Shown: positions 1 to 64,000 of the stretch, in pieces | Position numbering within the stretch: position 1 is the stretch's first letter | Layout: each line of letters opens with the position of its first letter | Assembly: GCF_902771435.1 (NCBI RefSeq) | Contig: NZ_CACXXB010000010.1 | Span: 1 to 64,000, forward strand | DNA: 64,000 bases | Direction: 5' to 3' | Source of the DNA: an uncultured Methanobrevibacter sp. | GTDB lineage: Archaea; Methanobacteriota; Methanobacteria; Methanobacteriales; Methanobacteriaceae | Translations under genes and position numbers: made by a program | Notes under the pieces: generated by a model | Told to the model about the DNA's origin: nothing | What the model saw: only the letters and a program-made list of their open reading frames with translations | The model's database searches: none

Positions 1-1010
1 ACAGTAATATTAGCAGGTCTAGTACCCCAAGCATTATTACCATCATTCCAAATCTTGGTCGCATTAACAACAGTAACCAAAGTGTTATTAACAGTCCAAT
101 TATAAGCAGTGCTATTACTAATCACACTTACATACTCAACAGAAATAACACCAGCAGGAACATTAGCAACAGTGACATTCAATTCCTCAATAGAATATTT
201 AATAGGATCATTACCATTAAATGCAGTCAAATTAGTAAACTCATGATACCAATTATTAGCCTCATTCAAAGTAGCATTAGCAACCCTGACACCATCAGCT
301 AATAAATAAACAGTAATATACGCAGGTCTAGTACCCCAAGCATTATCACCATCATTCCAAATCTTGGTAGCATTAACAACAGTAACCAAAGTGTTATTAA
401 CAGTCCAATTATAAGCAGTGCTATTACTAATCAAACTTACATAATCAACAGAAATAACACCAGCAGGAACATTAGTCATATTAACAGTGACATTATCTTC
501 TTCAATAGTATATTTGATTTTTTCAGTACCATTGAAGACTGTTAAATTAGTGAAGGAATGATACCAATTATTAGACCGATTCAAAGTAGCATTAGCAATC
601 CTAGTACCATCAGCTAATAAATAAACAGTAATATTAGCAGGTCTAGTATCCCAAGCATTATTACCATCATCCCAATATTTAGTAACATTTACACTAGTCA
701 TAGGAACATGAATGTTAGTAACAGTCACAAATGCAGTAGTTCCATTAGTACCATTAATTACAGTTAAGTAACCATCAATTGGCAATTCTCGAATTGTATA
801 ATTAATTACAGTATCATTTTCATCTGTAATATTTAAATTATCGAAAACATATGTCCAATTGTTAGTATCGTTTAAAACTACTTCACTTACTAAACCAGTG
901 TCATTATACAATTGAATAGTAACATTATCAGGTCTGATACCATCATAATCGTCATAATCATCCCAAACCTTAGTTACATTGATTTCGGATACATCATAGA
1001 TGATAATCCA
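1..1010 (-). repeat. Cna_B-like module repeats (about 290-315 bp)
   Basis: The DNA block gcaggtctagtacccca and close variants occur at about 14, 323, 638 and 927, giving spacings of 309, 315 and about 289 bp. Each unit encodes one roughly 100-residue Cna_B-type domain. The first two visible units are almost identical in sequence, and the array runs off the left edge. Cna_B domains are stalk modules of Gram-positive surface proteins and are also found in methanogen adhesins. Confidence 0.8.
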
Positions 1011-4000
1011 TGTCACGTTTGAAATCTCTGTGTAATAAGTAGTTCTAAGATAATTTGCATCGATTCTGTATCTTCCAACAGAATATCCTGTAAGATTTAA
1101 GCGTATACTACCTCTAATATCAGTTATATTGGAAGGATCTGGTTCTTCGCCAACACCGATTTTGGTTATAGTATAGAATATCTCTTGATTGTCTTCTAAA
1201 TCATCAAGATAAACAAGATTACCATCACCACTGTTTTCCCAGCCAATGACCGGAGTTTGGTCAATAGCGTCTGTTGTTTTGGTAGTTCGGTTACCATGAT
1301 TATAGAATTCATATGTAATATTATTTATAGTAACATTACTTTGAGCATCTTTACTATGGATACCGTTAGCGATATTGTCTCCACCTATATGCCAGATTTC
1401 TACAATTATCTCTTCACCTAAACGGTAAACTGTACCTTTTTTAGGAGATATTGGCAAGGCCCAAGAGTGTGCCAAGTTGTCATATAACCTTGTGTCATAT
1501 ACTTTCAAAGTAGAGTCTTCAACATAAATTGCGGATCCGTTTCCGAATTCTGCAGTATTGTTGTAGAAATTACCTTGAATGGTTGCATTGGCTGTACCTG
1601 ATATGATGAATGCACCACCAATACCATCACCATCACTGATGTATCCTAACGCATGATTGCTTATGAATGTTGAGTTTTCAACATCTAAATCGTTAGAAGA
1701 AATGATGTTTGCAAAACCACCTTTTAGCGCAGTGTTATTAAATGCATAGATTTGGTTAAAGTTTAAACTTTCATCTTCACTGTATATTGCACCACCAGAG
1801 AGGGTAGCACGATTTGATGAAATGTTGTTGCTTGTGAAATTAGTAATTTCATAATCATAACCATAACCATAAATAAATACTGCACCACCCATAGAGGTAG
1901 CTTTATTAAATGTAATGTTGTTATCGGTAAATTCTGAACTTGATCCGTCTATATAGATTGCACCACCGAAGTTAGCTTCATTATAGGACATTTGGTTGTC
2001 TGAAAATTCAGAGCCATGTCCGGCAATATAAACTCCACCACCGGATTCTGCATCATTATATAAAATGTCATTATTTGTAAATGTGGCATTATCACCTTCA
2101 ATATCTATTGCACCACCGGCCATAGCATGATTGTCTATGAAATCAGAATTGTTAACGGTAGCATTGATTCCGGAGATATATGTTGAACCACCGTAATATC
2201 CTGCAGTGTTGTTTGTGGATGTGACATTATCCAGAGATGTGAAATTACCATCAGTAAATATTGCACCACCATTTTCTTCAGCAATACAATTTGAAAGGCT
2301 TACATTTACAAACTTACAATCGTTACCATCAACATATACACCTCCACCAGTATAAGCGATATTATTGTTCAGGTTACAATTCATAATTGTAGTATTGTCA
2401 CCATTAATGTAAGATGAACCACCGTGATATGCAGAGTTGTGAATGGAAGTAACATTATCGAAAACATCGTTGTTACCTTCAACGTAAACAGCACCACCAA
2501 ATTGGGAAGCATTACAATTGGAAAGAGCCACGTTTTCAAAGGTACAGTTGTCACCAGAAACGTATAGTCCACCACCATTGTCAGTAGCACTATTATTGTC
2601 CAAGTTACAGTTCCTAACAATTACTTCATTACCCGCAATATATGAGGAACCACCTTCCACAGCAGTGTTGTGAATAGAAGTAACATTATCAAATAAGGCT
2701 TTATCACCTTCAACGTAAACAGCACCACCTAGAGTACCAGCCTCATTGTTGGATGCGCTAACGTTGATGATTTGAGAACCTATACCTCCACCAATGTTCA
2801 ATGCTCCACCACGTAATTCAGCAGAGTTATTGTCAAGGTTGGAATTTTTAACTGTTATGTTACTACCACGGATGAATGTAGAACCACCAAGATAAGCAGT
2901 GTTGTTGTTTGATGTAATACCATCGACAAGAATATTGTTACCAACAATATCGAATGCACCACCTAAACCAGTATTATTAGTTCCATTGTTGATAGCTTTG
3001 TTGTTGTTCAACTCACCGTTTCTAACGATAATGTTGGTACCGTTAATGAATGCAGCACCACCACGTTGAGCAGTGTTGTTATCAGCAGTAATATTAGTAA
3101 ATGTAGTACCATTTGAATTAACAAAAATACCACCACCTAGAGTACCAGCCCTATTGTTTGAAACACTAACGTTTTCAACAGTACAACCGTCACCAGCAAT
3201 GTTAATACCACCACCACGTAAATCAGCAGAGTTATTGTCCAAGTTACAATTTTGAACAGTTATATTATTACCACGGATGAATGTAGAACCACCAAGTCTA
3301 GCAGTGTTGTTGTTAGAGTGAGTACCATTTACAAGAATATTGTCACCAACAATATCGAACGCACCACCTAAACCAGTATTTTCAGATCCATTGTAAATAG
3401 CTTTGTTGTTGTTCAACTCACCGCCTGTAACGATAATATTGGTACCGTTAATGAAAGCAGCACCACCACGTTGAGCAGTGTTGTTATCAGCAATAACATT
3501 AGTCACGTTAGTACCATTTGAATTAACATAAATAGCACCACCCATAAGGCCTGCTCTATTGTTGGATACGCTAACATTTTCAACTGTACAACCGTCACCA
3601 GCAATGTTAATACCACCACCACGTAAATCAGCAGAGTTGTTGTCCAAGTTACAATTTTGAACAGTTATATTATTACCACGGATGAATGTAGAACCACCAC
3701 GATAAGCAGTGTTGTTGTTAGAGTGAGTACCATTTACAAGAATATTGTCACCAACAATATCGAACGCACCACCTAAACCGGTATTCTCAGATCCATTATA
3801 GATAGCTTTGTTGTTGTTCAACTCACCACCAGTAACTTTAATATTAGTACCGTTAATGAATGCAGCACCACCACGTTGAGCAGTGTTGTTATCAGCAGTA
3901 ACATTAATCATTATAGTACCGTCTGAATCTACATAAAGAGCACCACCCATTTGGCCTGCCCTATTGTTGGATACGTCAACGTTTTCAATAGTACATCTGT

Positions 4001-7000
4001 CACCTGCAACATTTATACCACCACCACGTAAATCAGCAGTGTTGTTGTCCAGAGTACAGTTTGCTATATAGGTGTCGTTACCACGAACGAATGTTGAACC
4101 TCCACGGTAAGCAGTGTTGTTTATGGAAGTAATGTTGATGAATTTACAGTCATTACCTAAAACGTCAATTGCACCACCAATACCGGTAGTTTCAGGTTCG
4201 CTTGCATTGAAAATAGCTACGTTATTGTCAAATACTGAATGTTCAATGGTAATATTGTTTCCTTCAACGAATACAGCACCTCCACGCAGAGCGGTGTTGT
4301 TAGTAGAATCAATTCCATGAAGGGATAAATCACTGGATTTAATGTATATTGCTCCACCTTCTTTGTCTGCACGGTTATTGGACACCTCAAGGTCATGAAC
4401 TTTACAGCCTGCACCAGCGAGGTCTAATCCTCCACCTCTACCAGATTCTTCAGTTCCATTGTAGATAGCTCTGTTATTGTCTAAAGTACAATTGGTAACT
4501 TCAGTATTGTTACCTATAATAAAAGTGGAACCTCCTCTGGCAGCAGTATTGTTAACGGATGTTACGTTTCTGAATGTAGCATCGTTACCTCTAACATATA
4601 CAGCACCACCTTCGGCACCTGCATTGTTGTCGGATACATCAACATTATAAACTGTACAGTTTTCACCTAAAATGTTCAAACCTCCACCACGGAGAGTAGC
4701 ATTGTTTCCATCAAAGATACAATCGTGAACAGTGATGTTGTCACCGTAAATGAATGTTGAACCACCAAGAGTAGCTGTGTTGTTGGTAGAGTTAATATAG
4801 TAAACATTTAAATTATTGGATTTGATGTATACTGCTCCACCTTCACCGCTAGCACGGTTATTGGACACTTCAAGAGTATTAACAGTACAGTTTGCACCAG
4901 CGAGGTCTAAACCTCCACCTCTACCGGAACCTTCAGTTCCATTGAAAATAGCTCTGTTATTGTCTAAAGTACAATTGATAACAGTAGTATGGTCTCCTTC
5001 AACAAAAGTGGAACCTCCTCTGGCAGCAGTATTGTTAATGGATGTTACGCGAGTAAATTTAGAATGGTCTCCTAAAACATATACAGCACCACCGTCGGTA
5101 CCTGCATTGTTGTCGGACACTTCTACATCATGCACATCACAATAGTCACCGTAAACGTTTAGACCACCACCACGAAGGGTAGCATTGTTTCCGTCAAAGA
5201 TACAATCGTGAACAGTGATGTTGTCACCGTAAATGAATGTTGAACCACCAAGAGTAGCTGTGTTGTTGGTAGAGTTAATATTGTAAATTTCTAAACCATC
5301 GGATTTGATGTATATTGCTCCACCTTCACCGCCAGCACGGTTATTGGACACTTCAAGGTCGTGAACTTCACAGTTTGCACCAGCGAGGTCCAGTGCACCA
5401 CCTCTACCGGAACCTTCAGTTCCATTGTAGATAGCTCTGTTATTGTCTAAAACACCATTTATAACTTTTGTATGGTCTCCTTCAACAAAAGTGGAACCTC
5501 CTCTGGAAGCTGTATTGTTAATGGATGTTACATCTTCGAATGATGCGTAGTGACCTCTAACATATACAGCACCACCGTCGGTACCTGCATTGTTGTTGGA
5601 CACTTCAACGTCTGTTGCGTTGAAATTGTTACCGTAAACGTCTAAACCTCCGCCTCTAAAGGTAGCGTTGTTATTGTCAAATGTTGAGTTTGTAACTTTT
5701 GTATTATTACCACGGATAAATCCGGCACCACCACGAGAAGCAGTGTTGTTGGTACAAGTAACAGTTAAAAGAGTACAATGGTCACCAATAACGTCAATAG
5801 CACCACCTACACCGGAGTCAGGATCTGCAGTGTTATTATTGAAGTTTGAATTGGCAATGTAGGTATTTTCACCTATAATATAAACTCCTGCACCATTGGT
5901 CGCAGTGTTATCTGTAAAGTTTGAATTGATAACTTTTGTATTTGGACCTTCGATGTATACTGTACCATTGACAGCAGAGTTACTACGTAAGGTTGAATTT
6001 TCAAAATGAGTGCCCCAACCATAAATGTAAACAGCACCACCATCATTTGAAGCATTATTGTTCTCAAAGACTGTATTGAAGACTTTGGTATCATTACCAT
6101 ACACATAAACAGCAGCTGCATTACCGCTTGCATTGAATGTCAAATCATCATCATGCTTCCAATACCATTCACCATTTTGATCTGGAATGTATTGACCATT
6201 TTCATATCTGTAAAGTGTTTGATTAGTATGTCCTCCATCCTCTACATTATGCCATCTGGCTATACAAAGTGAACTAGTTTGACCTTCAGTTTTTGCAACA
6301 TTATTTATAAAGTTACAATTGTCAAGTGTAATATTATTTCCTTGAGTATTAAGACCCCAGAATCCGTCATGGTCGGGGTCAATCCCACCAACCATAACAG
6401 CGGAACCTTGTCCACCAGTGTTATTGATGAAATCACAGTTTCTTATAATTACATTGTTATGACTTATTCCAAGTGCACCACCATATTCGCCTGTTCCTGT
6501 ACAATTAATAAACTTACAGTTATCAAGCACTTGAGGTCCTGAAATATAATAACCAGTCTCGGTGTAATTTCCATGTATATAGACTGCAAACCATCTAGAA
6601 GTAATATTGATAAAATTACAATCAATTAAACTACTTGCAACTTCTTGAGGACCACCACGATATTCGTCTGAAAGACAAAAAGCACCACCGTGATTAGCAG
6701 AGCTTGTATTAATAAAGTTACATCCAACCAGTTTGGCACCGAAGAGTACACCGAACTGACCGCTACCGTCATCAACACCATTATCACCAGGATAAGTTTG
6801 TTTACAGTTGGTGAAATTAACATTAGTCAGTGTTGTTGGCTGAGGATTACGAGCACCAGTAGAATCATAGGCACTTCCATATATGAAAAACATTTGCTGA
6901 TTTGTCTCAATATTATTAAAAACAACATTTGTCAAAGATCCGCTACAGAATTCAAACATTCTCCCGGAAGACTTTAAATTTTCAAAAGTAACGTCCACTA

Positions 7001-7772
7001 AATCATAACCATTAGCAGTAGTATATTTCCCGTTTTGTTGAGCGCCTCTGAAGTCAAATACATTTCCATCACCACCCACTTCAAATGTAGCAACTTGAGA
7101 TGGATCACTTTGACTTCCTCCAACAATCCTAACATTTTGAATAGTATGTCGCCCTGAAACAGTATGATAACTTCCAGTTCTATAGGTTCCACCATTTAGA
7201 TATATTACATCTCCAGGTTGAGCATTTATAATTGCATTAAATATATCATTTATTGTGTCACCAGTATGAAAATTATATGTAGCACCAAGAACCGGTTCAT
7301 CATTAACAGCAGCTAGCACAGAATCATCATTACTAGCACCAAGAACCTCTAAACCGTTCTCAGCACCAAAAAGAACTAAACCATCATTTTCTATTTCTAA
7401 ATTACTAGCACCAAGAATATCCAAGGTATTCCCAGCACTACTTACTTTTAAAACATTATTATCTCTATATATTTCAGAATCATTACTAGAACGCAATAAT
7501 TTTGTTCCATTATTAGTCAAACAATCGTCAGTTTTAATTTCATCTACTAATCCACCGGTTTTATCCGCTGAATTATCATTACTTTCATCTACAGAATTCA
7601 CATTAACATTGTTCAAATTAGCATCGATTGGATTTAGATCAGACATCGATAGCGATTCAAGTTCACCAGCATTTTGTTCGTATGTTCCAATTTCACTTGC
7701 AGCTGCAAATGAAAGCGAAAAAATCGTCAATAATAGTATTAAAGTTAAAAACATATGTCGCTTAAAACGCAT
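1..7772 (-). CDS. Giant adhesin-like surface protein, beta-helix plus Cna_B repeats (3' end beyond window)
   Basis: This is a secreted surface protein, probably used to contact host or microbial partners. The frame is open from position 7772 to the left edge (more than 2,590 residues), so the C-terminus is missing. The chosen ATG follows AAGGAG at a 7-nt spacing; an ATG two codons upstream lies too close to that site. Residues 1 to about 28 form a signal peptide (MRFKRHM, then a leucine-rich core ending in AAAS). From about residue 160 to 2090 there are right-handed beta-helix repeats rich in NNTA..GGA and N-glycosylation-type NxT/S motifs. The last 330 or so visible residues are four Cna_B-like modules (NVTKxWDD...RPxNITVYL...NWxxxFTNL...YTIEE). 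This matches the adhesin-like proteins of Methanobrevibacter. The ligand is unknown. Many small open frames on the opposite strand are composition shadows. Confidence 0.9.
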   Translation of the reverse strand, partial: MRFKRHMFLTLILLLTIFSLSFAAASEIGTYEQNAGELESLSMSDLNPIDANLNNVNVNSVDESNDNSADKTGGLVDEIKTDDCLTNNGTKLLRSSNDSEIYRDNNVLKVSSAGNTLDILGASNLEIENDGLVLFGAENGLEVLGASNDDSVLAAVNDEPVLGATYNFHTGDTINDIFNAIINAQPGDVIYLNGGTYRTGSYHTVSGRHTIQNVRIVGGSQSDPSQVATFEVGGDGNVFDFRGAQQNGKYTTANGYDLVDVTFENLKSSGRMFEFCSGSLTNVVFNNIETNQQMFFIYGSAYDSTGARNPQPTTLTNVNFTNCKQTYPGDNGVDDGSGQFGVLFGAKLVGCNFINTSSANHGGAFCLSDEYRGGPQEVASSLIDCNFINITSRWFAVYIHGNYTETGYYISGPQVLDNCKFINCTGTGEYGGALGISHNNVIIRNCDFINNTGGQGSAVMVGGIDPDHDGFWGLNTQGNNITLDNCNFINNVAKTEGQTSSLCIARWHNVEDGGHTNQTLYRYENGQYIPDQNGEWYWKHDDDLTFNASGNAAAVYVYGNDTKVFNTVFENNNASNDGGAVYIYGWGTHFENSTLRSNSAVNGTVYIEGPNTKVINSNFTDNTATNGAGVYIIGENTYIANSNFNNNTADPDSGVGGAIDVIGDHCTLLTVTCTNNTASRGGAGFIRGNNTKVTNSTFDNNNATFRGGGLDVYGNNFNATDVEVSNNNAGTDGGAVYVRGHYASFEDVTSINNTASRGGSTFVEGDHTKVINGVLDNNRAIYNGTEGSGRGGALDLAGANCEVHDLEVSNNRAGGEGGAIYIKSDGLEIYNINSTNNTATLGGSTFIYGDNITVHDCIFDGNNATLRGGGLNVYGDYCDVHDVEVSDNNAGTDGGAVYVLGDHSKFTRVTSINNTAARGGSTFVEGDHTTVINCTLDNNRAIFNGTEGSGRGGGLDLAGANCTVNTLEVSNNRASGEGGAVYIKSNNLNVYYINSTNNTATLGGSTFIYGDNITVHDCIFDGNNATLRGGGLNILGENCTVYNVDVSDNNAGAEGGAVYVRGNDATFRNVTSVNNTAARGGSTFIIGNNTEVTNCTLDNNRAIYNGTEESGRGGGLDLAGAGCKVHDLEVSNNRADKEGGAIYIKSSDLSLHGIDSTNNTALRGGAVFVEGNNITIEHSVFDNNVAIFNASEPETTGIGGAIDVLGNDCKFINITSINNTAYRGGSTFVRGNDTYIANCTLDNNTADLRGGGINVAGDRCTIENVDVSNNRAGQMGGALYVDSDGTIMINVTADNNTAQRGGAAFINGTNIKVTGGELNNNKAIYNGSENTGLGGAFDIVGDNILVNGTHSNNNTAYRGGSTFIRGNNITVQNCNLDNNSADLRGGGINIAGDGCTVENVSVSNNRAGLMGGAIYVNSNGTNVTNVIADNNTAQRGGAAFINGTNIIVTGGELNNNKAIYNGSENTGLGGAFDIVGDNILVNGTHSNNNTARLGGSTFIRGNNITVQNCNLDNNSADLRGGGINIAGDGCTVENVSVSNNRAGTLGGGIFVNSNGTTFTNITADNNTAQRGGAAFINGTNIIVRNGELNNNKAINNGTNNTGLGGAFDIVGNNILVDGITSNNNTAYLGGSTFIRGSNITVKNSNLDNNSAELRGGALNIGGGIGSQIINVSASNNEAGTLGGAVYVEGDKALFDNVTSIHNTAVEGGSSYIAGNEVIVRNCNLDNNSATDNGGGLYVSGDNCTFENVALSNCNASQFGGAVYVEGNNDVFDNVTSIHNSAYHGGSSYINGDNTTIMNCNLNNNIAYTGGGVYVDGNDCKFVNVSLSNCIAEENGGAIFTDGNFTSLDNVTSTNNTAGYYGGSTYISGINATVNNSDFIDNHAMAGGAIDIEGDNATFTNNDILYNDAESGGGVYIAGHGSEFSDNQMSYNEANFGGAIYIDGSSSEFTDNNITFNKATSMGGAVFIYGYGYDYEITNFTSNNISSNRATLSGGAIYSEDESLNFNQIYAFNNTALKGGFANIISSNDLDVENSTFISNHALGYISDGDGIGGAFIISGTANATIQGNFYNNTAEFGNGSAIYVEDSTLKVYDTRLYDNLAHSWALPISPKKGTVYRLGEEIIVEIWHIGGDNIANGIHSKDAQSNVTINNITYEFYNHGNRTTKTTDAIDQTPVIGWENSGDGNLVYLDDLEDNQEIFYTITKIGVGEEPDPSNITDIRGSIRLNLTGYSVGRYRIDANYLRTTYYTEISNVTWIIIYDVSEINVTKVWDDYDDYDGIRPDNVTIQLYNDTGLVSEVVLNDTNNWTYVFDNLNITDENDTVINYTIRELPIDGYLTVINGTNGTTAFVTVTNIHVPMTSVNVTKYWDDGNNAWDTRPANITVYLLADGTRIANATLNRSNNWYHSFTNLTVFNGTEKIKYTIEEDNVTVNMTNVPAGVISVDYVSLISNSTAYNWTVNNTLVTVVNATKIWNDGDNAWGTRPAYITVYLLADGVRVANATLNEANNWYHEFTNLTAFNGNDPIKYSIEELNVTVANVPAGVISVEYVSVISNSTAYNWTVNNTLVTVVNATKIWNDGNNAWGTRPANIT
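2806..4425 (-). repeat. 405-bp in-frame tandem repeats in the adhesin
   Basis: The same anchor (ccaccacgta followed by a/t-tcagcag) recurs at 2806, 3211, 3616 and 4021, an exact 405-bp period, or 135 codons. The units encode two to three beta-helix coils each (GGGINIAG..CTVENV.VSNNRAG and similar). The inner copies are nearly identical at DNA level, which points to recent duplication or gene conversion. The right boundary is approximate. Confidence 0.85.
4411..5859 (-). repeat. 483-bp in-frame tandem repeats in the adhesin
   Basis: The anchor gcaccagcga recurs at 4411, 4894 and 5377, an exact 483-bp period, or 161 codons. It adjoins the 405-bp array but has a different unit, with RGGGLDLAGA, GGSTFI.GDN and NRAIFNGTEGSGRGG blocks. 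Both arrays keep the reading frame, so copy number can change without breaking the protein. Outer limits are approximate. Confidence 0.85.
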
Positions 7773-7794
7773 AAACATACTCCTTTTTAAACAA

Positions 7795-7937
7795 TCTATA
7801 TTGTTTAACTTTAATTTATAATGAAAAACTCTTTGCTTATATCAATAATATGAAATATAGTAAAAAAACTTCTATATTGTCTAACTTGTTTAATGAAAAC
7901 TTTTTGCCTTTTAATAATACGAAATATAGTAAAAAAA
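7795..7937. repeat. 76-bp imperfect direct repeat upstream of the adhesin
   Basis: The segment beginning tctatattgtttaactt at 7795 is repeated at 7871 (tctatattgtctaactt). Each copy contains an aatgaaaa block and ends in gaaatatagtaaaaaaac. The repeat lies just upstream of the adhesin start, inside its probable promoter or 5' leader, so repeat number could affect expression. That effect is inference. Confidence 0.7.
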
Positions 7938-8289
7938 CGGAAATTCGATACAAAAAATACTAAATAAAATAGTATCCTAAGTATCAATTGATATATATAT
8001 TTTCAACATATATAAATTTTTATATTTATATGTCATAAACAAAATTAAAAAACTCGAAGATAATTCATTGAAGTTGATAAAAAAAGTTAAAAAAATAAAA
8101 AAAATAACTAAATCAGCCATATAAAAACCAAACCTGATTGATTTAAAATAACTGATCCGACTCTAAAAGCCTGTACTATATCTGGATAACATAGCATAGT
8201 TATTGTGAAATTAATGATTACTTATATAGGATAAGTAAACCTACAAATCTTTCTATTTAATTATATTGGACCCTAACTAAATAGAAAGC

Positions 8290-8361
8290 AAATTGATCTT
8301 TTTTTTACTAGGTATGTGTCCTAAATTTAAATTGATCTTTTTTTACTAGGTATATGTCCTA
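8290..8361. repeat. Short tandem repeat, 39-bp period
   Basis: Two copies of aaattgatctttttttact followed by aggtatgtgtccta (second copy: aggtatatgtccta) start at 8290 and 8329. A partial echo, acatgtccta, occurs near 8501. No function is evident. Confidence 0.7.
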
Positions 8362-8397
8362 CAACTGAACCATAATTGCTCATGGTTAAGACATGTG

Positions 8398-8490
8398 TCA
8401 AAAGCCTTGCGACAGTTCCCCAAAATTAATCAGGAAGCCATCTAATTTCTGTTTTTTCAAATATTTAATACTATTTTCAAACAAATTTTT
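8398..8490 (-). pseudogene. Relic of an unidentified ORF (about 30 codons)
   Basis: A GC-richer island on the minus strand encodes 30 codons between two stops. The translation includes IKYLKKQKLDGFLINFGEL and ends in TGA at 8398-8400. The KLDGFLINFG core resembles the C-terminal strand of GxxExxY/PDDEXK_3-type proteins, but 30 residues cannot settle that. There is no start codon or ribosome binding site, so I read it as a gene remnant. Confidence 0.3.
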
Positions 8491-8885
8491 TCATTAACAT
8501 ACATGTCCTAATCATATCTGCTATAATCCAAACACATATGCATACTTATATATGATATATTGTATAATATAAAGATTACTATTTGAATTTTGTTTTAATA
8601 CAATGAAACAAAATTTTATATAAATAAAAATACAAAAATTTAGTAAAAAAATTAAATAATTAAATATTAATTTTCAATTTTTATTAATTCTTTATAATTT
8701 TAATACCAATTTTTTTGTTTATTAGATTTAAGTATACAATATATTACACATTCAATTATTCATGTATAAAATATATTACATGTTCATTTTTCATGTAATA
8801 AATATTTTACAACATTGTCTACAATATAAAAGAAATTATACTTTAAAAAGAATTGTTATTTAATATAAATTACATAACTATTATC

Positions 8886-9998
8886 ATGACTACATTGGAA
8901 AGGATGAAAATCCTAACGGATTCTGCGCAGTATGATCTCTGCGATTATGTCAGCCACAACAAAAGTTCACAGGTAAACCTGCCTGGAATATATGAGGCAA
9001 CCGGACATAACGGATGTAAGATTCCGCTTTTTAAAACACTCCTGACTAACAGATGCAAAAACGACTGCAAGTATTGCATCAACCAGTCCAAAAGAAACTT
9101 CACAAGACTTGAACTAACACCGGAAGAGCTTGCAAAGGCATTTCTTGGATATTACAACAGAGGACTGGTAAACGGATTGTTTTTAAGTTCAGGCATTTCA
9201 GGTGATGTGGACTCTACAATGGAAAAGCAGATAGAAACCGTTCATCTTCTGAGAAACAAATATGGATATGATGATTATATACACCTTAAGGTAGTTCCGG
9301 GGGCAAGCAAGGATTCCATTGCAAGGGCAATGGCACTGGCCAATAGGGTAAGCATCAACATTGAAGCCGCCACCCCGTCAGGTCTGGCTGAACTATCATC
9401 TACCAAGGATTACAATAAAGACATTTTAAAAAGACTGTCCTGGATTAATTCCCTGCAGCATAAAAGTACAACATATCCGAATTCTACCCATACTACACAG
9501 CTGATTGTCGGTGCCAACGGTGAAAGTGACAAGGAAATACTGAGTAGAATGGAAAAAATATACAAAAAATCAGAACTGAAGAGGACATACTTTTCAGCAT
9601 TTACACCAATCGCAGAAACAGAACTGGACAATAAGGAAGCATGCTCTACCGATAGGACTGCAAAATTATATAATGCTGACAGTCTGCTTAATGATTATCA
9701 TTATAAGGTTAAGGAACTGGTATTTGATGAAAACGATAAGCTGTCCCTTACACAGGATCCAAAAATTTTAGCTGCAAAAAATATGGACATATTCCCTGTA
9801 GAAATTAATAGTGCACCGTTTATAGAATTGATAAGGGTTCCGGGAATCGGTACAAAATCAGCACGTCAGATAATATCTATTCGAAAAAAATTGCCATTCA
9901 CCAATAAAGAACAGCTGAGAAAATTGGGCGTTGTTGTGGATAGGGCCGAACCATACATTAAAATAAGCGGACAATATCAAACCACATTCGATTTCTAG
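8886..9998 (+). CDS. Putative DNA modification/repair radical SAM protein
   Basis: This is a radical S-adenosylmethionine enzyme that binds a [4Fe-4S] cluster. The CxxxCxxC motif (CKNDCKYC) is at residues 57-64 when translation starts at ATG 8886. An N-terminal extension to 8853 is open but does not look like the family. A helix-hairpin-helix segment (LIRVPGIGTKSARQIISI) near residues 310-330 suggests DNA contact. The layout fits the family usually called putative DNA modification/repair radical SAM protein, whose members often sit beside a uracil-DNA-glycosylase-like gene. No such partner is visible here, as the gene stands alone after a 1.1-kb gap. There is no clear ribosome binding site, so the message may be leaderless. 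The real substrate is unknown. Confidence 0.8.
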   Translation: MTTLERMKILTDSAQYDLCDYVSHNKSSQVNLPGIYEATGHNGCKIPLFKTLLTNRCKNDCKYCINQSKRNFTRLELTPEELAKAFLGYYNRGLVNGLFLSSGISGDVDSTMEKQIETVHLLRNKYGYDDYIHLKVVPGASKDSIARAMALANRVSINIEAATPSGLAELSSTKDYNKDILKRLSWINSLQHKSTTYPNSTHTTQLIVGANGESDKEILSRMEKIYKKSELKRTYFSAFTPIAETELDNKEACSTDRTAKLYNADSLLNDYHYKVKELVFDENDKLSLTQDPKILAAKNMDIFPVEINSAPFIELIRVPGIGTKSARQIISIRKKLPFTNKEQLRKLGVVVDRAEPYIKISGQYQTTFDF

Positions 9999-10121
9999 AT
10001 TTTTAATCCAATTAAACCATTAACAAAGGAATTTGGTTTTTATTAAATTGTGCTTAAAACAAGTTAAAACAATAGAAAAAAATTTTTACAATATATTAAT
10101 CTGAAAATATAGAAAGTATAA

Positions 10122-10134
10122 TTTCAAGTGTTAA
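10122..10134. promoter_or_regulatory. ORB-like box near the par operon
   Basis: TTTCAAGTGTTAA matches the origin boxes at 34.7-35.0 kb (TTTCAAGTGTAA) with one change. It lies just past the 3' end of the ParB-like gene. It may be a secondary Orc1/Cdc6 binding site, but a single 13-bp match in AT-rich DNA could be chance. Confidence 0.4.
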
Positions 10135-10160
10135 AATATATTCAATAGAAAAAAAGATTA

Positions 10161-10715
10161 TCAGTATTCATCAAACAATTCCCATATTTCAGGGTATTTT
10201 TTAGAGACGGCCTCATCGATTAAAGTAGATGCCTCTTTTGATATACTGAATTCAGGTTCGGTTTTACGCAAATATCTGAATACCGCAGATGACCTTGCAG
10301 ACCAAAGTGTAATCCTTGGATTCTTATCCACAATTTGTTTTACTTCCTCAACATGAGCAGGGTCTACTTGTATTTTTTGTGAAGTTTGTACGCTGTCTTC
10401 AGGGTTTTTATCGCCAGATATGACTTCGGATGTGACGCTGCTCTCTTCAACTCCTTCGTCTTGTGGTTCATCTGTTTTTTCTCCTTCTTCATTTTCATCT
10501 GAATCGGGAACAGGAGTATTTTCTTCTTCATTTTCTTCCTCTATCTCTTCGAATATATTTTTTTGTTCACTAGTAGACTTTTCTTCTTCAGGACCTTTTT
10601 CCTCAATATCATTCAATATATCTTCAAGAGATTGAGTAGAATTACTGTCAAAATCCTCATCATAAAAATTAGGAATTAAAGAATCCAGTCCTTTTCCAAG
10701 TCCTTTCCTTGGCAT
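10161..10715 (-). CDS. ParA-partner protein with ParB-type N-terminal box only
   Basis: This 184-residue protein is encoded directly after parA; the parA stop codon abuts its ATG, and GGAGG lies 6-7 nt upstream inside parA. Residues 1-14 (MPRKGLGKGLDSLI) match the short N-terminal box by which bacterial ParB/Spo0J proteins contact and stimulate ParA. The ParB CTPase/nuclease domain and the helix-turn-helix are absent. Residues about 25-105 are an acidic, low-complexity linker (D/E/S/T-rich). Residues about 118-184 form a compact, probably helical domain (FSISKEASTLIDEA, KKYPEIWELF) that I do not recognise. I infer a chromosome-segregation adaptor: a ParA-stimulating tail on a different DNA- or partner-binding module. 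It could instead be a regulator of ParA unrelated to DNA binding. Confidence 0.7.
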   Translation of the reverse strand: MPRKGLGKGLDSLIPNFYDEDFDSNSTQSLEDILNDIEEKGPEEEKSTSEQKNIFEEIEEENEEENTPVPDSDENEEGEKTDEPQDEGVEESSVTSEVISGDKNPEDSVQTSQKIQVDPAHVEEVKQIVDKNPRITLWSARSSAVFRYLRKTEPEFSISKEASTLIDEAVSKKYPEIWELFDEY

Positions 10716-11495
10716 TTACTGATCCTCCCCATCTCTTTTTAGAATCTCTTTAGCCAATTTAAGATAAGCTTTAGTTCCTGTACTGTCCGGATCATAAATC
10801 AGACAAGGTTTACCGAAACTTGGAGCCTCCGCCAAACGAATATTTCTTGGAATGACTGTTTTGAAAAGTAAATCAGTTTCTGAAAAATAACTTTTAAGTT
10901 CCTTGTAAACATCCTTACTGAGTCTTGTTCTCTTATCATAGAGTGTGAGGAGAATTCCTTTGATTGGAGTAGGGCTTCTGAGTCTTCTTTCTACCAATTT
11001 AATTGTATTGATCAAATCTGCTACACCTTCTAAGGCGTAATACTCAGCCTGGATAGGTATTAGAACACTATCCGAAGCTACTAATGCATTGACAGTAAGT
11101 ACGCCAAGGGAAGGAGGTAAATCTATGAATATATAATCAAATAATGGGACAACATCCTGAAGAGTTTCCTTCAAGATAATGTGATAATTTTCACGTTGAG
11201 AAAGCTCCATGCTGGCACCGCTAAGGGATATATTACTTGGGATAATAAACAAATTTTTAATAAACGTAGGAATTGTTGCTTTTTTTACACTTATATCCCC
11301 TATGATAGCCTCGTAGATAGAATTTTCCACTTTAGTCTTATCGATCCCAAAACTGGTTGTAGCATTAGCCTGAGGATCCATATCAACGACTAAAACAGAT
11401 TTTCCCATTACCGCTAGGGATGTTGCAGTATTTACAACAGTAGTTGTCTTACCACAGCCCCCTTTTTGATTCATCACCGCAATTACTTCACTCAT
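10716..11495 (-). CDS. parA: ParA/Soj-family chromosome partitioning ATPase
   Basis: This is a P-loop ATPase of the ParA/MinD superfamily that moves or positions DNA by ATP-driven dimerisation on the nucleoid. The deviant Walker A motif KGGCGKTT lies at residues 11-18, including the signature lysine K11. DMDPQANAT (Walker A') follows near residue 40 and FIDLPPSLG (Walker B) near residue 120. At 259 residues it is the usual length for chromosomal Soj, without the N-terminal DNA-binding extension of plasmid ParA. AGGAG precedes the ATG. It is co-transcribed with the ParB-box protein downstream. Its promoter lies inside an array of AAGTTAT boxes, which suggests autoregulation or a centromere next to the gene. 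The candidate origin is about 23 kb away. Confidence 0.9.
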   Translation of the reverse strand: MSEVIAVMNQKGGCGKTTTVVNTATSLAVMGKSVLVVDMDPQANATTSFGIDKTKVENSIYEAIIGDISVKKATIPTFIKNLFIIPSNISLSGASMELSQRENYHIILKETLQDVVPLFDYIFIDLPPSLGVLTVNALVASDSVLIPIQAEYYALEGVADLINTIKLVERRLRSPTPIKGILLTLYDKRTRLSKDVYKELKSYFSETDLLFKTVIPRNIRLAEAPSFGKPCLIYDPDSTGTKAYLKLAKEILKRDGEDQ

Positions 11496-11519
11496 TAGAA
11501 TTCTCCTATTATAAGTTTT

Positions 11520-11861
11520 AAGTTATCCGTTATGATTTATAACTTAAAAAGTTTCAGGTTTAAAGAATAACAACTAAGTTATCCAGTATAAGTTAAAAGG
11601 ATTAAGTTATTACTTGTAAATGAAAACTTAAAGGAAATAACTTATAAGTTCCAACTTCTAAGGGATAGGAATTAAGGTTTAAGTTAAAACTTTGAAGTTA
11701 TAAAAAATAAGTTTTAAGAAATAACTTATCATAACTAACTTTTAACAAATAAGTTATATTTTATAACTTCTTCCTTATAAAGTATTTGTTTTCACATATA
11801 ACTTAACACTTAAAAATTATTAGTTATAAGTTATAACAAAAAATAATAAGTTATAAGTTAT
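11520..11861. repeat. Array of 13 AAGTTAT boxes upstream of parA (candidate centromere/operator)
   Basis: The 398-bp gap between parA and trpB2 carries 13 exact copies of AAGTTAT or its complement. Plus-strand copies start at 11520, 11576, 11604, 11695, 11751, 11828, 11848 and 11855. Complement copies (ATAACTT) start at 11539, 11637, 11721, 11763 and 11798. Several near matches and the palindrome AACTTATAAGTT (11639-11650) are also present. Assuming about 80% AT, fewer than one copy would be expected by chance. Position and density resemble iteron-type par sites or operators. The binding protein is not known; the ParB-box protein is the obvious candidate. No gene is present in this gap. Confidence 0.7.
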
Positions 11862-11893
11862 AAGTAAAATGAAACAAAAAAAATAAAGAAGGA

Positions 11894-13195
11894 TTATTTA
11901 GCGTTTTGCATAGTTCCTTCAAAATAACTAGCATATCCTTTCAAGTCAAGCATTCCATGACCAGAGAAGTTTAAAACAATAGTCTTTTCTTCACCGGTTT
12001 GTTTGCATTTGATAGCTTCATCAATAGCAACTTTGATTGCATGTGTTGTTTCTGGAGCTGGTACAATACCCTGATTGCGTGCAAAGGTAATACCCGCATT
12101 GAAACAGTCCACTTGATGAGCTGATCTAGGCTCAATATAGCCTTCCTTGGTTAAAAGGGAAACGATAGGTGACATACCGTGATATCTTAAACCTCCTGCA
12201 TGAACGGAAGGAGCAACAAAATCGTGACCTAAGGTAAACATCTTAAGCATAGGGGTAAACTCATTGGTATCTCCAAAGTCATACTCATAGGAACCTTCTG
12301 TTAATGTTGGACATGCACTAGGCTCTACTGCAATAAACTGAGTATCTGAATTTCCGTCAATCTTATCCTTAATGAACGGGAACAGGGATCCTGCCAGGTT
12401 ACTACCACCGCCGGCACATGCAATCATTACGTCAGGTTCCTCTTCAGCAATTTCAAGCTGTGTCTTTAATTCCTGACCGATTACAGTCTGGTGAAGCATA
12501 ACGTGGTTTAAAACACTTCCCAAAGAATATTTGACGTTTTCATTTTCCAAAGCCTCTTCCATAGCTTCGGAAATTGCTACACCTAAAGAACCTGGATGGT
12601 CAGGAGTATCGGCTAATATTCCACGGCCGACCTTGGTGTTTTCACTAGGTGAAGCGAAGATTGTGCTGTCATAAATGTGCATGATGTTTTTCCTGTCAGG
12701 CTTTTGGTTGAAAGAGACCTTAACCATATAAACAGTACATTCAATGTCAAGGAGGTTACATGCCAAGGACAATGCTGTACCCCACTGGCCTGCTCCGGTT
12801 TCAGTGGTTAATCTTTCAACACCTTCCTTTTTGGCAAAATATGCCTGAGGAATAGCAGAGTTTAACTTATGAGAACCTGTAGGTGAGGAATCTTCCCTTT
12901 TGAAATAAATTTTAGCAGGAGTATTCAAATATTCCTCGAGCTTATTTGCCCTCACCAAAGGAGAAGGTCTTCCCATTTCCATATACAGTTCGCGAACTTC
13001 TTTTGGTATAGAAATATAGCGGTCAGTAGCAAATTCCTGTTCTAAGGCCGCTTTTGTAAAAGCCAATTGTAAAGAAGAAATCTGATCCTTGCCTTCACTG
13101 TTTTTAGGAGCCGGCAGTTCAACTGGTAAATCGGCAAGCATATTATACCATTGTTTCGGCACTTCGTCTGATGATAATTCAATTTTATAAGTCAT
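11894..13195 (-). CDS. trpB2: Tryptophan synthase beta chain, TrpB2 type
   Basis: This PLP enzyme condenses indole with serine to give tryptophan. It belongs to the TrpB2 branch (433 residues, longer than TrpB1), which usually acts outside the trp operon and without a tight TrpA partner, for example in indole salvage. The PLP lysine is K110 in GSHKLNSA. The phosphate-binding glycine loop GGGSN is at residues 262-266, and the N-terminal LPVELPAP and GRPSPL segments are typical of TrpB2. No trpA is nearby, which supports the salvage role. The divergent promoter region holds three TGTACA-type boxes, the TrpY operator of Methanothermobacter, so tryptophan-dependent repression is likely. Confidence 0.92.
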   Translation of the reverse strand: MTYKIELSSDEVPKQWYNMLADLPVELPAPKNSEGKDQISSLQLAFTKAALEQEFATDRYISIPKEVRELYMEMGRPSPLVRANKLEEYLNTPAKIYFKREDSSPTGSHKLNSAIPQAYFAKKEGVERLTTETGAGQWGTALSLACNLLDIECTVYMVKVSFNQKPDRKNIMHIYDSTIFASPSENTKVGRGILADTPDHPGSLGVAISEAMEEALENENVKYSLGSVLNHVMLHQTVIGQELKTQLEIAEEEPDVMIACAGGGSNLAGSLFPFIKDKIDGNSDTQFIAVEPSACPTLTEGSYEYDFGDTNEFTPMLKMFTLGHDFVAPSVHAGGLRYHGMSPIVSLLTKEGYIEPRSAHQVDCFNAGITFARNQGIVPAPETTHAIKVAIDEAIKCKQTGEEKTIVLNFSGHGMLDLKGYASYFEGTMQNAK

Positions 13196-13213
13196 GATTA
13201 TAGTTTAATATAA

Positions 13214-13249
13214 TGTACTATTTAAAGCTTTGTTGTACAAAAATGTACA
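13214..13249. promoter_or_regulatory. TRP boxes (TGTACA), probable TrpY operator of trpB2
   Basis: TGTACT lies at 13214-13219, TGTACA at 13234-13239 and TGTACA at 13244-13249. The spacings of 20 and 10 bp place the boxes on one face of the helix. They overlap the 5' region and TATA-like TTTAAATAG of trpB2. In Methanothermobacter thermautotrophicus the repressor TrpY binds TGTACA boxes at the trp operon and at trpB2. That parallel supports the call; no trpY gene is in this window. Confidence 0.75.
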
Positions 13250-13286
13250 CTGTAATTATTAATAGGATAAAAAACAATTAAAGAAT

Positions 13287-14318
13287 ATGAGAATTTTAGC
13301 TATTGATGTTGGAACCGGAACACAGGACATGATGATTTATGATACTCAAAAGGAACTGGAAAACTCAATAAAACTGGTTTTGCCATCTCCACACCTTTAT
13401 ATATCCCAAAAGATAAGGGAAATAGAAAATGACCTATATTTCGATGGAGAAATAATGGGTGGAGGAAAAATAAAAAAAAGCCTTTTGGAACATATGGAAA
13501 AGGGATATAAAGTAGTTATGGAACCGACATGCGCTAAAACAATCAGGGACAACATAGAACAGGTCAAGGCTATCGGAATAGAAATCGCCGATGAAACTAA
13601 GGACTACAAGGATTATACTAAAATAACACTTGGCGACATCAACATAACAAAGCTGTCCGAATTTCTGCTCGGATATGACCTGGAATTCGATTTCGACAAA
13701 ATAGCCATTGCTGTCCAGGATCACGGATATAATGAAAATATGGGCGACAGGGATTTCAGATTTGAAAAAATAAGAGAAAAGGTAAATGAGCCTATTTCAC
13801 CATTGGAATTTGGATTCAGTGATGATGTGCCTGAATATTTCACAAGAATGCAGGCGGTCAGAAGACAAATCAGAAACGAAGGCATAGAAGAGGTTCCTTT
13901 AGTGATGGATACCAAATTCGCTTCAATAGCCGGAATGTGTTTTGATGAGGAAGCGAAAAAATTAAACAGTTTTATAGCAATTGATATAGGAAACGGACAC
14001 ACCACAGCAGCATCAATAGAAAACGGCAAAATTCAGGGAGTGTTCGAGCATCACACTTCAAGCCTGACCGGTGAATCACTTGAAAGATACATCAAACGTT
14101 TGGCATCAGGAGAAATAACCCATGAGGAAGTCCATGAGGACCATGGTCATGGAGCGCACGTATTGAATCCAATATCAAAAATCGAAAAGGTTATTGTCAG
14201 CGGTCCCAAAAGGGAACTGATAGAAAAAACAGGACTTGACTGGCATCATGCAGCTCCCGGAGGAGATGTGATGATGACAGGTACTGTAGGATTAATAGAA
14301 ACTGCACTGGGAAGATAA
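13287..14318 (+). CDS. DUF1786 family protein, actin/hexokinase-like ATPase fold
   Basis: The 343-residue protein begins with ILAIDVGTGTQDMMIYD, a phosphate-1-type motif of the sugar kinase/Hsp70/actin superfamily. A second motif, FIAIDIGNGHTTAA, lies near residue 230. It matches DUF1786, a methanogen-enriched family sometimes labelled, without proof, as related to pyruvate formate-lyase activation. The H-rich stretch EEVHEDHGHGAHV near residue 275 may bind metal. It is divergent from trpB2 and one base upstream of a PHP-domain gene, so the two are probably one transcript. The substrate is not known. Confidence 0.75.
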   Translation: MRILAIDVGTGTQDMMIYDTQKELENSIKLVLPSPHLYISQKIREIENDLYFDGEIMGGGKIKKSLLEHMEKGYKVVMEPTCAKTIRDNIEQVKAIGIEIADETKDYKDYTKITLGDINITKLSEFLLGYDLEFDFDKIAIAVQDHGYNENMGDRDFRFEKIREKVNEPISPLEFGFSDDVPEYFTRMQAVRRQIRNEGIEEVPLVMDTKFASIAGMCFDEEAKKLNSFIAIDIGNGHTTAASIENGKIQGVFEHHTSSLTGESLERYIKRLASGEITHEEVHEDHGHGAHVLNPISKIEKVIVSGPKRELIEKTGLDWHHAAPGGDVMMTGTVGLIETALGR

Positions 14319-14319
14319 A

Positions 14320-14979
14320 ATGTTTAAGATGGACTCACACATACACAGCGAGTATTCACCTGACTCACATTCAAAAATCGATGACATTATAAAAGTTGCA
14401 CAGAAGAGAAACATTGACATAATTGCAATCAGTGATCACAATACAGTAGATGGAACCAGTGAAGTTGTGAAAAAAACAAGAAATACAGATATACTTGCCA
14501 TACCATCTGTTGAAATTTCATCAAGTGAAGGCCATATTCTTGGTTTTGGGTGCGAGGAAAATGTACCCCGTGACCTGTCACCACAAGATACCATAGACAG
14601 AATTCATGATTTAGGAGGTCTTGCAATTATACCTCACCCTTACTGTTTTTACAGACACGGTCTGCTGCACAAGACAGACTATAAGACCCTAAAAATCGAT
14701 GCCATCGAAACAAAAAATGCAAGATTCATTGTTGGTTATTGCAACAATAAAGCTAAAAAATTATCCAAAAATGAACATATTTCAGAACTAGGTGCAAGTG
14801 ATGCACATTATTATAAATTCGTTGGCGATTGTTATAGTATGATACATTGTGAAAAAGATATCGACAGTGTATTGAAAGCAATAAAAAAAGGGAAAACTGA
14901 AGCTTGTGGAAAGGGAACATCAAATATTTTGCTTTCCAAATACCTGTTTGAGAAGAATATATTAAAGAAATTTGATTAA
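14320..14979 (+). CDS. PHP-domain metal-dependent phosphoesterase
   Basis: This 219-residue PHP protein is probably a soluble phosphodiesterase or phosphatase with a three-metal site. The motifs in order are HIH (residues 7-9), ISDHN (37-41), VEISSSEGH (about 65-73), IPHPY (about 104-108) and GASDAH (about 158-163). These are the PHP ligands, and nothing is missing. Homologues hydrolyse nucleotide or sugar phosphates, and the specific substrate cannot be told from sequence. Its ATG follows the DUF1786 stop by one base, which implies translational coupling. It ends against alba on the other strand. Confidence 0.85.
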   Translation: MFKMDSHIHSEYSPDSHSKIDDIIKVAQKRNIDIIAISDHNTVDGTSEVVKKTRNTDILAIPSVEISSSEGHILGFGCEENVPRDLSPQDTIDRIHDLGGLAIIPHPYCFYRHGLLHKTDYKTLKIDAIETKNARFIVGYCNNKAKKLSKNEHISELGASDAHYYKFVGDCYSMIHCEKDIDSVLKAIKKGKTEACGKGTSNILLSKYLFEKNILKKFD

Positions 14980-14999
14980 AAAGAGTTATTCGCTCTTTT
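14978..14999. terminator. Shared hairpin between PHP gene and alba
   Basis: The inverted repeat AAAAAGAG...CTCTTTT (14978-14985 and 14993-14999) spans the convergent stop codons. A and T runs on the two sides could end transcription in both directions. Confidence 0.45.
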
Positions 15000-15261
15000 C
15001 AATTAAAATTTCTATTATTGAGACATTAGTTTTTTCATTATTGTAATTTTCTATCTCTTCTGTTGAAATTCTAATGTCTGTAACATCGGCATCAGGTACG
15101 AACCTATTTCTTACAATTTCAGCAGCATCAACAGCACGACTAATAGCTTTTCCTCTAGCTCTAAGTAAAACGCTAGTTGAACCTTCATTAAACTGTGTGA
15201 CGACAGCTAAAACATAATTCATAACAGGTTTGCTACCTACAAAAATTGTATTATTCTCCAT
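14986..15261 (-). CDS. albA: Chromatin protein Alba
   Basis: Alba is a small dimeric DNA/RNA-binding protein of archaeal chromatin. The 91-residue length, the start [14 protein letters not shown] (K12 corresponds to the conserved DNA-contact lysine region) and the helix [20 protein letters not shown] are diagnostic. GGTGAC precedes the ATG, and a TATA-like TTTATATAC lies upstream on the minus strand. With the histone at 30.5 kb, the cell has both chromatin systems, as is usual for Methanobacteriales. The gene is monocistronic. Confidence 0.92.
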
Positions 15262-15470
15262 TTTTAAGTCACCATATTAATATTTGTGGACGATGTATAT
15301 AAAATTTTACATGCCTATAATTAAACAAAAAAAAATAAAATAATGAATATTTTATAATATTGAAACAAAATATGAAAGATATATTAGAAAAAATAATAAA
15401 ACATGAAGATATAGGTAAAAATGAATTAAAAAAAATGAAAAATTAAATAAAAATATGAAAAAAGAGTATG

Positions 15471-17003
15471 TTATTGTGCTCTTTGGATAAGCAATAATTT
15501 ATTTATGGAATCGAGAACGGCCAGAATACTTGCCATTACAATGTCCTGATTGGTTGACCTTCCCGTTGACTTGTTGCCGTGAGAATCTGAACTTATTACG
15601 AATACTTCGGCCAGCGCATCGGTACCTCCTGTAATAGCTTCCAAATTATATTCCTCCAGTTCTATATCCATAGTCCCCTGAATCAATTGCCTTATAGCAT
15701 TTAATGCGGCATCGACAGGACCTACACCGGTGCTTGCGGTTTCACTTTCCTCACCATCAATTTCCAATTTTACTGTAGCGGTAGGGGAAACGTTTGCGCC
15801 CATTGAAATGCTCAATCCCTTAATTACAATCGGAGTTTCACGGGCGGAAGACAATTCAGTAATAGCTATAGCCACCAAATCATCATCAGTGACACATTTT
15901 CCGCTGTCGCCCAATGACTTGATTTCATCGAAGACCTTGCAGAACTGATCATCATCCAAATCAATGTGATATTCCTTAAGTTTGGACTTCAATGCATTGG
16001 CTCCAGTATGTTTTCCCAAAACAATGCGTCTTGAGTGTCCGACCATTTCAGGTGACATCGGTTCATAAGTAGAGGAATTGTTTAGAATTCCATGAACATG
16101 AATGCCTGATTCATGGGCAAAGGCATTGTCACCTACTATAGGCTTGTTGACAGGCATCTTAACACCAGTGAAACGACCGACAAGATTTGACAAGCTGTAC
16201 AATCTTGTAGTGTCGAGACCCAAATCTATGCCGTAGGCTACCTTCAGAGTAACGACCAGCTCCTCCAGTGAACAGTTACCTGTACGCTCTCCCAGACCGT
16301 TGACAGTAACATGAGCCTGATTGGCACCGCATTCGATAGCTGTAAGAGTGTTTGCAGTTGCAAGTCCGAAATCATTGTGGAAATGCACACTAACAGGAGC
16401 ATTAAAGTTATTTTTAATATCAGTGATTAGCTCACGGGTTAAAACAGGTGTCAGTACCCCTACAGTATCCGGAACATCCAGGAAATCTGCCTTTGCGCTT
16501 ACAACCTCTCTGTAAATGTCAAACAGGAAGTCCCTTTCTGTTCTTGTGGCGTCTTCTGCTGAAAACTCAACAGTCAAACCGTGATCCTTGGCATATTCGA
16601 CTGCATCAACGGCGGTTTGAATAACCTTTTGCCTGTCCATCTTGAGCTTGTAATCGCGATGCAATGGGGAAGTACCAATAAAAGTATGAACATATTCCAA
16701 ATCGGCATCTAAAACTGCATCAATATCATTTTTTAGAGAACGTGCCAAACCGACAAGAGTGGAATCCAAATCCATGGACTTGATTTTTCGAGCGGATTCA
16801 ACTTCTCCTTTGGAAGAAGCCGGAAAACCGACTTCAATCTTATCAACACCCAAATTATTGAGTTTTTGAGCAATCTGAATCTTTTCATCAACAGTCAAAG
16901 CAACACCCGGTGTCTGCTCGCCGTCCCTTAATGTTGTGTCAAAAATATAAATTTTTTCGGCCAAATTCATATCTTTCATTTTGAGATTTTCCATTTCATT
17001 CAT
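15471..17003 (-). CDS. leuA: 2-isopropylmalate synthase (LeuA-type)
   Basis: This enzyme condenses acetyl-CoA with 2-oxoisovalerate, the first step of leucine synthesis. The TIM barrel carries FDTTLRDGEQTPG (residues 21-33; R26 and D27 are catalytic/metal residues), SVHFHNDFG with the HxH metal ligands and NGLGERTGN. A C-terminal LeuA dimerisation/feedback domain follows (residues about 390-510; TGVGPVDAALNA). Paralogues in methanogens make citramalate or homocitrate. VHTFIGTSPLHRDYKL and the complete regulatory domain favour LeuA, but I cannot exclude CimA. The leuCDB genes lie 35 kb away, so the pathway is split. The start is uncertain, as several Met codons occur in the first 12 residues. 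Confidence 0.8.
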   Translation of the reverse strand: MNEMENLKMKDMNLAEKIYIFDTTLRDGEQTPGVALTVDEKIQIAQKLNNLGVDKIEVGFPASSKGEVESARKIKSMDLDSTLVGLARSLKNDIDAVLDADLEYVHTFIGTSPLHRDYKLKMDRQKVIQTAVDAVEYAKDHGLTVEFSAEDATRTERDFLFDIYREVVSAKADFLDVPDTVGVLTPVLTRELITDIKNNFNAPVSVHFHNDFGLATANTLTAIECGANQAHVTVNGLGERTGNCSLEELVVTLKVAYGIDLGLDTTRLYSLSNLVGRFTGVKMPVNKPIVGDNAFAHESGIHVHGILNNSSTYEPMSPEMVGHSRRIVLGKHTGANALKSKLKEYHIDLDDDQFCKVFDEIKSLGDSGKCVTDDDLVAIAITELSSARETPIVIKGLSISMGANVSPTATVKLEIDGEESETASTGVGPVDAALNAIRQLIQGTMDIELEEYNLEAITGGTDALAEVFVISSDSHGNKSTGRSTNQDIVMASILAVLDSINKLLLIQRAQ

Positions 17004-17079
17004 AGTAATACTTCCCTTTTATGATTATTTAACAATGAAAATTAATAAATCTATTCAAAAAAAATAGAAAGGTAGAAAA

Positions 17080-18285
17080 TTATTTCCTACCCCTAACCTT
17101 TCTTATAACGACAATAGCTATTACAATAACGATTATCAAAACAGCTAAAGACATGTACATCTGTGTTGAACCCGGCACCTCATGTTTGTCGATATTCAGG
17201 GAGTAGAGATTTCCTGAATCGTCACCGAAAAACAGGCTGTTGCCATTAATGACCGGTGAAGAGGTAATAGGTGAGTTAAATAAAACTGTACCCGGATTAT
17301 AGGAGAATGCCTCCTGGCCGGTGTATTTATTCAACACGTACAGATATCCGTTGCTGCAACCAAATGCAATCAAATTGTCTTTTAAAGCGGGTGTGGACTG
17401 TATCTTATTTCCTAAGGAATTACTCCACTTTATAGTTCCGTCACGAATATCCAGACATGTTAGATTGCCTTCATCAGAGCCTATATAGACGCTGTTGTCA
17501 TGCTCATCAATAGTTGGTGAAGATAGAATCTTATTGTTCAAATCCTCTTTCCAGATAAGATTGCCGTTTGATTCATTAAGACAATAAATGTTTCCGTCAC
17601 TTGATCCGAAAATTACAGTATCGTTTACAAAGCCAGGAGAGGAAATGATTTCATCACCTGTAGTGAAATTCCAATTGGAATCGCCTTTGGTGTCCAGGCT
17701 ATACATTTTGCAGTTTGTAGAACCGATATATACAGAATCATTCACCACAATTGGAGAGGATTTAAGCTCGCCGTCCAATTTTTTGTTTAATACTTCAGTG
17801 CCGTTATCCTTATCAAGACCATAGAGATGACCGTCATTGCTGCCGAAATATACTACGTCCTTATAGCAAAACGGAGATGAATCAACACAGTCACAATCAA
17901 ATTTCCATTCAACCGTATGATTGTTAATGTTGATAGCCTTCAAGCCGTCTTCACATCCGACATATAGAATATCGGAATTGATTATTGGTGAGGAGTTGGT
18001 TTTGGATTCCAAATCAAAATCCCACTCTTCATCGCCTGTCTCCATATTAATGGCCTTTAAAATTCCGTCACTGGATACGGCATAAATATAGTCCTTATAA
18101 ATCGCCGGAGATGAATGAATAGGAGACCCGACATTGAAAGTCCAGAGATTTGTCACAAAATCTGAACTATCATCCCTGTAAGCTGCATGGTCAACTCCAC
18201 CTGCAAACGAATTCCAATCTTCTGCCGCAATCGGAGACAAACATAAAATACATATAACAAATCCTATCAATAATTTTTTATTCAT
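17080..18285 (-). CDS. Secreted, membrane-anchored PQQ-like beta-propeller protein
   Basis: This is an extracytoplasmic beta-propeller of about 400 residues. ATG 18285 is preceded by AGGAGG at 7 nt, so the upstream TTG is not used. Residues 1-21 form a signal peptide. Some eight repeats of the YxGSxDGxLYALDxxxG type (for example VYFGSNDGHLYGLDKDNG) follow, and a C-terminal transmembrane helix with RKVRGRK (residues about 378-401) anchors it. PQQ-like propellers in methanogens do not bind PQQ; they are thought to be scaffolds or sensors. The gene is the last in a padR-ATPase-permease operon (11 nt after the permease stop). It may be an outward-facing partner of that exporter, which is inference from context. 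Confidence 0.82.
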   Translation of the reverse strand: MNKKLLIGFVICILCLSPIAAEDWNSFAGGVDHAAYRDDSSDFVTNLWTFNVGSPIHSSPAIYKDYIYAVSSDGILKAINMETGDEEWDFDLESKTNSSPIINSDILYVGCEDGLKAININNHTVEWKFDCDCVDSSPFCYKDVVYFGSNDGHLYGLDKDNGTEVLNKKLDGELKSSPIVVNDSVYIGSTNCKMYSLDTKGDSNWNFTTGDEIISSPGFVNDTVIFGSSDGNIYCLNESNGNLIWKEDLNNKILSSPTIDEHDNSVYIGSDEGNLTCLDIRDGTIKWSNSLGNKIQSTPALKDNLIAFGCSNGYLYVLNKYTGQEAFSYNPGTVLFNSPITSSPVINGNSLFFGDDSGNLYSLNIDKHEVPGSTQMYMSLAVLIIVIVIAIVVIRKVRGRK

Positions 18286-18296
18286 TTTCAAACCTC

Positions 18297-19451
18297 CTAT
18301 ACATCCCTGTTAAATCGTTTTACACCAATTATAAAGAACAATAGAGTAAAACCTAATAGAATAACTAAATCCAACCACACATCGCCTAAATTTTGTCCTT
18401 TAAGCATTATTCCTCTCATGGCATCATTTAAGTATGTCAATGGGAATATATATGCCAGTTTCTGTAAAATCCATGGCATTGTTTCAATCGGGTAAAATAC
18501 TCCTGAAACAAACATCATAGGCATTGAAAACGGAAGTGAAACCTGAGCGTAATCCTCCTGAGTGGAAGTTCTTGCCGAAAGCATGATTCCAAAACCGACA
18601 AAACACAAAGCACCAACCACTAAAACAATGAAAGTCTGGAGAAATCCTCCCTTAATGCTTACATTGAACAGTAACACTGCCATGAATATCAAAATCAAAG
18701 CCCTTACCAGTTCAATTAAAAGTTTGGCAGCAATCTTACCTCCAATTACAGTGGAAACAGAAGTTGGAGTCATGAACAGTCTTGCAAGTTCACCGGTTTC
18801 TCTTTCACCTGCTATTGTGGAACCCATTCCCATCATACAGCTCATCATTATTGTCATTCCCAGAATTGCAGGAACCAGGAAGTCAATGTATTTGATATTT
18901 CCGTAAATCCTGTTAATGTGCAGGCTAATGTCATCCTTGAAATTATTCAACGAATGGCCCAAAGACGGAGTGATATTTGCATTTTGAGTGGAAACACTGG
19001 TCTGTGAAGCCACCATATTTGAAAGCCTGTAAAATATTCCCTGAGTTGATGATTCAATAATCTGTGATGCCATCTGATCCGATGAATCCAGATAAAGCGT
19101 TACTCCCTTCTGTTGGGACGAATTGTCATCATAATCCGATGGCAGTATTATGGCTGCCTTTACTTCGCCGGAATCGACCCTATGTTTAGCATCACTTAAA
19201 CTGTCCATAACCTCAACAACATGATATGTTTCGGTTGATTTGATAGTGTCGAGAGTCAAATCTGTCAAATCACCATCACTTTGAGAAACGACAACTATAG
19301 GCAAATCGGTCATTTCTCCACCCATTCCATATCCAAAAAGTAAAATCATGATTATAGGAAATGCCAATATAGACACAAGCCTGGCAGGGTGCCTTTTAAG
19401 AGAAATCAGTTCCTTTTTAATCATCCACCAAAATTTGTTAGGCTCTATCAT
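18297..19451 (-). CDS. ABC-2 type transporter permease
   Basis: This is the membrane subunit of an ABC exporter, 384 residues from ATG 19451 (a TTG two codons upstream is possible). It has one N-terminal membrane segment (LVSILAFPIIMILLFGYGMG), then an extracytoplasmic domain of about 130 residues (VVVSQSDGDLTDLTL onwards). Five or so C-terminal helices follow, with the GERETGELARLFMTPTS motif typical of the ABC-2/YhgE group. It overlaps the ATPase gene by 14 bp, so the two form one complex. The substrate is unknown; PadR control suggests drugs or other toxic compounds. Confidence 0.88.
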   Translation of the reverse strand: MIEPNKFWWMIKKELISLKRHPARLVSILAFPIIMILLFGYGMGGEMTDLPIVVVSQSDGDLTDLTLDTIKSTETYHVVEVMDSLSDAKHRVDSGEVKAAIILPSDYDDNSSQQKGVTLYLDSSDQMASQIIESSTQGIFYRLSNMVASQTSVSTQNANITPSLGHSLNNFKDDISLHINRIYGNIKYIDFLVPAILGMTIMMSCMMGMGSTIAGERETGELARLFMTPTSVSTVIGGKIAAKLLIELVRALILIFMAVLLFNVSIKGGFLQTFIVLVVGALCFVGFGIMLSARTSTQEDYAQVSLPFSMPMMFVSGVFYPIETMPWILQKLAYIFPLTYLNDAMRGIMLKGQNLGDVWLDLVILLGFTLLFFIIGVKRFNRDV

Positions 19452-20487
19452 CTTCAATCACCTCTGATGTGGATTTTATGAATACGTCTTCAAGGGAAGG
19501 CTCCTCAGTATAAATTGACTTGATGATGCCTCCGGAGGATATGATATCGTTCAAGACATTCTGAACGGCCATGTCATCAAAACTGTCAATCCTTAAATTG
19601 ATACGGCCATTGTGAGCAATTTCTATAGATTTGACGTTGTTGGACAGTTTGATTGAATCGATTATGCTTTCATCCTGATTTTTTAACAGCACAGACATCT
19701 TTTTTAAACTGAGATTTTCCAAATCCTCTTTGGATGATGTGTTAAAGTCGCTTTCTTCGGAAATCTTACTTAATGCATCGGTCATTTCCTGCTTATTGCT
19801 TTCCAAAAGAGCATCTTTAAGACCCTGTGGAGTGTCATAAGCAACCAAATTGCCTGTGTTAATGATACCTACATTGTCACAAAGCATATCCACCTCATGC
19901 ATATCATGAGAGCATAAAATTATAGTATGACCGTTGTCGTTCAATTCCCTAATCAGATCCCATAGTGTACGTTTTGTAGTAGGGTCAAGCCCGATGGTAG
20001 GCTCATCCAAAAATAGAATGTCCGGCCTGTGAACCAAGCTTGCCACAAGAGATGCCTTTTGCTTCTGACCTCCTGAAAGTTGGCCCACACGCTTATCTTT
20101 TGCATATTTGATGTCAACGAGTTCCATCAAATCTTCTATCCTTGAATCCCTCTCGTCTTTGGGAACGCCATAATAATCTGCGCACATCTGTGAATTTTCC
20201 ATTACTGTCAAATCCTTATATAAGCTGACCTGCTGGGGAACCATGCCCAAAAGGTTTCTTACCTCATCTGGATTTTTTTGAACATCATAGCCGTCGACAA
20301 AAGCCTGACCGGAAGTGGGCTGTATCAGACATGTGAGCATTTTGATTGTTGTGGTTTTGCCTGCTCCGTTAGGACCCAACATTCCAAAAATTGTCTTATC
20401 AGGTATTTCCAGGTTAAGAGAATTAACGGCCGTGAAGTTGTTGTTGTAAATTTTCGTTAGATTTTTTGTTTCAATTGCGTTTTTCAT
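19438..20487 (-). CDS. ABC transporter ATP-binding protein (drug-export type)
   Basis: This is the cytoplasmic ATPase of the exporter. Walker A GPNGAGKT is at residues 38-45, the signature LSGGQKQK near 137-144, Walker B LFLDEPTIGLDP near 158-169 and the switch histidine in LCSHDMHE. A C-terminal domain of about 110 residues follows (to 349), as in DrrA-like subunits. ATG 20487 is preferred over an upstream TTG (20508). It overlaps padR by 17 bp and the permease by 14 bp, so the operon is tightly coupled. Confidence 0.9.
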   Translation of the reverse strand: MKNAIETKNLTKIYNNNFTAVNSLNLEIPDKTIFGMLGPNGAGKTTTIKMLTCLIQPTSGQAFVDGYDVQKNPDEVRNLLGMVPQQVSLYKDLTVMENSQMCADYYGVPKDERDSRIEDLMELVDIKYAKDKRVGQLSGGQKQKASLVASLVHRPDILFLDEPTIGLDPTTKRTLWDLIRELNDNGHTIILCSHDMHEVDMLCDNVGIINTGNLVAYDTPQGLKDALLESNKQEMTDALSKISEESDFNTSSKEDLENLSLKKMSVLLKNQDESIIDSIKLSNNVKSIEIAHNGRINLRIDSFDDMAVQNVLNDIISSGGIIKSIYTEEPSLEDVFIKSTSEVIEDDRA

Positions 20488-20884
20488 AGCTAATCTCAAC
20501 TCCCGCAATATCCTTATAAAACATTAACCATGACGGATTATCGGCTATAGACTTCATGACTCTGCCGATGTGGTCCAAAATCAATAAGCCTTCCTCTGTA
20601 ATAGTATAATATTTTACTCGCTTATTGTTTTCATTAATATCCCACTCCCCAACTATCAATCCGTTGCTTTCCATTTTTCTTAAGATCGGATAGACTTTGC
20701 TGGAGGTGTTTTTGATGTCGCAGTCCAAATCGTCGAAATCAAAAAACTCGTCCAGCTTTTTCATTATTCCGTATCCATGGATTTTTTCCTTGGAAATGAT
20801 CCATAATATCAAATTACGGGTTAGTCCGTTGGAGAAATGCTTTATTAATTTAGTTTGACTTTCATCAAAATTTTCATCTGTCAT
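20471..20884 (-). CDS. PadR-family transcriptional regulator
   Basis: This 137-residue winged-helix repressor is the first gene of the exporter operon. ILWIISKEKIHGYGIMKKL (residues about 28-46) is the PadR helix-turn-helix signature, followed by KVYPILRKMESNGLI and the wing NKRVKYYTITEEG. GGTGA lies just before the ATG. Family members sense drugs or phenolics and repress their own operon; the effector here is unknown. It is divergent from the TIM-barrel gene at 20952, sharing a 67-bp promoter region. Confidence 0.88.
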   Translation of the reverse strand: MTDENFDESQTKLIKHFSNGLTRNLILWIISKEKIHGYGIMKKLDEFFDFDDLDCDIKNTSSKVYPILRKMESNGLIVGEWDINENNKRVKYYTITEEGLLILDHIGRVMKSIADNPSWLMFYKDIAGVEISYEKRN

Positions 20885-20951
20885 ATTTCACCTTATGTCA
20901 AAATTTGATATATGTAAACACTTATTATATTTACATTACTAATATATAAAT

Positions 20952-21665
20952 ATGAAATTAGGTTTTACGACACTGGCTTTATTTATGGAACCTAACAATG
21001 ACATCATCGATTTAGCTAAAAAACACGGATTTGAAATAATAGAAATTCTTGCAGAGGGGCCATTCTTTGAAAAGGACAACGGTGAATTCAAGGACTGTGG
21101 CATTGACATGAGAATGCATGCCGCTACGGTAGACATTAATATTGCAAGTCTCAACAAGGGAATAAGAAATGAAAGTGTTAAGCAAATGATACACTGTGGA
21201 CAATATGCAGAAAGCATCAATGCAAACACAATAACAGTCCATCCCGGAATAATCGGAAGAAACGAACCTCACCTTAGAAAATGGGCACTGGAAATAGCTA
21301 TTGAAAGCATTGGAGAAATCATCGACAACACCAATGTTGAAATTTCAGTTGAAAATATGCCGGTTAGGGGTAAATTCCTGGGAAATACCGTTGAAGAAAT
21401 CGAAATGATTCAGGATGCAACCGGATGCAGTCTGACAATCGATACCGGTCACGGAAACACATGCGGAAACATAGCTGAAATGCTTGAACTGAAAAACATC
21501 AGCTACTGTCATCTCAACGATAATGATGGTGTTAAGGATCAGCACATTACCTTAGGTGAAGGTACACTGGACTTGAATTTACTAAAAAAGATTGATACTG
21601 CTATCATAGAGCTGAATAACTTTGATAACATCCTAAAAAGTAAGGAGGTCATTGATAACTTATAA
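20952..21665 (+). CDS. Sugar phosphate isomerase/epimerase-like TIM barrel protein
   Basis: This 237-residue protein belongs to the xylose isomerase-like/AP endonuclease 2 TIM-barrel family. Supporting motifs are ITVHPG near residue 97, VSVENMP near 135, LTIDTGHGNTCGN near 162 and SYCHLNDNDG near 185; these supply likely metal-binding His/Glu/Asp. The family covers sugar isomerases and endonuclease IV-like enzymes. The 237-residue size and lack of the full EndoIV motif set favour a metabolic isomerase, with substrate unknown. No ribosome binding site is visible, so the message may be leaderless. The gene's 3' end runs into a cluster of AAGTTAT boxes. Confidence 0.75.
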   Translation: MKLGFTTLALFMEPNNDIIDLAKKHGFEIIEILAEGPFFEKDNGEFKDCGIDMRMHAATVDINIASLNKGIRNESVKQMIHCGQYAESINANTITVHPGIIGRNEPHLRKWALEIAIESIGEIIDNTNVEISVENMPVRGKFLGNTVEEIEMIQDATGCSLTIDTGHGNTCGNIAEMLELKNISYCHLNDNDGVKDQHITLGEGTLDLNLLKKIDTAIIELNNFDNILKSKEVIDNL

Positions 21666-21720
21666 TTTATTAATTATTTTTTTATAAGTTATTAGTTATA
21701 AGTTATAACTTATAAGTTAT
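21655..21720. repeat. Second AAGTTAT box cluster
   Basis: AAGTTAT occurs at 21686, 21700 and 21714, and ATAACTT at 21655 and 21705. The 21700-21720 segment consists of overlapping palindromes (AAGTTATAACTT and ATAACTTATAAGTTAT). It is the same box as upstream of parA, 10 kb away, in a short convergent gap. It may be a satellite par site. Confidence 0.6.
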
Positions 21721-21740
21721 ACATTTCAAAAAAAATAAAT

Positions 21741-22535
21741 CTAAAAGTCAATCATGGTGACCTCAAAAATGTCTTCAATGACATAATCTGTCTTGTCCAT
21801 CATTTTAGGAGACACTTCCTCCTGTTGCTCAATAGTCAGGACACTGACATCGGCTTTTTTAAAAGCTAAAATATCATTAAGACCATCTCCAACCATCATG
21901 ACCTTATAGCCGCTATCCTTCAAGATGGAAACCACTTCACACTTTCCTCTGGTTGAAACAGTACCGAAAGCATTGTCTTCGGGAACGTCAAGCATGTTTG
22001 CAAGTCTGTTGATGGCCCCTTTTCTGTCGCCTGAAGCTATAAAAATTTCGATTCCGCGGGATTTCAATGTTTCAACAGTTTCAAAAACCTTTGGGAAAAA
22101 TCTGCCTGCAGAAGTTATTGTGTATGCAACAACCCCTAGGTCCATGTCGACTATCAAAGCCGAACCGTTGCATAGCTCCATTTCTGAGATCTTTTCTTTG
22201 AGAATTTCAAATCCGTCGGTAATGTCAGAAACTGTAGTGGATGTTTCATTGTCAAGAATATCCTTGACTTCAGCCTTTGAAACCTGTTTGGTAGAAAAGC
22301 TAATGTCAAAGTCAATACCATATTCTTTAATAACATCGGAAACAAGGGTATTTTGATTCAATTTTAAAAGCTTGTTGGTATTGAATTGTAAAACAACCAA
22401 AGCAAGGGCGTCTGCCTGGTCAATCAAATCCAGGGAATTGATATCAGTGAATATATTATCATTAATAACATCCTTAATGACCCTGTACCTTTCTATTAAT
22501 GTTCCTGAGTTATCAAATACGACAGCCTTTTTCAT
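21741..22535 (-). CDS. HAD-superfamily hydrolase, soluble P-type-ATPase-like
   Basis: This 264-residue HAD phosphatase starts VVFDNSGTLIERY (nucleophile D8). The DxSGT form matches the soluble P-type-ATPase-like group known from methanogens (MJ0968-like) more than classic DxDGT phosphatases. FIASGDRKGAINRLA near residue 175 and VMMVGDGLNDILAF near residue 217 are motifs II and III/IV, with a cap domain between. No membrane segments are present. Homologues hydrolyse small phosphoesters; the substrate here is unknown. It stands alone, convergent with the TIM-barrel gene. Confidence 0.82.
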   Translation of the reverse strand: MKKAVVFDNSGTLIERYRVIKDVINDNIFTDINSLDLIDQADALALVVLQFNTNKLLKLNQNTLVSDVIKEYGIDFDISFSTKQVSKAEVKDILDNETSTTVSDITDGFEILKEKISEMELCNGSALIVDMDLGVVAYTITSAGRFFPKVFETVETLKSRGIEIFIASGDRKGAINRLANMLDVPEDNAFGTVSTRGKCEVVSILKDSGYKVMMVGDGLNDILAFKKADVSVLTIEQQEEVSPKMMDKTDYVIEDIFEVTMIDF

Positions 22536-22667
22536 GTTTAATAATTGAAATAAAAAAATATTTAAAATTTATGAAAAAAAGTTTCCAGAAATTTTCCCTC
22601 ATAATACCATAGTGCATTTCAAAAATACATATTGTCTTGAGACATTTTGCATTGAAAAAAAACAACC

Positions 22668-22674
22668 TATATAA
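22668..22674 (+). promoter_or_regulatory. TATA box of gatA
   Basis: TATATAA in the context AACAACCTATATAAACATTG sits about 52 bp before the ATG, leaving a leader of about 25-30 nt that contains AGGTG. This is a standard archaeal promoter. Confidence 0.55.
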
Positions 22675-22726
22675 ACATTGAAAAATAAACTAATAATATT
22701 ATAATTTACGATTATTAGGTGTTTTA

Positions 22727-24017
22727 ATGAACGTTATTGAAAAATTGAACTCCATTAAAAATGGAGAAATGACAGCTAAAGAAAATGTAGAAGGCTTCAT
22801 TAAAGTTATTGATGAAAATAACGAAGAAATTAATGCATTCATTGAATTAAACTATGAAAATGCATTAAAACAAGCAGAAGCTATTGATGAAAAAATCGCT
22901 AACGGCGAAGATGTCGGCGCTTTAGCTGGTTTGGTATTCGGTATAAAAGCAAACATTAATGTTGAAGATAGAAGACGGAATAATCATCGGTATTTTAAAT
23001 ATGGATGAATTTGCAGCAGGAAGTTCTACTGAAACCTCCTACTACGGACCTACACAGAATCCGGCTGCTATGGGCAGAATTCCTGGAGGTTCTTCCGGAG
23101 GCTGTGCAGCGGCAATTGCAGCGGAAATGTGTGACATTTCAATCGGGTCCGACACTGGAGGATCCATCAGAAACCCTGCTTCACACTGTGGAGTTGTAGG
23201 ATTCAAACCGACTTACGGTGCAGTTTCAAGACAAGGACTTCTGGACTTATCAATGAGTCTTGACCAAATCGGACCGTTGGCCAATGATGTCAGCGGTATT
23301 GCAGTAGCATTAAATACCATTGCAAAATACGATGAAACCGAATGTACCACACTTGACTGGGAAAAACCTGACTTTACCGAAGTATTGAAAGACACTTCCC
23401 TTGAAGGTATGAAAATAGCTGTGTGCAGTGAATTCATCGACGTTACTGACGATGAAATCAACAAAACCGTAAACAAGGCCATTCAAAAATTGGTCGACGC
23501 CGGTGCGGAACTTGTTGAAGTAAGCTTTGACTACATTGACTTATGTTTACCTACATATTACTTAATCAACTATGTCGAATTCTTCTCAGCTACAAGAAAA
23601 TACGATGGTAGAGAGTACGGATCCAGAATCGAAGAAGTATGTGGAGAAGAAGTATTAAGAAGAATCAAAATAGGTTCCCATATTGCAGAAGCTGAATTCA
23701 GTGGTAAATACTACAAGCAAGCACTGAAAGCAAGATCTGTAATCAGAGGAGAAATTACCTCAATGCTTGAAAACGTTGATTTGATTGTAGGACCAACCGT
23801 TCCTAAACTTCCTCACGAAATCGGCACTGAACTTGAACCAATGGAAATGTATGCCTACGATATCCTGACAGTTATTGCTAACCTTGCCGGAATTCCAGCA
23901 GCAAGCATACCTGCAGGTGAAGTTGAAGGCATTCCTGTCGGACTGCAGATTCAGGCAAAACCATTGGATGATTTAAAAATTATTAAAGCTATGAGTGTTT
24001 TCGAAAACACTCAATAA
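22727..24017 (+). pseudogene. gatA: Glutamyl/aspartyl-tRNA amidotransferase subunit A with internal deletion and frameshift
   Basis: GatA is the amidase of GatCAB, which amidates mischarged tRNA. The first 87 codons or so (22727 to about 22970) read as GatA up to LVFGIKANINVED, which includes the catalytic-lysine segment. The frame then fails. GatA resumes in another frame at EDGIIIGILNMDEFAAGSS (from about 22965) and runs correctly, with GGSSGG and GSDTGGSIRNPAS, to TAA at 24015-24017. The conserved segment between (the SAASKTLEGYV-type region, roughly 27 residues or 80 bp) is missing, and the loss is not a multiple of three. Promoter and AGGTG site are intact. It is either a true inactivating deletion or an assembly error; I favour checking the latter first, because GatCAB is often essential. 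Confidence 0.85.
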
Positions 24018-24031
24018 ACTCTTTTTTTTAA
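24018..24031 (+). terminator. T-tract terminator after gatA
   Basis: A run of eight T residues (CTCTTTTTTTT) begins a few bases after the gatA stop. This is the usual oligo-T form of archaeal terminators. Confidence 0.4.
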
Positions 24032-24215
24032 CAACTCAATTTGAACATAATCAACATTTAAGTTGATGCATTGAATACAAAAAACAATAAATTCCATAAC
24101 CGAAACCGTATTTGGTCATTATGAGAGAATGAAATTAACTTTTCTTTACACTTGAAACATACCTCTAAAATATATTATTAAAAAAATACAATAGATTATC
24201 AAGAGAGGTTACTTT

Positions 24216-25709
24216 ATGACAAAGATTGGACTTGCATATTTGAACGGATCCGTTCCGGGATTTGAAGATTTTGGAAATCTGCCAACAGATATTGTTAAAG
24301 AAAATGGTCTTGTAAATGGTATGAAAGCTTCAGATGAGCTGGACGCACTTATTATTCCAGGTGGGACATTAATCGAATCGAACGACATTAATATGCCATT
24401 AAATACGGAAATCAGAAAAATGGCACGTGACGGAAAACCAATCATCGGAATCTGTGCCGGTTTTCAGCTACTTTCAAACCAAATCGACATCGGCAGAAAG
24501 TCACCTGTGCCTATCGTCAAGGATGGTCTCGGTTTGATTGATGTTAACTTTTCACCGCTGATTACCAGTGACCGTGTCAAGGCAAAAGTCTTCGACAACT
24601 CATTTTTAGTAAAAAACCAAAAAGAGGATGTTGACGGATTTCACACACATACCTACGGTAAGGTCGAGGGGGACGCAAAGCCTCTGTTCTATTCAAAAGT
24701 CCAAAGAATGAATTATGGAGATACCAACGAAAAAGGCGATTACAACATCTTTTCCGGAGCATGTAACGATGACGGCAATGTAATAGGTACCATGATTCAT
24801 GGCATCCTGGATGAAAATCCTATTCTTGTTGAAAACCTGAAGGAACAAATAGACATAAAAGACCTCAATGACATCTACAATAGAAATCTCGAAGTGAAAA
24901 AATATCTGCAAAGTGAAGTTGGAATCAACACTGGAATTGAAATACCTGAAATTAAACCTCTCAAAAAACCGAAATACCTTATGATTGGAAGCAACGGGTC
25001 TGATTCCGGCAAGACATTTATCCTTACCGGCCTTGCAGGCGCTATCAGAAAAAGGGGTTACAAGGTTGCACTGCTGAAAGTGGGTCCCGACGTTCGTGAT
25101 ATCATACCGGGATTATATTTGACAAAAGGGAAGATGGAAGATTTCGCTTCAATAAAAATTGGCCATCTTGGCTGGGCTGACATTGAGTCTACAGTCGCAA
25201 AACTGAATGCATCCGACTATGATATCGTGCTTATCGAAGGGGTTATGAGTGTATTTACAGGTCTTTTAAATGAAAAAGTACCATATTCTGCTGCTGAAAT
25301 TGCAATGTCATCAGACATTCCGATGATATTGGCTACAGGTGTGAACAAGGGCGGCATTGAATCTGCAGCAATAGATGTTGTTTCACATGCCAACATGCTT
25401 GAAAAATTTGGAGTTTCAGTAGAAGCTATTCTGCTCAACAAGGTATACAATGATAATATATTCGATAATGTTGTTCCGTATATCCGAAACAATACCAGTG
25501 TTGATAAGGTATTAAAGATTCCTAAACTAAAAAATGCAGATATGAGAGGATTCATTCCGGAAGTTGAAATCAGGTATGAACTGTTTACATCATATGCAAT
25601 GGAATTAATAGAAAACAACTTAAATGTGGATGAAATAATAGGAATGGCACGTGAAGTTGAATTCAATAGAATCTACTCATTCGATGAAATTAAAAGTAAA
25701 GTGATATAA
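24216..25709 (+). CDS. CobQ/CobB-like amidotransferase with reversed domain order
   Basis: The 497-residue protein has two domains. Residues 1 to about 200 are a class I glutamine amidotransferase (IIPGG near 47; nucleophile C80 in GICAGFQLL; H195 in GTMIHG). Residues about 253-497 are a P-loop dethiobiotin-synthase-like domain (GSNGSDSGKTF, K266). Cobyrinic acid a,c-diamide synthases and CobQ have the same two domains in the opposite order. ATP-dependent amidation of a carboxylate, perhaps in corrinoid or F430 synthesis, is the likely chemistry, but the substrate is inference. GAGAGGT precedes the ATG. The stop overlaps the next gene (TAATG). Confidence 0.7.
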   Translation: MTKIGLAYLNGSVPGFEDFGNLPTDIVKENGLVNGMKASDELDALIIPGGTLIESNDINMPLNTEIRKMARDGKPIIGICAGFQLLSNQIDIGRKSPVPIVKDGLGLIDVNFSPLITSDRVKAKVFDNSFLVKNQKEDVDGFHTHTYGKVEGDAKPLFYSKVQRMNYGDTNEKGDYNIFSGACNDDGNVIGTMIHGILDENPILVENLKEQIDIKDLNDIYNRNLEVKKYLQSEVGINTGIEIPEIKPLKKPKYLMIGSNGSDSGKTFILTGLAGAIRKRGYKVALLKVGPDVRDIIPGLYLTKGKMEDFASIKIGHLGWADIESTVAKLNASDYDIVLIEGVMSVFTGLLNEKVPYSAAEIAMSSDIPMILATGVNKGGIESAAIDVVSHANMLEKFGVSVEAILLNKVYNDNIFDNVVPYIRNNTSVDKVLKIPKLKNADMRGFIPEVEIRYELFTSYAMELIENNLNVDEIIGMAREVEFNRIYSFDEIKSKVI

Positions 25710-26122
25710 TGGCTCTTAATTTAAGTCCCGAAAAAGGCGTTAAACTTACCAAAAAAGACAGGGGTCATGTTTTAAAGAAAATGAAACAGGGCTGGAAAGC
25801 AACCTGCCTTATTCCCGATTATATTTTTGATGAAAACGGCAATGTGCAAATCGGACTGGAAAAAAACCGCCGCATAGTAAGAATCGTTAAAATATTGGAA
25901 GATGGAATACACATTGAAAAGGCCCTGAAAACCAAAACACTGAGAATCAAATGGGAAAAAATAGCTTCAATAAACTCATCAAAAGAAATCAAAGATGGTT
26001 TAGAAATACAAATGCGTGACGGAAAATACGTAACCTTCAGCATTTATAATTCCTATAAAATTAAACAGAATACAGAATTTATAGCCAATTACATAGCTAA
26101 AAAGTCAAATGAGAGGAATTAA
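25709..26122 (+). CDS. Conserved hypothetical protein, possible PH-like fold
   Basis: This 137-residue soluble protein is unrecognised. The first 30 residues are basic (KKDRGHVLKKMKQGWKA). Residues about 50-130 alternate strands and one final helix (RIVRIVKILEDGIHIEKAL, YVTFSIYNSYK, TEFIANYIAKK), a pattern like a PH-type domain. It is translationally coupled to the CobQ-like gene (TAATG overlap), so the two probably act together. It ends abutting ribB on the other strand. Confidence 0.6.
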   Translation: MALNLSPEKGVKLTKKDRGHVLKKMKQGWKATCLIPDYIFDENGNVQIGLEKNRRIVRIVKILEDGIHIEKALKTKTLRIKWEKIASINSSKEIKDGLEIQMRDGKYVTFSIYNSYKIKQNTEFIANYIAKKSNERN

Positions 26123-26806
26123 TTATTCCTCTAAATATTTATTAATGATGTCTTCGCCTCTAAGCAAGACCAATCCGTTTTCTTCTGCGTATTTGCGAGC
26201 ATCAGCAACTGATGTAGCCTGTCCAGTTTCACCATCCATCATTTCACAAACTACACAAACAGGGGTAACGCCTGCCAGTTCACATAAGGCAAGACCAATT
26301 TCTGTATGTCCCTGTCTATTTTTAACAAGTCCATCTGCTCCTCTTAAAAGACATACGTGACCAGGAGATCTGAATGTTGCTCCAAACTCATCAAACCTTT
26401 CTTCCTTCATCATGATTGCCATTTCACTGATTGTCATTGCTCTGTCATGATCTGTGATACCGGTGAAAGATTTTCTGTGATTTGTCCAGATTGAAAATGA
26501 TGACCTTTCATCATATGGAATGTCATTTGGTGCAAGCTCTGCAAGTTCAGGATATTTTTCTGTTGCCGCTTTCATGATGTCCACCATAAATGGCAAGTGA
26601 ATAGCATCACAGAAATCAGCATGCAAACAATTGCAGATTAAACCGCCTGCATCATTTCTCATGGTTGCAACTGATTTAGGGGTTACAAATTCAGAAGCGA
26701 TAATCATGTCAACTTCCCCTTCCCTATCATCATCATCAAAAACAAGTACGAATTCACCATTTCTAATAGCTTCTAAAGCTTCATCTAAGTTTGTTTCTTG
26801 ATTCAT
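26123..26806 (-). CDS. ribB: 3,4-dihydroxy-2-butanone 4-phosphate synthase
   Basis: RibB converts ribulose 5-phosphate to 3,4-dihydroxybutanone 4-phosphate plus formate for riboflavin synthesis. The 227 residues carry DDDDREGEVDM near residues 24-34 (acidic metal site), FRSPGHVCLLRG and RQGHTEIGLALCELAG near 165-178, all intact. There is no fused GTP cyclohydrolase II domain, as is normal for archaea. AAGGAGAT (26813-26820) is the ribosome binding site. A short RFN-like RNA element lies 54 nt upstream of the start of translation. ribK is the next gene upstream. Confidence 0.93.
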   Translation of the reverse strand: MNQETNLDEALEAIRNGEFVLVFDDDDREGEVDMIIASEFVTPKSVATMRNDAGGLICNCLHADFCDAIHLPFMVDIMKAATEKYPELAELAPNDIPYDERSSFSIWTNHRKSFTGITDHDRAMTISEMAIMMKEERFDEFGATFRSPGHVCLLRGADGLVKNRQGHTEIGLALCELAGVTPVCVVCEMMDGETGQATSVADARKYAEENGLVLLRGEDIINKYLEE

Positions 26807-26903
26807 AGTAATATCTCCTTATTTACTAGAACCAGGGCTAAAAATAACTACAATCTATTACTTCTCTTCCATCCCGGTGGAGAATTTCACTCCGCCCTGA
26901 GAA
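26807..26903 (-). promoter_or_regulatory. Abbreviated FMN riboswitch (RFN)-like leader of ribB
   Basis: On the ribB strand, 26903 to 26861 reads in parts TTCTCAGGGCGGAGTGAAAT, then TCTCCACCGG, then GATGGAAGAGAAG. These correspond to the conserved RFN blocks CAGGGC, GG(A/G)GTGAAATTC, ACCGG and GATGG-AGAGAAG, with a P1-like TTCTC/GAGAA pair and a GGAG/CTCC hairpin. The P3-P5 arms between ACCGG and GATGG are absent, so the element is only about 43 nt. Downstream, GCCCTG (26838-26833) could pair with CAGGGC. The hairpin's TCTCC could pair with GGAGA of the ribosome binding site, which would give an on/off switch. Ligand binding is inference; the ribK-ribB context fits. Confidence 0.65.
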
Positions 26904-26952
26904 CGTATTATCAAATATATTTATCATGTATAAAATACTTTGCGGTAAAAAT

Positions 26953-27327
26953 CTAAAATTCGAGAGAAATTATGTCTCCGTCATTAAGGTTCAATTCATC
27001 CCTTAATTTTTTTTCAGAAATAACTTCCAGATAATTAACTTCATGAGTGGTTTTTGCAGGAAATACAATAGCACCATCGATAATGCCATTTATTTTAGCT
27101 TCAACGTATTTCACGGCACCAAAATCTTCATCAGGTTCTATTATATTTTCACAGTTATCCTTAATCTCATTGATTTCATCAAGATGATCTTCACTTACCA
27201 TTACATTCAAAGTTCCGGGAAATGGAACAAAACCCAGATTTTTTTTAAATTCGTTTGTGTAGAATTCCTGCGAGAGAAAAAATTCCGCCTTTCCCATACC
27301 GGATGCAACTTTACCCTCAATTTTCAT
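26953..27327 (-). CDS. ribK: CTP-dependent riboflavin kinase
   Basis: This archaeal kinase makes FMN from riboflavin using CTP. The 124-residue single domain shows KVASGMGKAEFFLSQ near residue 6, LGFVPFPGTLNVMV near 31-44 (nucleotide/riboflavin contacts) and NDGDIISLEF at the C-terminus, as in MJ0056. No N-terminal helix-turn-helix is present, so this is not the RbkR regulator fusion. GGGGT precedes the ATG. It lies upstream of ribB on the same strand with the RFN-like element in between, so FMN could govern the next step while ribK escapes. Confidence 0.9.
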   Translation of the reverse strand: MKIEGKVASGMGKAEFFLSQEFYTNEFKKNLGFVPFPGTLNVMVSEDHLDEINEIKDNCENIIEPDEDFGAVKYVEAKINGIIDGAIVFPAKTTHEVNYLEVISEKKLRDELNLNDGDIISLEF

Positions 27328-27554
27328 TAAATAACCCCTAATTAAATTAAATGATACTAAATGTTAATGTAAAAATTTTAACTATATTTTTAATTTAATG
27401 ATAGTATCTAAAATTATACTGAAATTTAAATTAAGAAATATAGATTCAATAATATAAGTTAAACATTTTATATTAATAAATATTTTTGAAGAAAATATAT
27501 TTAAAAATCAAATTATAAAGTATTACTATAATAAAATTTTACAGGGTAATAGAA

Positions 27555-29198
27555 ATGGAAATAAAAACTATCTCAGCAGACGTGTTAATTATAGGATCTG
27601 GTGGAGCGGGTTCAAGAGCAGCTATTGAAGTTGATGATGCAGGTTTAAAGCCACTAATTGTATCTAAAGGTCTTTCATTTAGGTCCGGCTGTACCGGAAT
27701 GGCCGAAGGAGGATACAATGCCGTTTTCAAAACAGTCGACAAGGACGATTCAATAGAGGCTCACTTTAACGACACACTTAAAGGCGGAAGCTATCTTAAC
27801 GATAAGAAACTTGTTGAAATTCTTGTAAACGAATCACCGAAAAGACTTATAGACCTTGAAAACTACGGTGCATTGTTCGACAGACAGGAATCCGGTGATA
27901 TAGACCAAAGGCCTTTCGGTGGACAGACATACAGAAGAACCTGCTATCAGGGAGATAGAACCGGTGCAGAATTGCTGAATGCTCTTAAGGAGGAAATCAT
28001 CAGAAGAGACATTGAATGCATTGAGGAAGTGATGATTACATCCTTAGTAACCGACGGCGATGAGGTGATCGGTGCAACCGGCCTGAACCTGAAGGACTCA
28101 AGTCTAATCTATTTCAAGGCAAAAGCGACCATCCTTGCAAGCGGAGGTGCTGGACAGCTATACCCTGTAACATCCAACACATTCCAAAAAAATGGAGACG
28201 GATTTGCAATATCCTATAGGGCAGGCGCAAATCTGGTAGATATGGAGCAGGTTCAGTTCCATCCAACAGGAATGGTGGCTCCGGAATCCAAAAAAGGAGT
28301 TTTGGTAACCGAAGCAGTTAGAGCAGAAGGTGGAAAACTCATAAACAAGGATGGAGAAAGGTTCATGAGCAAGTATTCACCTGAAAAAATGGAATTGTCA
28401 ACACGTGATGTTGTTGCCCGTTCAATCTATCAGGAAATCATAGAAGGCAGAGGAACAGAAAATGGAGGAGTATACCTTGACATTTCCCATTTGGATGATG
28501 ACTACATTGACGAAAAACTTGAAACAATGGTTTTGCAGTTTGAAAATGTGGGTGTGGACATCAAACACGGTCCTATTGAAGTAGCTCCAACCGCTCATCA
28601 CTTTATGGGTGGTTTAAAAATAAATACCGACGGATCATCATCACTTAAAAATCTATTCGGAGCAGGAGAAGTCTGCGGAGGAGTTCATGGAGCAAACCGT
28701 TTGGGAGGAAATGCGCTGGCAGACACCCAGGTATTTGGAAAAATATCCGGAGAAAGCGCCTCCAAAGCCGCTGAAAATTCACAACTGAAATCCAATGAAG
28801 AACAGGTTAAAGAGGAAGCCTCAAGAATTGAAAGCCTAATTAAAAAAGGTACAATCAAACCTCATGAATTCAAAAACAACATCAAATCGTTAATGTGGGA
28901 AAAGGTAGCAATTGTACGTGATGAAAAAACATTGAATGAAGCATTAAAAGAACTGCTTGAAATGCAAAAAGAGCTGGAAAACCTTGATGTTAAAGACCAA
29001 AAGCAGTATAATACCGATTTGTTGACCGCTCTTGAAGTAATAAATATGGTGGAAATCTGTATTCTTGTTGTAAAATCAGCAATCATTCGTAGAGAAAGCA
29101 GAGGAGCACACTTCAGATCCGATTTCCCTGAAACTCTAGACGAGTGGAAAAAGAGTATTGTAATAAATAAAAATAAAATAGAATTTGAAGCTAGATAG
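27555..29198 (+). CDS. tfrA: Thiol:fumarate reductase / fumarate reductase flavoprotein subunit
   Basis: This 547-residue FAD subunit reduces fumarate to succinate, in methanogens with coenzyme M and coenzyme B thiols as donors. The dinucleotide motif VLIIGSGGAGSRA is at residues 10-22. GCTGMAEGG, HPTGMV near 238, RAEGGKLI and HHFMGGLKI are FAD and active-site segments. GGNALADTQVFG closes the FAD domain, and a helical C-terminus with RGAHFRSDFPE follows. The iron-sulphur partner subunit TfrB is not adjacent, as in other Methanobacteriales. L-aspartate oxidase is an alternative, but the TfrA-like C-terminus argues against it. It overlaps dadD tail-to-tail by 8 bp. Confidence 0.82.
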   Translation: MEIKTISADVLIIGSGGAGSRAAIEVDDAGLKPLIVSKGLSFRSGCTGMAEGGYNAVFKTVDKDDSIEAHFNDTLKGGSYLNDKKLVEILVNESPKRLIDLENYGALFDRQESGDIDQRPFGGQTYRRTCYQGDRTGAELLNALKEEIIRRDIECIEEVMITSLVTDGDEVIGATGLNLKDSSLIYFKAKATILASGGAGQLYPVTSNTFQKNGDGFAISYRAGANLVDMEQVQFHPTGMVAPESKKGVLVTEAVRAEGGKLINKDGERFMSKYSPEKMELSTRDVVARSIYQEIIEGRGTENGGVYLDISHLDDDYIDEKLETMVLQFENVGVDIKHGPIEVAPTAHHFMGGLKINTDGSSSLKNLFGAGEVCGGVHGANRLGGNALADTQVFGKISGESASKAAENSQLKSNEEQVKEEASRIESLIKKGTIKPHEFKNNIKSLMWEKVAIVRDEKTLNEALKELLEMQKELENLDVKDQKQYNTDLLTALEVINMVEICILVVKSAIIRRESRGAHFRSDFPETLDEWKKSIVINKNKIEFEAR

Positions 29199-30495
29199 CT
29201 TCTTTTAAATTCTTTATGGCTTGGCGAGCCTTATCATAAATTTCCTGTTCATCCAAAACAGTCAACTTTTTATTTTCCATCAATATTTTACCATTGCAGA
29301 TAGTGGTATCAACATTTGAACCGTTTGCCGAATAGATTATATTGGATGTTAATGTAGAACTGTCCGGAACCATGTTGGCACTGTTGGTGTCAATCAGGAT
29401 AATGTCAGCTTTTTTTCCGACCTCAATGGAACCAATCTCATCACCAAGGCCTAAAGCTTCAGCACCTTTGATGGTACCCATGGCAATAGCTTCATGAGAG
29501 TTGAGCACATTAGGATCAAGAGTGGAAACTTTTTGAAGCAAACTGGCTGTTTTCAGCTCTTCAATCAAATCCAGATTATTGTTTGAAGAAGCGCCGTCAG
29601 TACCTATTGAAACGCAAATGCCTTTTTCAATCAATTTGGAAACCGGAGCGATTCCTGAAGCAAGCTTCATATTGCTGCATGGATTATGGGAAATTTTAAT
29701 GTCGTTTTTCTTGATTATTTCTATTTCTTCATCACTCAGCCATACGCTATGGGCTGCAACAACGTCGGGACCTAAAAATCCGATTTTGTCCAAGTATTCA
29801 AAAGGCCTTAATCCTTTTTCTTCACTTATATCATTAATTTCCTTTTGAGTTTCTGAAACGTGTATATGGATACCCATGTTGTATTCATCGGCCAGTTGGC
29901 GAACCTTGATGAGCAATTCCTCTGAAGCTGTATATGGGGAATGCGGACCGAAAAAGACTTTGATTCTTCCATCAGCCATGCCATTGCAATTTTCAAATAA
30001 AGTCATGTTTTCTTTTATTTCGGCTTCTCTTCTTTCTGCATCGCCAAAATCAATCATTCCATAGGAAAGAACTGCCCTTAAGCCTGCCTCATCCACGGCA
30101 CGGGCCACATCTTCCATGTAAAAATACATATCTGAAAATGTGGTTGTTCCTGATTTAATAAGCTCAACAGCTCCCAAAAGAGCACCGATATAACAATAAT
30201 CACCATTGAGATTAGCTTCCATTGGCCATATGTGATCATTCAACCAACTGTCCAAACTTAAATCATCAGCTAATCCTCTAAATAAAGTCATGGATAAATG
30301 AGTATGAGTATTTACAAATCCTGGAAGTAAAATTTTTCCTTCGCCGTCTATAATTTTATCAGCATTGCCTTCATCGATTTCATCTGAAATTTCAGCAATC
30401 AAATCGTTTTTAATTAAAAGAGATTGTTTTTTTTCTTCAAAATTATTAGGATTTAAAATTAATGCATTTTTAATCAATATAGTATTATCTGACAT
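29191..30495 (-). CDS. dadD: 5'-deoxyadenosine / S-adenosylhomocysteine deaminase
   Basis: This amidohydrolase-fold deaminase acts on 5'-deoxyadenosine, S-adenosylhomocysteine and methylthioadenosine, by-products of radical SAM and methyltransfer reactions. The 434 residues carry NTHTHLSMTLFRGLADD (H64 and H66 bind metal), HIHVSETQKE near 222, AAHSVWLSDEE near 250 and IGTDGASSNNNLDL near 297. All zinc ligands are present. The gene is monocistronic. It is placed with MtaD/DadD rather than guanine deaminase by the LFRGLADDLSLDSWL signature. Confidence 0.87.
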   Translation of the reverse strand: MSDNTILIKNALILNPNNFEEKKQSLLIKNDLIAEISDEIDEGNADKIIDGEGKILLPGFVNTHTHLSMTLFRGLADDLSLDSWLNDHIWPMEANLNGDYCYIGALLGAVELIKSGTTTFSDMYFYMEDVARAVDEAGLRAVLSYGMIDFGDAERREAEIKENMTLFENCNGMADGRIKVFFGPHSPYTASEELLIKVRQLADEYNMGIHIHVSETQKEINDISEEKGLRPFEYLDKIGFLGPDVVAAHSVWLSDEEIEIIKKNDIKISHNPCSNMKLASGIAPVSKLIEKGICVSIGTDGASSNNNLDLIEELKTASLLQKVSTLDPNVLNSHEAIAMGTIKGAEALGLGDEIGSIEVGKKADIILIDTNSANMVPDSSTLTSNIIYSANGSNVDTTICNGKILMENKKLTVLDEQEIYDKARQAIKNLKEAI

Positions 30496-30537
30496 AATAA
30501 CACCTTAAAAAAAATAAAAAAAGTTAAAAACTTAAAT

Positions 30538-30744
30538 CTATAAGTTTTTAATAGCTAATTTAATATCATCAGCTTTAACAGTTTTACGTTTTGCAACTTT
30601 AGCAACTTTGTTAGCTTCTTTAGCAACATCACGAGCAACTTCTTCTAAGTATGCAGCTAATTCTTCTTTAGCATCTTCGCTAACTCTTTCTGCACCAGAT
30701 TCTTTAATGATTCTAGCAATAGGAGCTTTTGGTATTTCAGACAT
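30538..30744 (-). CDS. Archaeal histone (HMf family)
   Basis: This 68-residue single histone-fold protein polymerises to wrap DNA. Sequence features are [20 protein letters not shown] (helix 1/loop 1), [20 protein letters not shown] (helix 2) and [17 protein letters not shown] (loop 2/helix 3; K and T contact DNA). No tail is present. The start is ATG 30744, since GAGGTGA lies 5 nt before it; a GTG three codons upstream overlaps that site. It is divergent from hisG across a roughly 210-bp AT-rich promoter region. Confidence 0.95.
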
Positions 30745-30956
30745 ACTTTTCACCTCACTATAAGTTTATTAAAACTTATTATTAATTGAGTTAATAATAA
30801 GCTATTATGACTATTGTAATGACTTAATATTTAAATATTTTGCAAAAAATAGCCTTTAAACAAAAATTAGAATACTAATAATTAAAAGTAATACTTAAAA
30901 GTATTTAACAAATGATTAATAATATAATATAGGTAAAAAAAATTTTGAGTGAAATG

Positions 30957-31817
30957 ATGAAAATAAAAATTGCTGTTCCTTCAAAGGGAAGAATAAGTGA
31001 ACCTTCCATAAACATTCTGGAAAAGGCAGGTTTAGGATTAATTGATAAAAACAACAGAAAATTAATTTCAAAGACTTTCAATGAAGATATAGAAGTCATG
31101 TTTGCAAGAGCATCCGATATTCCTGAATTTGTAAACGATGGAGTTGCAGATATGGGAATAACCGGTGTTGACTTGATACAGGAAAATGAAGCTGATGTCG
31201 AAGAGCTTCTGGATTTGAGATTTGGACAGACAAAACTTGTTCTCGCAGCTCCCGAAGATTCCGAAGTGAATTCAGTTAAAGACATCACAGAAGATATGAA
31301 GGTGGCTACTGAATTTCCGGTATTGACAAAAAAATATTTGGAAAAAAATGGTTTGGACTTAAAGATTGTCAAACTGAGCGGATCTACAGAAGCGGCACCT
31401 TTCATTGGAATAGCCGATTTAATTACAGACCTGACAAGCACCGGAACAACATTGAAAATGAATCATCTCGAAATTATTGATACAATTCTTGAAAGCACAA
31501 TAAAAATCATAGCAAACAAGGACAGCTTAAAGGACAAGAAGGAACTGATAGAAGCAGTTACCACAAGCATCAGGGGTGTTCTTGATGCCGACAGGAAAAA
31601 ACTGATTATGATGAACGTAAAAAGTGTCGACCTGGACAAAGTAAAGGAAGTAATGCCTTCAATGGGAGGTCTGACAATATCAGAGGTATTGTCCAGTGAA
31701 AAAACCGTGGCAGTTCAGGCTGTTATAGACGAAAAACAGGTATTTGAGCTTGTCAACGACCTAAGAAACGCCGGCGCAAAAGACATTCTTGTTGTGCCAA
31801 TAGAAAGAATAATATGA
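30957..31817 (+). CDS. hisG: ATP phosphoribosyltransferase, long form
   Basis: HisG joins ATP and PRPP, the first and feedback-regulated step of histidine synthesis. At 286 residues it is the long form with a C-terminal ACT-like regulatory domain (residues about 210-286; [28 protein letters not shown]), so it needs no His[14 protein letters not shown] at the N-terminus and [15 protein letters not shown] near 160 (PRPP loop) are typical. ATG 30957 is preferred, but ATG 30954 and TTG 30945 are in frame. It is the first gene of an overlapping hisG-flavodoxin-pyrB run; other his genes are not in the window. Confidence 0.92.
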
Positions 31818-32320
31818 AAATTGCAATAATATACTCCACATCAAGCAGAACAACAAAAAAAGCATGCAAAATATTATCAAGCAAAATAAATGCCAGTGTT
31901 CAGCTGATACCTATAGAAAAGGCAAAAACCGCATGTCTTCTGAAATACAATTATATCATACTTGCAGGTTCGGCCTATAACGGAAAGGTACAGAGCACTC
32001 TTAAAAGATACATTTCAAGAAATATGAAAACATTGAAAGAAAAACCTATAGCACTGGTATTGAATTGTGAAGAAGGAATAGACACAAAAGACAGGTTGAA
32101 CAAGACATTTACCGAAGAACTGGTAAACACTTCACAGATTAATTCGAACTTCGGATATGAATTAAATCCCGACGAAGGAAATTTCATTGAAAAAAGGAAA
32201 ATAAATAACATGATCGATGACTATAAAAAAAATGGAAAGGAGCTTCCCATGCTAAACATGGATGAAATCGATAAATTTGCCGATTATATTAATAACATGA
32301 TTAATAAAAGGGTTGATTAA
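31814..32320 (+). CDS. Flavodoxin-domain protein
   Basis: The 168-residue protein starts [20 protein letters not shown], the FMN phosphate loop of flavodoxins. Next come [20 protein letters not shown] and a third nucleotide-proximal segment ([10 protein letters not shown]), as in the HemG/Flavodoxin_5 group. It probably carries FMN and transfers electrons or oxidises a small molecule; its partner is unknown. It overlaps hisG by 4 bp (ATGA) and pyrB by 8 bp. A role in histidine or pyrimidine synthesis is not required by this, as compact methanogen operons often mix functions. Confidence 0.72.
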
Positions 32321-33248
32321 AATTTTTAAACTGAAAAACATAATTTCAATAAAGGATTTTGAAAGAGAAGATATTGAATACATCTTGGATGAAGCATCAA
32401 AACTGGAAGACGTTGCCAAATCAAAAGAAATATCTGAGGAATTGAAGGGTAAGCTACTTGGTTTGATGTTTTTTGAACCTTCAACAAGAACAAAAATATC
32501 ATTTGAAACTGCAATGAAGCGTTTGGGAGGAGAATGCATAGGATTTGAAAACAGCGGATCAAGTTCTGTTTCCAAAGGTGAAAGTATTGCAGATACTGCA
32601 AAAATGTTTGAAGGCTATAGTGACGCTTTGGTAATCAGGCATGAGCTTGAAGGCGTATCCAAATTCATTTCTGATATTGTTGATGTTCCCGTTATTAATG
32701 CCGGTGACGGTGCAGGCCAGCACCCTACACAGACATTGCTTGATTTATACACAATCAAAAAAGAGATTGGTGATATTGACAATTTAAAAATAGCTTTAAT
32801 AGGTGATTTGAAATTTGGCCGTACCGTGCACTCACTGTCAAATGCATTAGGATTATTCAATAATGTTAAAATTTATCTTGTGTCTCCTCCTGAGCTCAAA
32901 ATGCCTCAGGAAGTTCTCCATGACATCAACAAAACCAACATTACCTGGCAGGAAGTCGATTCCATTGAAAAAATTATCGATGACGTTGATGTGCTGTATG
33001 TAACAAGAATCCAAAAAGAGCGCTTTGGAGATATTAATGATTATTTAAAAATAAAAGGTGCTTATATCGTGAACAAAAAAATGCTTGAAGGCAAGGATTT
33101 GATTGTAATGCATCCCTTACCTAGAATTGATGAAATCGCCACTGATGTCGATAACACAAAATACAACAAATACTTCACTCAGGCAGCAAATGCCGTTCCT
33201 GTAAGAATGGCAATCTTAAAAACATTAATAAAAAACAACCCTAAATAG
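32313..33248 (+). CDS. pyrB: Aspartate carbamoyltransferase catalytic subunit
   Basis: PyrB makes carbamoyl aspartate for pyrimidine synthesis. The 311 residues show [13 protein letters not shown] (STRT at 57-60, carbamoyl phosphate site), [16 protein letters not shown] near 130 and [11 protein letters not shown] near 270. ATCase rather than ornithine transferase is indicated by HPLPR and FGRTVHSL. The start is a TTG overlapping the flavodoxin stop; no other good start exists nearby. The regulatory subunit PyrI is not adjacent. The 3' end overlaps cdc6 tail-to-tail by 8 bp. Confidence 0.92.
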
Positions 33249-33263
33249 TGTAAAGGGTTGTTT
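33233..33263. terminator. Bidirectional hairpin between pyrB and orc1/cdc6
   Basis: AAACAACCCT (33233-33242) and AGGGTTGTTT (33254-33263) form a perfect 10-bp stem with an 11-nt loop over the overlapping stop codons. It is symmetrical, so it can serve both convergent genes. Confidence 0.55.
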
Positions 33264-34413
33264 CAAGTAATGTTTCATCACATTGAAGCTTGATAATATT
33301 TGTTCTTCCTTTTCCACGACCGCGTGAAATTGTGTTAGTTGAAATTATACCCAATAATTCAAGTTCATTGATAAAGTCAAAGATTCTTCTGTAGGTTACT
33401 GCATCCTTTTTTGAGATTTCCTTGTACTCATCATATAATTTTCCGGAAGATATCTCTTCACCCTGTTTTGTTAAGTTTAAGATAGCTTCTAAAACCCTTT
33501 GCTGTTGTAGTGGTAATGTGGAAATAATTTCAATGACTTTGTTGTGTTCAATAGTATCTTTAGCTTTTCTTACATGTTCACTGGTAACCTTTTCTGATTC
33601 TTCATCAAAGGCCAGTTCACCTGCACTTTTAAGTAAATCAAGAGCGTATCTAGCATCACCCTCTTCTTTTGCAGCCATTGCGGAGCATAATGGAATTACA
33701 TCATCATCCAAAACGCCTTCCTTGAAGGACAATTCTGCCCTTTCAGAGAGGATATCAGACAACTGATCTGCACCATAAGGAGGGAAAACAATCTCTTTAT
33801 CATTTAAACTGCTTTTTACTCTGGCCTTAATCAGATTCTTAAAGTCCAAATAATTACTGATACATAAAACAGAAACATTGTCAGTTCTGGTTAATGTGTA
33901 TAATATTCCGTCACCGTCCTTGTCAAGCAATATGTCGATTTCGTCCAAAATAACAATCAGCTGCAGCTTTTTGCCGTAGGTATTTCTTAATCTGAAGGTA
34001 TCTCTAAATGTATTTACAACTTCAGCCTTGGTCCATCCACGATTAGGAACTGTACGTCCAAGCCTGTTACAAATTTCGGCAATTACCTGATATTCTGTAG
34101 TAAAATCAGTGCATCTGATATGTTCAACCTTTACAAAAACTTTCTTCTTATTTGCAATTTCAATCAGCTGTTCACGGGCAAACTTAGATGCGGCAGTTTT
34201 ACCGGTTCCTGTTTTTCCATAAAGAGTAACATTTGAAGGGGTTACATCGCTTAATACATCAACCCAATATCTAGCAATCTGTTTTATTTGATCTTCACGG
34301 TGAACTAATTTATCAGGTAAATATCTGTGATCTAAGGGTTCTTTATCTTTAAATATGCTTGCAGATGAAAGTTTATCCCAGTCATTTTCCAATTCTTCAA
34401 AAACATTTGACAT
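33241..34413 (-). CDS. cdc6: Orc1/Cdc6 replication initiator
   Basis: This AAA+ initiator binds origin recognition boxes and loads the MCM helicase. In 390 residues it has Walker A GKTGTGKT at 66-73, Walker [11 protein letters not shown] with DEID at 157-160, and sensor 1 near [10 protein letters not shown]-terminal winged helix lies at residues about 300-390 ([28 protein letters not shown]). ATG 34413 with GGTGG 5 nt upstream is preferred to the GTG at 34425. The gene lies immediately beside a 0.6-kb gap full of TTTCAAGTGTA boxes, the usual arrangement for an archaeal initiator and its own origin. Confidence 0.94.
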
Positions 34414-34439
34414 TATAGCCACCACATAAATTTAATAAA

Positions 34440-35045
34440 AAATTAATTAGTATAATTTCCAGTGTTAATAATATTTTGTACCTAATAAATAAAGGTTTTT
34501 ATTACTATTTTAGAAAAAGTTAATAAAAATGGATGAAACTCGAAAAATAAAACTTCTTAAAATTATTAAAAATCAAAATAAATACCATAAAATCAATATT
34601 TAATTATTTAAACAAATTTAAATATATATTTTCAAAATAAACCTTTTTAAATCAATTTAAATTTAAAATATGAAATAAGACTATTTCCAATATAAAATAA
34701 CAATTTCAAGTGTAAAAATCAGGAAAAAAGGATAAAAATAAGCCCTCAGATGGCTTGAATAAGACAATTTTTGAAAAAATTATCATGATTTATAATCCAG
34801 ACAGAGAGGTCCGTTTCAAGTGTATATAATTTCATGCGAAAAGCAAAATTGAAGACATGTATTTCAAGTGTAACGAAAATGGAAATTAAAGATGAAAGTG
34901 TAAAATCATATTAAAAACATTATTTACATACTCAAATCGCAAAAACAAAGAAAAATAAGAGAGATAAATTTCAAGTGTTTACAGTTGAAATATACCCCTT
35001 CAGTCTTAATATACCTTCGTAAACGTTTCAGTTGAAATGCACCTC
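34440..35045. other. Candidate chromosomal replication origin (oriC) with ORB repeats
   Basis: The gap between cdc6 and the DUF2299 gene holds no gene but many copies of the Methanobacteriales ORB core (TTTACACTTGAAA or its complement). TTTCAAGTGTAAA is exact at 34704-34716. Others are TTTCAAGTGTA at 34814-34824, TTTCAAGTGTAA at 34862-34873, TTTCAAGTGTTT at 34969-34980 and TTTACAGTTGAAA at 34978-34990. Weaker sites are TTTCAGTTGAAA at 35026-35037, TTTCCAGTGTTAA near 34457 and TGAAAGTGTAAA near 34893. Two boxes carry a G-rich arm (GAGAGGTCC before 34814; the inverted GAGAGG arm after 35037), so full-length ORBs face each other. A very AT-rich stretch, 34540-34690, is the likely unwinding element. 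Confidence 0.88.
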
Positions 35046-35052
35046 TCCCTCT

Positions 35053-35526
35053 CTAAATGAACATATCATTTTCATTGGTAGGTGCTGGAAGGGATCCGAA
35101 TTTTTTGTCGATTAACCAGATGCAATGTAGTTTTGATTTGAAAACCCTTTTCATGGTTCTAATCATCATGTCTTTGGTTAATCCATCTTCAAATATTTGT
35201 TCTGTAATGACAAACTGCTGCAATATATCATTGTTTACCTGAAGTTCAAAATCAACAAGAAATGTGTTCAAGCCAAAGTTCAAATCCAAAATAAACTCTT
35301 TTTTAGTCCTGATGTCAGCTGATTGCATTAAGTTCTTATGTTGTGGAGCTACCTGAGTAGCGCATGCAATAATAAGGGAGTCCTTACCTTTTGGTTTTAC
35401 AATGTCCATTATGTTTTCCTTAGGAAACTCAGCTATAAAATGAAAATCTGCATTTTCATCATATTTCATTTCTCTTAACAAATCTTCATCAAGCAACCAT
35501 TTTTTAACTTGTTCTTCGATATTCAT
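35053..35526 (-). CDS. DUF2299 family protein
   Basis: This 157-residue cytoplasmic protein is shared among methanogens and matches what I know as DUF2299. It starts NIEEQVKKWLLDEDLLREMK and has a central beta-rich part (DFHFIAEFPKEN, SLIIACATQVAPQH). The C-terminus contains TKDMMIRTMKRVFKSKLHCIWLIDKKFG. No catalytic motif or membrane segment is evident. Its place directly at the origin is conserved in my memory of related genomes but proves nothing about function. The fold recalls chaperone-like or YbjN-like alpha/beta proteins. Confidence 0.7.
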   Translation of the reverse strand: MNIEEQVKKWLLDEDLLREMKYDENADFHFIAEFPKENIMDIVKPKGKDSLIIACATQVAPQHKNLMQSADIRTKKEFILDLNFGLNTFLVDFELQVNNDILQQFVITEQIFEDGLTKDMMIRTMKRVFKSKLHCIWLIDKKFGSLPAPTNENDMFI

Positions 35527-35593
35527 AATATCATCATTTATTTTTTAATTAAATAATAAAATATTTATTTTTTTATTATATATATTATAAAGT

Positions 35594-36571
35594 ATGATTG
35601 AATTGTTTTATTTTATTTCTTTAGCATTGTTGCTTTCACTTGCAATAGACGTTGTATTCGGTGAACTTCCAACCAGAATACATCCTGTTGTTATTATGGG
35701 TTCAATCATTGGTTTTTTTAAAAACATTTTTATCAAAATTAGAAATAGAATTTCAGGACTGCTTTTGGTACTGTTCACATCAGTAGTTATTATTATATTA
35801 ATTTATATTATATTATTTATTTGTTCATTTAATGAACTGTTATTGTTCATTGTGTTTTCAGTGTTGCTGTCATCGACATTTTCAGTAAATATGCTTTTAA
35901 AAACAGCTGTTGACGTTAAAACAGATCTTGATGAGAGTATTGAAAAGGCAAGAAAGTCAGTTTCATATCTTGTCAGCAGGGATACGGAAGAACTTACGGA
36001 AAGTTTCATTGTTTCGGCAGTTATAGAAAGTCTGACTGAAAACATAACAGATTCATTCATAGCTCCCATATTTTACTATTCAATATTCGGAATAATTATT
36101 ATGATTAATCATTTTGACAATCAGATATTTTACCTGCTTGTGATACCTATGCTGTACAGGATGTTCAACACTCTCGATGCAATGGTCGGCTACCAGACTG
36201 ATGAGCTTAATGATATAGGTTTTGTTCCCGCTAAAACTGATGATGTTTTAAATTACATCCCATCAAGGATAGCAGGCATCTATGTTGTCATTTCCGCTTA
36301 TTTGCTTAAGTTGGATGGTAAAAACAGCTTTAAAATAATGATGAGGGATGCAAGGGAATGTCCGTCTCCAAACTCAGGATATACAATGGCAACAACAGCA
36401 GGAGCATTGAATATACAGCTGATTAAAAAGGATACATATGTTCTTGGAGACGCCAACAAAAAGATTGATAAGGACGATATTACAAAGGCTGTTAACCTGT
36501 CAAGAATGACAATAATATTATTTACTTTGACAGTATTGATATTATTAACATTGGTGAATGTGATATTATGA
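35594..36571 (+). CDS. cbiB: Adenosylcobinamide-phosphate synthase (CbiB/CobD)
   Basis: CbiB attaches aminopropanol (or its phosphate) to adenosylcobyric acid in cobamide synthesis, at the membrane. The 325 residues have several transmembrane helices (1-20, 50-95, 165-185, 300-325). The hallmark motifs are LAIDVVFGELPTRIHPVVIMG, ESLTENITDSFIAPIFYY, YRMFNTLDAMVGY and ARECPSPNSGYTMA. It is coupled to cbiG by a 4-bp overlap (ATGA). No ribosome binding site is visible before the ATG. Confidence 0.92.
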   Translation: MIELFYFISLALLLSLAIDVVFGELPTRIHPVVIMGSIIGFFKNIFIKIRNRISGLLLVLFTSVVIIILIYIILFICSFNELLLFIVFSVLLSSTFSVNMLLKTAVDVKTDLDESIEKARKSVSYLVSRDTEELTESFIVSAVIESLTENITDSFIAPIFYYSIFGIIIMINHFDNQIFYLLVIPMLYRMFNTLDAMVGYQTDELNDIGFVPAKTDDVLNYIPSRIAGIYVVISAYLLKLDGKNSFKIMMRDARECPSPNSGYTMATTAGALNIQLIKKDTYVLGDANKKIDKDDITKAVNLSRMTIILFTLTVLILLTLVNVIL

Positions 36572-37575
36572 AAGTAGCGATTGTTTCTGTATCGGATAAG
36601 GGAAAAAATTTAGCAATATCAATTAAGGAAAAATTGAACAATGATTCAACAATAATTAAAGCTGATCTGTTTCATAAGAACGTTAAAAAATATTTGAAAA
36701 TCGCTTTTTATGAATATGATGCTGTTATTGCTGTAATGGCAAGTGGCATCTTAATCAGGTCAATCGCACCATACATTGAATCAAAAACTTCAGATCCTGC
36801 AGTATTAAACATTGATGATAATGGAAACTTTGTAATATCAACATTATCTGGGCATTTGGGTGGTGCAAACAGCTTAACAAATAAAATCGCTGAATTAATT
36901 GGTGCAACACCTGTAATCACAACTTCTAGTGACATTAACAACAGGTTGGGAATTGATGTGCTTGCAAGGGATTTGTATTTGTCAATCGACAGGCCCAGGG
37001 AAATTTTATTTTTCAACAAGGCAATTCTGGAAGGTCATGAAATTACATTGACATCAAAATCAAAAAAGGAATATCTGATTGAATATTTAAGAAACAATAC
37101 ACTTGAAATTGATGTTTGCTTTAATTATTCAGACGATGTGGATGATGATGAAATCAGGGTTAGTTTAGATGGTCATGAACTTATTTTAAAGGAAAAGAAA
37201 ATGGTTGTGGGAATAGGCTGCAGACGTGGCAAGGAATGTGAAAAGATTTATGAAGGGTTAATGAAATCCCTCAATGACATTAACATTGACAAATCAAGAA
37301 TCAATCGCTTAGCATCAGCTGAAATCAAAAAGGATGAAAAAGGAATATTGGAATTGTCAGAAAAATTAGACATTCCCGTCAGCTTTATTGAAATTGAAAA
37401 ATTAAAGCTATTCGAGTCAAATGATGTGCAAAAATCAGACTTTGTAAAATCAAAATTTGGAATCTATGGTGTTTGTGAGCCTTCAGCATTGATAATGGCA
37501 GGTTTTGATTCGAAATTGATATATAAAAAGACATCCTATGATGGTGTAACCATAGCTATCGCTGTTTCAAAATGA
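36568..37575 (+). CDS. cbiG: Cobalt-precorrin-5A hydrolase
   Basis: CbiG opens the delta-lactone of cobalt-precorrin-5A and releases acetaldehyde in anaerobic corrin synthesis. The N-terminal domain shows VIAVMASGILIRSIAPYI near residue 51 and STLSGHLGGANSLTN near 92. The C-terminal CbiG domain starts at VVGIGCRRGKECEKI near 212 and ends in ICGVCEPSALIMAG-like GVCEPSALIMAG. Full length (335 residues). GTGAT inside cbiB serves as ribosome binding site. It works in the same pathway as cbiB upstream and cbiH at 41.2 kb. Confidence 0.92.
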   Translation: MKVAIVSVSDKGKNLAISIKEKLNNDSTIIKADLFHKNVKKYLKIAFYEYDAVIAVMASGILIRSIAPYIESKTSDPAVLNIDDNGNFVISTLSGHLGGANSLTNKIAELIGATPVITTSSDINNRLGIDVLARDLYLSIDRPREILFFNKAILEGHEITLTSKSKKEYLIEYLRNNTLEIDVCFNYSDDVDDDEIRVSLDGHELILKEKKMVVGIGCRRGKECEKIYEGLMKSLNDINIDKSRINRLASAEIKKDEKGILELSEKLDIPVSFIEIEKLKLFESNDVQKSDFVKSKFGIYGVCEPSALIMAGFDSKLIYKKTSYDGVTIAIAVSK

Positions 37576-37578
37576 ATA

Positions 37579-37618
37579 TAAAAGAAAAAAAGAGTTAAAT
37601 TAGATAGATTCTAATTTA
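37579..37618 (-). terminator. Terminator of the UPF0147 gene
   Basis: TAAATTAGA (37596-37604) and TCTAATTTA (37610-37618) form a 9-bp stem with a 5-nt loop that includes the stop codon. On the minus strand it is followed by a T-rich run ACTCTTTTTTTCTTTT. Confidence 0.55.
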
Positions 37619-37848
37619 GAGAGAACTTCCCAAATTAAAGTTCTTGCATGTACAGGGATGTTTGGATCATTACTGATTTCATCTAATTTTCCCAAAACAG
37701 TACTTATTCTTACGGATTGGTCCTGTTCTTCATCTTTTAATAAGTCGTTAGATTCACTTGCTGCTTCTCGAATGTTACGAGGTACAGTATTGTTTTCTGA
37801 AATATATTCAAGAATCTGACATACTTCCTCTATAGTTTGATTACTCAT
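37600..37848 (-). CDS. UPF0147 family protein
   Basis: This 82-residue all-helical protein belongs to the archaeal UPF0147 family. The signature VPRNIREAASESNDLL and PNIPVHARTLIWEVLSKLES are present. Function is unknown; its small size and helical repeats suggest a protein-protein adaptor. GGAGG precedes the ATG. It is monocistronic and shares a divergent promoter region with the small ribbon-helix-helix gene. Confidence 0.88.
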   Translation of the reverse strand: MSNQTIEEVCQILEYISENNTVPRNIREAASESNDLLKDEEQDQSVRISTVLGKLDEISNDPNIPVHARTLIWEVLSKLESI

Positions 37849-37992
37849 AAAAATCTCCCTCCAAAAATATAATTAAAAACAAGTTAAAATTATTAATTTA
37901 TATATTTGTTTCTATACACTTTAAATATTTTTTGGTAAATCATGGATTTGTAATTAGAAAAATATATATTAAATTAAATTGAATTATTATAC

Positions 37993-38160
37993 ATGTCAGA
38001 CGTAAGCAAAACAACTATAAATTTACCTAAGGATTTGAAAAAAGAATTAAAAAAAATAGCAATTGACGAAGATACCTCATTATCCGGATTAATCATTAAA
38101 ATGATTGAAGAAGGAATGTCAAAAAGAAATAAAAATGATGTTGTTTCAGGTGAAGATTAA
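37993..38160 (+). CDS. Small ribbon-helix-helix (CopG/Arc-like) protein
   Basis: This 55-residue ORF starts MSDVSKTTINLPKDLKKEL: a beta strand, then helix 1. The turn DEDTSLSGLIIKMIEEGM then gives helix 2, the ribbon-helix-helix pattern of dimeric DNA-binding regulators. The tail is charged (KRNKNDVVSGED). No toxin gene adjoins it, so an antitoxin role has no support. The upstream region is AT-rich without a clear ribosome binding site, so it may be leaderless. Its stop overlaps fucA by 4 bp tail-to-tail. Its target is unknown. Confidence 0.78.
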   Translation: MSDVSKTTINLPKDLKKELKKIAIDEDTSLSGLIIKMIEEGMSKRNKNDVVSGED

Positions 38161-38744
38161 ATTTCATCTTCAACTGAATTTAACATTAAACTTATAAATT
38201 GAGTTTTAGCACTTTCTTCAATAAAAATAGCTAAAGATTCTGCTTCTTTTAAATTTTCACCAACACAGATTACTCCATGTTTTTTTAGTACAAGTACATC
38301 ACTGTTTCCAATGTTTTCACTGGCTTTTAATGCAAGTTCGTCTGTTCCAGGTTTTTCATAGTCGATTTCCGGCAGATACTGATTTTTTATTTCTCCAAAG
38401 CCTTCCAGCCTTCTAATTTTTTTATTTGAAAATGAAAACCCTGTGGCATATGGGGAATGGGTATGTACAATTCCGTTAATGTCGGGTCTTTTTTTATAAA
38501 TTTCAAGATGCATGTTTATTTCGGATGAAGGCCTGCCGCTTGTCAACGGGTTTCCATCCAAATCAACCAGCACAATATCTTCCTGTTTTAAATTTGCTAG
38601 TGATGTCATTGTTGGAGTAATGGCAACTATATCTCCATTTGCGCTTTCAATTCTTTTGCTTATGTTTCCGGATTTACCTGAAACCAAACCTTTGTTAAAA
38701 ATATTATTTCCTACATTGATAATTTCTTCAACATTTTTTTTCAT
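38157..38744 (-). CDS. fucA: Class II aldolase, L-fuculose-phosphate aldolase family
   Basis: This zinc aldolase cleaves fuculose 1-phosphate-like sugars to dihydroxyacetone phosphate and lactaldehyde. In methanogens a homologue (MJ1418) is proposed to supply lactaldehyde for coenzyme F420 synthesis. The 195 residues keep the full site: E75 (SSEINMH), H94 and H96 (VHTHSP), H156 (KKHGVI), and the phosphate loop SGKSGNIS near 22. It lies 9 bp after polB, so the two may be co-transcribed. Confidence 0.82.
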   Translation of the reverse strand: MKKNVEEIINVGNNIFNKGLVSGKSGNISKRIESANGDIVAITPTMTSLANLKQEDIVLVDLDGNPLTSGRPSSEINMHLEIYKKRPDINGIVHTHSPYATGFSFSNKKIRRLEGFGEIKNQYLPEIDYEKPGTDELALKASENIGNSDVLVLKKHGVICVGENLKEAESLAIFIEESAKTQFISLMLNSVEDEI

Positions 38745-38753
38745 AAAATCACT

Positions 38754-40514
38754 CTATAAAAATTTGAAATGTTTATATTTTCCTTTATGTATAACAGGCA
38801 CTTCAGCAGGTGTCGGTTCGATATTGTGGATTTTCTGGAAGCTTGTTTGAGTCTGGAATGTACCTGAATTAATCAAATGAATACCATTGAATCTTCTGTA
38901 GGAATTCACGTGAATATGTCCTGTGTGGAAAATGTCGGGAACCTCATCGATGACAAGATAATCTTCAAGTTCTGAAGCCAATGGTGTTCGCTCACCGTAT
39001 ATAGGTGCTAAATGTCGTTTTTTAAGTAACTCTTCCATTAGATAGTCACTTTTTTCATAGGTAAAATCTTTAACGGCCATAACCAAATCGTCAAAACTGC
39101 GTCCGTGATAAATCAGGACATTAATGCCGTCTAGGGAAACTACTCCCGGATTTGAAATGAATTCAACATTATCAAGTTCATACAGTGCCTTTGCATATTC
39201 TTCAGGAACTGCAGGCTGCGGTTCAGCAACTCTTGATGCATCGTGGTTTCCAGGAGCAATGATAATTTTGATGTCGCTTCTGATGTTTCCTAAAAATCTG
39301 GCGGCCTCATTATACTGTTCTGTGATGTCTTTTATAACAAGCTCCTGATCCTGATTTGGATAAACACCAATTCCATCTACAATATCTCCTCCAATGATGA
39401 GATATTTAACGTCTTCAGCTACTCTTCTTTGCTCTTCAGTACCATAATCACAGTTTATCCAATCTATAAATCTTGAAAATGCATCTTCAAGGAATGTTAA
39501 ACTGCCTATATGGACATCTGATAAAAAGACGATTCCGAAGTCCATATTTTTATCTGGAACTCTTAAAACACCAGGATATATAATCTGCTGGCCAAATGCG
39601 AATCCCCTGTCATCACTCTTGTTTGCAATAACGCCAACAACCTCATCCCTTACGAGCTTTTCGGCTTCCGCAAACAATTCCTCATTGTTTTGTGAAAACA
39701 GAATGGAAATATTTCCGGTATCATCTTCAAATTCTACTATTTTATGTCCGTTTTTACTTGATCTTATTTCACGAACCATTAAAATCAATGTTAAGCTATC
39801 CTGTGAATCGTCTATATCGGCAATTTTTGTATAATTTCTGAGTTCAGGTCTTTTAGAGAGGATATTTTCTAGTTTTTCATATCTGCTTTTAAAGTATGAA
39901 ATCAGGTTTTCAAGCTCTCCGCTGGTGTATGATTTTTTACTGGTGTCCTGAATAATTTTAAAGTCATATTCGACATTTGTTTTTTGAAGATTACGCTTGA
40001 ACTGAATCTTTTCATCCTTTACTGTTTCTGTCGCTTCGACAATCTCTTGATTGATATATTTTTCAGGCTTGTCTGAATCTTTTTTCAGATTTTCAATTGA
40101 AGTTTCTTTAACTTTTGCTTCTGGTGTTTCTGTTTCAGGTTTTTCAATTGAAGTTTCTTTAGCTTTCAGTTCTGGTTGCGGTATTTTGGTTTCTTGTTTG
40201 TCATCTGAAAATGTTTTAGGTGTTGTTTTTGTTTTGTTTTCTTCAATTTTCTGTTCTGTTTCAGTTTTAACATCGTCGATCAATGTTTTCTGATTGGTGG
40301 TGTCTGCTTTTTTAACATTACCTGTAATTTCATCAACGGTTTCTCCGCTAACAGAAACCAAATCTTTTGAGGAAAACTTATCACCTTTTAACTTAACTAT
40401 TAAAGAAGATGCAAAATCTAGCGGGTTTTCTGCATTAATAACTTTATCATATGCTTCAGGTGATAGGTTGATTCCCTTTTTTGCAAATTTTAATAGAATT
40501 TTATTAGCTGACAT
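38754..40514 (-). CDS. polB: DNA polymerase D small subunit (DP1), exonuclease
   Basis: DP1 is the 3'-5' proofreading subunit of archaeal replicative polymerase D. The 586 residues comprise an N-terminal helical domain (1 to about 70) and a long charged linker (about 75-165) with near-repeated KETSIEKPETE/KETSIENLKKD segments. An OB fold follows (about 215-300), then a metallophosphoesterase domain with FLSDVHIGS, IGGDIVDG, APGNHDAS, IYHGRSFDD and HTGHIHVNS. All metal ligands are present. The large subunit DP2 is not in the window. It lies about 4 kb from the origin. Confidence 0.94.
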   Translation of the reverse strand: MSANKILLKFAKKGINLSPEAYDKVINAENPLDFASSLIVKLKGDKFSSKDLVSVSGETVDEITGNVKKADTTNQKTLIDDVKTETEQKIEENKTKTTPKTFSDDKQETKIPQPELKAKETSIEKPETETPEAKVKETSIENLKKDSDKPEKYINQEIVEATETVKDEKIQFKRNLQKTNVEYDFKIIQDTSKKSYTSGELENLISYFKSRYEKLENILSKRPELRNYTKIADIDDSQDSLTLILMVREIRSSKNGHKIVEFEDDTGNISILFSQNNEELFAEAEKLVRDEVVGVIANKSDDRGFAFGQQIIYPGVLRVPDKNMDFGIVFLSDVHIGSLTFLEDAFSRFIDWINCDYGTEEQRRVAEDVKYLIIGGDIVDGIGVYPNQDQELVIKDITEQYNEAARFLGNIRSDIKIIIAPGNHDASRVAEPQPAVPEEYAKALYELDNVEFISNPGVVSLDGINVLIYHGRSFDDLVMAVKDFTYEKSDYLMEELLKKRHLAPIYGERTPLASELEDYLVIDEVPDIFHTGHIHVNSYRRFNGIHLINSGTFQTQTSFQKIHNIEPTPAEVPVIHKGKYKHFKFL

Positions 40515-40702
40515 ACTGTTTAAAATTTTTATTTTTTATCTTAATTAAACTTTGAGAATTTTTGTTTGCAATATTTATTTTTCCCCATAGATTTAATATT
40601 TAAATTTGATTTTTATAGGTATCTTTATTATATATTAAAAACTAAATTTAAATCATTATAGTATATTGTTATTTAATAACAAAAATATTGATTGTGATAA
40701 AA

Positions 40703-41200
40703 ATGGCGAATAAATTTGTTAGAATTATTTTAATAATTATATTATTTGTTGTATTTTTCGAATTAGGTCTTTTTGGCTCATACACCATTGTTACAGCTGA
40801 AGCGCCAAATGTTCAGGGATTAATAGAAATGCAGATTTCGAAGATATCCAGTTTTTTTAGTCCGGAAAAAGTCAACGATGTTTTAGTTAAAGACCCAACC
40901 CCTGTTACAATCATTAATAAGAAAGAGATAGCGCTTGAACTGGAAGACATGTCGAAGGTTGATGGAATCAACTATGACTCAATCAATGTAACAACCACTG
41001 AAGACACTGATGAAAAGAACTTCAACGTTACAATTGAGGCATTGGGTTATGCATCACCGAATTCCACTTCAGGTCAGATAATCATCAATCAGAATCCTTC
41101 ATATAAGATTATTGCAAAAGGAATAGCTTCATATAAAGGAACAGGGTTAAGGGTAGATGAAAAATCAGTTACAATAAATTCTGTATTAAAACTATACTAA
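40703..41200 (+). CDS. Membrane-anchored hypothetical protein
   Basis: I do not recognise this 165-residue protein. From ATG 40703 it starts MANKFVRIILIIILFVVFFE, a signal anchor. An extracytoplasmic domain with NVTTT, NVTI and NSTSG sequons follows; it appears beta-rich (TVTINSVLKLY at the end). A TTG five codons upstream is also open. It is 12 bp upstream of cbiH, so it may share the transcript, but there is no evidence that it acts in cobamide synthesis. It may be a lineage-specific envelope protein. Confidence 0.65.
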   Translation: MANKFVRIILIIILFVVFFELGLFGSYTIVTAEAPNVQGLIEMQISKISSFFSPEKVNDVLVKDPTPVTIINKKEIALELEDMSKVDGINYDSINVTTTEDTDEKNFNVTIEALGYASPNSTSGQIIINQNPSYKIIAKGIASYKGTGLRVDEKSVTINSVLKLY

Positions 41201-41212
41201 AGAGGATATAAT

Positions 41213-42286
41213 ATGATTAATGTAATTGGAATTGGTCAGAATAGAGATAATATGACTTTAGGGGCTGTTAGAGCCATCGAAGAGTCTGATGTAATTATCG
41301 GTTATAAAAAATACATTGAGCAGATTGAAGATTTGATAGCCGATAAGGAAATTGTCAAAAAGGGTATGGGCGATGAAATAGCCAGAGCCGAATTTGCTAT
41401 TCAAAAAAGTTTAGAAGGCCAAACTGTTTCATTAATCAGTTCCGGAGATCCCGGCGTCTTTGGAATGGCAAACGTATTGTATCAAATAGTCAGCAAGTAT
41501 GAGAATGTTGAAATAAAAGTTTATCCAGGTGTTTCTGCACTGAATTATGCATCCAGCCATTTGGGTGCTCCATTGCATGATTTTGCAGCAATCAGCTTAA
41601 GCAACATCCTGACCCCTTTATCTGAAATAGAAAAGAAATTGAGGTTTGCCCTTGAAGCCAATCTAATTGTAGCTATTTATAATCCATTGAGTAAGACCCG
41701 AAAAGAGCCTTTCAAAATATTCAGGGAATCTGTAATTGATATTAAAGGTGAAGATGCATTAATAGGTATTGTAGATAGTACTTTTACTCCTCCAAGGGAA
41801 ACCATAGTTGAAGTTAAGGACTTGACTGAAGAGCTGGTAAACATGTCCTGTACACTAATTGTAGGCAATGACTTGACCTATGTTCAGGACGGAAAGCTTG
41901 TAACACCTAGAGGATACGTAATAAGATCTAAAATCCATCCTTTATCACAAGATCATTATGAAAAATTCATAAACGGCGAGATTCCACATGGACCTAACCG
42001 TGAATGTGACTATTATCCATGCCACTATGAAGGCCAATACTGTGATTTCTGCTATTGTCCGTTCTATCCGTGCGGTGATTCTTCAACCGGAGGAGAATGG
42101 ATTAAAGGCAAAAACGTTTGGAACTGCAAGGAATGCATGTGGTTGCATGAAAAAGACGCAGTTGAATGTTTAAGGCCGCCTTTGGAAAATATTCTAGAAG
42201 ATGTGGAAGATTTGAAGGCTAAGAAAAAAACTTTATTGAAGCTTAGAAGAGCATGTTTATTGAAAACTGACCCAAACAATCTTTAG
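41213..42286 (+). CDS. cbiH: Precorrin-3B/cobalt-factor III C17-methyltransferase fused to Cys-rich domain
   Basis: CbiH methylates C17 and contracts the ring in anaerobic cobalamin synthesis. Residues 1 to about 240 are the SAM-dependent tetrapyrrole methylase (GIGQNRDNMTLGA, VSLISSGDPGVFGMA near 78, YNPLSKTRKEPF near 160). Residues about 255-315 are a cysteine-rich small domain (C-DYYPCHYEGQYCDFCYCPF, CKECMWLH) that probably binds a metal or cluster. Such domains are known in cobalamin enzymes. GAGGAT precedes the ATG. The methyltransferase gene is detached from cbiB/cbiG by about 4 kb. Confidence 0.9.
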   Translation: MINVIGIGQNRDNMTLGAVRAIEESDVIIGYKKYIEQIEDLIADKEIVKKGMGDEIARAEFAIQKSLEGQTVSLISSGDPGVFGMANVLYQIVSKYENVEIKVYPGVSALNYASSHLGAPLHDFAAISLSNILTPLSEIEKKLRFALEANLIVAIYNPLSKTRKEPFKIFRESVIDIKGEDALIGIVDSTFTPPRETIVEVKDLTEELVNMSCTLIVGNDLTYVQDGKLVTPRGYVIRSKIHPLSQDHYEKFINGEIPHGPNRECDYYPCHYEGQYCDFCYCPFYPCGDSSTGGEWIKGKNVWNCKECMWLHEKDAVECLRPPLENILEDVEDLKAKKKTLLKLRRACLLKTDPNNL

Positions 42287-42296
42287 GTGAATTTAA

Positions 42297-42893
42297 TTGA
42301 CAATCAAAAACTTATTAATTGAAATGAAAAATATGTCGGAGTTAATGGTTGATTTAGCTTACTCGGCTGTTTTATTCAACAGTAAAACTGCTGCTGAAGA
42401 AGTTATCACATTAGAAAATCAAGTTAACACGATGAATTATGAAATTAAGAAAGAATCGTTAGTTGCAGCCAGATCTTATGAAGATGCTGAAAAGTTAACA
42501 GCTTTAATTGAAATTGCTGAAGCTGCAGAAAGTATTGCTAATGCTGCAAAAGATTTAGCAGATTTAGTTATAAAAGGTTTTAAACCACATCCAGTATTTA
42601 AAATGGTTATGGAAGAATCAGATAAAAGTATTGTTAGAGTTGTAGTTGATGAATCTTCCGAATTGGCCAATAATACTTTAGGAGATTTACTTTTAGTAAA
42701 TCGTACTGGTATGAAAGTAATTGCAATTAGGAGAGGTGTATCCTGGATTTACGGTCCGGATAAGAGAACCACTCTATTGCCAGAAGACACATTAATTTTA
42801 AAAGGAACTGACGAAGGTGCAGATTTGCTTGAAAAGCTTGCAGCCGGAACATGTTCTTTTGAAGATATTCCAGAAGAATTAGAAGATGAATAA
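42297..42893 (+). CDS. PhoU-like helical protein with TrkA-C (RCK_C) domain
   Basis: Residues 1 to about 105 are a helical PhoU-like domain ([20 protein letters not shown]). Residues about 112-198 form an RCK_C ligand-binding domain ([36 protein letters not shown]). Proteins with this layout regulate adjacent cation channels or MgtE/SLC41-type transporters by binding small ligands. Here the next gene is such a transporter, so a regulatory subunit role is likely. The start is TTG, supported by AGGTGA 6 nt upstream. Confidence 0.85.
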
Positions 42894-42928
42894 AGAAGTG
42901 ATAAAAATGATAGTAGGTAGTGATATTT

Positions 42929-44191
42929 GTGAAAGACAACCAGAAGAGGATTCGCAGTTCACTATCGAAATCAGCCTTTTCGGAATTTTATGAACTTCAT
43001 AAAAGTTCCATAAAAGAAGGCTTAATTGCTCTTTTGATATGTGCGGTTGGAGATTTAATAGCCGGTATCATATTAGGTAAGATGACTTTTTTCCTTGAAG
43101 CATTTCCCGGTCTTTTGGTTGTTATTCCTGGAGCCATTGGAATGAGGGGAAACATTTTTGGATCATTTGCTTCAAGATTGTCAACAAACCTGCACATTGG
43201 TATAATATCTCCGGAATTTGAGTTTTCAGAGCAATTGAATTATAATATTTTTGCCTCATTTGTTTTGACATTAGTCTTATCCATATTTTTAGGCATTGTA
43301 GGTAAGATATTCTGTATTTTACTGCATTATCCTTCAATGGACTTAATTGACTTTATTTTGATTTGTACATTGGCGGGCATAATTTCCAACATAATCATGC
43401 TTCCAATAACAATGTTTGTTTCATTTAAAAGTTTTGAACATGGATGGGATCCGGATAACATCACAAGCCCGATTATAGCAGCATTCGGTGATTTATTCAC
43501 ATTGCCGGCTATCATCGTATCAATACTTATTTTAAATATTCTGAATGTTAATTTCATTGTAAAGGATGTTATACTTGCCATAATTTTAATTGGGGTTTTA
43601 ATTGGCTTTGTTCACTGTTATAAATTATCATATGAGACAAAAACAATTTTGAAACAGTCAACACCAATATTGCTTGCATGTTCCTTTTTGGGAGGTTCAG
43701 CAGGTGGAATTTTAAACAGTTCTGTTGAAACATTGCTTACCAATCCAAGTCTGCTCACATTACTGCCGCTGTTTTCAGGGGAATGCGGAAGCCTGATAAG
43801 TATTTTAGGCGCCAAACTATCTTCAGGTCTTCACTCCGGTTTGGTTGAACCGCTGAGAATACCTAAAGGAAATACAATCCACAATTTTATAATCAGCTTT
43901 ATTTTAGCTATTGTTGTATTCCCGTTCATAGGATTTTTAGCAGAATCCTCATCAATTATTCTTAAAACAGCAGGAGTCGGATTTTTAAACATATTGCTGA
44001 TAAGTACCATTGCAGGAATTATTCTTGTTACAATTATGGTATTTTTGGTATATTACATTTCAACAATTTCCTACAACAAGAATCTGGATCCGGACAATAT
44101 TGTAATTCCAATTTCAACAAGTATCACAGATTCAATTTCAAGTTTAACATTGATTTCTGTTTCATTAATAGTTTTAGGCATGTTAATCTAA
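42929..44191 (+). CDS. MgtE/SLC41-like divalent cation transporter
   Basis: This membrane protein of about 420 residues is built from two homologous MgtE-type halves of roughly five helices each. Half 1 has PGLLVVIPGAIGMRGNIFGS and ASRLSTNLHIG near residues 70-95. Half 2 has LPLFSGECGSLISILGAKLS near 290. No N-terminal CBS or MgtE_N regulatory domain is present; the PhoU-RCK_C protein encoded just upstream probably replaces it. It likely moves Mg2+ or another divalent ion. The start is uncertain: GTG 42929 is chosen over GTG 42920. Confidence 0.85.
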   Translation: MKDNQKRIRSSLSKSAFSEFYELHKSSIKEGLIALLICAVGDLIAGIILGKMTFFLEAFPGLLVVIPGAIGMRGNIFGSFASRLSTNLHIGIISPEFEFSEQLNYNIFASFVLTLVLSIFLGIVGKIFCILLHYPSMDLIDFILICTLAGIISNIIMLPITMFVSFKSFEHGWDPDNITSPIIAAFGDLFTLPAIIVSILILNILNVNFIVKDVILAIILIGVLIGFVHCYKLSYETKTILKQSTPILLACSFLGGSAGGILNSSVETLLTNPSLLTLLPLFSGECGSLISILGAKLSSGLHSGLVEPLRIPKGNTIHNFIISFILAIVVFPFIGFLAESSSIILKTAGVGFLNILLISTIAGIILVTIMVFLVYYISTISYNKNLDPDNIVIPISTSITDSISSLTLISVSLIVLGMLI

Positions 44192-45057
44192 TACCATGCC
44201 TTTAAAATGAAATTGCAAGTGTTTTCTCTAAAATAATCATAATTTAAATCATGCATCTTAAAATTTTTAGGAACACTGACGAGTACCGCCTTTACATGGG
44301 GCTTGTTGAAGTGAATGAATACCACGGCACTGGAATCGTCATAAAAACTGATTTTATCGTTCAAATATATTTTATCCGAACCGGGATTTTGCCAATATCT
44401 TTGCTTGACAACCCTTGTAGTATCAATGATATATTTTAAATCTTTACTTTGCTCCGAGTCTATTAACAGATAGTAATCTGATTTTTTCAGGTTCACGGGA
44501 AATATTTTAAAGTAATTGCAGCTGTGCCTGTCCTGTGAATGCTTGTGGTTGCATTTGCCTTCATATTGGAAATCTTTAATGACAAATTTTTTATAAAAAT
44601 CACATTTGACCAATCTGTTGGCTGAAAAAATGTCACCTTTTTCGTTGCTGTCTCCAATTTTTACACTTGAAATACTACTCTCCTGAGGAACAAGCTCCAT
44701 TGAGGTCTTAATTTTTGAGCTGAACAGTTTTTTGTCAACCAGATTTTTATAGTTGTTTTTAAGTGCGATAAATTTTGAAAATGAAATGCTGTTTGAAATG
44801 GTTTTACCCTCTTCGTTTATTATCGCAAGACCTGGCATTCCCCTGCCGTATTTTTCCCAATTGTCGGGCACTCCTGGATTATTGACTAGATTATCCGCCA
44901 TTTCTGAAATTAAAATTTCTGTATTTTCTGTTTCTTCTGATGTGATAGCCCTGTTTGTCAATAATTCGGAATAATTGAGCACAATTCCGCTAATCATCAG
45001 TGTTATTATCAATACTATAGCTATTTCAATTACTAAATTTCCCCTATTGTCCATCAT
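44188..45057 (-). CDS. Pilin-like secreted protein with Cys/His cluster (A)
   Basis: This 289-residue protein begins MMDNRG|NLVIEIAIVLIITL. It has a short charged leader ending in G, then N-L-V-I-E and a hydrophobic stretch: a class III (type IV prepilin) signal with Glu at +5. The remaining 250 or so residues are an unrecognised ectodomain with the Cys/His-rich block CNHKHSQDRHSC near 168-179, which could bind metal. It overlaps the upstream pilin-like gene by 14 bp, so both form one operon. Minor pilin or pseudopilin is the best guess; no secretion ATPase is nearby. Confidence 0.65.
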   Translation of the reverse strand: MMDNRGNLVIEIAIVLIITLMISGIVLNYSELLTNRAITSEETENTEILISEMADNLVNNPGVPDNWEKYGRGMPGLAIINEEGKTISNSISFSKFIALKNNYKNLVDKKLFSSKIKTSMELVPQESSISSVKIGDSNEKGDIFSANRLVKCDFYKKFVIKDFQYEGKCNHKHSQDRHSCNYFKIFPVNLKKSDYYLLIDSEQSKDLKYIIDTTRVVKQRYWQNPGSDKIYLNDKISFYDDSSAVVFIHFNKPHVKAVLVSVPKNFKMHDLNYDYFRENTCNFILKAWY

Positions 45058-45988
45058 CTTTATCCAACCCGTATTTTTTTCTGTGGGAACTGTCTAAAAT
45101 TAAGCTGTTAATGTCAAACTTGTCGATTTTCTCACCCGTATAATGGTCATGGAAAACCACATGGTCGGAACAGGAAATCGAATCGTTCGTAAGTGGTGTG
45201 TGTGTCTGAATGAACACCTCAAAGCCATAATGGGGGCACGTTCCCTTGCCTTCCAGTCTGCATAGATAACAGCTTCCGTCCCTGCTTTCATGGAAATAGC
45301 CTTTTTTCAGGCAATCTTTCAAAACTCCCGGATCTCCATGATGGATGTAAGGGTCATAGGGACATTTTTTAATAGTCAATGGAGAGGTTGCAAATGCATA
45401 TGAAAAGGGAGAGTCCAGGTTTCTGAGTTTGAGATATCTTGTAAGCGCATTTTTGTAATTGATCTTATCTCCTTCGATAAATATTCCGGAGGCGACTGAC
45501 AGCTTTGCAACCGGCAGCGGGTCTCTAAGCCCCTCAACGGAAACGTTTTTTTCAATAATTTTATAAAATCTGTTGGAGTTCTTTTTCATGTTTAGCTTTA
45601 CTTTAAACAGTACCTTCCAGGGGTCATCCGTCGGCTCAACAGACAACACCTCAGATGAAATTTTCATGCCATATTTCTCTTCGAATTCCTCATTTTTTTT
45701 AGCTAATTTCTTATTCAAGTTCTTTTTGATTTGGTCTTCACTATCTAAGAGTTTCAATGTTTTATAAACTTTATTGCACGCATCCTCTATTGAATCTCTT
45801 CCCAAAACCTCCAGATTATTTGAATAGTCATCTACAATATATTTGAAATTGTCATTTTCACCAGAGTCAATATTTTCGTTTTCAATATAATTTAAGGTTG
45901 TAAAAACAAAAATTGCAATCAGCAACAATGTTGTTATCAAAATGACAGCCGTACCAAGTATTAGATTTCCATTTGAATCGATTTTCAT
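45044..45988 (-). CDS. Pilin-like secreted protein with Cys/His cluster (B)
   Basis: The 314-residue product starts MKIDSNG|NLILGTAVILIT, a class III-like signal similar to its neighbour but with Gly instead of Glu at +5, as in some minor pilins. A long charged helical region (LKLLDSEDQIKKNLNKKLAK) follows. Next is a C-terminal Cys/His-rich domain with KKCPYDPYIHHGDPG, GSCYLCRLEGKGTCPHYG and SDHVVFHDHYTG, a probable metal site. No ribosome binding site is seen and a TATA-like TTTATAAATT lies about 20 nt upstream, so the mRNA may be leaderless. I know no named family for it. Confidence 0.62.
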   Translation of the reverse strand: MKIDSNGNLILGTAVILITTLLLIAIFVFTTLNYIENENIDSGENDNFKYIVDDYSNNLEVLGRDSIEDACNKVYKTLKLLDSEDQIKKNLNKKLAKKNEEFEEKYGMKISSEVLSVEPTDDPWKVLFKVKLNMKKNSNRFYKIIEKNVSVEGLRDPLPVAKLSVASGIFIEGDKINYKNALTRYLKLRNLDSPFSYAFATSPLTIKKCPYDPYIHHGDPGVLKDCLKKGYFHESRDGSCYLCRLEGKGTCPHYGFEVFIQTHTPLTNDSISCSDHVVFHDHYTGEKIDKFDINSLILDSSHRKKYGLDKDDGQ

Positions 45989-46157
45989 TATTAAAAATTT
46001 AACTTAAATTTATAAATTTATTTTTGAAGTGCGACTTTATGTTTTTTCATAAAAGTATTAAAAATCTTAAAAAAACGCAAAATAAGTAATAAAAAAAATA
46101 CTTTTTTATATTACTAGATTTATAACTATACATATTGAAAATATATGGAGGATTTAC

Positions 46158-46556
46158 ATGTCAGATACTGTAAGAACATGGCGTCATATTCAACAAAGAT
46201 ATAATCTTATAGGTTCTAAATGTACCACCTGTGGAGAACTGTTCTTCCCGTCCAGGGTAGTTTGTCCTAACTGCAGGAGAAAAGGTAATCTTGAACCGTT
46301 CCAATTCAGTGGAAAAGGTAAAATTCACACATTTTCAATAATCAGGTCAGCTCCTGACGATTTCAAAAAAGCAGCTCCTTATGCAGTAGCTGTTATTGAA
46401 CTTGAAGAAGGTGCTAAATTAACATCCCAACTTGTAGATTGTGATGTTGACGATATTGAAATTGGTGACGATGTAGAAATGGTATTTAGAAAAATCAGAG
46501 AGGATGGAAAAGACGGAGTTATATCCTATGGATACAAATTCAAAGTTATCAAATAA
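46158..46556 (+). CDS. DUF35 zinc-ribbon/OB-fold protein
   Basis: This 132-residue protein has a rubredoxin-like zinc ribbon (C22, C25, C36 and C39 in CTTCGELFFPSRVVCPNC). An OB fold then follows (GKIHTFSIIRSAPDDFKKAAPYAVAVIELEEG). In archaea DUF35 proteins form the bridge that channels acetoacetyl-CoA between thiolase and HMG-CoA synthase for mevalonate. Those partner genes are not adjacent here; cfbA overlaps its 3' end instead, so the assignment to that complex rests on the family. GGAGG precedes the ATG. Confidence 0.85.
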   Translation: MSDTVRTWRHIQQRYNLIGSKCTTCGELFFPSRVVCPNCRRKGNLEPFQFSGKGKIHTFSIIRSAPDDFKKAAPYAVAVIELEEGAKLTSQLVDCDVDDIEIGDDVEMVFRKIREDGKDGVISYGYKFKVIK

Positions 46557-47442
46557 TACTGCTGTCATTCTCGTAAGTCATGGAAGTACCTTGCCTTACG
46601 CAGAGGAAGTATTTACAGAAATCAAAGAAAAATTTATCAAAAAATCAGGATTAGCAACTGAAATAGGATACATGAAAGTATCAGAGCCTACAATAGCAGG
46701 TGCCGTTGAAATATTAAAGGAACAGGTCGATGATTTGGACAGAATCATTGCGCTTCCTGTATTTTTGGCTCCGGGTATTCACACCAATATTGATATTCCT
46801 CAGCTATTGGGTCTTGAACCTTTGGAAGTTGATCCGAGATGTCCTGATGGAAATTACCCGCCAGAACATTATTTGTCAATAGCAGACGACGTTGATTTCG
46901 ATGGCGAGATTGAACTGTTAAGTTCAATCGGACCTCGCGATGAACTTTTGGATATAATTGATAAAAGAATTAATGAAGCTCTTGATGATTCAAAATTAGA
47001 CGATGATGCAAAAACCGGAATTTTGCTTGTAACCCACGGTTCAAGGCTGAATTACAATAAGGAATTTGCAACTGAATTATATAATAAATTTGAAAAAACC
47101 TGCGAATTACCGTCAAGTTTCGGCTTTATGGAATTGTGCGGCCCAAGCATTCCTGAATCCATTAATAAATTAGTGGATGAGAATGATTTGGAAAGATTGG
47201 TAGTTGTTCCTGTGTTTATAGCTCCTGGAATGCACACCACTCATGATATTCCACATATTTTAGGATTTTTGGAAGACCATGAACATGAACATTCACACAA
47301 CCACGGCCACGACCATGGACATGACCACACTCATGACCTGACTCCTGTTGAGTTTGATGGTGAAATCCTATATCCTGAGCCTATCAAGGCGGATGATATA
47401 TTGATAGATATTCTGGTTTCAATGGTAGATGAAAAATTATAG
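46528..47442 (+). CDS. cfbA: Sirohydrochlorin nickel/cobaltochelatase, fused double-domain form
   Basis: CfbA/CbiX inserts Ni2+ (F430) or Co2+ (cobalamin) into sirohydrochlorin. This protein of about 304 residues is two CbiX units in tandem. Domain 1 has ILVSHGSTLPYAEE and VFLAPGIHTNIDIP. Domain 2 has LLVTHGSRLNYNKE and VFIAPGMHTTHDIP. Both halves keep the two metal-binding histidines. A His-rich insertion (HEHEHSHNHGHDHGHDHTH) sits in the second half. Archaeal CfbA is normally a short homodimer, so this mimics the long bacterial form. ATG 46528, 9 nt after GGAG, is preferred. It overlaps the DUF35 gene by 29 bp. Confidence 0.88.
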   Translation: MDTNSKLSNNTAVILVSHGSTLPYAEEVFTEIKEKFIKKSGLATEIGYMKVSEPTIAGAVEILKEQVDDLDRIIALPVFLAPGIHTNIDIPQLLGLEPLEVDPRCPDGNYPPEHYLSIADDVDFDGEIELLSSIGPRDELLDIIDKRINEALDDSKLDDDAKTGILLVTHGSRLNYNKEFATELYNKFEKTCELPSSFGFMELCGPSIPESINKLVDENDLERLVVVPVFIAPGMHTTHDIPHILGFLEDHEHEHSHNHGHDHGHDHTHDLTPVEFDGEILYPEPIKADDILIDILVSMVDEKL

Positions 47443-47538
47443 TTTTTCATATATTTTTTTGAAAAATTTTGATTTCAAGATAACTTAAAAGAATTTAACT
47501 TAAAATTTAATTATAATCATATTAACGGATGATAAAAC

Positions 47539-48036
47539 ATGTCTGATAAAAAAACAGGAATCTTACTTTTAAGCCACGGTTCAAGACTTGACGATGGTGA
47601 AGAAGTAATTAAAGCTTATAAAGAAATGTATGCTGAAGAATTTCCAGAAATGCCTGTTGAATATGGATTTATGGAAATCAGAAAACCGGGCATTCCGGAA
47701 ACAATCAAAAAATTAACTTCAGAAAACGATTTGGAAAAAATTATTGTTGTACCCGTATTTGTAGCTCACGGACTTCACACAAAAAGGGATATTCCGAAAT
47801 TACTTGGAGTTGAAAGCGATTTTGATGAAGAATCAATATCCGGTCATCATCACCACCATCACGGACACGATGACCACGACCATGACCACCACGGTCACGG
47901 ACATCATCATCACCACCATCATGACCATGATGACGAAAAAATTGAATTTGATGGTGAAATCGTATTGACAGATCCTTTAGGAATCGATACACGTCTATAC
48001 GAAATTATTAAAGATAGAATTTCAGATAATTTATAG
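47539..48036 (+). CDS. cfbA: Sirohydrochlorin nickel/cobaltochelatase, short form
   Basis: This is a 165-residue single-domain CbiX_S/CfbA with catalytic H13 (LLLSHGSRL) and a second histidine in VPVFVAHGLHTKRDIP. Between residues about 103 and 133 lies a His-rich insertion (HHHHHHGHDD, DHDHHGHGHH) expected to bind or store Ni2+ or Co2+. The insertion is flanked by normal CbiX sequence (EFDGEIVLTDPLG) and is native, not a tag. It is 96 bp after the double-domain paralogue, from which it probably differs in metal or partner. GGATGAT precedes the ATG. Confidence 0.9.
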   Translation: MSDKKTGILLLSHGSRLDDGEEVIKAYKEMYAEEFPEMPVEYGFMEIRKPGIPETIKKLTSENDLEKIIVVPVFVAHGLHTKRDIPKLLGVESDFDEESISGHHHHHHGHDDHDHDHHGHGHHHHHHHDHDDEKIEFDGEIVLTDPLGIDTRLYEIIKDRISDNL

Positions 48037-48279
48037 CAGAAATTCTTTTTTCAGATTTGAATTATATTAATTCATTTCTATTATTTTTTTTATATCTTAC
48101 TGTTTTAACATCAAATGCTGTTTTTTTATTATAATTATTATATTAATAAGATCAAATAATTTCTGCCTATACTCATTTTTTTAAAAGTTATATTATAATT
48201 ACCAAAAAATATACATTTTCTTTAAATTGTTTAATATTTTAGTGTGGAATATTTCTTTGTTTCAGGTGAAAAATCTCAT

Positions 48280-48444
48280 CCTAAAAGTTAATGGAAAACA
48301 TGAATTTCAAAGTTAACTTCAAGAACAGTGGATTTTCAGCTTTTAAAATAATCAAAATAAGTCAAATTTGTTATTTTTATTGGATATGCGGGTGATAAGA
48401 CATATGAGGCTGCAAGCAAATCTGTAACTTTAACAGTCAAATAG
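48280..48444 (+). pseudogene. Relic of an adhesin-like protein C-terminus
   Basis: The last 20 codons before TAG (48442-48444) read GYAGDKTYEAASKSVTLTVK, the usual end of an Ig-like repeat in methanogen adhesins. Upstream, KVNGKHEFQ in another frame matches the start of such a repeat (KVNGK...). In-frame stops and shifts separate them, so the gene is dead. The upstream limit is approximate. Confidence 0.65.
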
Positions 48445-48480
48445 TGAGATTTTATCTCTCACTATAAATTCTTTTTTTTT
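48441..48480 (+). terminator. Hairpin terminator after the adhesin relic
   Basis: ATAGTGAGA (48441-48449) and TCTCACTAT (48457-48465) form a perfect 9-bp stem with a 7-nt loop, followed by nine T residues at 48472-48480. It begins at the relic's stop codon, so it is the surviving terminator of that gene. Confidence 0.7.
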
Positions 48481-48560
48481 ATTTTACCTATTTTTGCTCT
48501 TCAAACATTTTTTTTTAAAATTCTTAAAATTTATTAATTCTTAAGTAGATACTAATATTC

Positions 48561-49487
48561 ATGACCTTAAAAGTCTCAGATATTGGTGAGAAAGAATTAG
48601 TTAGATACATAATTGCCAATTCAAATGATATAATTCCGGATGATACTGCCATTACTCAATTAAAGGATTCTAATTTGATTTCAACTTGTGACATGTTGAT
48701 TCAATCCAGACATTTTCCCAAAAACATGTCTTATTTTGAGATGGGGTTCAAATCTGTCACCGTCAATGTCAGTGATCTTGCAGCAATGGGGGCGAACCCA
48801 TTGGGATTTTTACTTTCCATTGCAATACCGAAGGATTTGCCTATTGACTCATTCAAACAAATCATAAAAGGTGTTGTTGATGCATGCAATTTTTATTCCA
48901 TTCCATTAATCGGTGGAGATACAAATGAAGCATCTGAAATTATTATTTCAGGAACTGCATTAGGATTATGTGATAAGCCATTGATGAAAGATACATATGA
49001 AATAGATGACTTATTGGTTATTACAGGCGATATTGGTCATGCCGCATTAGGCTTAAATTTAGAATTAGGTGACAATATTTATGTAAATAAGGTACTAAAG
49101 CCAATAGCAAGACTAAATGAGGGCATTTTAATTAGTCAGGCGGGCGCAACTTCAGCAACAGACATCACTGATGGCCTTGCAAGTGAATTATATGAAATAA
49201 AAAAAGACGGCTTCGGATTTATAATTTATGAGGGAATGCTTGATATAACGGATGAGTACAAACAATTAACATCTAAATTAGGTCTTAATTATCTAGACTT
49301 AATACTTCATGTTGGTGAAGACTTTGAACTGCTTTTTACAATATCAGAATATAATTTAAAAAAATTAAGCATTGATTATAAGGTCATCGGCAAAGTTACA
49401 GATTCGGATAAAATAGAACTAATATTAGAAAATGGATTTTCAGAAGAAATAAAGAACAAAGGTTATGAGCATTATGTTAGTGAATAG
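48561..49487 (+). CDS. thiL: Thiamine-monophosphate kinase
   Basis: ThiL phosphorylates thiamine phosphate to the active cofactor thiamine diphosphate. The 308-residue protein has the ATP-grasp-like PurM fold motifs: IIPDDTAI near residue 25, VNVSDLAAMGANPLGFLLSI near 70, LIGGDTNEASEIIISGTALG near 115 and ATDITDGLASEL near 196. Full length. No ribosome binding site is seen. It overlaps amrS by 23 bp. It is the only thiamine gene in the window. Confidence 0.92.
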   Translation: MTLKVSDIGEKELVRYIIANSNDIIPDDTAITQLKDSNLISTCDMLIQSRHFPKNMSYFEMGFKSVTVNVSDLAAMGANPLGFLLSIAIPKDLPIDSFKQIIKGVVDACNFYSIPLIGGDTNEASEIIISGTALGLCDKPLMKDTYEIDDLLVITGDIGHAALGLNLELGDNIYVNKVLKPIARLNEGILISQAGATSATDITDGLASELYEIKKDGFGFIIYEGMLDITDEYKQLTSKLGLNYLDLILHVGEDFELLFTISEYNLKKLSIDYKVIGKVTDSDKIELILENGFSEEIKNKGYEHYVSE

Positions 49488-50346
49488 CAATCTTTACAAG
49501 AAAAGCTCAAAATCACAAAAGATTAGATGTGAAATTTGCGCAAATTACTGTAAAATAGCTGAAGGTCATTTTGGAGTTTGTAGACAACATAAAAACGTCA
49601 ACGGGGAGTTGTTTGATGAATCATATGGTATTGTTTCATCATTAAGTCCTGATCCTATTGAAAAAAAGCCACTTCATAACTTCATGCCTCATACTTTTAC
49701 ATATTCAATTGGCGGTTTTGGATGCAACATGACCTGTTTGCATTGTCAGAACTATACTATTTCACAAGAGTATGATAAGAATTCACGTTCAATTAAAATT
49801 AACCCAAAAACCATTGTAGATAATGCAATTCGCTATGGCTGCAAGTCGATTGCCTGGACATATAATGAACCTACGATACATTTGCCTTTTAATAAGGAAA
49901 CTTCTCTTTTAGCGCAAAAGAATAATCTGAAAGTAATTTATGTGAGTAACGGATACTTTTCACAACAATCAATAAATGAAATTTTAGGTTTTGTCGATGC
50001 ATTCAACATAGATTTAAAATCAATGTCAAAAGATTTCTATAAAAAAGTCTGTGGCGCAGATTTGGATGTTGTATTGGACAATTTAAGGAGAATACATATC
50101 GAAGGAAAACATTTGGAAATTACAAACTTAATTTTAAATGATTATAATGATTCTGTTGAGGAAATAAGTCAATTATGTGATTTTGTAGTAGATGAACTGT
50201 CTGCTGATGTTCCTCTTCACTTTTCAAGAGCTTTTCCATATTATAAAATGAACGATATTTCACCTACAAATCCTGAAATATTGTATAAGGCTAAAGAAAT
50301 CGCACTCAATAAAGGAATTAAAAATGTTTATCTAGGAAATATTTAA
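49465..50346 (+). CDS. amrS: AmmeMemoRadiSam system radical SAM enzyme
   Basis: This 293-residue radical SAM protein belongs to the Ammecr1-Memo-radical SAM group. The first 40 residues carry CEICANYCKIAEGHFGVC, an extra cysteine cluster. The radical SAM motif CNMTCLHC is near residue 92, followed by IAWTYNEPTIH and DAFNIDLKSMSKDFYKKVCGA. Related to pyruvate formate-lyase activating enzyme, it is thought to act with Memo and AMMECR1 proteins on a target not yet known; neither partner lies nearby. The start at ATG 49465 overlaps thiL; ATG 49474 is also possible. Confidence 0.88.
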   Translation: MSIMLVNSNLYKKSSKSQKIRCEICANYCKIAEGHFGVCRQHKNVNGELFDESYGIVSSLSPDPIEKKPLHNFMPHTFTYSIGGFGCNMTCLHCQNYTISQEYDKNSRSIKINPKTIVDNAIRYGCKSIAWTYNEPTIHLPFNKETSLLAQKNNLKVIYVSNGYFSQQSINEILGFVDAFNIDLKSMSKDFYKKVCGADLDVVLDNLRRIHIEGKHLEITNLILNDYNDSVEEISQLCDFVVDELSADVPLHFSRAFPYYKMNDISPTNPEILYKAKEIALNKGIKNVYLGNI

Positions 50347-50616
50347 TAGTCTTTTTTTAATAAAAATTTTCACGATACACTAATTATTTTCGAAATAGCG
50401 GTGCAAGTGAAAATTCAACGTACTTTTGATATGTAATCGTGTTTTTTCATAGTTTTCATGTAGATGTCATAAAAATAGTCTTAGAAATTACTCATTAACA
50501 TCAAAAAAATTAAAGGCATGATTTAGTAAAATAATAGAAATCATGTCACTATCAATTTAATTAATCATATAATTAATTATAAGCCTACTAAAAATAATGC
50601 TAAAAAAAGAAAAAAA

Positions 50617-51819
50617 TTAAAAATCAATAGTTTGATCTTTTTGTATTGGTTGTCCGTTCCATGCCTGAATGCTTGTCCATTCGGCATACGGTTCTGTCCA
50701 GAATAAATCAGAAGCAGGCAAACCTAATGCTAAAAATATTGCACAGCAGAAATAAACACTGCCTGTATTAATATCACTTTCAGAAATATCCAATTGTGGA
50801 CCGTTTAATCCGACAAGCAACCAACCATTGCTTGAAAAGTTTTGATTTTCACCAAATTGCTTTTTCAATACTGCAGTTAAAGCTGACCTGACCTGGGCAG
50901 GTTTGATATTTCTCGGTAAAATTTTCAATAAGGCCGCTTGAGATAGCAAATGGAAAACGCCGCAACGATATGCCAAACAACTGCCTAAAAGTGGATAGGT
51001 ACCTTCCGGTGAGATTGTCCTTTCTAATTGTGATGATAATCTTGATGACCTCATCAGTTGAACATCTAAAAGTTCACCTTCGCTGATACCGTATTTTCTC
51101 ATAACTTTTAAAATATCATTTAACATAGGGTGAATAACAATACTGTTGAAATATCCGGCGGTAAAGTCTTCTCCATCTGAATAAATTCCATCACCAATAT
51201 AGAAGTCATCTCTGAATCTGCTAACTCCATAGCTTAAACGCTCTTTATCACATTCACCAGTAAATTCTAAAAGAGCAGCTTCAATCATGGATGTAAACAA
51301 TAACCAATGATTTTCATATGGTGCAATAACACGTGTATTTTTAAGTTCACGGATAATCCTGGCCTGATCATCCATAGGTAAATTGAGCCAAATCTGATTT
51401 TTAGCTCTGAGTAATCCCTGAGCAAATAAAGCAACATCAACCAAAGATTGTTTAGGTTCAACTACAAAAATGTAATCGCTGTTGTTCGGATTGACTGCAT
51501 TTGAAATGGCTTTCATTGTCAATCTGATATATTTTTCACGAACAGTTCCTTCTTCTGAGTCATCTGGTCCTAATTCTAACCATGGTGCAATTCCATTGAA
51601 GACACGAGCAAAAGCTTCAAGGTATGAAAATTTTTGACCTTCAGCACTGGTAGACTCATAAGGCATGTTTTTTCTAAGTGAACCCTTTGCAAGGTTATTT
51701 AGAACCGGATAAGTTATTTTTTGTAATATTGAGACCCAATGAATCCTATCTTCTATCTGAGGTTCATCTTCTATGATAGGTTCTTCTTTTTTCTTAAATC
51801 TATTCAAAAATGAGCTCAT
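50617..51819 (-). CDS. DUF2264 domain protein
   Basis: This 400-residue protein, after a charged N-terminus (FKKKEEPIIEDEPQ), matches DUF2264: EAFARVFNGIAPWLELGPDD, YENHWLLFTSMIEAALLEFTGE, FYIGDGIYSDGEDFTAGYFNSIVIHP and SPEGTYPLLGSCLAYRCGVFHLL. DUF2264 has an alpha/alpha-barrel fold seen mainly in gut Bacteroidetes and actinobacteria and is thought to act on sugars. No signal peptide is present, so it is cytoplasmic. Its substrate is unknown. It is monocistronic, divergent from leuC, and may have been acquired from a gut bacterium. Confidence 0.8.
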   Translation of the reverse strand: MSSFLNRFKKKEEPIIEDEPQIEDRIHWVSILQKITYPVLNNLAKGSLRKNMPYESTSAEGQKFSYLEAFARVFNGIAPWLELGPDDSEEGTVREKYIRLTMKAISNAVNPNNSDYIFVVEPKQSLVDVALFAQGLLRAKNQIWLNLPMDDQARIIRELKNTRVIAPYENHWLLFTSMIEAALLEFTGECDKERLSYGVSRFRDDFYIGDGIYSDGEDFTAGYFNSIVIHPMLNDILKVMRKYGISEGELLDVQLMRSSRLSSQLERTISPEGTYPLLGSCLAYRCGVFHLLSQAALLKILPRNIKPAQVRSALTAVLKKQFGENQNFSSNGWLLVGLNGPQLDISESDINTGSVYFCCAIFLALGLPASDLFWTEPYAEWTSIQAWNGQPIQKDQTIDF

Positions 51820-51947
51820 AATAATATTTAGGTAAACCTATTATATAAATTTTAGAATTTTTTCAAAAGTTGATTTTCATAAAAATAAAACGAACTTATA
51901 TATTTTATGAAATATATATAATTATCATTATTAAGAGGTTTGAAAAT

Positions 51948-53192
51948 ATGCCGACAATGTCTGAAAAAATATTAGCTAGAGCATCTGGTAAAAACGAAGT
52001 TGAAGCTGGAGATATAGTTATAGCAAATATTGATGTAGCAATGACTCATGATTTAACTGGACCTCTTTCAGTAGAATCATTTGAAAAAATCGGAGCTGAA
52101 AAAGTCTGGGATGCATCTAAAATTGTCATTCCTTTTGACCATCAGGTTCCGGCTGACTCCATTGACTCAGCCAATAATCACATGCTGATGAGGGAGTTTG
52201 TCAAACAGCAGGGTATTGAGCATTTTTATGATGTTAATGCTGGTGTTTGCCATCAGATTCTTCCTGAATTAGGCCATGTTGTGCCTGGTGAGGTAATTGT
52301 AGGTGCAGATTCACATACCTGTACTCATGGGGCTTTAGGAGCATTTGCAACCGGAATAGGCTCAACTGATATGGCAATGGTATTTGCTGAAGGTAATTTA
52401 TGGTTTAAAGTACCTGAAACCAATAGATTTGAAATAACTGGTAAATTGAAGGATAATGTCTATGCAAAAGACGTGATTTTACATATCATTGGTCAGGTAA
52501 GCGTTGACGGTTCAACATACAAGGCCTGTGAATTTGCCGGCGAAACCATTGGAGACATGAGCGTATCTGAAAGAATGGTTTTATGTAATATGGCTATTGA
52601 AATGGGTGGAAAAACCGGTTTGGTAGAACCTGATGAAAAAACTATAGAATATGTTGAAAATCATTCAAACAAACCGTATAAAGTTTATAAGACAGATTTG
52701 GATTCCCCATCTCTTAATATAATTGATATAGATGTAAGTGACTTGGAGCCGCAGGTTGCTTGCCCTCATAATGTTGATAATGTACGACCTGTAAGTGAGG
52801 TTGACCAGGAAATAGACCAGGTATTTTTAGGTTCCTGTACCAATGGGCGTCTCAGTGATTTAAGGGAGGCCGCTAAAATTATAAAAGGTAAAAAGGTTGC
52901 TAAAGGTACCAGAATGTTAGTGATTCCCGCTTCAAAAGAGGTTTACTCAAAAGCACTTGATGAAGGATTGCTGAAAATATTTGTTGATGCCGGAGCACTT
53001 GTATCAGCTCCTTGCTGCGGTCCATGTCTTGGAGGACACACAGGAATCATAGGACCCGGAGAAGTAAGTCTTTCTACTTCCAACAGAAACTTTAAAGGCA
53101 GACAGGGCTCACCGGACGGAAAGGTTTTCCTGGCTTCAGCAGCTGTTGCGGCAGCTTCAGCTATTGAAGGAAGAATTGTAGTGCCGGAGTGA
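51948..53192 (+). CDS. leuC: 3-isopropylmalate dehydratase large subunit
   Basis: LeuC carries the [4Fe-4S] cluster that isomerises 2- to 3-isopropylmalate. From ATG 51948 (GAGGT 8 nt upstream; the 26-residue hydrophobic extension to 51870 is non-coding) it has 414 residues. Cluster cysteines lie in [11 protein letters not shown] near 302 and [13 protein letters not shown] near 360. [23 protein letters not shown] is typical of the family. Homoaconitase in coenzyme B synthesis is the alternative; the partner small subunit argues for leucine. It is the first gene of a leuCDB operon. Confidence 0.9.
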
Positions 53193-53196
53193 TATT

Positions 53197-53676
53197 GTGA
53201 AAGGAACCGCATGGAAATTTGGAGACGATATAGATACAGACATTATTGTTCCTGGAAGATATTTGATTTACACAGATGAAGAAAGATTGGCCCAGCATTG
53301 TATGGAAGGTTTGGATGCTGATTTTGACAAGAAATGCAAAAAGGGAGATTTCATTGTAGCAGGAAGGAATTTCGGCTGCGGATCATCCCGTGAACATGCA
53401 CCGATTGCCCTTAAAGGTGTTGGAGTTGCAGCTGTAATAGCTGAATCCTTTGCGAGAATCTTTTATAGAAATGCTACAAATGTTGGTGTTCCGCTTTTGG
53501 AGGCTCCGGGAATTTGTGAACTTGTTGAAAATCAAGAAGAAATTGAAGTTGATATGGAAAAAGGATTAATAACCAATGAAAATGGAGATTCAATCGAATT
53601 TAAGAAATTGCCTCCATTCATGTTGGAAATATTGGAACAGGGTGGTTTAATTGAATACCTCAAAAACAAAAGATAA
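53197..53676 (+). CDS. leuD: 3-isopropylmalate dehydratase small subunit
   Basis: This 159-residue swivelling subunit completes the LeuC active site. [15 protein letters not shown] (residues 11-25) holds the substrate-selecting loop. YLIY here resembles the YLVY loop of isopropylmalate isomerases and not the YLRT loop of methanogen homoaconitases. [16 protein letters not shown] follows near 65. The start is GTG 53197, four bases after the leuC stop and preceded by GAGTGAT. It overlaps leuB by 26 bp. Confidence 0.9.
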
Positions 53677-54658
53677 ATATCAGATAGCTGTTGTTCCGGG
53701 AGACGGAATAGGAAAGGAAGTAATGGAAGCTACAATTTTTGTTCTTGATAGTTTAGATATTGATTTTGATTATGTTTACGCAGAAGCAGGAGATGAATGT
53801 CTTGAAAAAACTGGAAATGCCCTTCCAGGTGAGACTTTAGACATTATTCGCAATGCCGATGCTTGCTTGTTTGGTGCGGCTGGTGAAACCGCAGCTGATG
53901 TTATTGTCAAGATTCGTCAGGAAATGAAGATGTTTGCTAATTTAAGGCCGGTCAAGACTTATCCAAATACAGATTCCTTATTTGAAAACATTGATTTCAT
54001 GATTGTTCGTGAAAACACTGAAGGAATGTATATTGCAGATGAGGAGTCTTACACTGACGACGGTGCAGTAGCAAGACGTATTATTACACGTGAAGCTGAA
54101 GAACGTATTATTGACTATGCATTTAATTATGCATTGGAAAATAATAAAACAAAGGTTACTGCCGTTCATAAGGCCAATGTATTGAAGAAAACCGATGGCT
54201 TGTTCAAGGAAATTTTCTATGACGTTGCAGAGAGATACCCTGACATTGCAACCGAGGACTTTTACGTGGATGCAACTGCAATGTATCTTATTACACAGCC
54301 TCAAAGCTTTGAAGTTATTGTAACAACAAACCTTTTCGGAGATATTCTGTCCGATGAAGGTGCAGGACTTGTTGGAGGCCTTGGTTTAATACCTTCAGCC
54401 AACATAGGTGAAGATGGAGCTTTATTTGAACCTGTTCACGGTTCAGCACCGGATATTGCCGGCCAGGGCAAGGCAAATCCAATTGCAATGATGCTTTCTG
54501 CAATAATGATGCTCAGATACATTGGCGAAAACGAAGCCGCTGACAGATTTGATGCGGCAATCTTGAAAGTATTGAATGATGCTAATATTTTGACTGCTGA
54601 TTTGGGAGGCAATGCTTCCACAATGGAAGTCGCCCAGGCTGTTAAAAATAATTTATAA
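53651..54658 (+). CDS. leuB: 3-isopropylmalate dehydrogenase
   Basis: This beta-decarboxylating dehydrogenase completes leucine precursor synthesis. The 335 residues carry [14 protein letters not shown] (residues 14-27), [10 protein letters not shown] near 118, [13 protein letters not shown] near 176 and [22 protein letters not shown] near 227 with the metal aspartates. Methanogen paralogues act on homoisocitrate; the operon with leuC and a YLIY-type leuD supports isopropylmalate. The TTG start inside leuD has GGTGG 5 nt upstream, so coupled translation is likely. Confidence 0.87.
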
Positions 54659-54680
54659 AAATTAATGGAGAATAAAAAAT

Positions 54681-54785
54681 ATGGATTTCAAAAAATTGAC
54701 TAGAATGCAGATGGCTGCACTTTTTATCATATTCATTATGGTAGTTAGTGGGGTAGCTGGATTTCTTCTCATTATATTCGGATAA
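54681..54785 (+). CDS. 34-residue single-helix membrane peptide
   Basis: The ORF MDFKKLTRMQMAALFIIFIM... has a basic N-terminus, one transmembrane helix and ends in LLIIFG. GGAG lies 13 nt upstream. It is 22 bp after leuB and 16 bp before ribH, so it fits inside the operon. Small membrane peptides of this type occur in methanogens with unknown roles. The good ribosome binding site and basic-then-hydrophobic pattern argue that it is translated. Confidence 0.6.
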   Translation: MDFKKLTRMQMAALFIIFIMVVSGVAGFLLIIFG

Positions 54786-54801
54786 TTAAGAGGTAGATAA
54801 A

Positions 54802-55218
54802 ATGGTAAAATATGAAATTGCAGCGGTTGTTGCAGAATTTAATTATGATATAACTCAAATGATGTTAGAATTAGCTAAAGCAGAAGCAAAAAATAGAGAT
54901 TGTGAAATTACAAAAGTTGTAGCAGTACCTGGTGTATTCGATATGCCTCTTGTAATTAAAAAATTATTACAAAAAGATGAATATGATGCAATCATCACTT
55001 TAGGTGCAGTAATAGAAGGTGCAACAGACCACGATCAAATTGTAGCACAGCATGCTTCTCGTAAAATCGCTGATTTGGCATTGGAATATGATACTCCTGT
55101 AGCACTTGGTATTACCGGTCCTGGAATGACCAGATTAGATGCTCACAGACGTGTTAAAAACGCAAAAAGTGCTGTCGAAGCAGCTATTAAAATGTGCGAC
55201 AGATTAAAAGAAATCTAG
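54802..55218 (+). CDS. ribH: 6,7-dimethyl-8-ribityllumazine synthase
   Basis: RibH joins the dihydroxybutanone phosphate made by RibB with the ribityl pyrimidine. The 138 residues show VVAEFNYDITQMM near 9-21, VPGVFDMPLVIKKLL near 42, TLGAVIEGATDHDQIVAQ near 71 (with a histidine acting in catalysis) and GITGPGMT near 108. It forms icosahedral or pentameric shells in other species. GAGGT precedes the ATG. It is in another operon from ribB/ribK, with mmp11 seven bases downstream. Confidence 0.93.
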   Translation: MVKYEIAAVVAEFNYDITQMMLELAKAEAKNRDCEITKVVAVPGVFDMPLVIKKLLQKDEYDAIITLGAVIEGATDHDQIVAQHASRKIADLALEYDTPVALGITGPGMTRLDAHRRVKNAKSAVEAAIKMCDRLKEI

Positions 55219-55225
55219 TGATTAG

Positions 55226-56164
55226 ATGGAAATTTTAAAGCCTAATGAATTAAGGGAAAAATTCCAAGACCCTTGGATAGCACCATATGAGAAAGTGCTG
55301 ACAATGGTTGACGGGGATAAAGTTGAAATCGTTGAATACCACCCATGCATTTCCGGATCCCACTGGTTGTTGAACCAATACAGAAACAACTCTGAATTAA
55401 TTGATTCAGCTTACCGTGATGGAAATAAGCATGTTTACTCCTGTCATGTCGGCAGTGCACCGCTTGATTTAAAGGCCAGTTTCAATGCTGCCGGAATCGA
55501 TGAGATCGTTGTCGATGGCGATGAAGTGAAAGTGACTCATGCAGGCCTTGCAGGCGCCGGAGTAGGTGCAGGAATGTGCAGAGGAATGGGTGAAGGAGTG
55601 AAATATGTGGAACTCATCGAAGTTGGTGGAGGTTCAAAGGCTGGAAAAGCTACTGTCGTAACTCCTAAACTTGAAAAGGTTGTCATAGGTGTTGACGATA
55701 CCGATACAAAGGATGCAGGTGCAACATGGACTATGGCTCATAATCTTGGTGTTGAGCTTGCAGGTGAAGGTTTTGAATATTTGGACCACATAATTGTCCA
55801 GCTATATCCGCATAACCCTCATAAAACTCAAAATTGTGTTTCCATCGCATTAACATTCGCAGTTGAAGAATCCAAAAAAGAAGATTTAATCAACAGAGTC
55901 ATTGAGATTCTAAAAAGAGATACATTATCCGATAAAACCGCCATAGCTATTTTGGAAGGTTTAGATATTCCTGAAAAATTAAGAGAATATTCAATCGCAA
56001 CCAAATCAGGAATGATGGATGTTGAAACTGCTGAAAGTGTTGCAGATGAATTAAATATTCCTTTGATTGCCGTTACAGGCCAGCAAGGAAAAGTTGGTGC
56101 TTTAGCTGCACTCGGTCTTTATGATGACGTTGAAGAGGCAGTGAAAGCATATGATAAAAAATAA
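55226..56164 (+). CDS. Methanogenesis marker protein 11
   Basis: This protein, found in nearly all methanogens and little else, has 312 residues. The N-terminal half contains EYHPCISGSHWLLNQYR and a glycine-rich AGLAGAGVGAGMCRGMGEG. The C-terminal half begins VVIGVDDTDTKDAGATWTMA (residues about 151-170), a motif shared with the tRNA cytidine ligase TiaS, and contains YPHNPHKTQNCVSIALTFA. An ATP-dependent role in modifying methanogenesis components is suspected but unproven. It is probably co-transcribed with ribH. Confidence 0.85.
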   Translation: MEILKPNELREKFQDPWIAPYEKVLTMVDGDKVEIVEYHPCISGSHWLLNQYRNNSELIDSAYRDGNKHVYSCHVGSAPLDLKASFNAAGIDEIVVDGDEVKVTHAGLAGAGVGAGMCRGMGEGVKYVELIEVGGGSKAGKATVVTPKLEKVVIGVDDTDTKDAGATWTMAHNLGVELAGEGFEYLDHIIVQLYPHNPHKTQNCVSIALTFAVEESKKEDLINRVIEILKRDTLSDKTAIAILEGLDIPEKLREYSIATKSGMMDVETAESVADELNIPLIAVTGQQGKVGALAALGLYDDVEEAVKAYDKK

Positions 56165-56190
56165 TCTAAGATTTAACTCTTAGATTTTTT
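56164..56190 (+). terminator. Hairpin terminator after mmp11
   Basis: ATCTAAGA (56164-56171) and TCTTAGAT (56178-56185) form a perfect 8-bp stem with a 6-nt loop at the stop codon, followed by a T-run (56185-56190) and a second T-run near 56195. Confidence 0.65.
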
Positions 56191-56218
56191 ACTATTTTTT
56201 TTAAAATTAGATTAATCA

Positions 56219-57934
56219 TCAAATGTCAATGTTTAGGAAATAATTCTGGTTTTCTTTCAATAACTGTTTTATTGATGTGTTGTTGGTGGTTTCAAAGACT
56301 ACTGTAATGTTATGTCCGTTATATGTAAATTCATTGACTTTATTGTCAAATGTGTTGTTGTTCAGGAAAGTAACCTGTTTTGCAGGTTCGCCGTTGACAT
56401 TGATTATGTAGCTTGAGTTCTTTTGGAAAATTCCGTATGAAGTTGCTGCAGACATGTTGTCAATAAACACTTCGTATGAAGATGAAACTTTTGCCCTTGA
56501 GGTTATAACAAAGTTTTCTGAAATTGTTGAGTTTTCACCATTGTGCTTGTGAACTACTCCAACACCTTCAAAAATCTCTTTTAAACGGCTGTTTTGAATA
56601 ACTGAATCTGTTTCTAAATCCAATGCTTTTTTAGCATCTAAAGGTAATCTCAACACATCCTGCTCGCCGGGTCTTGTTTCATTGATTATGTACTCTTCGT
56701 TTTTGATAACCATCGTGTCATTAACATCAACGCCCAGTGTCATCATTGCATCGGAAGGCATGCGTATTTGTCTGGACTCATTTTCGATTGCAGTGTCGAC
56801 AGTATACGGGCCTCTGGCCGAAATAGTGCTTTCGGATTGTGAAGAATCGGCGTAAATGATTAAATTCCTTGAGTTTGGCTCTACGGACAGTACACCGTTT
56901 TCAAAATGAGCGGCTCCAAGGAAAGTTGATATCATCAAAAGAAGAATGATTATTGAAATAATCATCGGGAAATGTATTTTAATGAAAGACCTTATAATGC
57001 TTCTTCCGGGTGCCTTCTTAAACATGACAATGGATTGCACGATTACTTTTATTATGTAATAGATGGAAACTATAATTCCTATTATTGTTACAATTACTGC
57101 AACTGACAATGGAACGAATTTCACGAAAAATATTATGAATAATCCAAGAATAACAAGGGACAGGCCAACGATTGCCATCCGGATATAATATCCGATGTCG
57201 TCAATCAGGGTTACCCTACCGTATTTGTTCGCACGGTTGATAATTGTTCTTACAACTTCGTTTGCCATCAGATTTAAATCGGCAAGAGGGGACATGTCAT
57301 GCTGTATCGCACCAATGTCCACTTCCAAAATACGTATTCCTAAAACATCAGCATCAATAACAATACCTACATCGACACCGTAGTCCTTTTCAAAATTAAT
57401 TTTTTTCAATATTTCTTTACGGGCTGCAAACTGACCGCTTAACGGCTGTTCAAAGGAAATTTCAGGGAAAAAGAAATTCAGCAGCGGTTTTGCAGTAAGT
57501 TCAGTTACACGTCCACTTTCACGGGCAAATTTGGTTTTTGTAATTTCGGCCTTACCTTCAAGGATAGGTCTGATCATTGATTCAACTTTTTTTGAAGTTA
57601 AATTATAAATGTCCGCATCGATAAAAGCTATAATGTCACATTCAGCTTCTTTATAACCAGTATATAATGCTTCACCCTTTCCTTTATTGGTTTCATGAGT
57701 AATTACGATTGCACCGGCTTTTTCGGCTTCCTCGACGGTATTGTCACTTGATCCGTCGTTAACAACGATAATCTCATCTACGAACGACACCTTTTTTACC
57801 ACTTCAACTACCTGGGCAACAGTGTCCTCCTCATTATATGCCGGAATAATCACTGAAACCTTTTGATATTTTTTTGGCTTTTCAGTTTTTATGCCGGCCA
57901 ATAAGAAAGTAAGAATCACTAAAAACCAATACAC
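56219..57934 (-). CDS. Membrane glycosyltransferase family 2 with ectodomain
   Basis: From GTG 57934 (GGTGA 5 nt upstream) this is a 571-residue protein. It has an N-terminal membrane helix, then a GT-A catalytic domain (VSVIIPAYNEEDTVAQ near 25, VVNDGSSDNT near 58, IAFIDADIYNL near 103 with the DxD-type metal site). Three or more helices follow (about 250-345), then an extracytoplasmic C-terminal domain of about 220 residues with several NxT/S sites. The catalytic part resembles GpgS/GT81-type and dolichyl-phosphate sugar transferases. The product is probably a lipid-linked sugar or cell-surface glycan; the ectodomain has no family I recognise. Confidence 0.78.
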   Translation of the reverse strand: MYWFLVILTFLLAGIKTEKPKKYQKVSVIIPAYNEEDTVAQVVEVVKKVSFVDEIIVVNDGSSDNTVEEAEKAGAIVITHETNKGKGEALYTGYKEAECDIIAFIDADIYNLTSKKVESMIRPILEGKAEITKTKFARESGRVTELTAKPLLNFFFPEISFEQPLSGQFAARKEILKKINFEKDYGVDVGIVIDADVLGIRILEVDIGAIQHDMSPLADLNLMANEVVRTIINRANKYGRVTLIDDIGYYIRMAIVGLSLVILGLFIIFFVKFVPLSVAVIVTIIGIIVSIYYIIKVIVQSIVMFKKAPGRSIIRSFIKIHFPMIISIIILLLMISTFLGAAHFENGVLSVEPNSRNLIIYADSSQSESTISARGPYTVDTAIENESRQIRMPSDAMMTLGVDVNDTMVIKNEEYIINETRPGEQDVLRLPLDAKKALDLETDSVIQNSRLKEIFEGVGVVHKHNGENSTISENFVITSRAKVSSSYEVFIDNMSAATSYGIFQKNSSYIINVNGEPAKQVTFLNNNTFDNKVNEFTYNGHNITVVFETTNNTSIKQLLKENQNYFLNIDI

Positions 57935-58081
57935 TAGATTCACCGAAATTTATTTTATTCATTAATAAATATGTTATTAAAATAGATATAAAGTTTTTTG
58001 AAAATATGCCTAGTTCCTACAAAAAATTTTAAATTAGGAATCAGTCTAATAGTAATCTATAATATTCAGGTAGTAATTTTA

Positions 58082-60235
58082 ATGATAGAGAATACTTTAG
58101 AAAAGGAATTGAATTTATCCGGCTGGCAAGTCAAAAAGGTAATAAATCTGATAGATGATGGGAATACGATACCGTTCATTGCCAGATACAGAAAGGATGT
58201 TACAGGCTCTCTAAATGATGAAACATTAAGGAAATTTGATGAGCGATTAAAATATCTTAGAAATTTAGAGGAAAAAAAGCAAAAGGTTTTAAAAAGAATC
58301 GAAGAGCTTGGAAAGCTGGATGATGATTTGAGAAATCGGATTATAAATGCCGCCACATTGGTTGAACTTGAAGATTTATACAGGCCATTTAAAAGCAAAA
58401 AACAAACAAGGGCCACTAAAGCAAAAGAAAAAGGGCTGGAGCCTCTCGCTGAGGTAATTCTTGCTCAGGAGGTAAAGGAACCCGTTAAAAAAATAGCTGA
58501 AAAATATGTCAATCCAGATAAGGATGTCAATACTCCACAGGATGCAATTGAAGGCGCCAAGGATATAATTGCAGAAATAATATCTGACAATTCTGATTTT
58601 AGAGGTAAAATTAGGAAAAATACCTTTTTTACAGGCCAAATCACTTCCAAAGCTAAGGACAAAGAGATTTCAACAGAATATGATGTTTACTATAATTACT
58701 CAGAGGACATTAAAAGAATTCCTCCACACAGGATATTGGCCATAAACAGGGCGGAAAATAAAGGTGTAATTAAGGCTAAGATAGAATGTGACAGCAAGGA
58801 TGTTTTAAGGTATTTGGAAAGGCACATGTTAAAAAACATCTCTAAAATTCCCGAAAAAATTGAATACAACCGCTTTACCACTCCGGTCATAAAGGAAGCT
58901 ATTGAAAATTCATATAAACGGCTGATATCACCGGCAATCGAGCGTGAAATCAGGAATTACTTAACTGAGAAGGCTGAAGAGAAATCCATTGAAGTGTTTG
59001 CCCAAAACTTGAATCAGGTTTTGATGGAATCTCCGCTTGTCGGCAAAACCATTTTAGGATGGGACCCGGCATTCAGAACAGGATGTAAGCTGGCTATCAT
59101 TGACGAAACCGGAAAAGTTCTTGACACTGCACTGATTTATCCAACCGCCCCTCAAAATAAAGTTGCAGAATCAATTAAAACAGTCCGTGGTTTAATAGAG
59201 GAATATGACATTAACGTTATAGCTATTGGAAATGGAACTGCTTCAAGGGAATCAGAAGAGATTGTGGCTAAAATCATCAAGGGAACCAATGTTGAATACA
59301 TCATTGTCAATGAAGCCGGAGCGTCAGTTTATTCAGCATCAAAACTTGCCGATGAAGAGTTCCCGGATTTCTCAGAAGGTGAGCGAAGTGCAGTTTCAAT
59401 TGCAAGAAGACTTCAGGATCCGTTGGCCGAACTTGTAAAGATAGATCCTAAGTCAATCGGCGTGGGACAGTATCAGCATGACATGAATCAGAAGCAGCTT
59501 TCAGAGTCTTTGGACGGCGTTGTTGAAAAGGTGGTAAATGAGGTTGGGGTTGATTTGAATACGGCTTCTTACAGCCTTTTGAATCATGTTTCCGGAATTG
59601 GAAAAACAACCGCTCAAAACATAATAGAGTATAGGGATGAAAATGGAAGATTCACCAACAGAAAGGAGCTCCTGAATGTTAAAAAGTTGGGTAAAAAAAC
59701 ATTTGAACAGTGTGCGGGATTTGTAAAGATTGACAATCCAGAATATCCGCTGGACAACACTACAATACATCCCGAATCCTACGCAGCCACCATAAAATTG
59801 CTTGAAAACTTGAACTATACTGTCAATGACATCGGTTCCAATAATCTGAAATTGGATAATCTGGATTTAAATGCCATTTCCGATGAGCTGGATATTGGGC
59901 TCGAAACTTTGAAGGACATTATTAAGGAACTTAAAAAGCCCGGCCGTGACCCAAGGGAAGACATGCCAAAACCGATTTTACGAAAAAACGTATTGTCAAT
60001 AGAAGACCTTGAGGAAGGGATGATAATGCAGGGGACAGTAAGAAACATCGTGGATTTTGGTGCTTTTGTCGATATTGGGGTTCACCAGGACGGATTGGTT
60101 CATATATCCCAATTGGTAGCTGACAGATATGTTAAACATCCGTTGGATATCGTCAGTGTTGGCGAAATTGTTGACGTTAGGGTTTTGGATGTTGACCTCA
60201 AGAGGAACAGGATTAATCTGTCTATGATACTTTAA
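58082..60235 (+). CDS. tex: Tex-like RNA-binding protein with S1 domain
   Basis: Tex is a transcription-associated, nucleic-acid-binding protein. From ATG 58082 (AGGTAG upstream) it has 717 residues. The Tex N-terminal helical domain (ELNLSGWQVKKVINLID, IPFIARYRKDVTG) comes first. An RNase H-like YqgF domain follows (ILGWDPAFRTGCKLAIID near 325), then helix-hairpin-helix motifs (LLNHVSGIGKTTAQNIIEYR near 500) and a C-terminal S1 domain (MQGTVRNIVDFGAFVDIG near 650-715). Tex is mainly bacterial, so this copy probably arrived by transfer long ago. The gene stands alone, 53 bp before purE. Confidence 0.92.
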   Translation: MIENTLEKELNLSGWQVKKVINLIDDGNTIPFIARYRKDVTGSLNDETLRKFDERLKYLRNLEEKKQKVLKRIEELGKLDDDLRNRIINAATLVELEDLYRPFKSKKQTRATKAKEKGLEPLAEVILAQEVKEPVKKIAEKYVNPDKDVNTPQDAIEGAKDIIAEIISDNSDFRGKIRKNTFFTGQITSKAKDKEISTEYDVYYNYSEDIKRIPPHRILAINRAENKGVIKAKIECDSKDVLRYLERHMLKNISKIPEKIEYNRFTTPVIKEAIENSYKRLISPAIEREIRNYLTEKAEEKSIEVFAQNLNQVLMESPLVGKTILGWDPAFRTGCKLAIIDETGKVLDTALIYPTAPQNKVAESIKTVRGLIEEYDINVIAIGNGTASRESEEIVAKIIKGTNVEYIIVNEAGASVYSASKLADEEFPDFSEGERSAVSIARRLQDPLAELVKIDPKSIGVGQYQHDMNQKQLSESLDGVVEKVVNEVGVDLNTASYSLLNHVSGIGKTTAQNIIEYRDENGRFTNRKELLNVKKLGKKTFEQCAGFVKIDNPEYPLDNTTIHPESYAATIKLLENLNYTVNDIGSNNLKLDNLDLNAISDELDIGLETLKDIIKELKKPGRDPREDMPKPILRKNVLSIEDLEEGMIMQGTVRNIVDFGAFVDIGVHQDGLVHISQLVADRYVKHPLDIVSVGEIVDVRVLDVDLKRNRINLSMIL

Positions 60236-60288
60236 TATATTTTGAAGTCAATATTATATTGTATTAAATAATATTTAGAAGGGATTTA

Positions 60289-61314
60289 ATGACACCAAAG
60301 ATAATGATTATTCTTGGAAGCGGTTCGGATATTGCTATTGCAGAAAAGGCTATGGATGTTTTGGATAAATTGGAGATACCTTATAGTTTAAAAATTGCAT
60401 CTGCTCACAGAACACCTAATCTTGTTCGTGAAATAGTTAGTCAGGGAACTGATGCCGGAATTGAAGTATTCATTGGTATTGCCGGTCTGGCTGCACACCT
60501 GCCTGGAGCTATTGCTGCCTATACTCCAAGGCCTGTTATTGGAGTTCCTGTAGATGTCAAAACCGGGGGTATCGACGCGCTGCAATCAGTAGTGCAGATG
60601 CCTTATCCTTCTCCAATCGCTACTGTTGGAATTGACCGGGGAGATAATGCTGCAATACTTGCTGCTCAATTCATGGCTCTTCATGATGATGAACTACGCC
60701 AGAAAGTAATTGATTTGAGAAAGGATTACGCTAAAAAAGTCTATGACAGTAATGAAGAGATTGTTCAGAAGATTGACAGGCCATTTATACAAAACGATTT
60801 TTTAAGAATTAAAAATCTTGAAGTGAAAAAAGTTAAAGTGGATGAAGATGCTGAATTAAAATGTAAAAACAAGGATGCGGAAGTAGCTATCATCGTTGGA
60901 AGGCAAACAGATTTACCAACTGCCAAAAAGGCAGGCGTAATATTGGACAGGCTTAAAATCAGCCATGACATCAAAGTCGTATGCCCAATCAGGTCAAATA
61001 AAAAATTCACAAATTATGTAAAATCAATGAAAAATGCTAAAGTGTTCATTGGAATTAGTTCAAACTCATCACAGGTTACAGGAGGTATTGTTGGTCTTAC
61101 TGACAGGCCGGTAATTGGCGTGCCTTGTTCAAACGAAAACGGGAATGATTATTTATTAACTACCGTAAGCATGCCACCGGGCGTACCTGTTGCTACAGTT
61201 GGCATTAACAACGGTAAGAATGCGGCTGTGCTCACAGGTGAAATTCTTTCCATAAAGGACCCTAATACCATAGGACTTCTTGATAAATTAAAAGATAAAA
61301 AATTAAATTTATAG
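60289..61314 (+). CDS. purE: Two-domain PurE (phosphoribosylaminoimidazole carboxylase/mutase)
   Basis: PurE makes or rearranges carboxyaminoimidazole ribonucleotide in purine synthesis. The 341 residues are two PurE domains in tandem. Domain 1 (1 to about 160) has [17 protein letters not shown], the catalytic [28 protein letters not shown] and [16 protein letters not shown]. Domain 2 (about 190-341) has [17 protein letters not shown] but CPIRSNKKF in place of SAHRTP, so the catalytic histidine is missing. The second half is probably structural or regulatory. Such fusions are known in Methanobacteriales. AAGGGAT precedes the ATG. ubiD follows in 8 bp. Confidence 0.9.
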
Positions 61315-61322
61315 GGATTAAC

Positions 61323-62576
61323 ATGAAGATTGATGGCGAAAATATAATTGAAATAACAGAAGAGCTTTCAAGTGAATTTGAAGTAGCTAAAGTGCTTAGG
61401 AAATATCCAAAAGACACGGTCATTGTTAAAAATGTTAAGGGTTTTGACATTCCCGTAATTTCCGGAATTTGCAATACCAGAGATAAGATTGCCAAATCCA
61501 TTAACTGCGAAGTCAGTGAAATAACAGAAAAAATCATTGAAGCTATGGAAAAACCGATTAAGGTCAATAAGTTCACAGACTTCAGTGAATATGACAATAT
61601 GGAAGTTGATTTGGATAAGATTCCGATTTTAACTCATTACAAAAGGGATGGAGGAGCCTACATTACTGCAGGTGTCGTTTTTGCACGTGACCCTGAAACA
61701 GGCATTCAGAATGCATCAATTCACAGAATGATGGTTTTGGATAACAAAAGATTGGTTATCAGAATAGTTCCAAGAAATCTTTATACCTATTTCCAAAGGG
61801 CGCAGAAATTGGGTGAGGATTTGGATATTGCAATAGCTATTGGAATGGATCCTGCAATCCTGCTTGCAAGTACAACTTCAATTCCGATTGATTATGATGA
61901 AATGGATGTTGCCAATGCATTTAAGGGCGGCGAACTGGAATTGATTAAATGCGGCGATTTGAATGTTCCTCAGGCTGATATTATTCTTGAAGGTAAAATT
62001 TCAGTAACCGAAACTGTTGCCGAAGGTCCGTTTGTTGATTTGACTGACACTTATGATATTATTCGTGACCAGCCAATAATTAACCTTGAAACCATGCATA
62101 TTAAAAAGGATGCAGTTTATCATGCAATTATTCCTGCAGGATTTGAACATAAGCTGTTACAAGGTCTTCCACAGGAACCAAGAATATTTAAAGCTGTTAA
62201 AAATGCTGTTCCTACAGTTGAAAATGTTGTTTTGACTGAAGGGGGCTGCTGCTGGTTACATGCTGTTGTATCTATCAGAAAACAGACTGAAGGGGACGGA
62301 AAAAATGCAATCATGGCAGCATTGTCTGCTCATCCGTCACTCAAGCATTGCGTTGTCGTTGACACAGACGTCAACGTATTTGATGCCGAAGATGTCGAAT
62401 ATGCGATATCAACACGTGTTAAAGGTGACAGGGACATAATGATTGTGCCTAATGTTCGTGGTTCATCTCTTGATCCTGTGGCTGAAAGTGATGGAACAAC
62501 TACAAAAATAGGTGTGGATGCAACAAAATCATTAAAAACCTTGGAGAAATTCGAAAGAGTTAGTTTTGGGGAGTAA
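61323..62576 (+). CDS. UbiD-family decarboxylase, probable anhydromevalonate phosphate decarboxylase
   Basis: This 417-residue enzyme of the UbiD family uses prenylated FMN. Features are [24 protein letters not shown] near residues 110-135, LAIAIGMDP-like [15 protein letters not shown] near 176, GEL-type segments ([11 protein letters not shown]), [12 protein letters not shown] near 235 and [18 protein letters not shown]-like [18 protein letters not shown] near 355. In archaea a UbiD homologue decarboxylates trans-anhydromevalonate 5-phosphate in the modified mevalonate pathway, and that role fits a methanogen lacking ubiquinone. It is co-transcribed with purE, which gives no functional clue. 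Confidence 0.82.
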
Positions 62577-62848
62577 AATCCCTTTTCTTATTTTATTGAT
62601 GTTAACTTTTTTTAACAATTTTAATAATTTGGCATGTTTTAATTAAGATTCTGTGCCGTTTAATTAAAGAAAATATTATTTAATTTATCTTATTTTTAAA
62701 ATTATACTTTTTTTACAGTTATTTAATGTATTAGTCAATTATCCATTATGAAATTTCAAAGTAACACATATTTTTTTTGAAAAATATAACACATTTATAT
62801 TAAAAAAATTCATATATAAATATTGTATAAAAATATGGAGTCGATATT

Positions 62849-64000
62849 TTGAAATTTTATAAGATAAGTGTCGTTTTTCTATTTTTATTGATAATGACGA
62901 TGGGGGTCGTCTGTGCTGAAGATGCAAATCAGACAGCTCAGGACACTTTGCAAATAACAGACACACAAGATGTTATTTCAAATTCTTCCGAAAAGTCATA
63001 TGATGATTTGTTTAAGATTATAGATGAATCAGATGATTCAATAACTTTAGAAAGCGATTATAAATATAAGGAAACAGACAGAATAAAGTTTATTTCATTT
63101 GAAAAAATTAACTATGTTATTGATGGAAATAATCATGCAATAGATGCGGACGGCAAAACATTAATGTTTAAAGTTGCCGGAGGTAATTTAACATTAAAAA
63201 ATCTTGTATTTAAAAATACTAAGGACAGTGCAATTCAATTGGAAAGTGGTTTATTGAATACTGTCAATGTAACTTTCATCAATGCCAATTCTCAAGATTT
63301 TGGAGGTGCAGTATATGCCTCTAATGGTTATTATTACAGTACCAACGATAAATTCATTGACAATTCCGCTAAAGATGGGGGATCCGCAATATTTGGAAAA
63401 AATTCAGGAATATATATAAACAACGGAACATTTACTAGCAAAAATCCTGTACAATGGGGTTTGATTTATGGAAGCAAATGTGATATTGGCGTTTCAGACA
63501 GTATTTTTGCAAACACAACCTCAAAATATGCAACTGCAATATATAATACATTTTCTACAACTATCAAAAAATCAAAATTCGTTAACTTAACAGCAACTGC
63601 AACTGCAGGAGCTATTGCAGTAAAAAATCAAGATAAATCAGCAGCTGTTGGATTAATAATTTATGATAGTGAATTTACAAACATCACCGCTGCGAGAAAT
63701 GGTGGTGCAATCTTTGCAGACACCCAGGCCGAGGATAATAAAAACGGATTTGTTAGAATACTTAGGTCTAAGTTTGACAGCAACAATGCGGAATTTGGAG
63801 CAGCAGTGCTTCAGCTTGGAGGAAACTTTTCTGCACATGACTCAGTATTCACAAACAATATTGCATCCGAAAGCGGTGGAGCAATCTTCACATCACATTC
63901 AATTGTAAACATTGAAGGAAGCACCTTTACAAACAACAAGGCACATGAAAGTGACGGCTGGGGAGGAGCAGTATACCTCGACTATGAAACCGCAACTATT
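62849..64000 (+). CDS. Adhesin-like surface protein, beta-helix type (3' end beyond window)
   Basis: The first 384 codons of a second adhesin are visible, open to the right edge. The start is TTG 62849 with GGAG 8 nt upstream; no ATG fits a signal peptide. Residues 1-23 are a signal peptide (KFYKISVVFLFLLIMTMGVV, then CAED). From about residue 75, right-handed beta-helix coils follow, with NxT sequons, GGAVYAS, GGAIFAD and GGAIFTS turns and TFTNNKA-type strands. A TATA-like TTTATATT near 62794 gives a short leader. It has no near-identical DNA repeats in the visible part, unlike the adhesin at the other end. Confidence 0.88.
   Translation, partial: MKFYKISVVFLFLLIMTMGVVCAEDANQTAQDTLQITDTQDVISNSSEKSYDDLFKIIDESDDSITLESDYKYKETDRIKFISFEKINYVIDGNNHAIDADGKTLMFKVAGGNLTLKNLVFKNTKDSAIQLESGLLNTVNVTFINANSQDFGGAVYASNGYYYSTNDKFIDNSAKDGGSAIFGKNSGIYINNGTFTSKNPVQWGLIYGSKCDIGVSDSIFANTTSKYATAIYNTFSTTIKKSKFVNLTATATAGAIAVKNQDKSAAVGLIIYDSEFTNITAARNGGAIFADTQAEDNKNGFVRILRSKFDSNNAEFGAAVLQLGGNFSAHDSVFTNNIASESGGAIFTSHSIVNIEGSTFTNNKAHESDGWGGAVYLDYETATI

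Follow-up and report, generated by a model that had tools for sequence, protein, structure and literature searches.

A SegAB operon of Methanobrevibacter and an upstream array of 7-bp repeats that most likely acts as a centromere

The window analyzed here is the whole of a 64,000-nucleotide stretch of DNA from an uncultured Methanobrevibacter sp., a rumen-type methanogen (contig NZ_CACXXB010000010.1, positions 1 to 64,000). On its minus strand lies a ParA-type gene, segA (10716..11495), which encodes a deviant Walker ATPase of 259 amino acids that carries the motif NQKGGCGKTTT and matches the Pfam model AAA_31 with an E-value of 5.3e-63; it is 82-92% identical to its counterparts in close relatives and 51-61% identical to those in distant ones. 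This gene is followed with zero gap by segB (10161..10715, minus strand), whose product of 184 amino acids begins MPRKGLGKGLDSLIP, and the same adjacency is present in relatives. The positions of both genes and the ParA-type identity of the first agree with a preliminary description of this DNA. Upstream of segA and on the same strand, a gene at 11894-13195 encodes a TrpB-like pyridoxal-phosphate enzyme (TIGR01415, E = 1.2e-198), and the gap between the two is filled by an array of short repeats. The open reading frame at 3-7778 (minus strand), 2592 amino acids or longer, runs off the window and possibly encodes a large surface protein.

The product of segB had been taken for a non-canonical ParB remnant. 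Its lack of ParB domains was borne out: no ParB family model in Pfam or NCBIfam matched it, the ParB/Srx CTPase domain and the helix-turn-helix of bacterial ParB were both absent, and membership in the ParB family was ruled out on these grounds. When the single sequence was searched against the PDB, only one family gave a significant match, and this was Sulfolobus SegB (residues approximately 101-181; 7dv2, E = 6.7e-5, and 7duv, E = 1e-4). A profile built from 11 relatives matched the same protein with E-values of 5.8e-12 (7duv) and 1.1e-9 (7dv2). Because the C-terminal 70 residues match the solved DNA-binding domain of Sulfolobus SegB, the operon is assigned as segAB, and the order of the genes, with the ParA-type gene directly followed by segB, is that of SegAB systems. 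By homology, then, the partner of the ParA-type gene is not a remnant of ParB and is instead assigned as SegB, the known archaeal centromere-binding protein.

The first 14 residues of SegB, MPRKGLGKGLDSLI (10674..10715, minus strand), form a ParB-like, putative SegA-contact box, the presence of which had been claimed before. The core of the box reads GLGKGLDSLI in Methanobrevibacter; other families have GLGMGLDALI or SLGKGLDALI, and a genome from another phylum has RLGRGLEALL. The pattern LGxG(L/I) is present in 76 of 77 named SegB open reading frames, and L6, G7, G9, L10 and L13 are invariant among 42 SegB sequences; judged by these comparisons, the GLGKGLDSLI box is a conserved feature of SegB throughout Methanobacteriota. 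The ParB motif has been described as aliphatic residues around a central positive charge (PMC12462528), and the box appears to fit this description, the likeness to ParB being one of motif resemblance. A tblastn search of plasmids with the N-terminal 21-mer, which is a very short query, gave no match. The box is followed by an acidic linker (residues 15-114; 10374..10673, minus strand) with 37 D/E versus 6 K/R. Methanobrevibacter has a long linker, and the short SegB proteins (approximately 95-120 amino acids) of Methanobacteriales outgroups have almost none. The length of SegB shows a loose positive trend with the number of boxes (Spearman 0.29, uncorrected for phylogeny).

Residues 115-184 (10164..10373, minus strand) make up a predicted ribbon-helix-helix DNA-binding domain. 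The preliminary description had noted the acidic middle and a small helical domain at the C-terminus, and had left the latter unplaced; from its homology it can now be placed as the ribbon-helix-helix domain of SegB. AlphaFold2 modeled the 70-residue domain with a pLDDT of 80.5 as helix, helix, an extended PEFSIS segment, helix and helix, in which PEFSIS (residues 154-159) is the predicted strand and is left unassigned in the monomer model. In a Foldseek comparison of this model with 350,542 PDB chains, the best three matches were all SegB and were weak (E = 0.6-1.3). The model of the full-length protein had low confidence and no PDB match, as a disordered acidic linker would lead one to expect. 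According to PMC9178275, Sulfolobus SegB belongs to the ribbon-helix-helix proteins, and with DNA it forms a left-handed superhelix that resembles the one formed by the omega protein of pSM19035.

Within 11520-11861 there are exactly 13 exact AAGTTAT/ATAACTT boxes, compared with a mean of 0.54 and a maximum of 4 in 1000 local dinucleotide shuffles. The 13 copies reported earlier are thus real; they are not separate sites, however, and belong to one continuous heptad array. This main array (11512..11840) consists of 47 consecutive 7-bp slots in a single phase, with centers that run from 11515 to 11837 and the consensus TAA(G/C)TTA (TAASTTA). In the window, 20 of the 23 AASTT cores share one 7-bp phase (bound approximately 1e-13), and degenerate heptads that keep this phase occupy the slots between the exact boxes. 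Against TAASTTA, the slots that lack an exact core scored 3.03 in phase and 1.2-1.8 out of phase; because they resemble the consensus in phase only, the array is read as a single continuous run of heptads. The array ends at 11841..11867, after a 1-bp phase slip (AAGTTATAAGTTATAAGT). The arrangement contains what is expected of an omega-type centromere, namely at least four contiguous 7-bp repeats in mixed orientation.

The gap that holds the array is 80% A+T, as would be expected if the repeats were functionless low-complexity sequence or a product of replication slippage. This explanation is highly improbable. The G+C content is 70% at the slot centers and 4-17% at the remaining six positions, so that the central G/C is kept while the others stay A/T; the two box orientations are mixed, unlike those of a slippage product; the 7-bp phasing is conserved across loci; and the extra sites described below are intergenic and clustered. 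A chance low-complexity origin was ruled out by the shuffles, the phasing and the conservation.

Boxes upstream of parA in related species, the absence of which would have counted against the preliminary description, are present. At segA in approximately 30 relatives of the genus, 555 of 603 neighboring box spacings (92%) are multiples of 7, as are 876 of 999 at 67 named loci, a set that overlaps the first in species. Shorter arrays of 3-5 heptads are found at the segA promoter in most other Methanobacteriales (outgroup families), and Methanosphaera has two or three heptads there. The proposal that the operon has its own centromere-like site is strengthened by this conserved phasing. A wider search for homologs gave a SegB match in 90 of 96 phylum genomes. 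Those that lack one are mostly drafts in which segA is not matched either, so that the joint loss of SegB and array says little. A Methanobrevibacter-like segAB with its array also occurs on contig JAFRZY010000007.1 (L098), which is labeled 'Bacilli bacterium' and is probably a mis-binned contig of a metagenome-assembled genome.

A second heptad site in the window (21685..21719) consists of five contiguous heptads in the intergenic space between convergent genes, and scored 31.7 bits versus at most 13.8 in random sequences. A small site recurs between the main array and cdc6-1 in relatives (G010, 389302; G014, 11769). The orc1/cdc6-1 gene, which marks the origin, lies at 33241..34425 on the minus strand (TIGR02928, E = 3.8e-121; Pfam Cdc6_lid and Cdc6_C), and is accompanied by four exact and one near copy of the ORB-like repeat ACACTTGAAA at 34704..34990. 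From the gene and the repeats together, oriC is predicted at approximately 34.4-35.0 kb, about 23 kb from the main array, which is in keeping with the earlier placement of a segregation operon near the origin. The 7-bp phasing, the in-phase degenerate slots, the second site and the distance to the origin go beyond what had been described before. The ORB core was not found inside the array, the exact copies being confined to 34704-34978, and no heptads were found at the window's oriC, where the ORBs stand alone. The possibility that the array consists of ORB or origin repeats was ruled out, as the ORBs are a different motif located 23 kb away.

Complete genomes were scanned with a 3-heptad pattern, which matched at few places only. 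In G047 (Methanothermobacter-like, 1.75 Mb), all nine matches fell in five clusters 9-84 kb from cdc6-1, at 1286.9, 1294.9, 1318.0, 1337.2 and 1362.1 kb; these clusters scored 28-36 bits versus approximately 18 for random or distant sequence, and one weaker site (21.9 bits) lies 25 kb away on the opposite side. G046 and G048 agree with G047, to which they are close kin and not independent. The main array of Methanobrevibacter lies approximately 21-24 kb from cdc6-1, and the extra heptad sites that were examined are intergenic in all cases but one. These extra sites cluster mostly near oriC or cdc6. There are departures from this pattern: segAB is approximately 300 kb from cdc6-1 in G038, some sites in G103 and G105 are hundreds of kb from cdc6-1 (two of the G105 sites being 20-50 kb from cdc6-2), and G028 has a single stray site at mid-chromosome. 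In G111 (Methanobacteriaceae), zero AASTT 3-heptad sites were found at the stringency used.

The genome G049 (Methanothermus-like, 1.24 Mb) separates SegB from the promoter array. Its SegB has nearly the same strand, GFSISKEAS, and its segA promoter has no heptad box; if SegB reads heptads, then its sites must be elsewhere. Of the 19 heptad matches in this genome, 17 fall in six clusters at 1073-1137 kb (within 63 kb), compared with 0 for the reversed control. The G+C skew in G049 gave an ambiguous origin position. These sites bear on the suggestion that the array is an operator only, at which SegB would repress segAB without any centromere role. The array is directly upstream of segA and overlaps the segA promoter region in the outgroups, and for the Sulfolobus sites, too, a role as operators has been left open in a Trends review (PMC5120986). 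Such a restricted role is nevertheless unlikely for the array, as approximately 47 heptads over 330 bp are far beyond the needs of an operator, sites away from segAB exist (such as 21685-21719 between convergent genes), and the G049 sites are absent at segA and present elsewhere.

Another phylum, that of G055, carries SegB in only 2 of 60 genomes. G142 is the only one of those 60 genomes with more than two heptad matches (18 versus 1 in the control), and it also carries SegB. All 18 matches are on the C2 replicon (163915 bp), which bears the segB-like gene; a repeat period of 7 gave 11 clusters spread over this replicon, and other periods gave 0-2. The segB-like gene adjoins an AAA_22 ATPase gene rather than a ParA gene, and heptad-like repeats lie upstream of the ATPase gene (L217-L225). 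In G055, where SegB is present, AASTT 3-heptad sites were not found, and its segA promoter sequence TAACTTATCACTTATCAGTGA may represent diverged heptads. The lack of sites in G055 and G111 indicates that the heptad sequence or the array length drifts. Overall, heptad arrays co-occur with SegB, which gives comparative support for a link between the two.

In five of the six G049 heptad sites, an ORB was found at a nearly fixed distance. The modules are located on G049:C1 at 1073608, 1075255, 1080657, 1092041, 1098011 and 1136444 (L194-L197), and one of the six is without an ORB. Five dispersed intergenic modules lie within 25 kb, each with approximately five heptads and ATTACACTTGAAATTTACC, at approximately 110-170 kb from cdc6-1. 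Heptads and an ORB are also joined in composite units, TAAGTTATAAGTGAAAAGTTACACTTGAAATGCACCTCTCGAG. Four of these units stand in tandem, approximately 53 bp apart, in the window's own genome (G000:C35:15330-15530, L178), 4.5 kb from cdc6-2, and two copies are found in G010 (C1:603419-603525, L179), 3.5 kb from cdc6-2. It is possible that the TAAGTTATAAGTGAAAAGTTACACTTGAAATGCACCTCTCGAG units near cdc6-2 mark a second origin.

The heptads might be bound by a protein other than SegB, as the sites are near oriC and adjoin ORB repeats both in G049 and close to some of the cdc6-2 genes; Orc1/Cdc6, a nucleoid protein and a regulator as yet unknown are candidates. We regard binding by another protein as improbable: the ORB ACACTTGAAA differs in sequence and has no heptads beside it at the window's oriC, the arrays track SegB across two phyla, and a centromere protein of the ribbon-helix-helix type is known to bind at just this 7-bp pitch (PMC9499535). 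SegB itself is the binder that we favor, with one dimer probably bound to each heptad.

The system shares with Sulfolobus/Saccharolobus SegAB a ParA-type SegA, a SegB encoded directly downstream with a homologous C-terminal domain, sites that lie upstream of segA and also at other chromosomal positions, and a central S flanked by an inverted repeat, which is TCTAGA-S-TCTAGA with the core AGASTCT in Sulfolobus (PMC12284271). It differs in that the heptad is TAASTTA and in that the N-terminus of SegB bears a box like that of ParB, followed in Methanobrevibacter by a long acidic linker. Furthermore, single sites predominate in Sulfolobus, where 84% are intragenic, while the sites of the methanogens are contiguous intergenic arrays, mostly near one origin. 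A search of the window and of 400 kb of G047 (1.1-1.5 Mb) that allowed up to 2 mismatches gave no copy of the Sulfolobus motif TCTAGASTCTAGA. The paper that describes this motif expects other sites in Euryarchaeota, and the Sulfolobus-type site is therefore considered to be variable and not family-defining. As TCTAGASTCTAGA holds a 7-bp TCTAGA repeat along with the S-centered AGASTCT core, a 7-bp pitch could be an ancestral trait of SegB, according to our own reading of the published motif.

Similarities to the delta-omega system of pSM19035 include a ParA-type ATPase, a centromere protein of ribbon-helix-helix type whose flexible N-terminal tail activates ParA (here predicted), and contiguous 7-bp heptads in either orientation that overlap the par promoters; the delta-omega parS consists of 7-10 WATCACW heptads. 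The present system is chromosomal and archaeal, with a different heptad sequence and up to approximately 47 contiguous heptads. The likeness between omega and SegB is that of a shared fold class, as stated in PMC9178275. Bacterial ParABS likewise has a ParA-type ATPase, a similar-looking N-terminal ParA-contact motif and several sites near the origin, but the ParB CTPase domain, the helix-turn-helix and the 16-bp parS are absent here.

Taken together, we think it likely that this locus is a SegAB chromosome-segregation module in which SegB binds the heptads, one dimer each, the boxes stimulate SegA, and movement is coupled to the origin. The ribbon-helix-helix domain of SegB dimers would bind the array with one dimer per 7-bp TAASTTA slot, and adjacent dimers would form a continuous nucleoprotein filament of up to approximately 47 dimers upstream of segA, with shorter filaments at other, mostly origin-proximal sites. 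The flexible tail of SegB would present the GLGKGLDSLI box, contact nucleoid-bound SegA-ATP and stimulate hydrolysis, and the array-bound complex would be tethered and moved along with the origin region. In terms of precedent, omega/ParB of pSM19035 binds with one dimer per 7-bp heptad and requires at least four contiguous heptads for full ParA activation (PMC9499535), and PMC11229316 reports that SegA is stimulated by the N-terminal domain of Sulfolobus SegB. Activation of SegA by the box, the role in segregation and autoregulation are inferred; autoregulation of segAB by SegB is probable, since the array also spans the upstream region of segA. The block of approximately 47 heptads most likely acts as a centromere.

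The occurrence of SegAB in euryarchaea is known and is the context in which a 2016 review takes up Methanothermobacter thermautotrophicus, a diploid organism (PMC5120986); the system is therefore not categorically new. A 2025 study of SegAB found no convincing euryarchaeal site and expected sites of a different sequence (PMC12284271). As far as the open literature shows, the following are new, although a prior description is possible: the heptad site, the great length that the arrays reach in Methanobrevibacter, the map of sites close to the origin, and the modules that combine an ORB with heptads. More tentatively, the centromere of Methanobacteriota may consist of SegB filaments on heptad arrays that are fused in some lineages to an Orc1 binding box, a generalization that we hold as doubtful; if the reading of these fusions is true, replication initiation would be coupled to segregation at one DNA element.

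The proposed TAASTTA site at a 7-bp pitch bears on how chromosomes are segregated in euryarchaea and on the DNA target of SegB. This site, the sites mapped around oriC in complete genomes and the separable parts of the protein make the target of SegB directly testable. Archaeal SegB, the heptad centromeres of plasmids and the ParA-activating tail of ParB type, which are usually described apart, are joined here.
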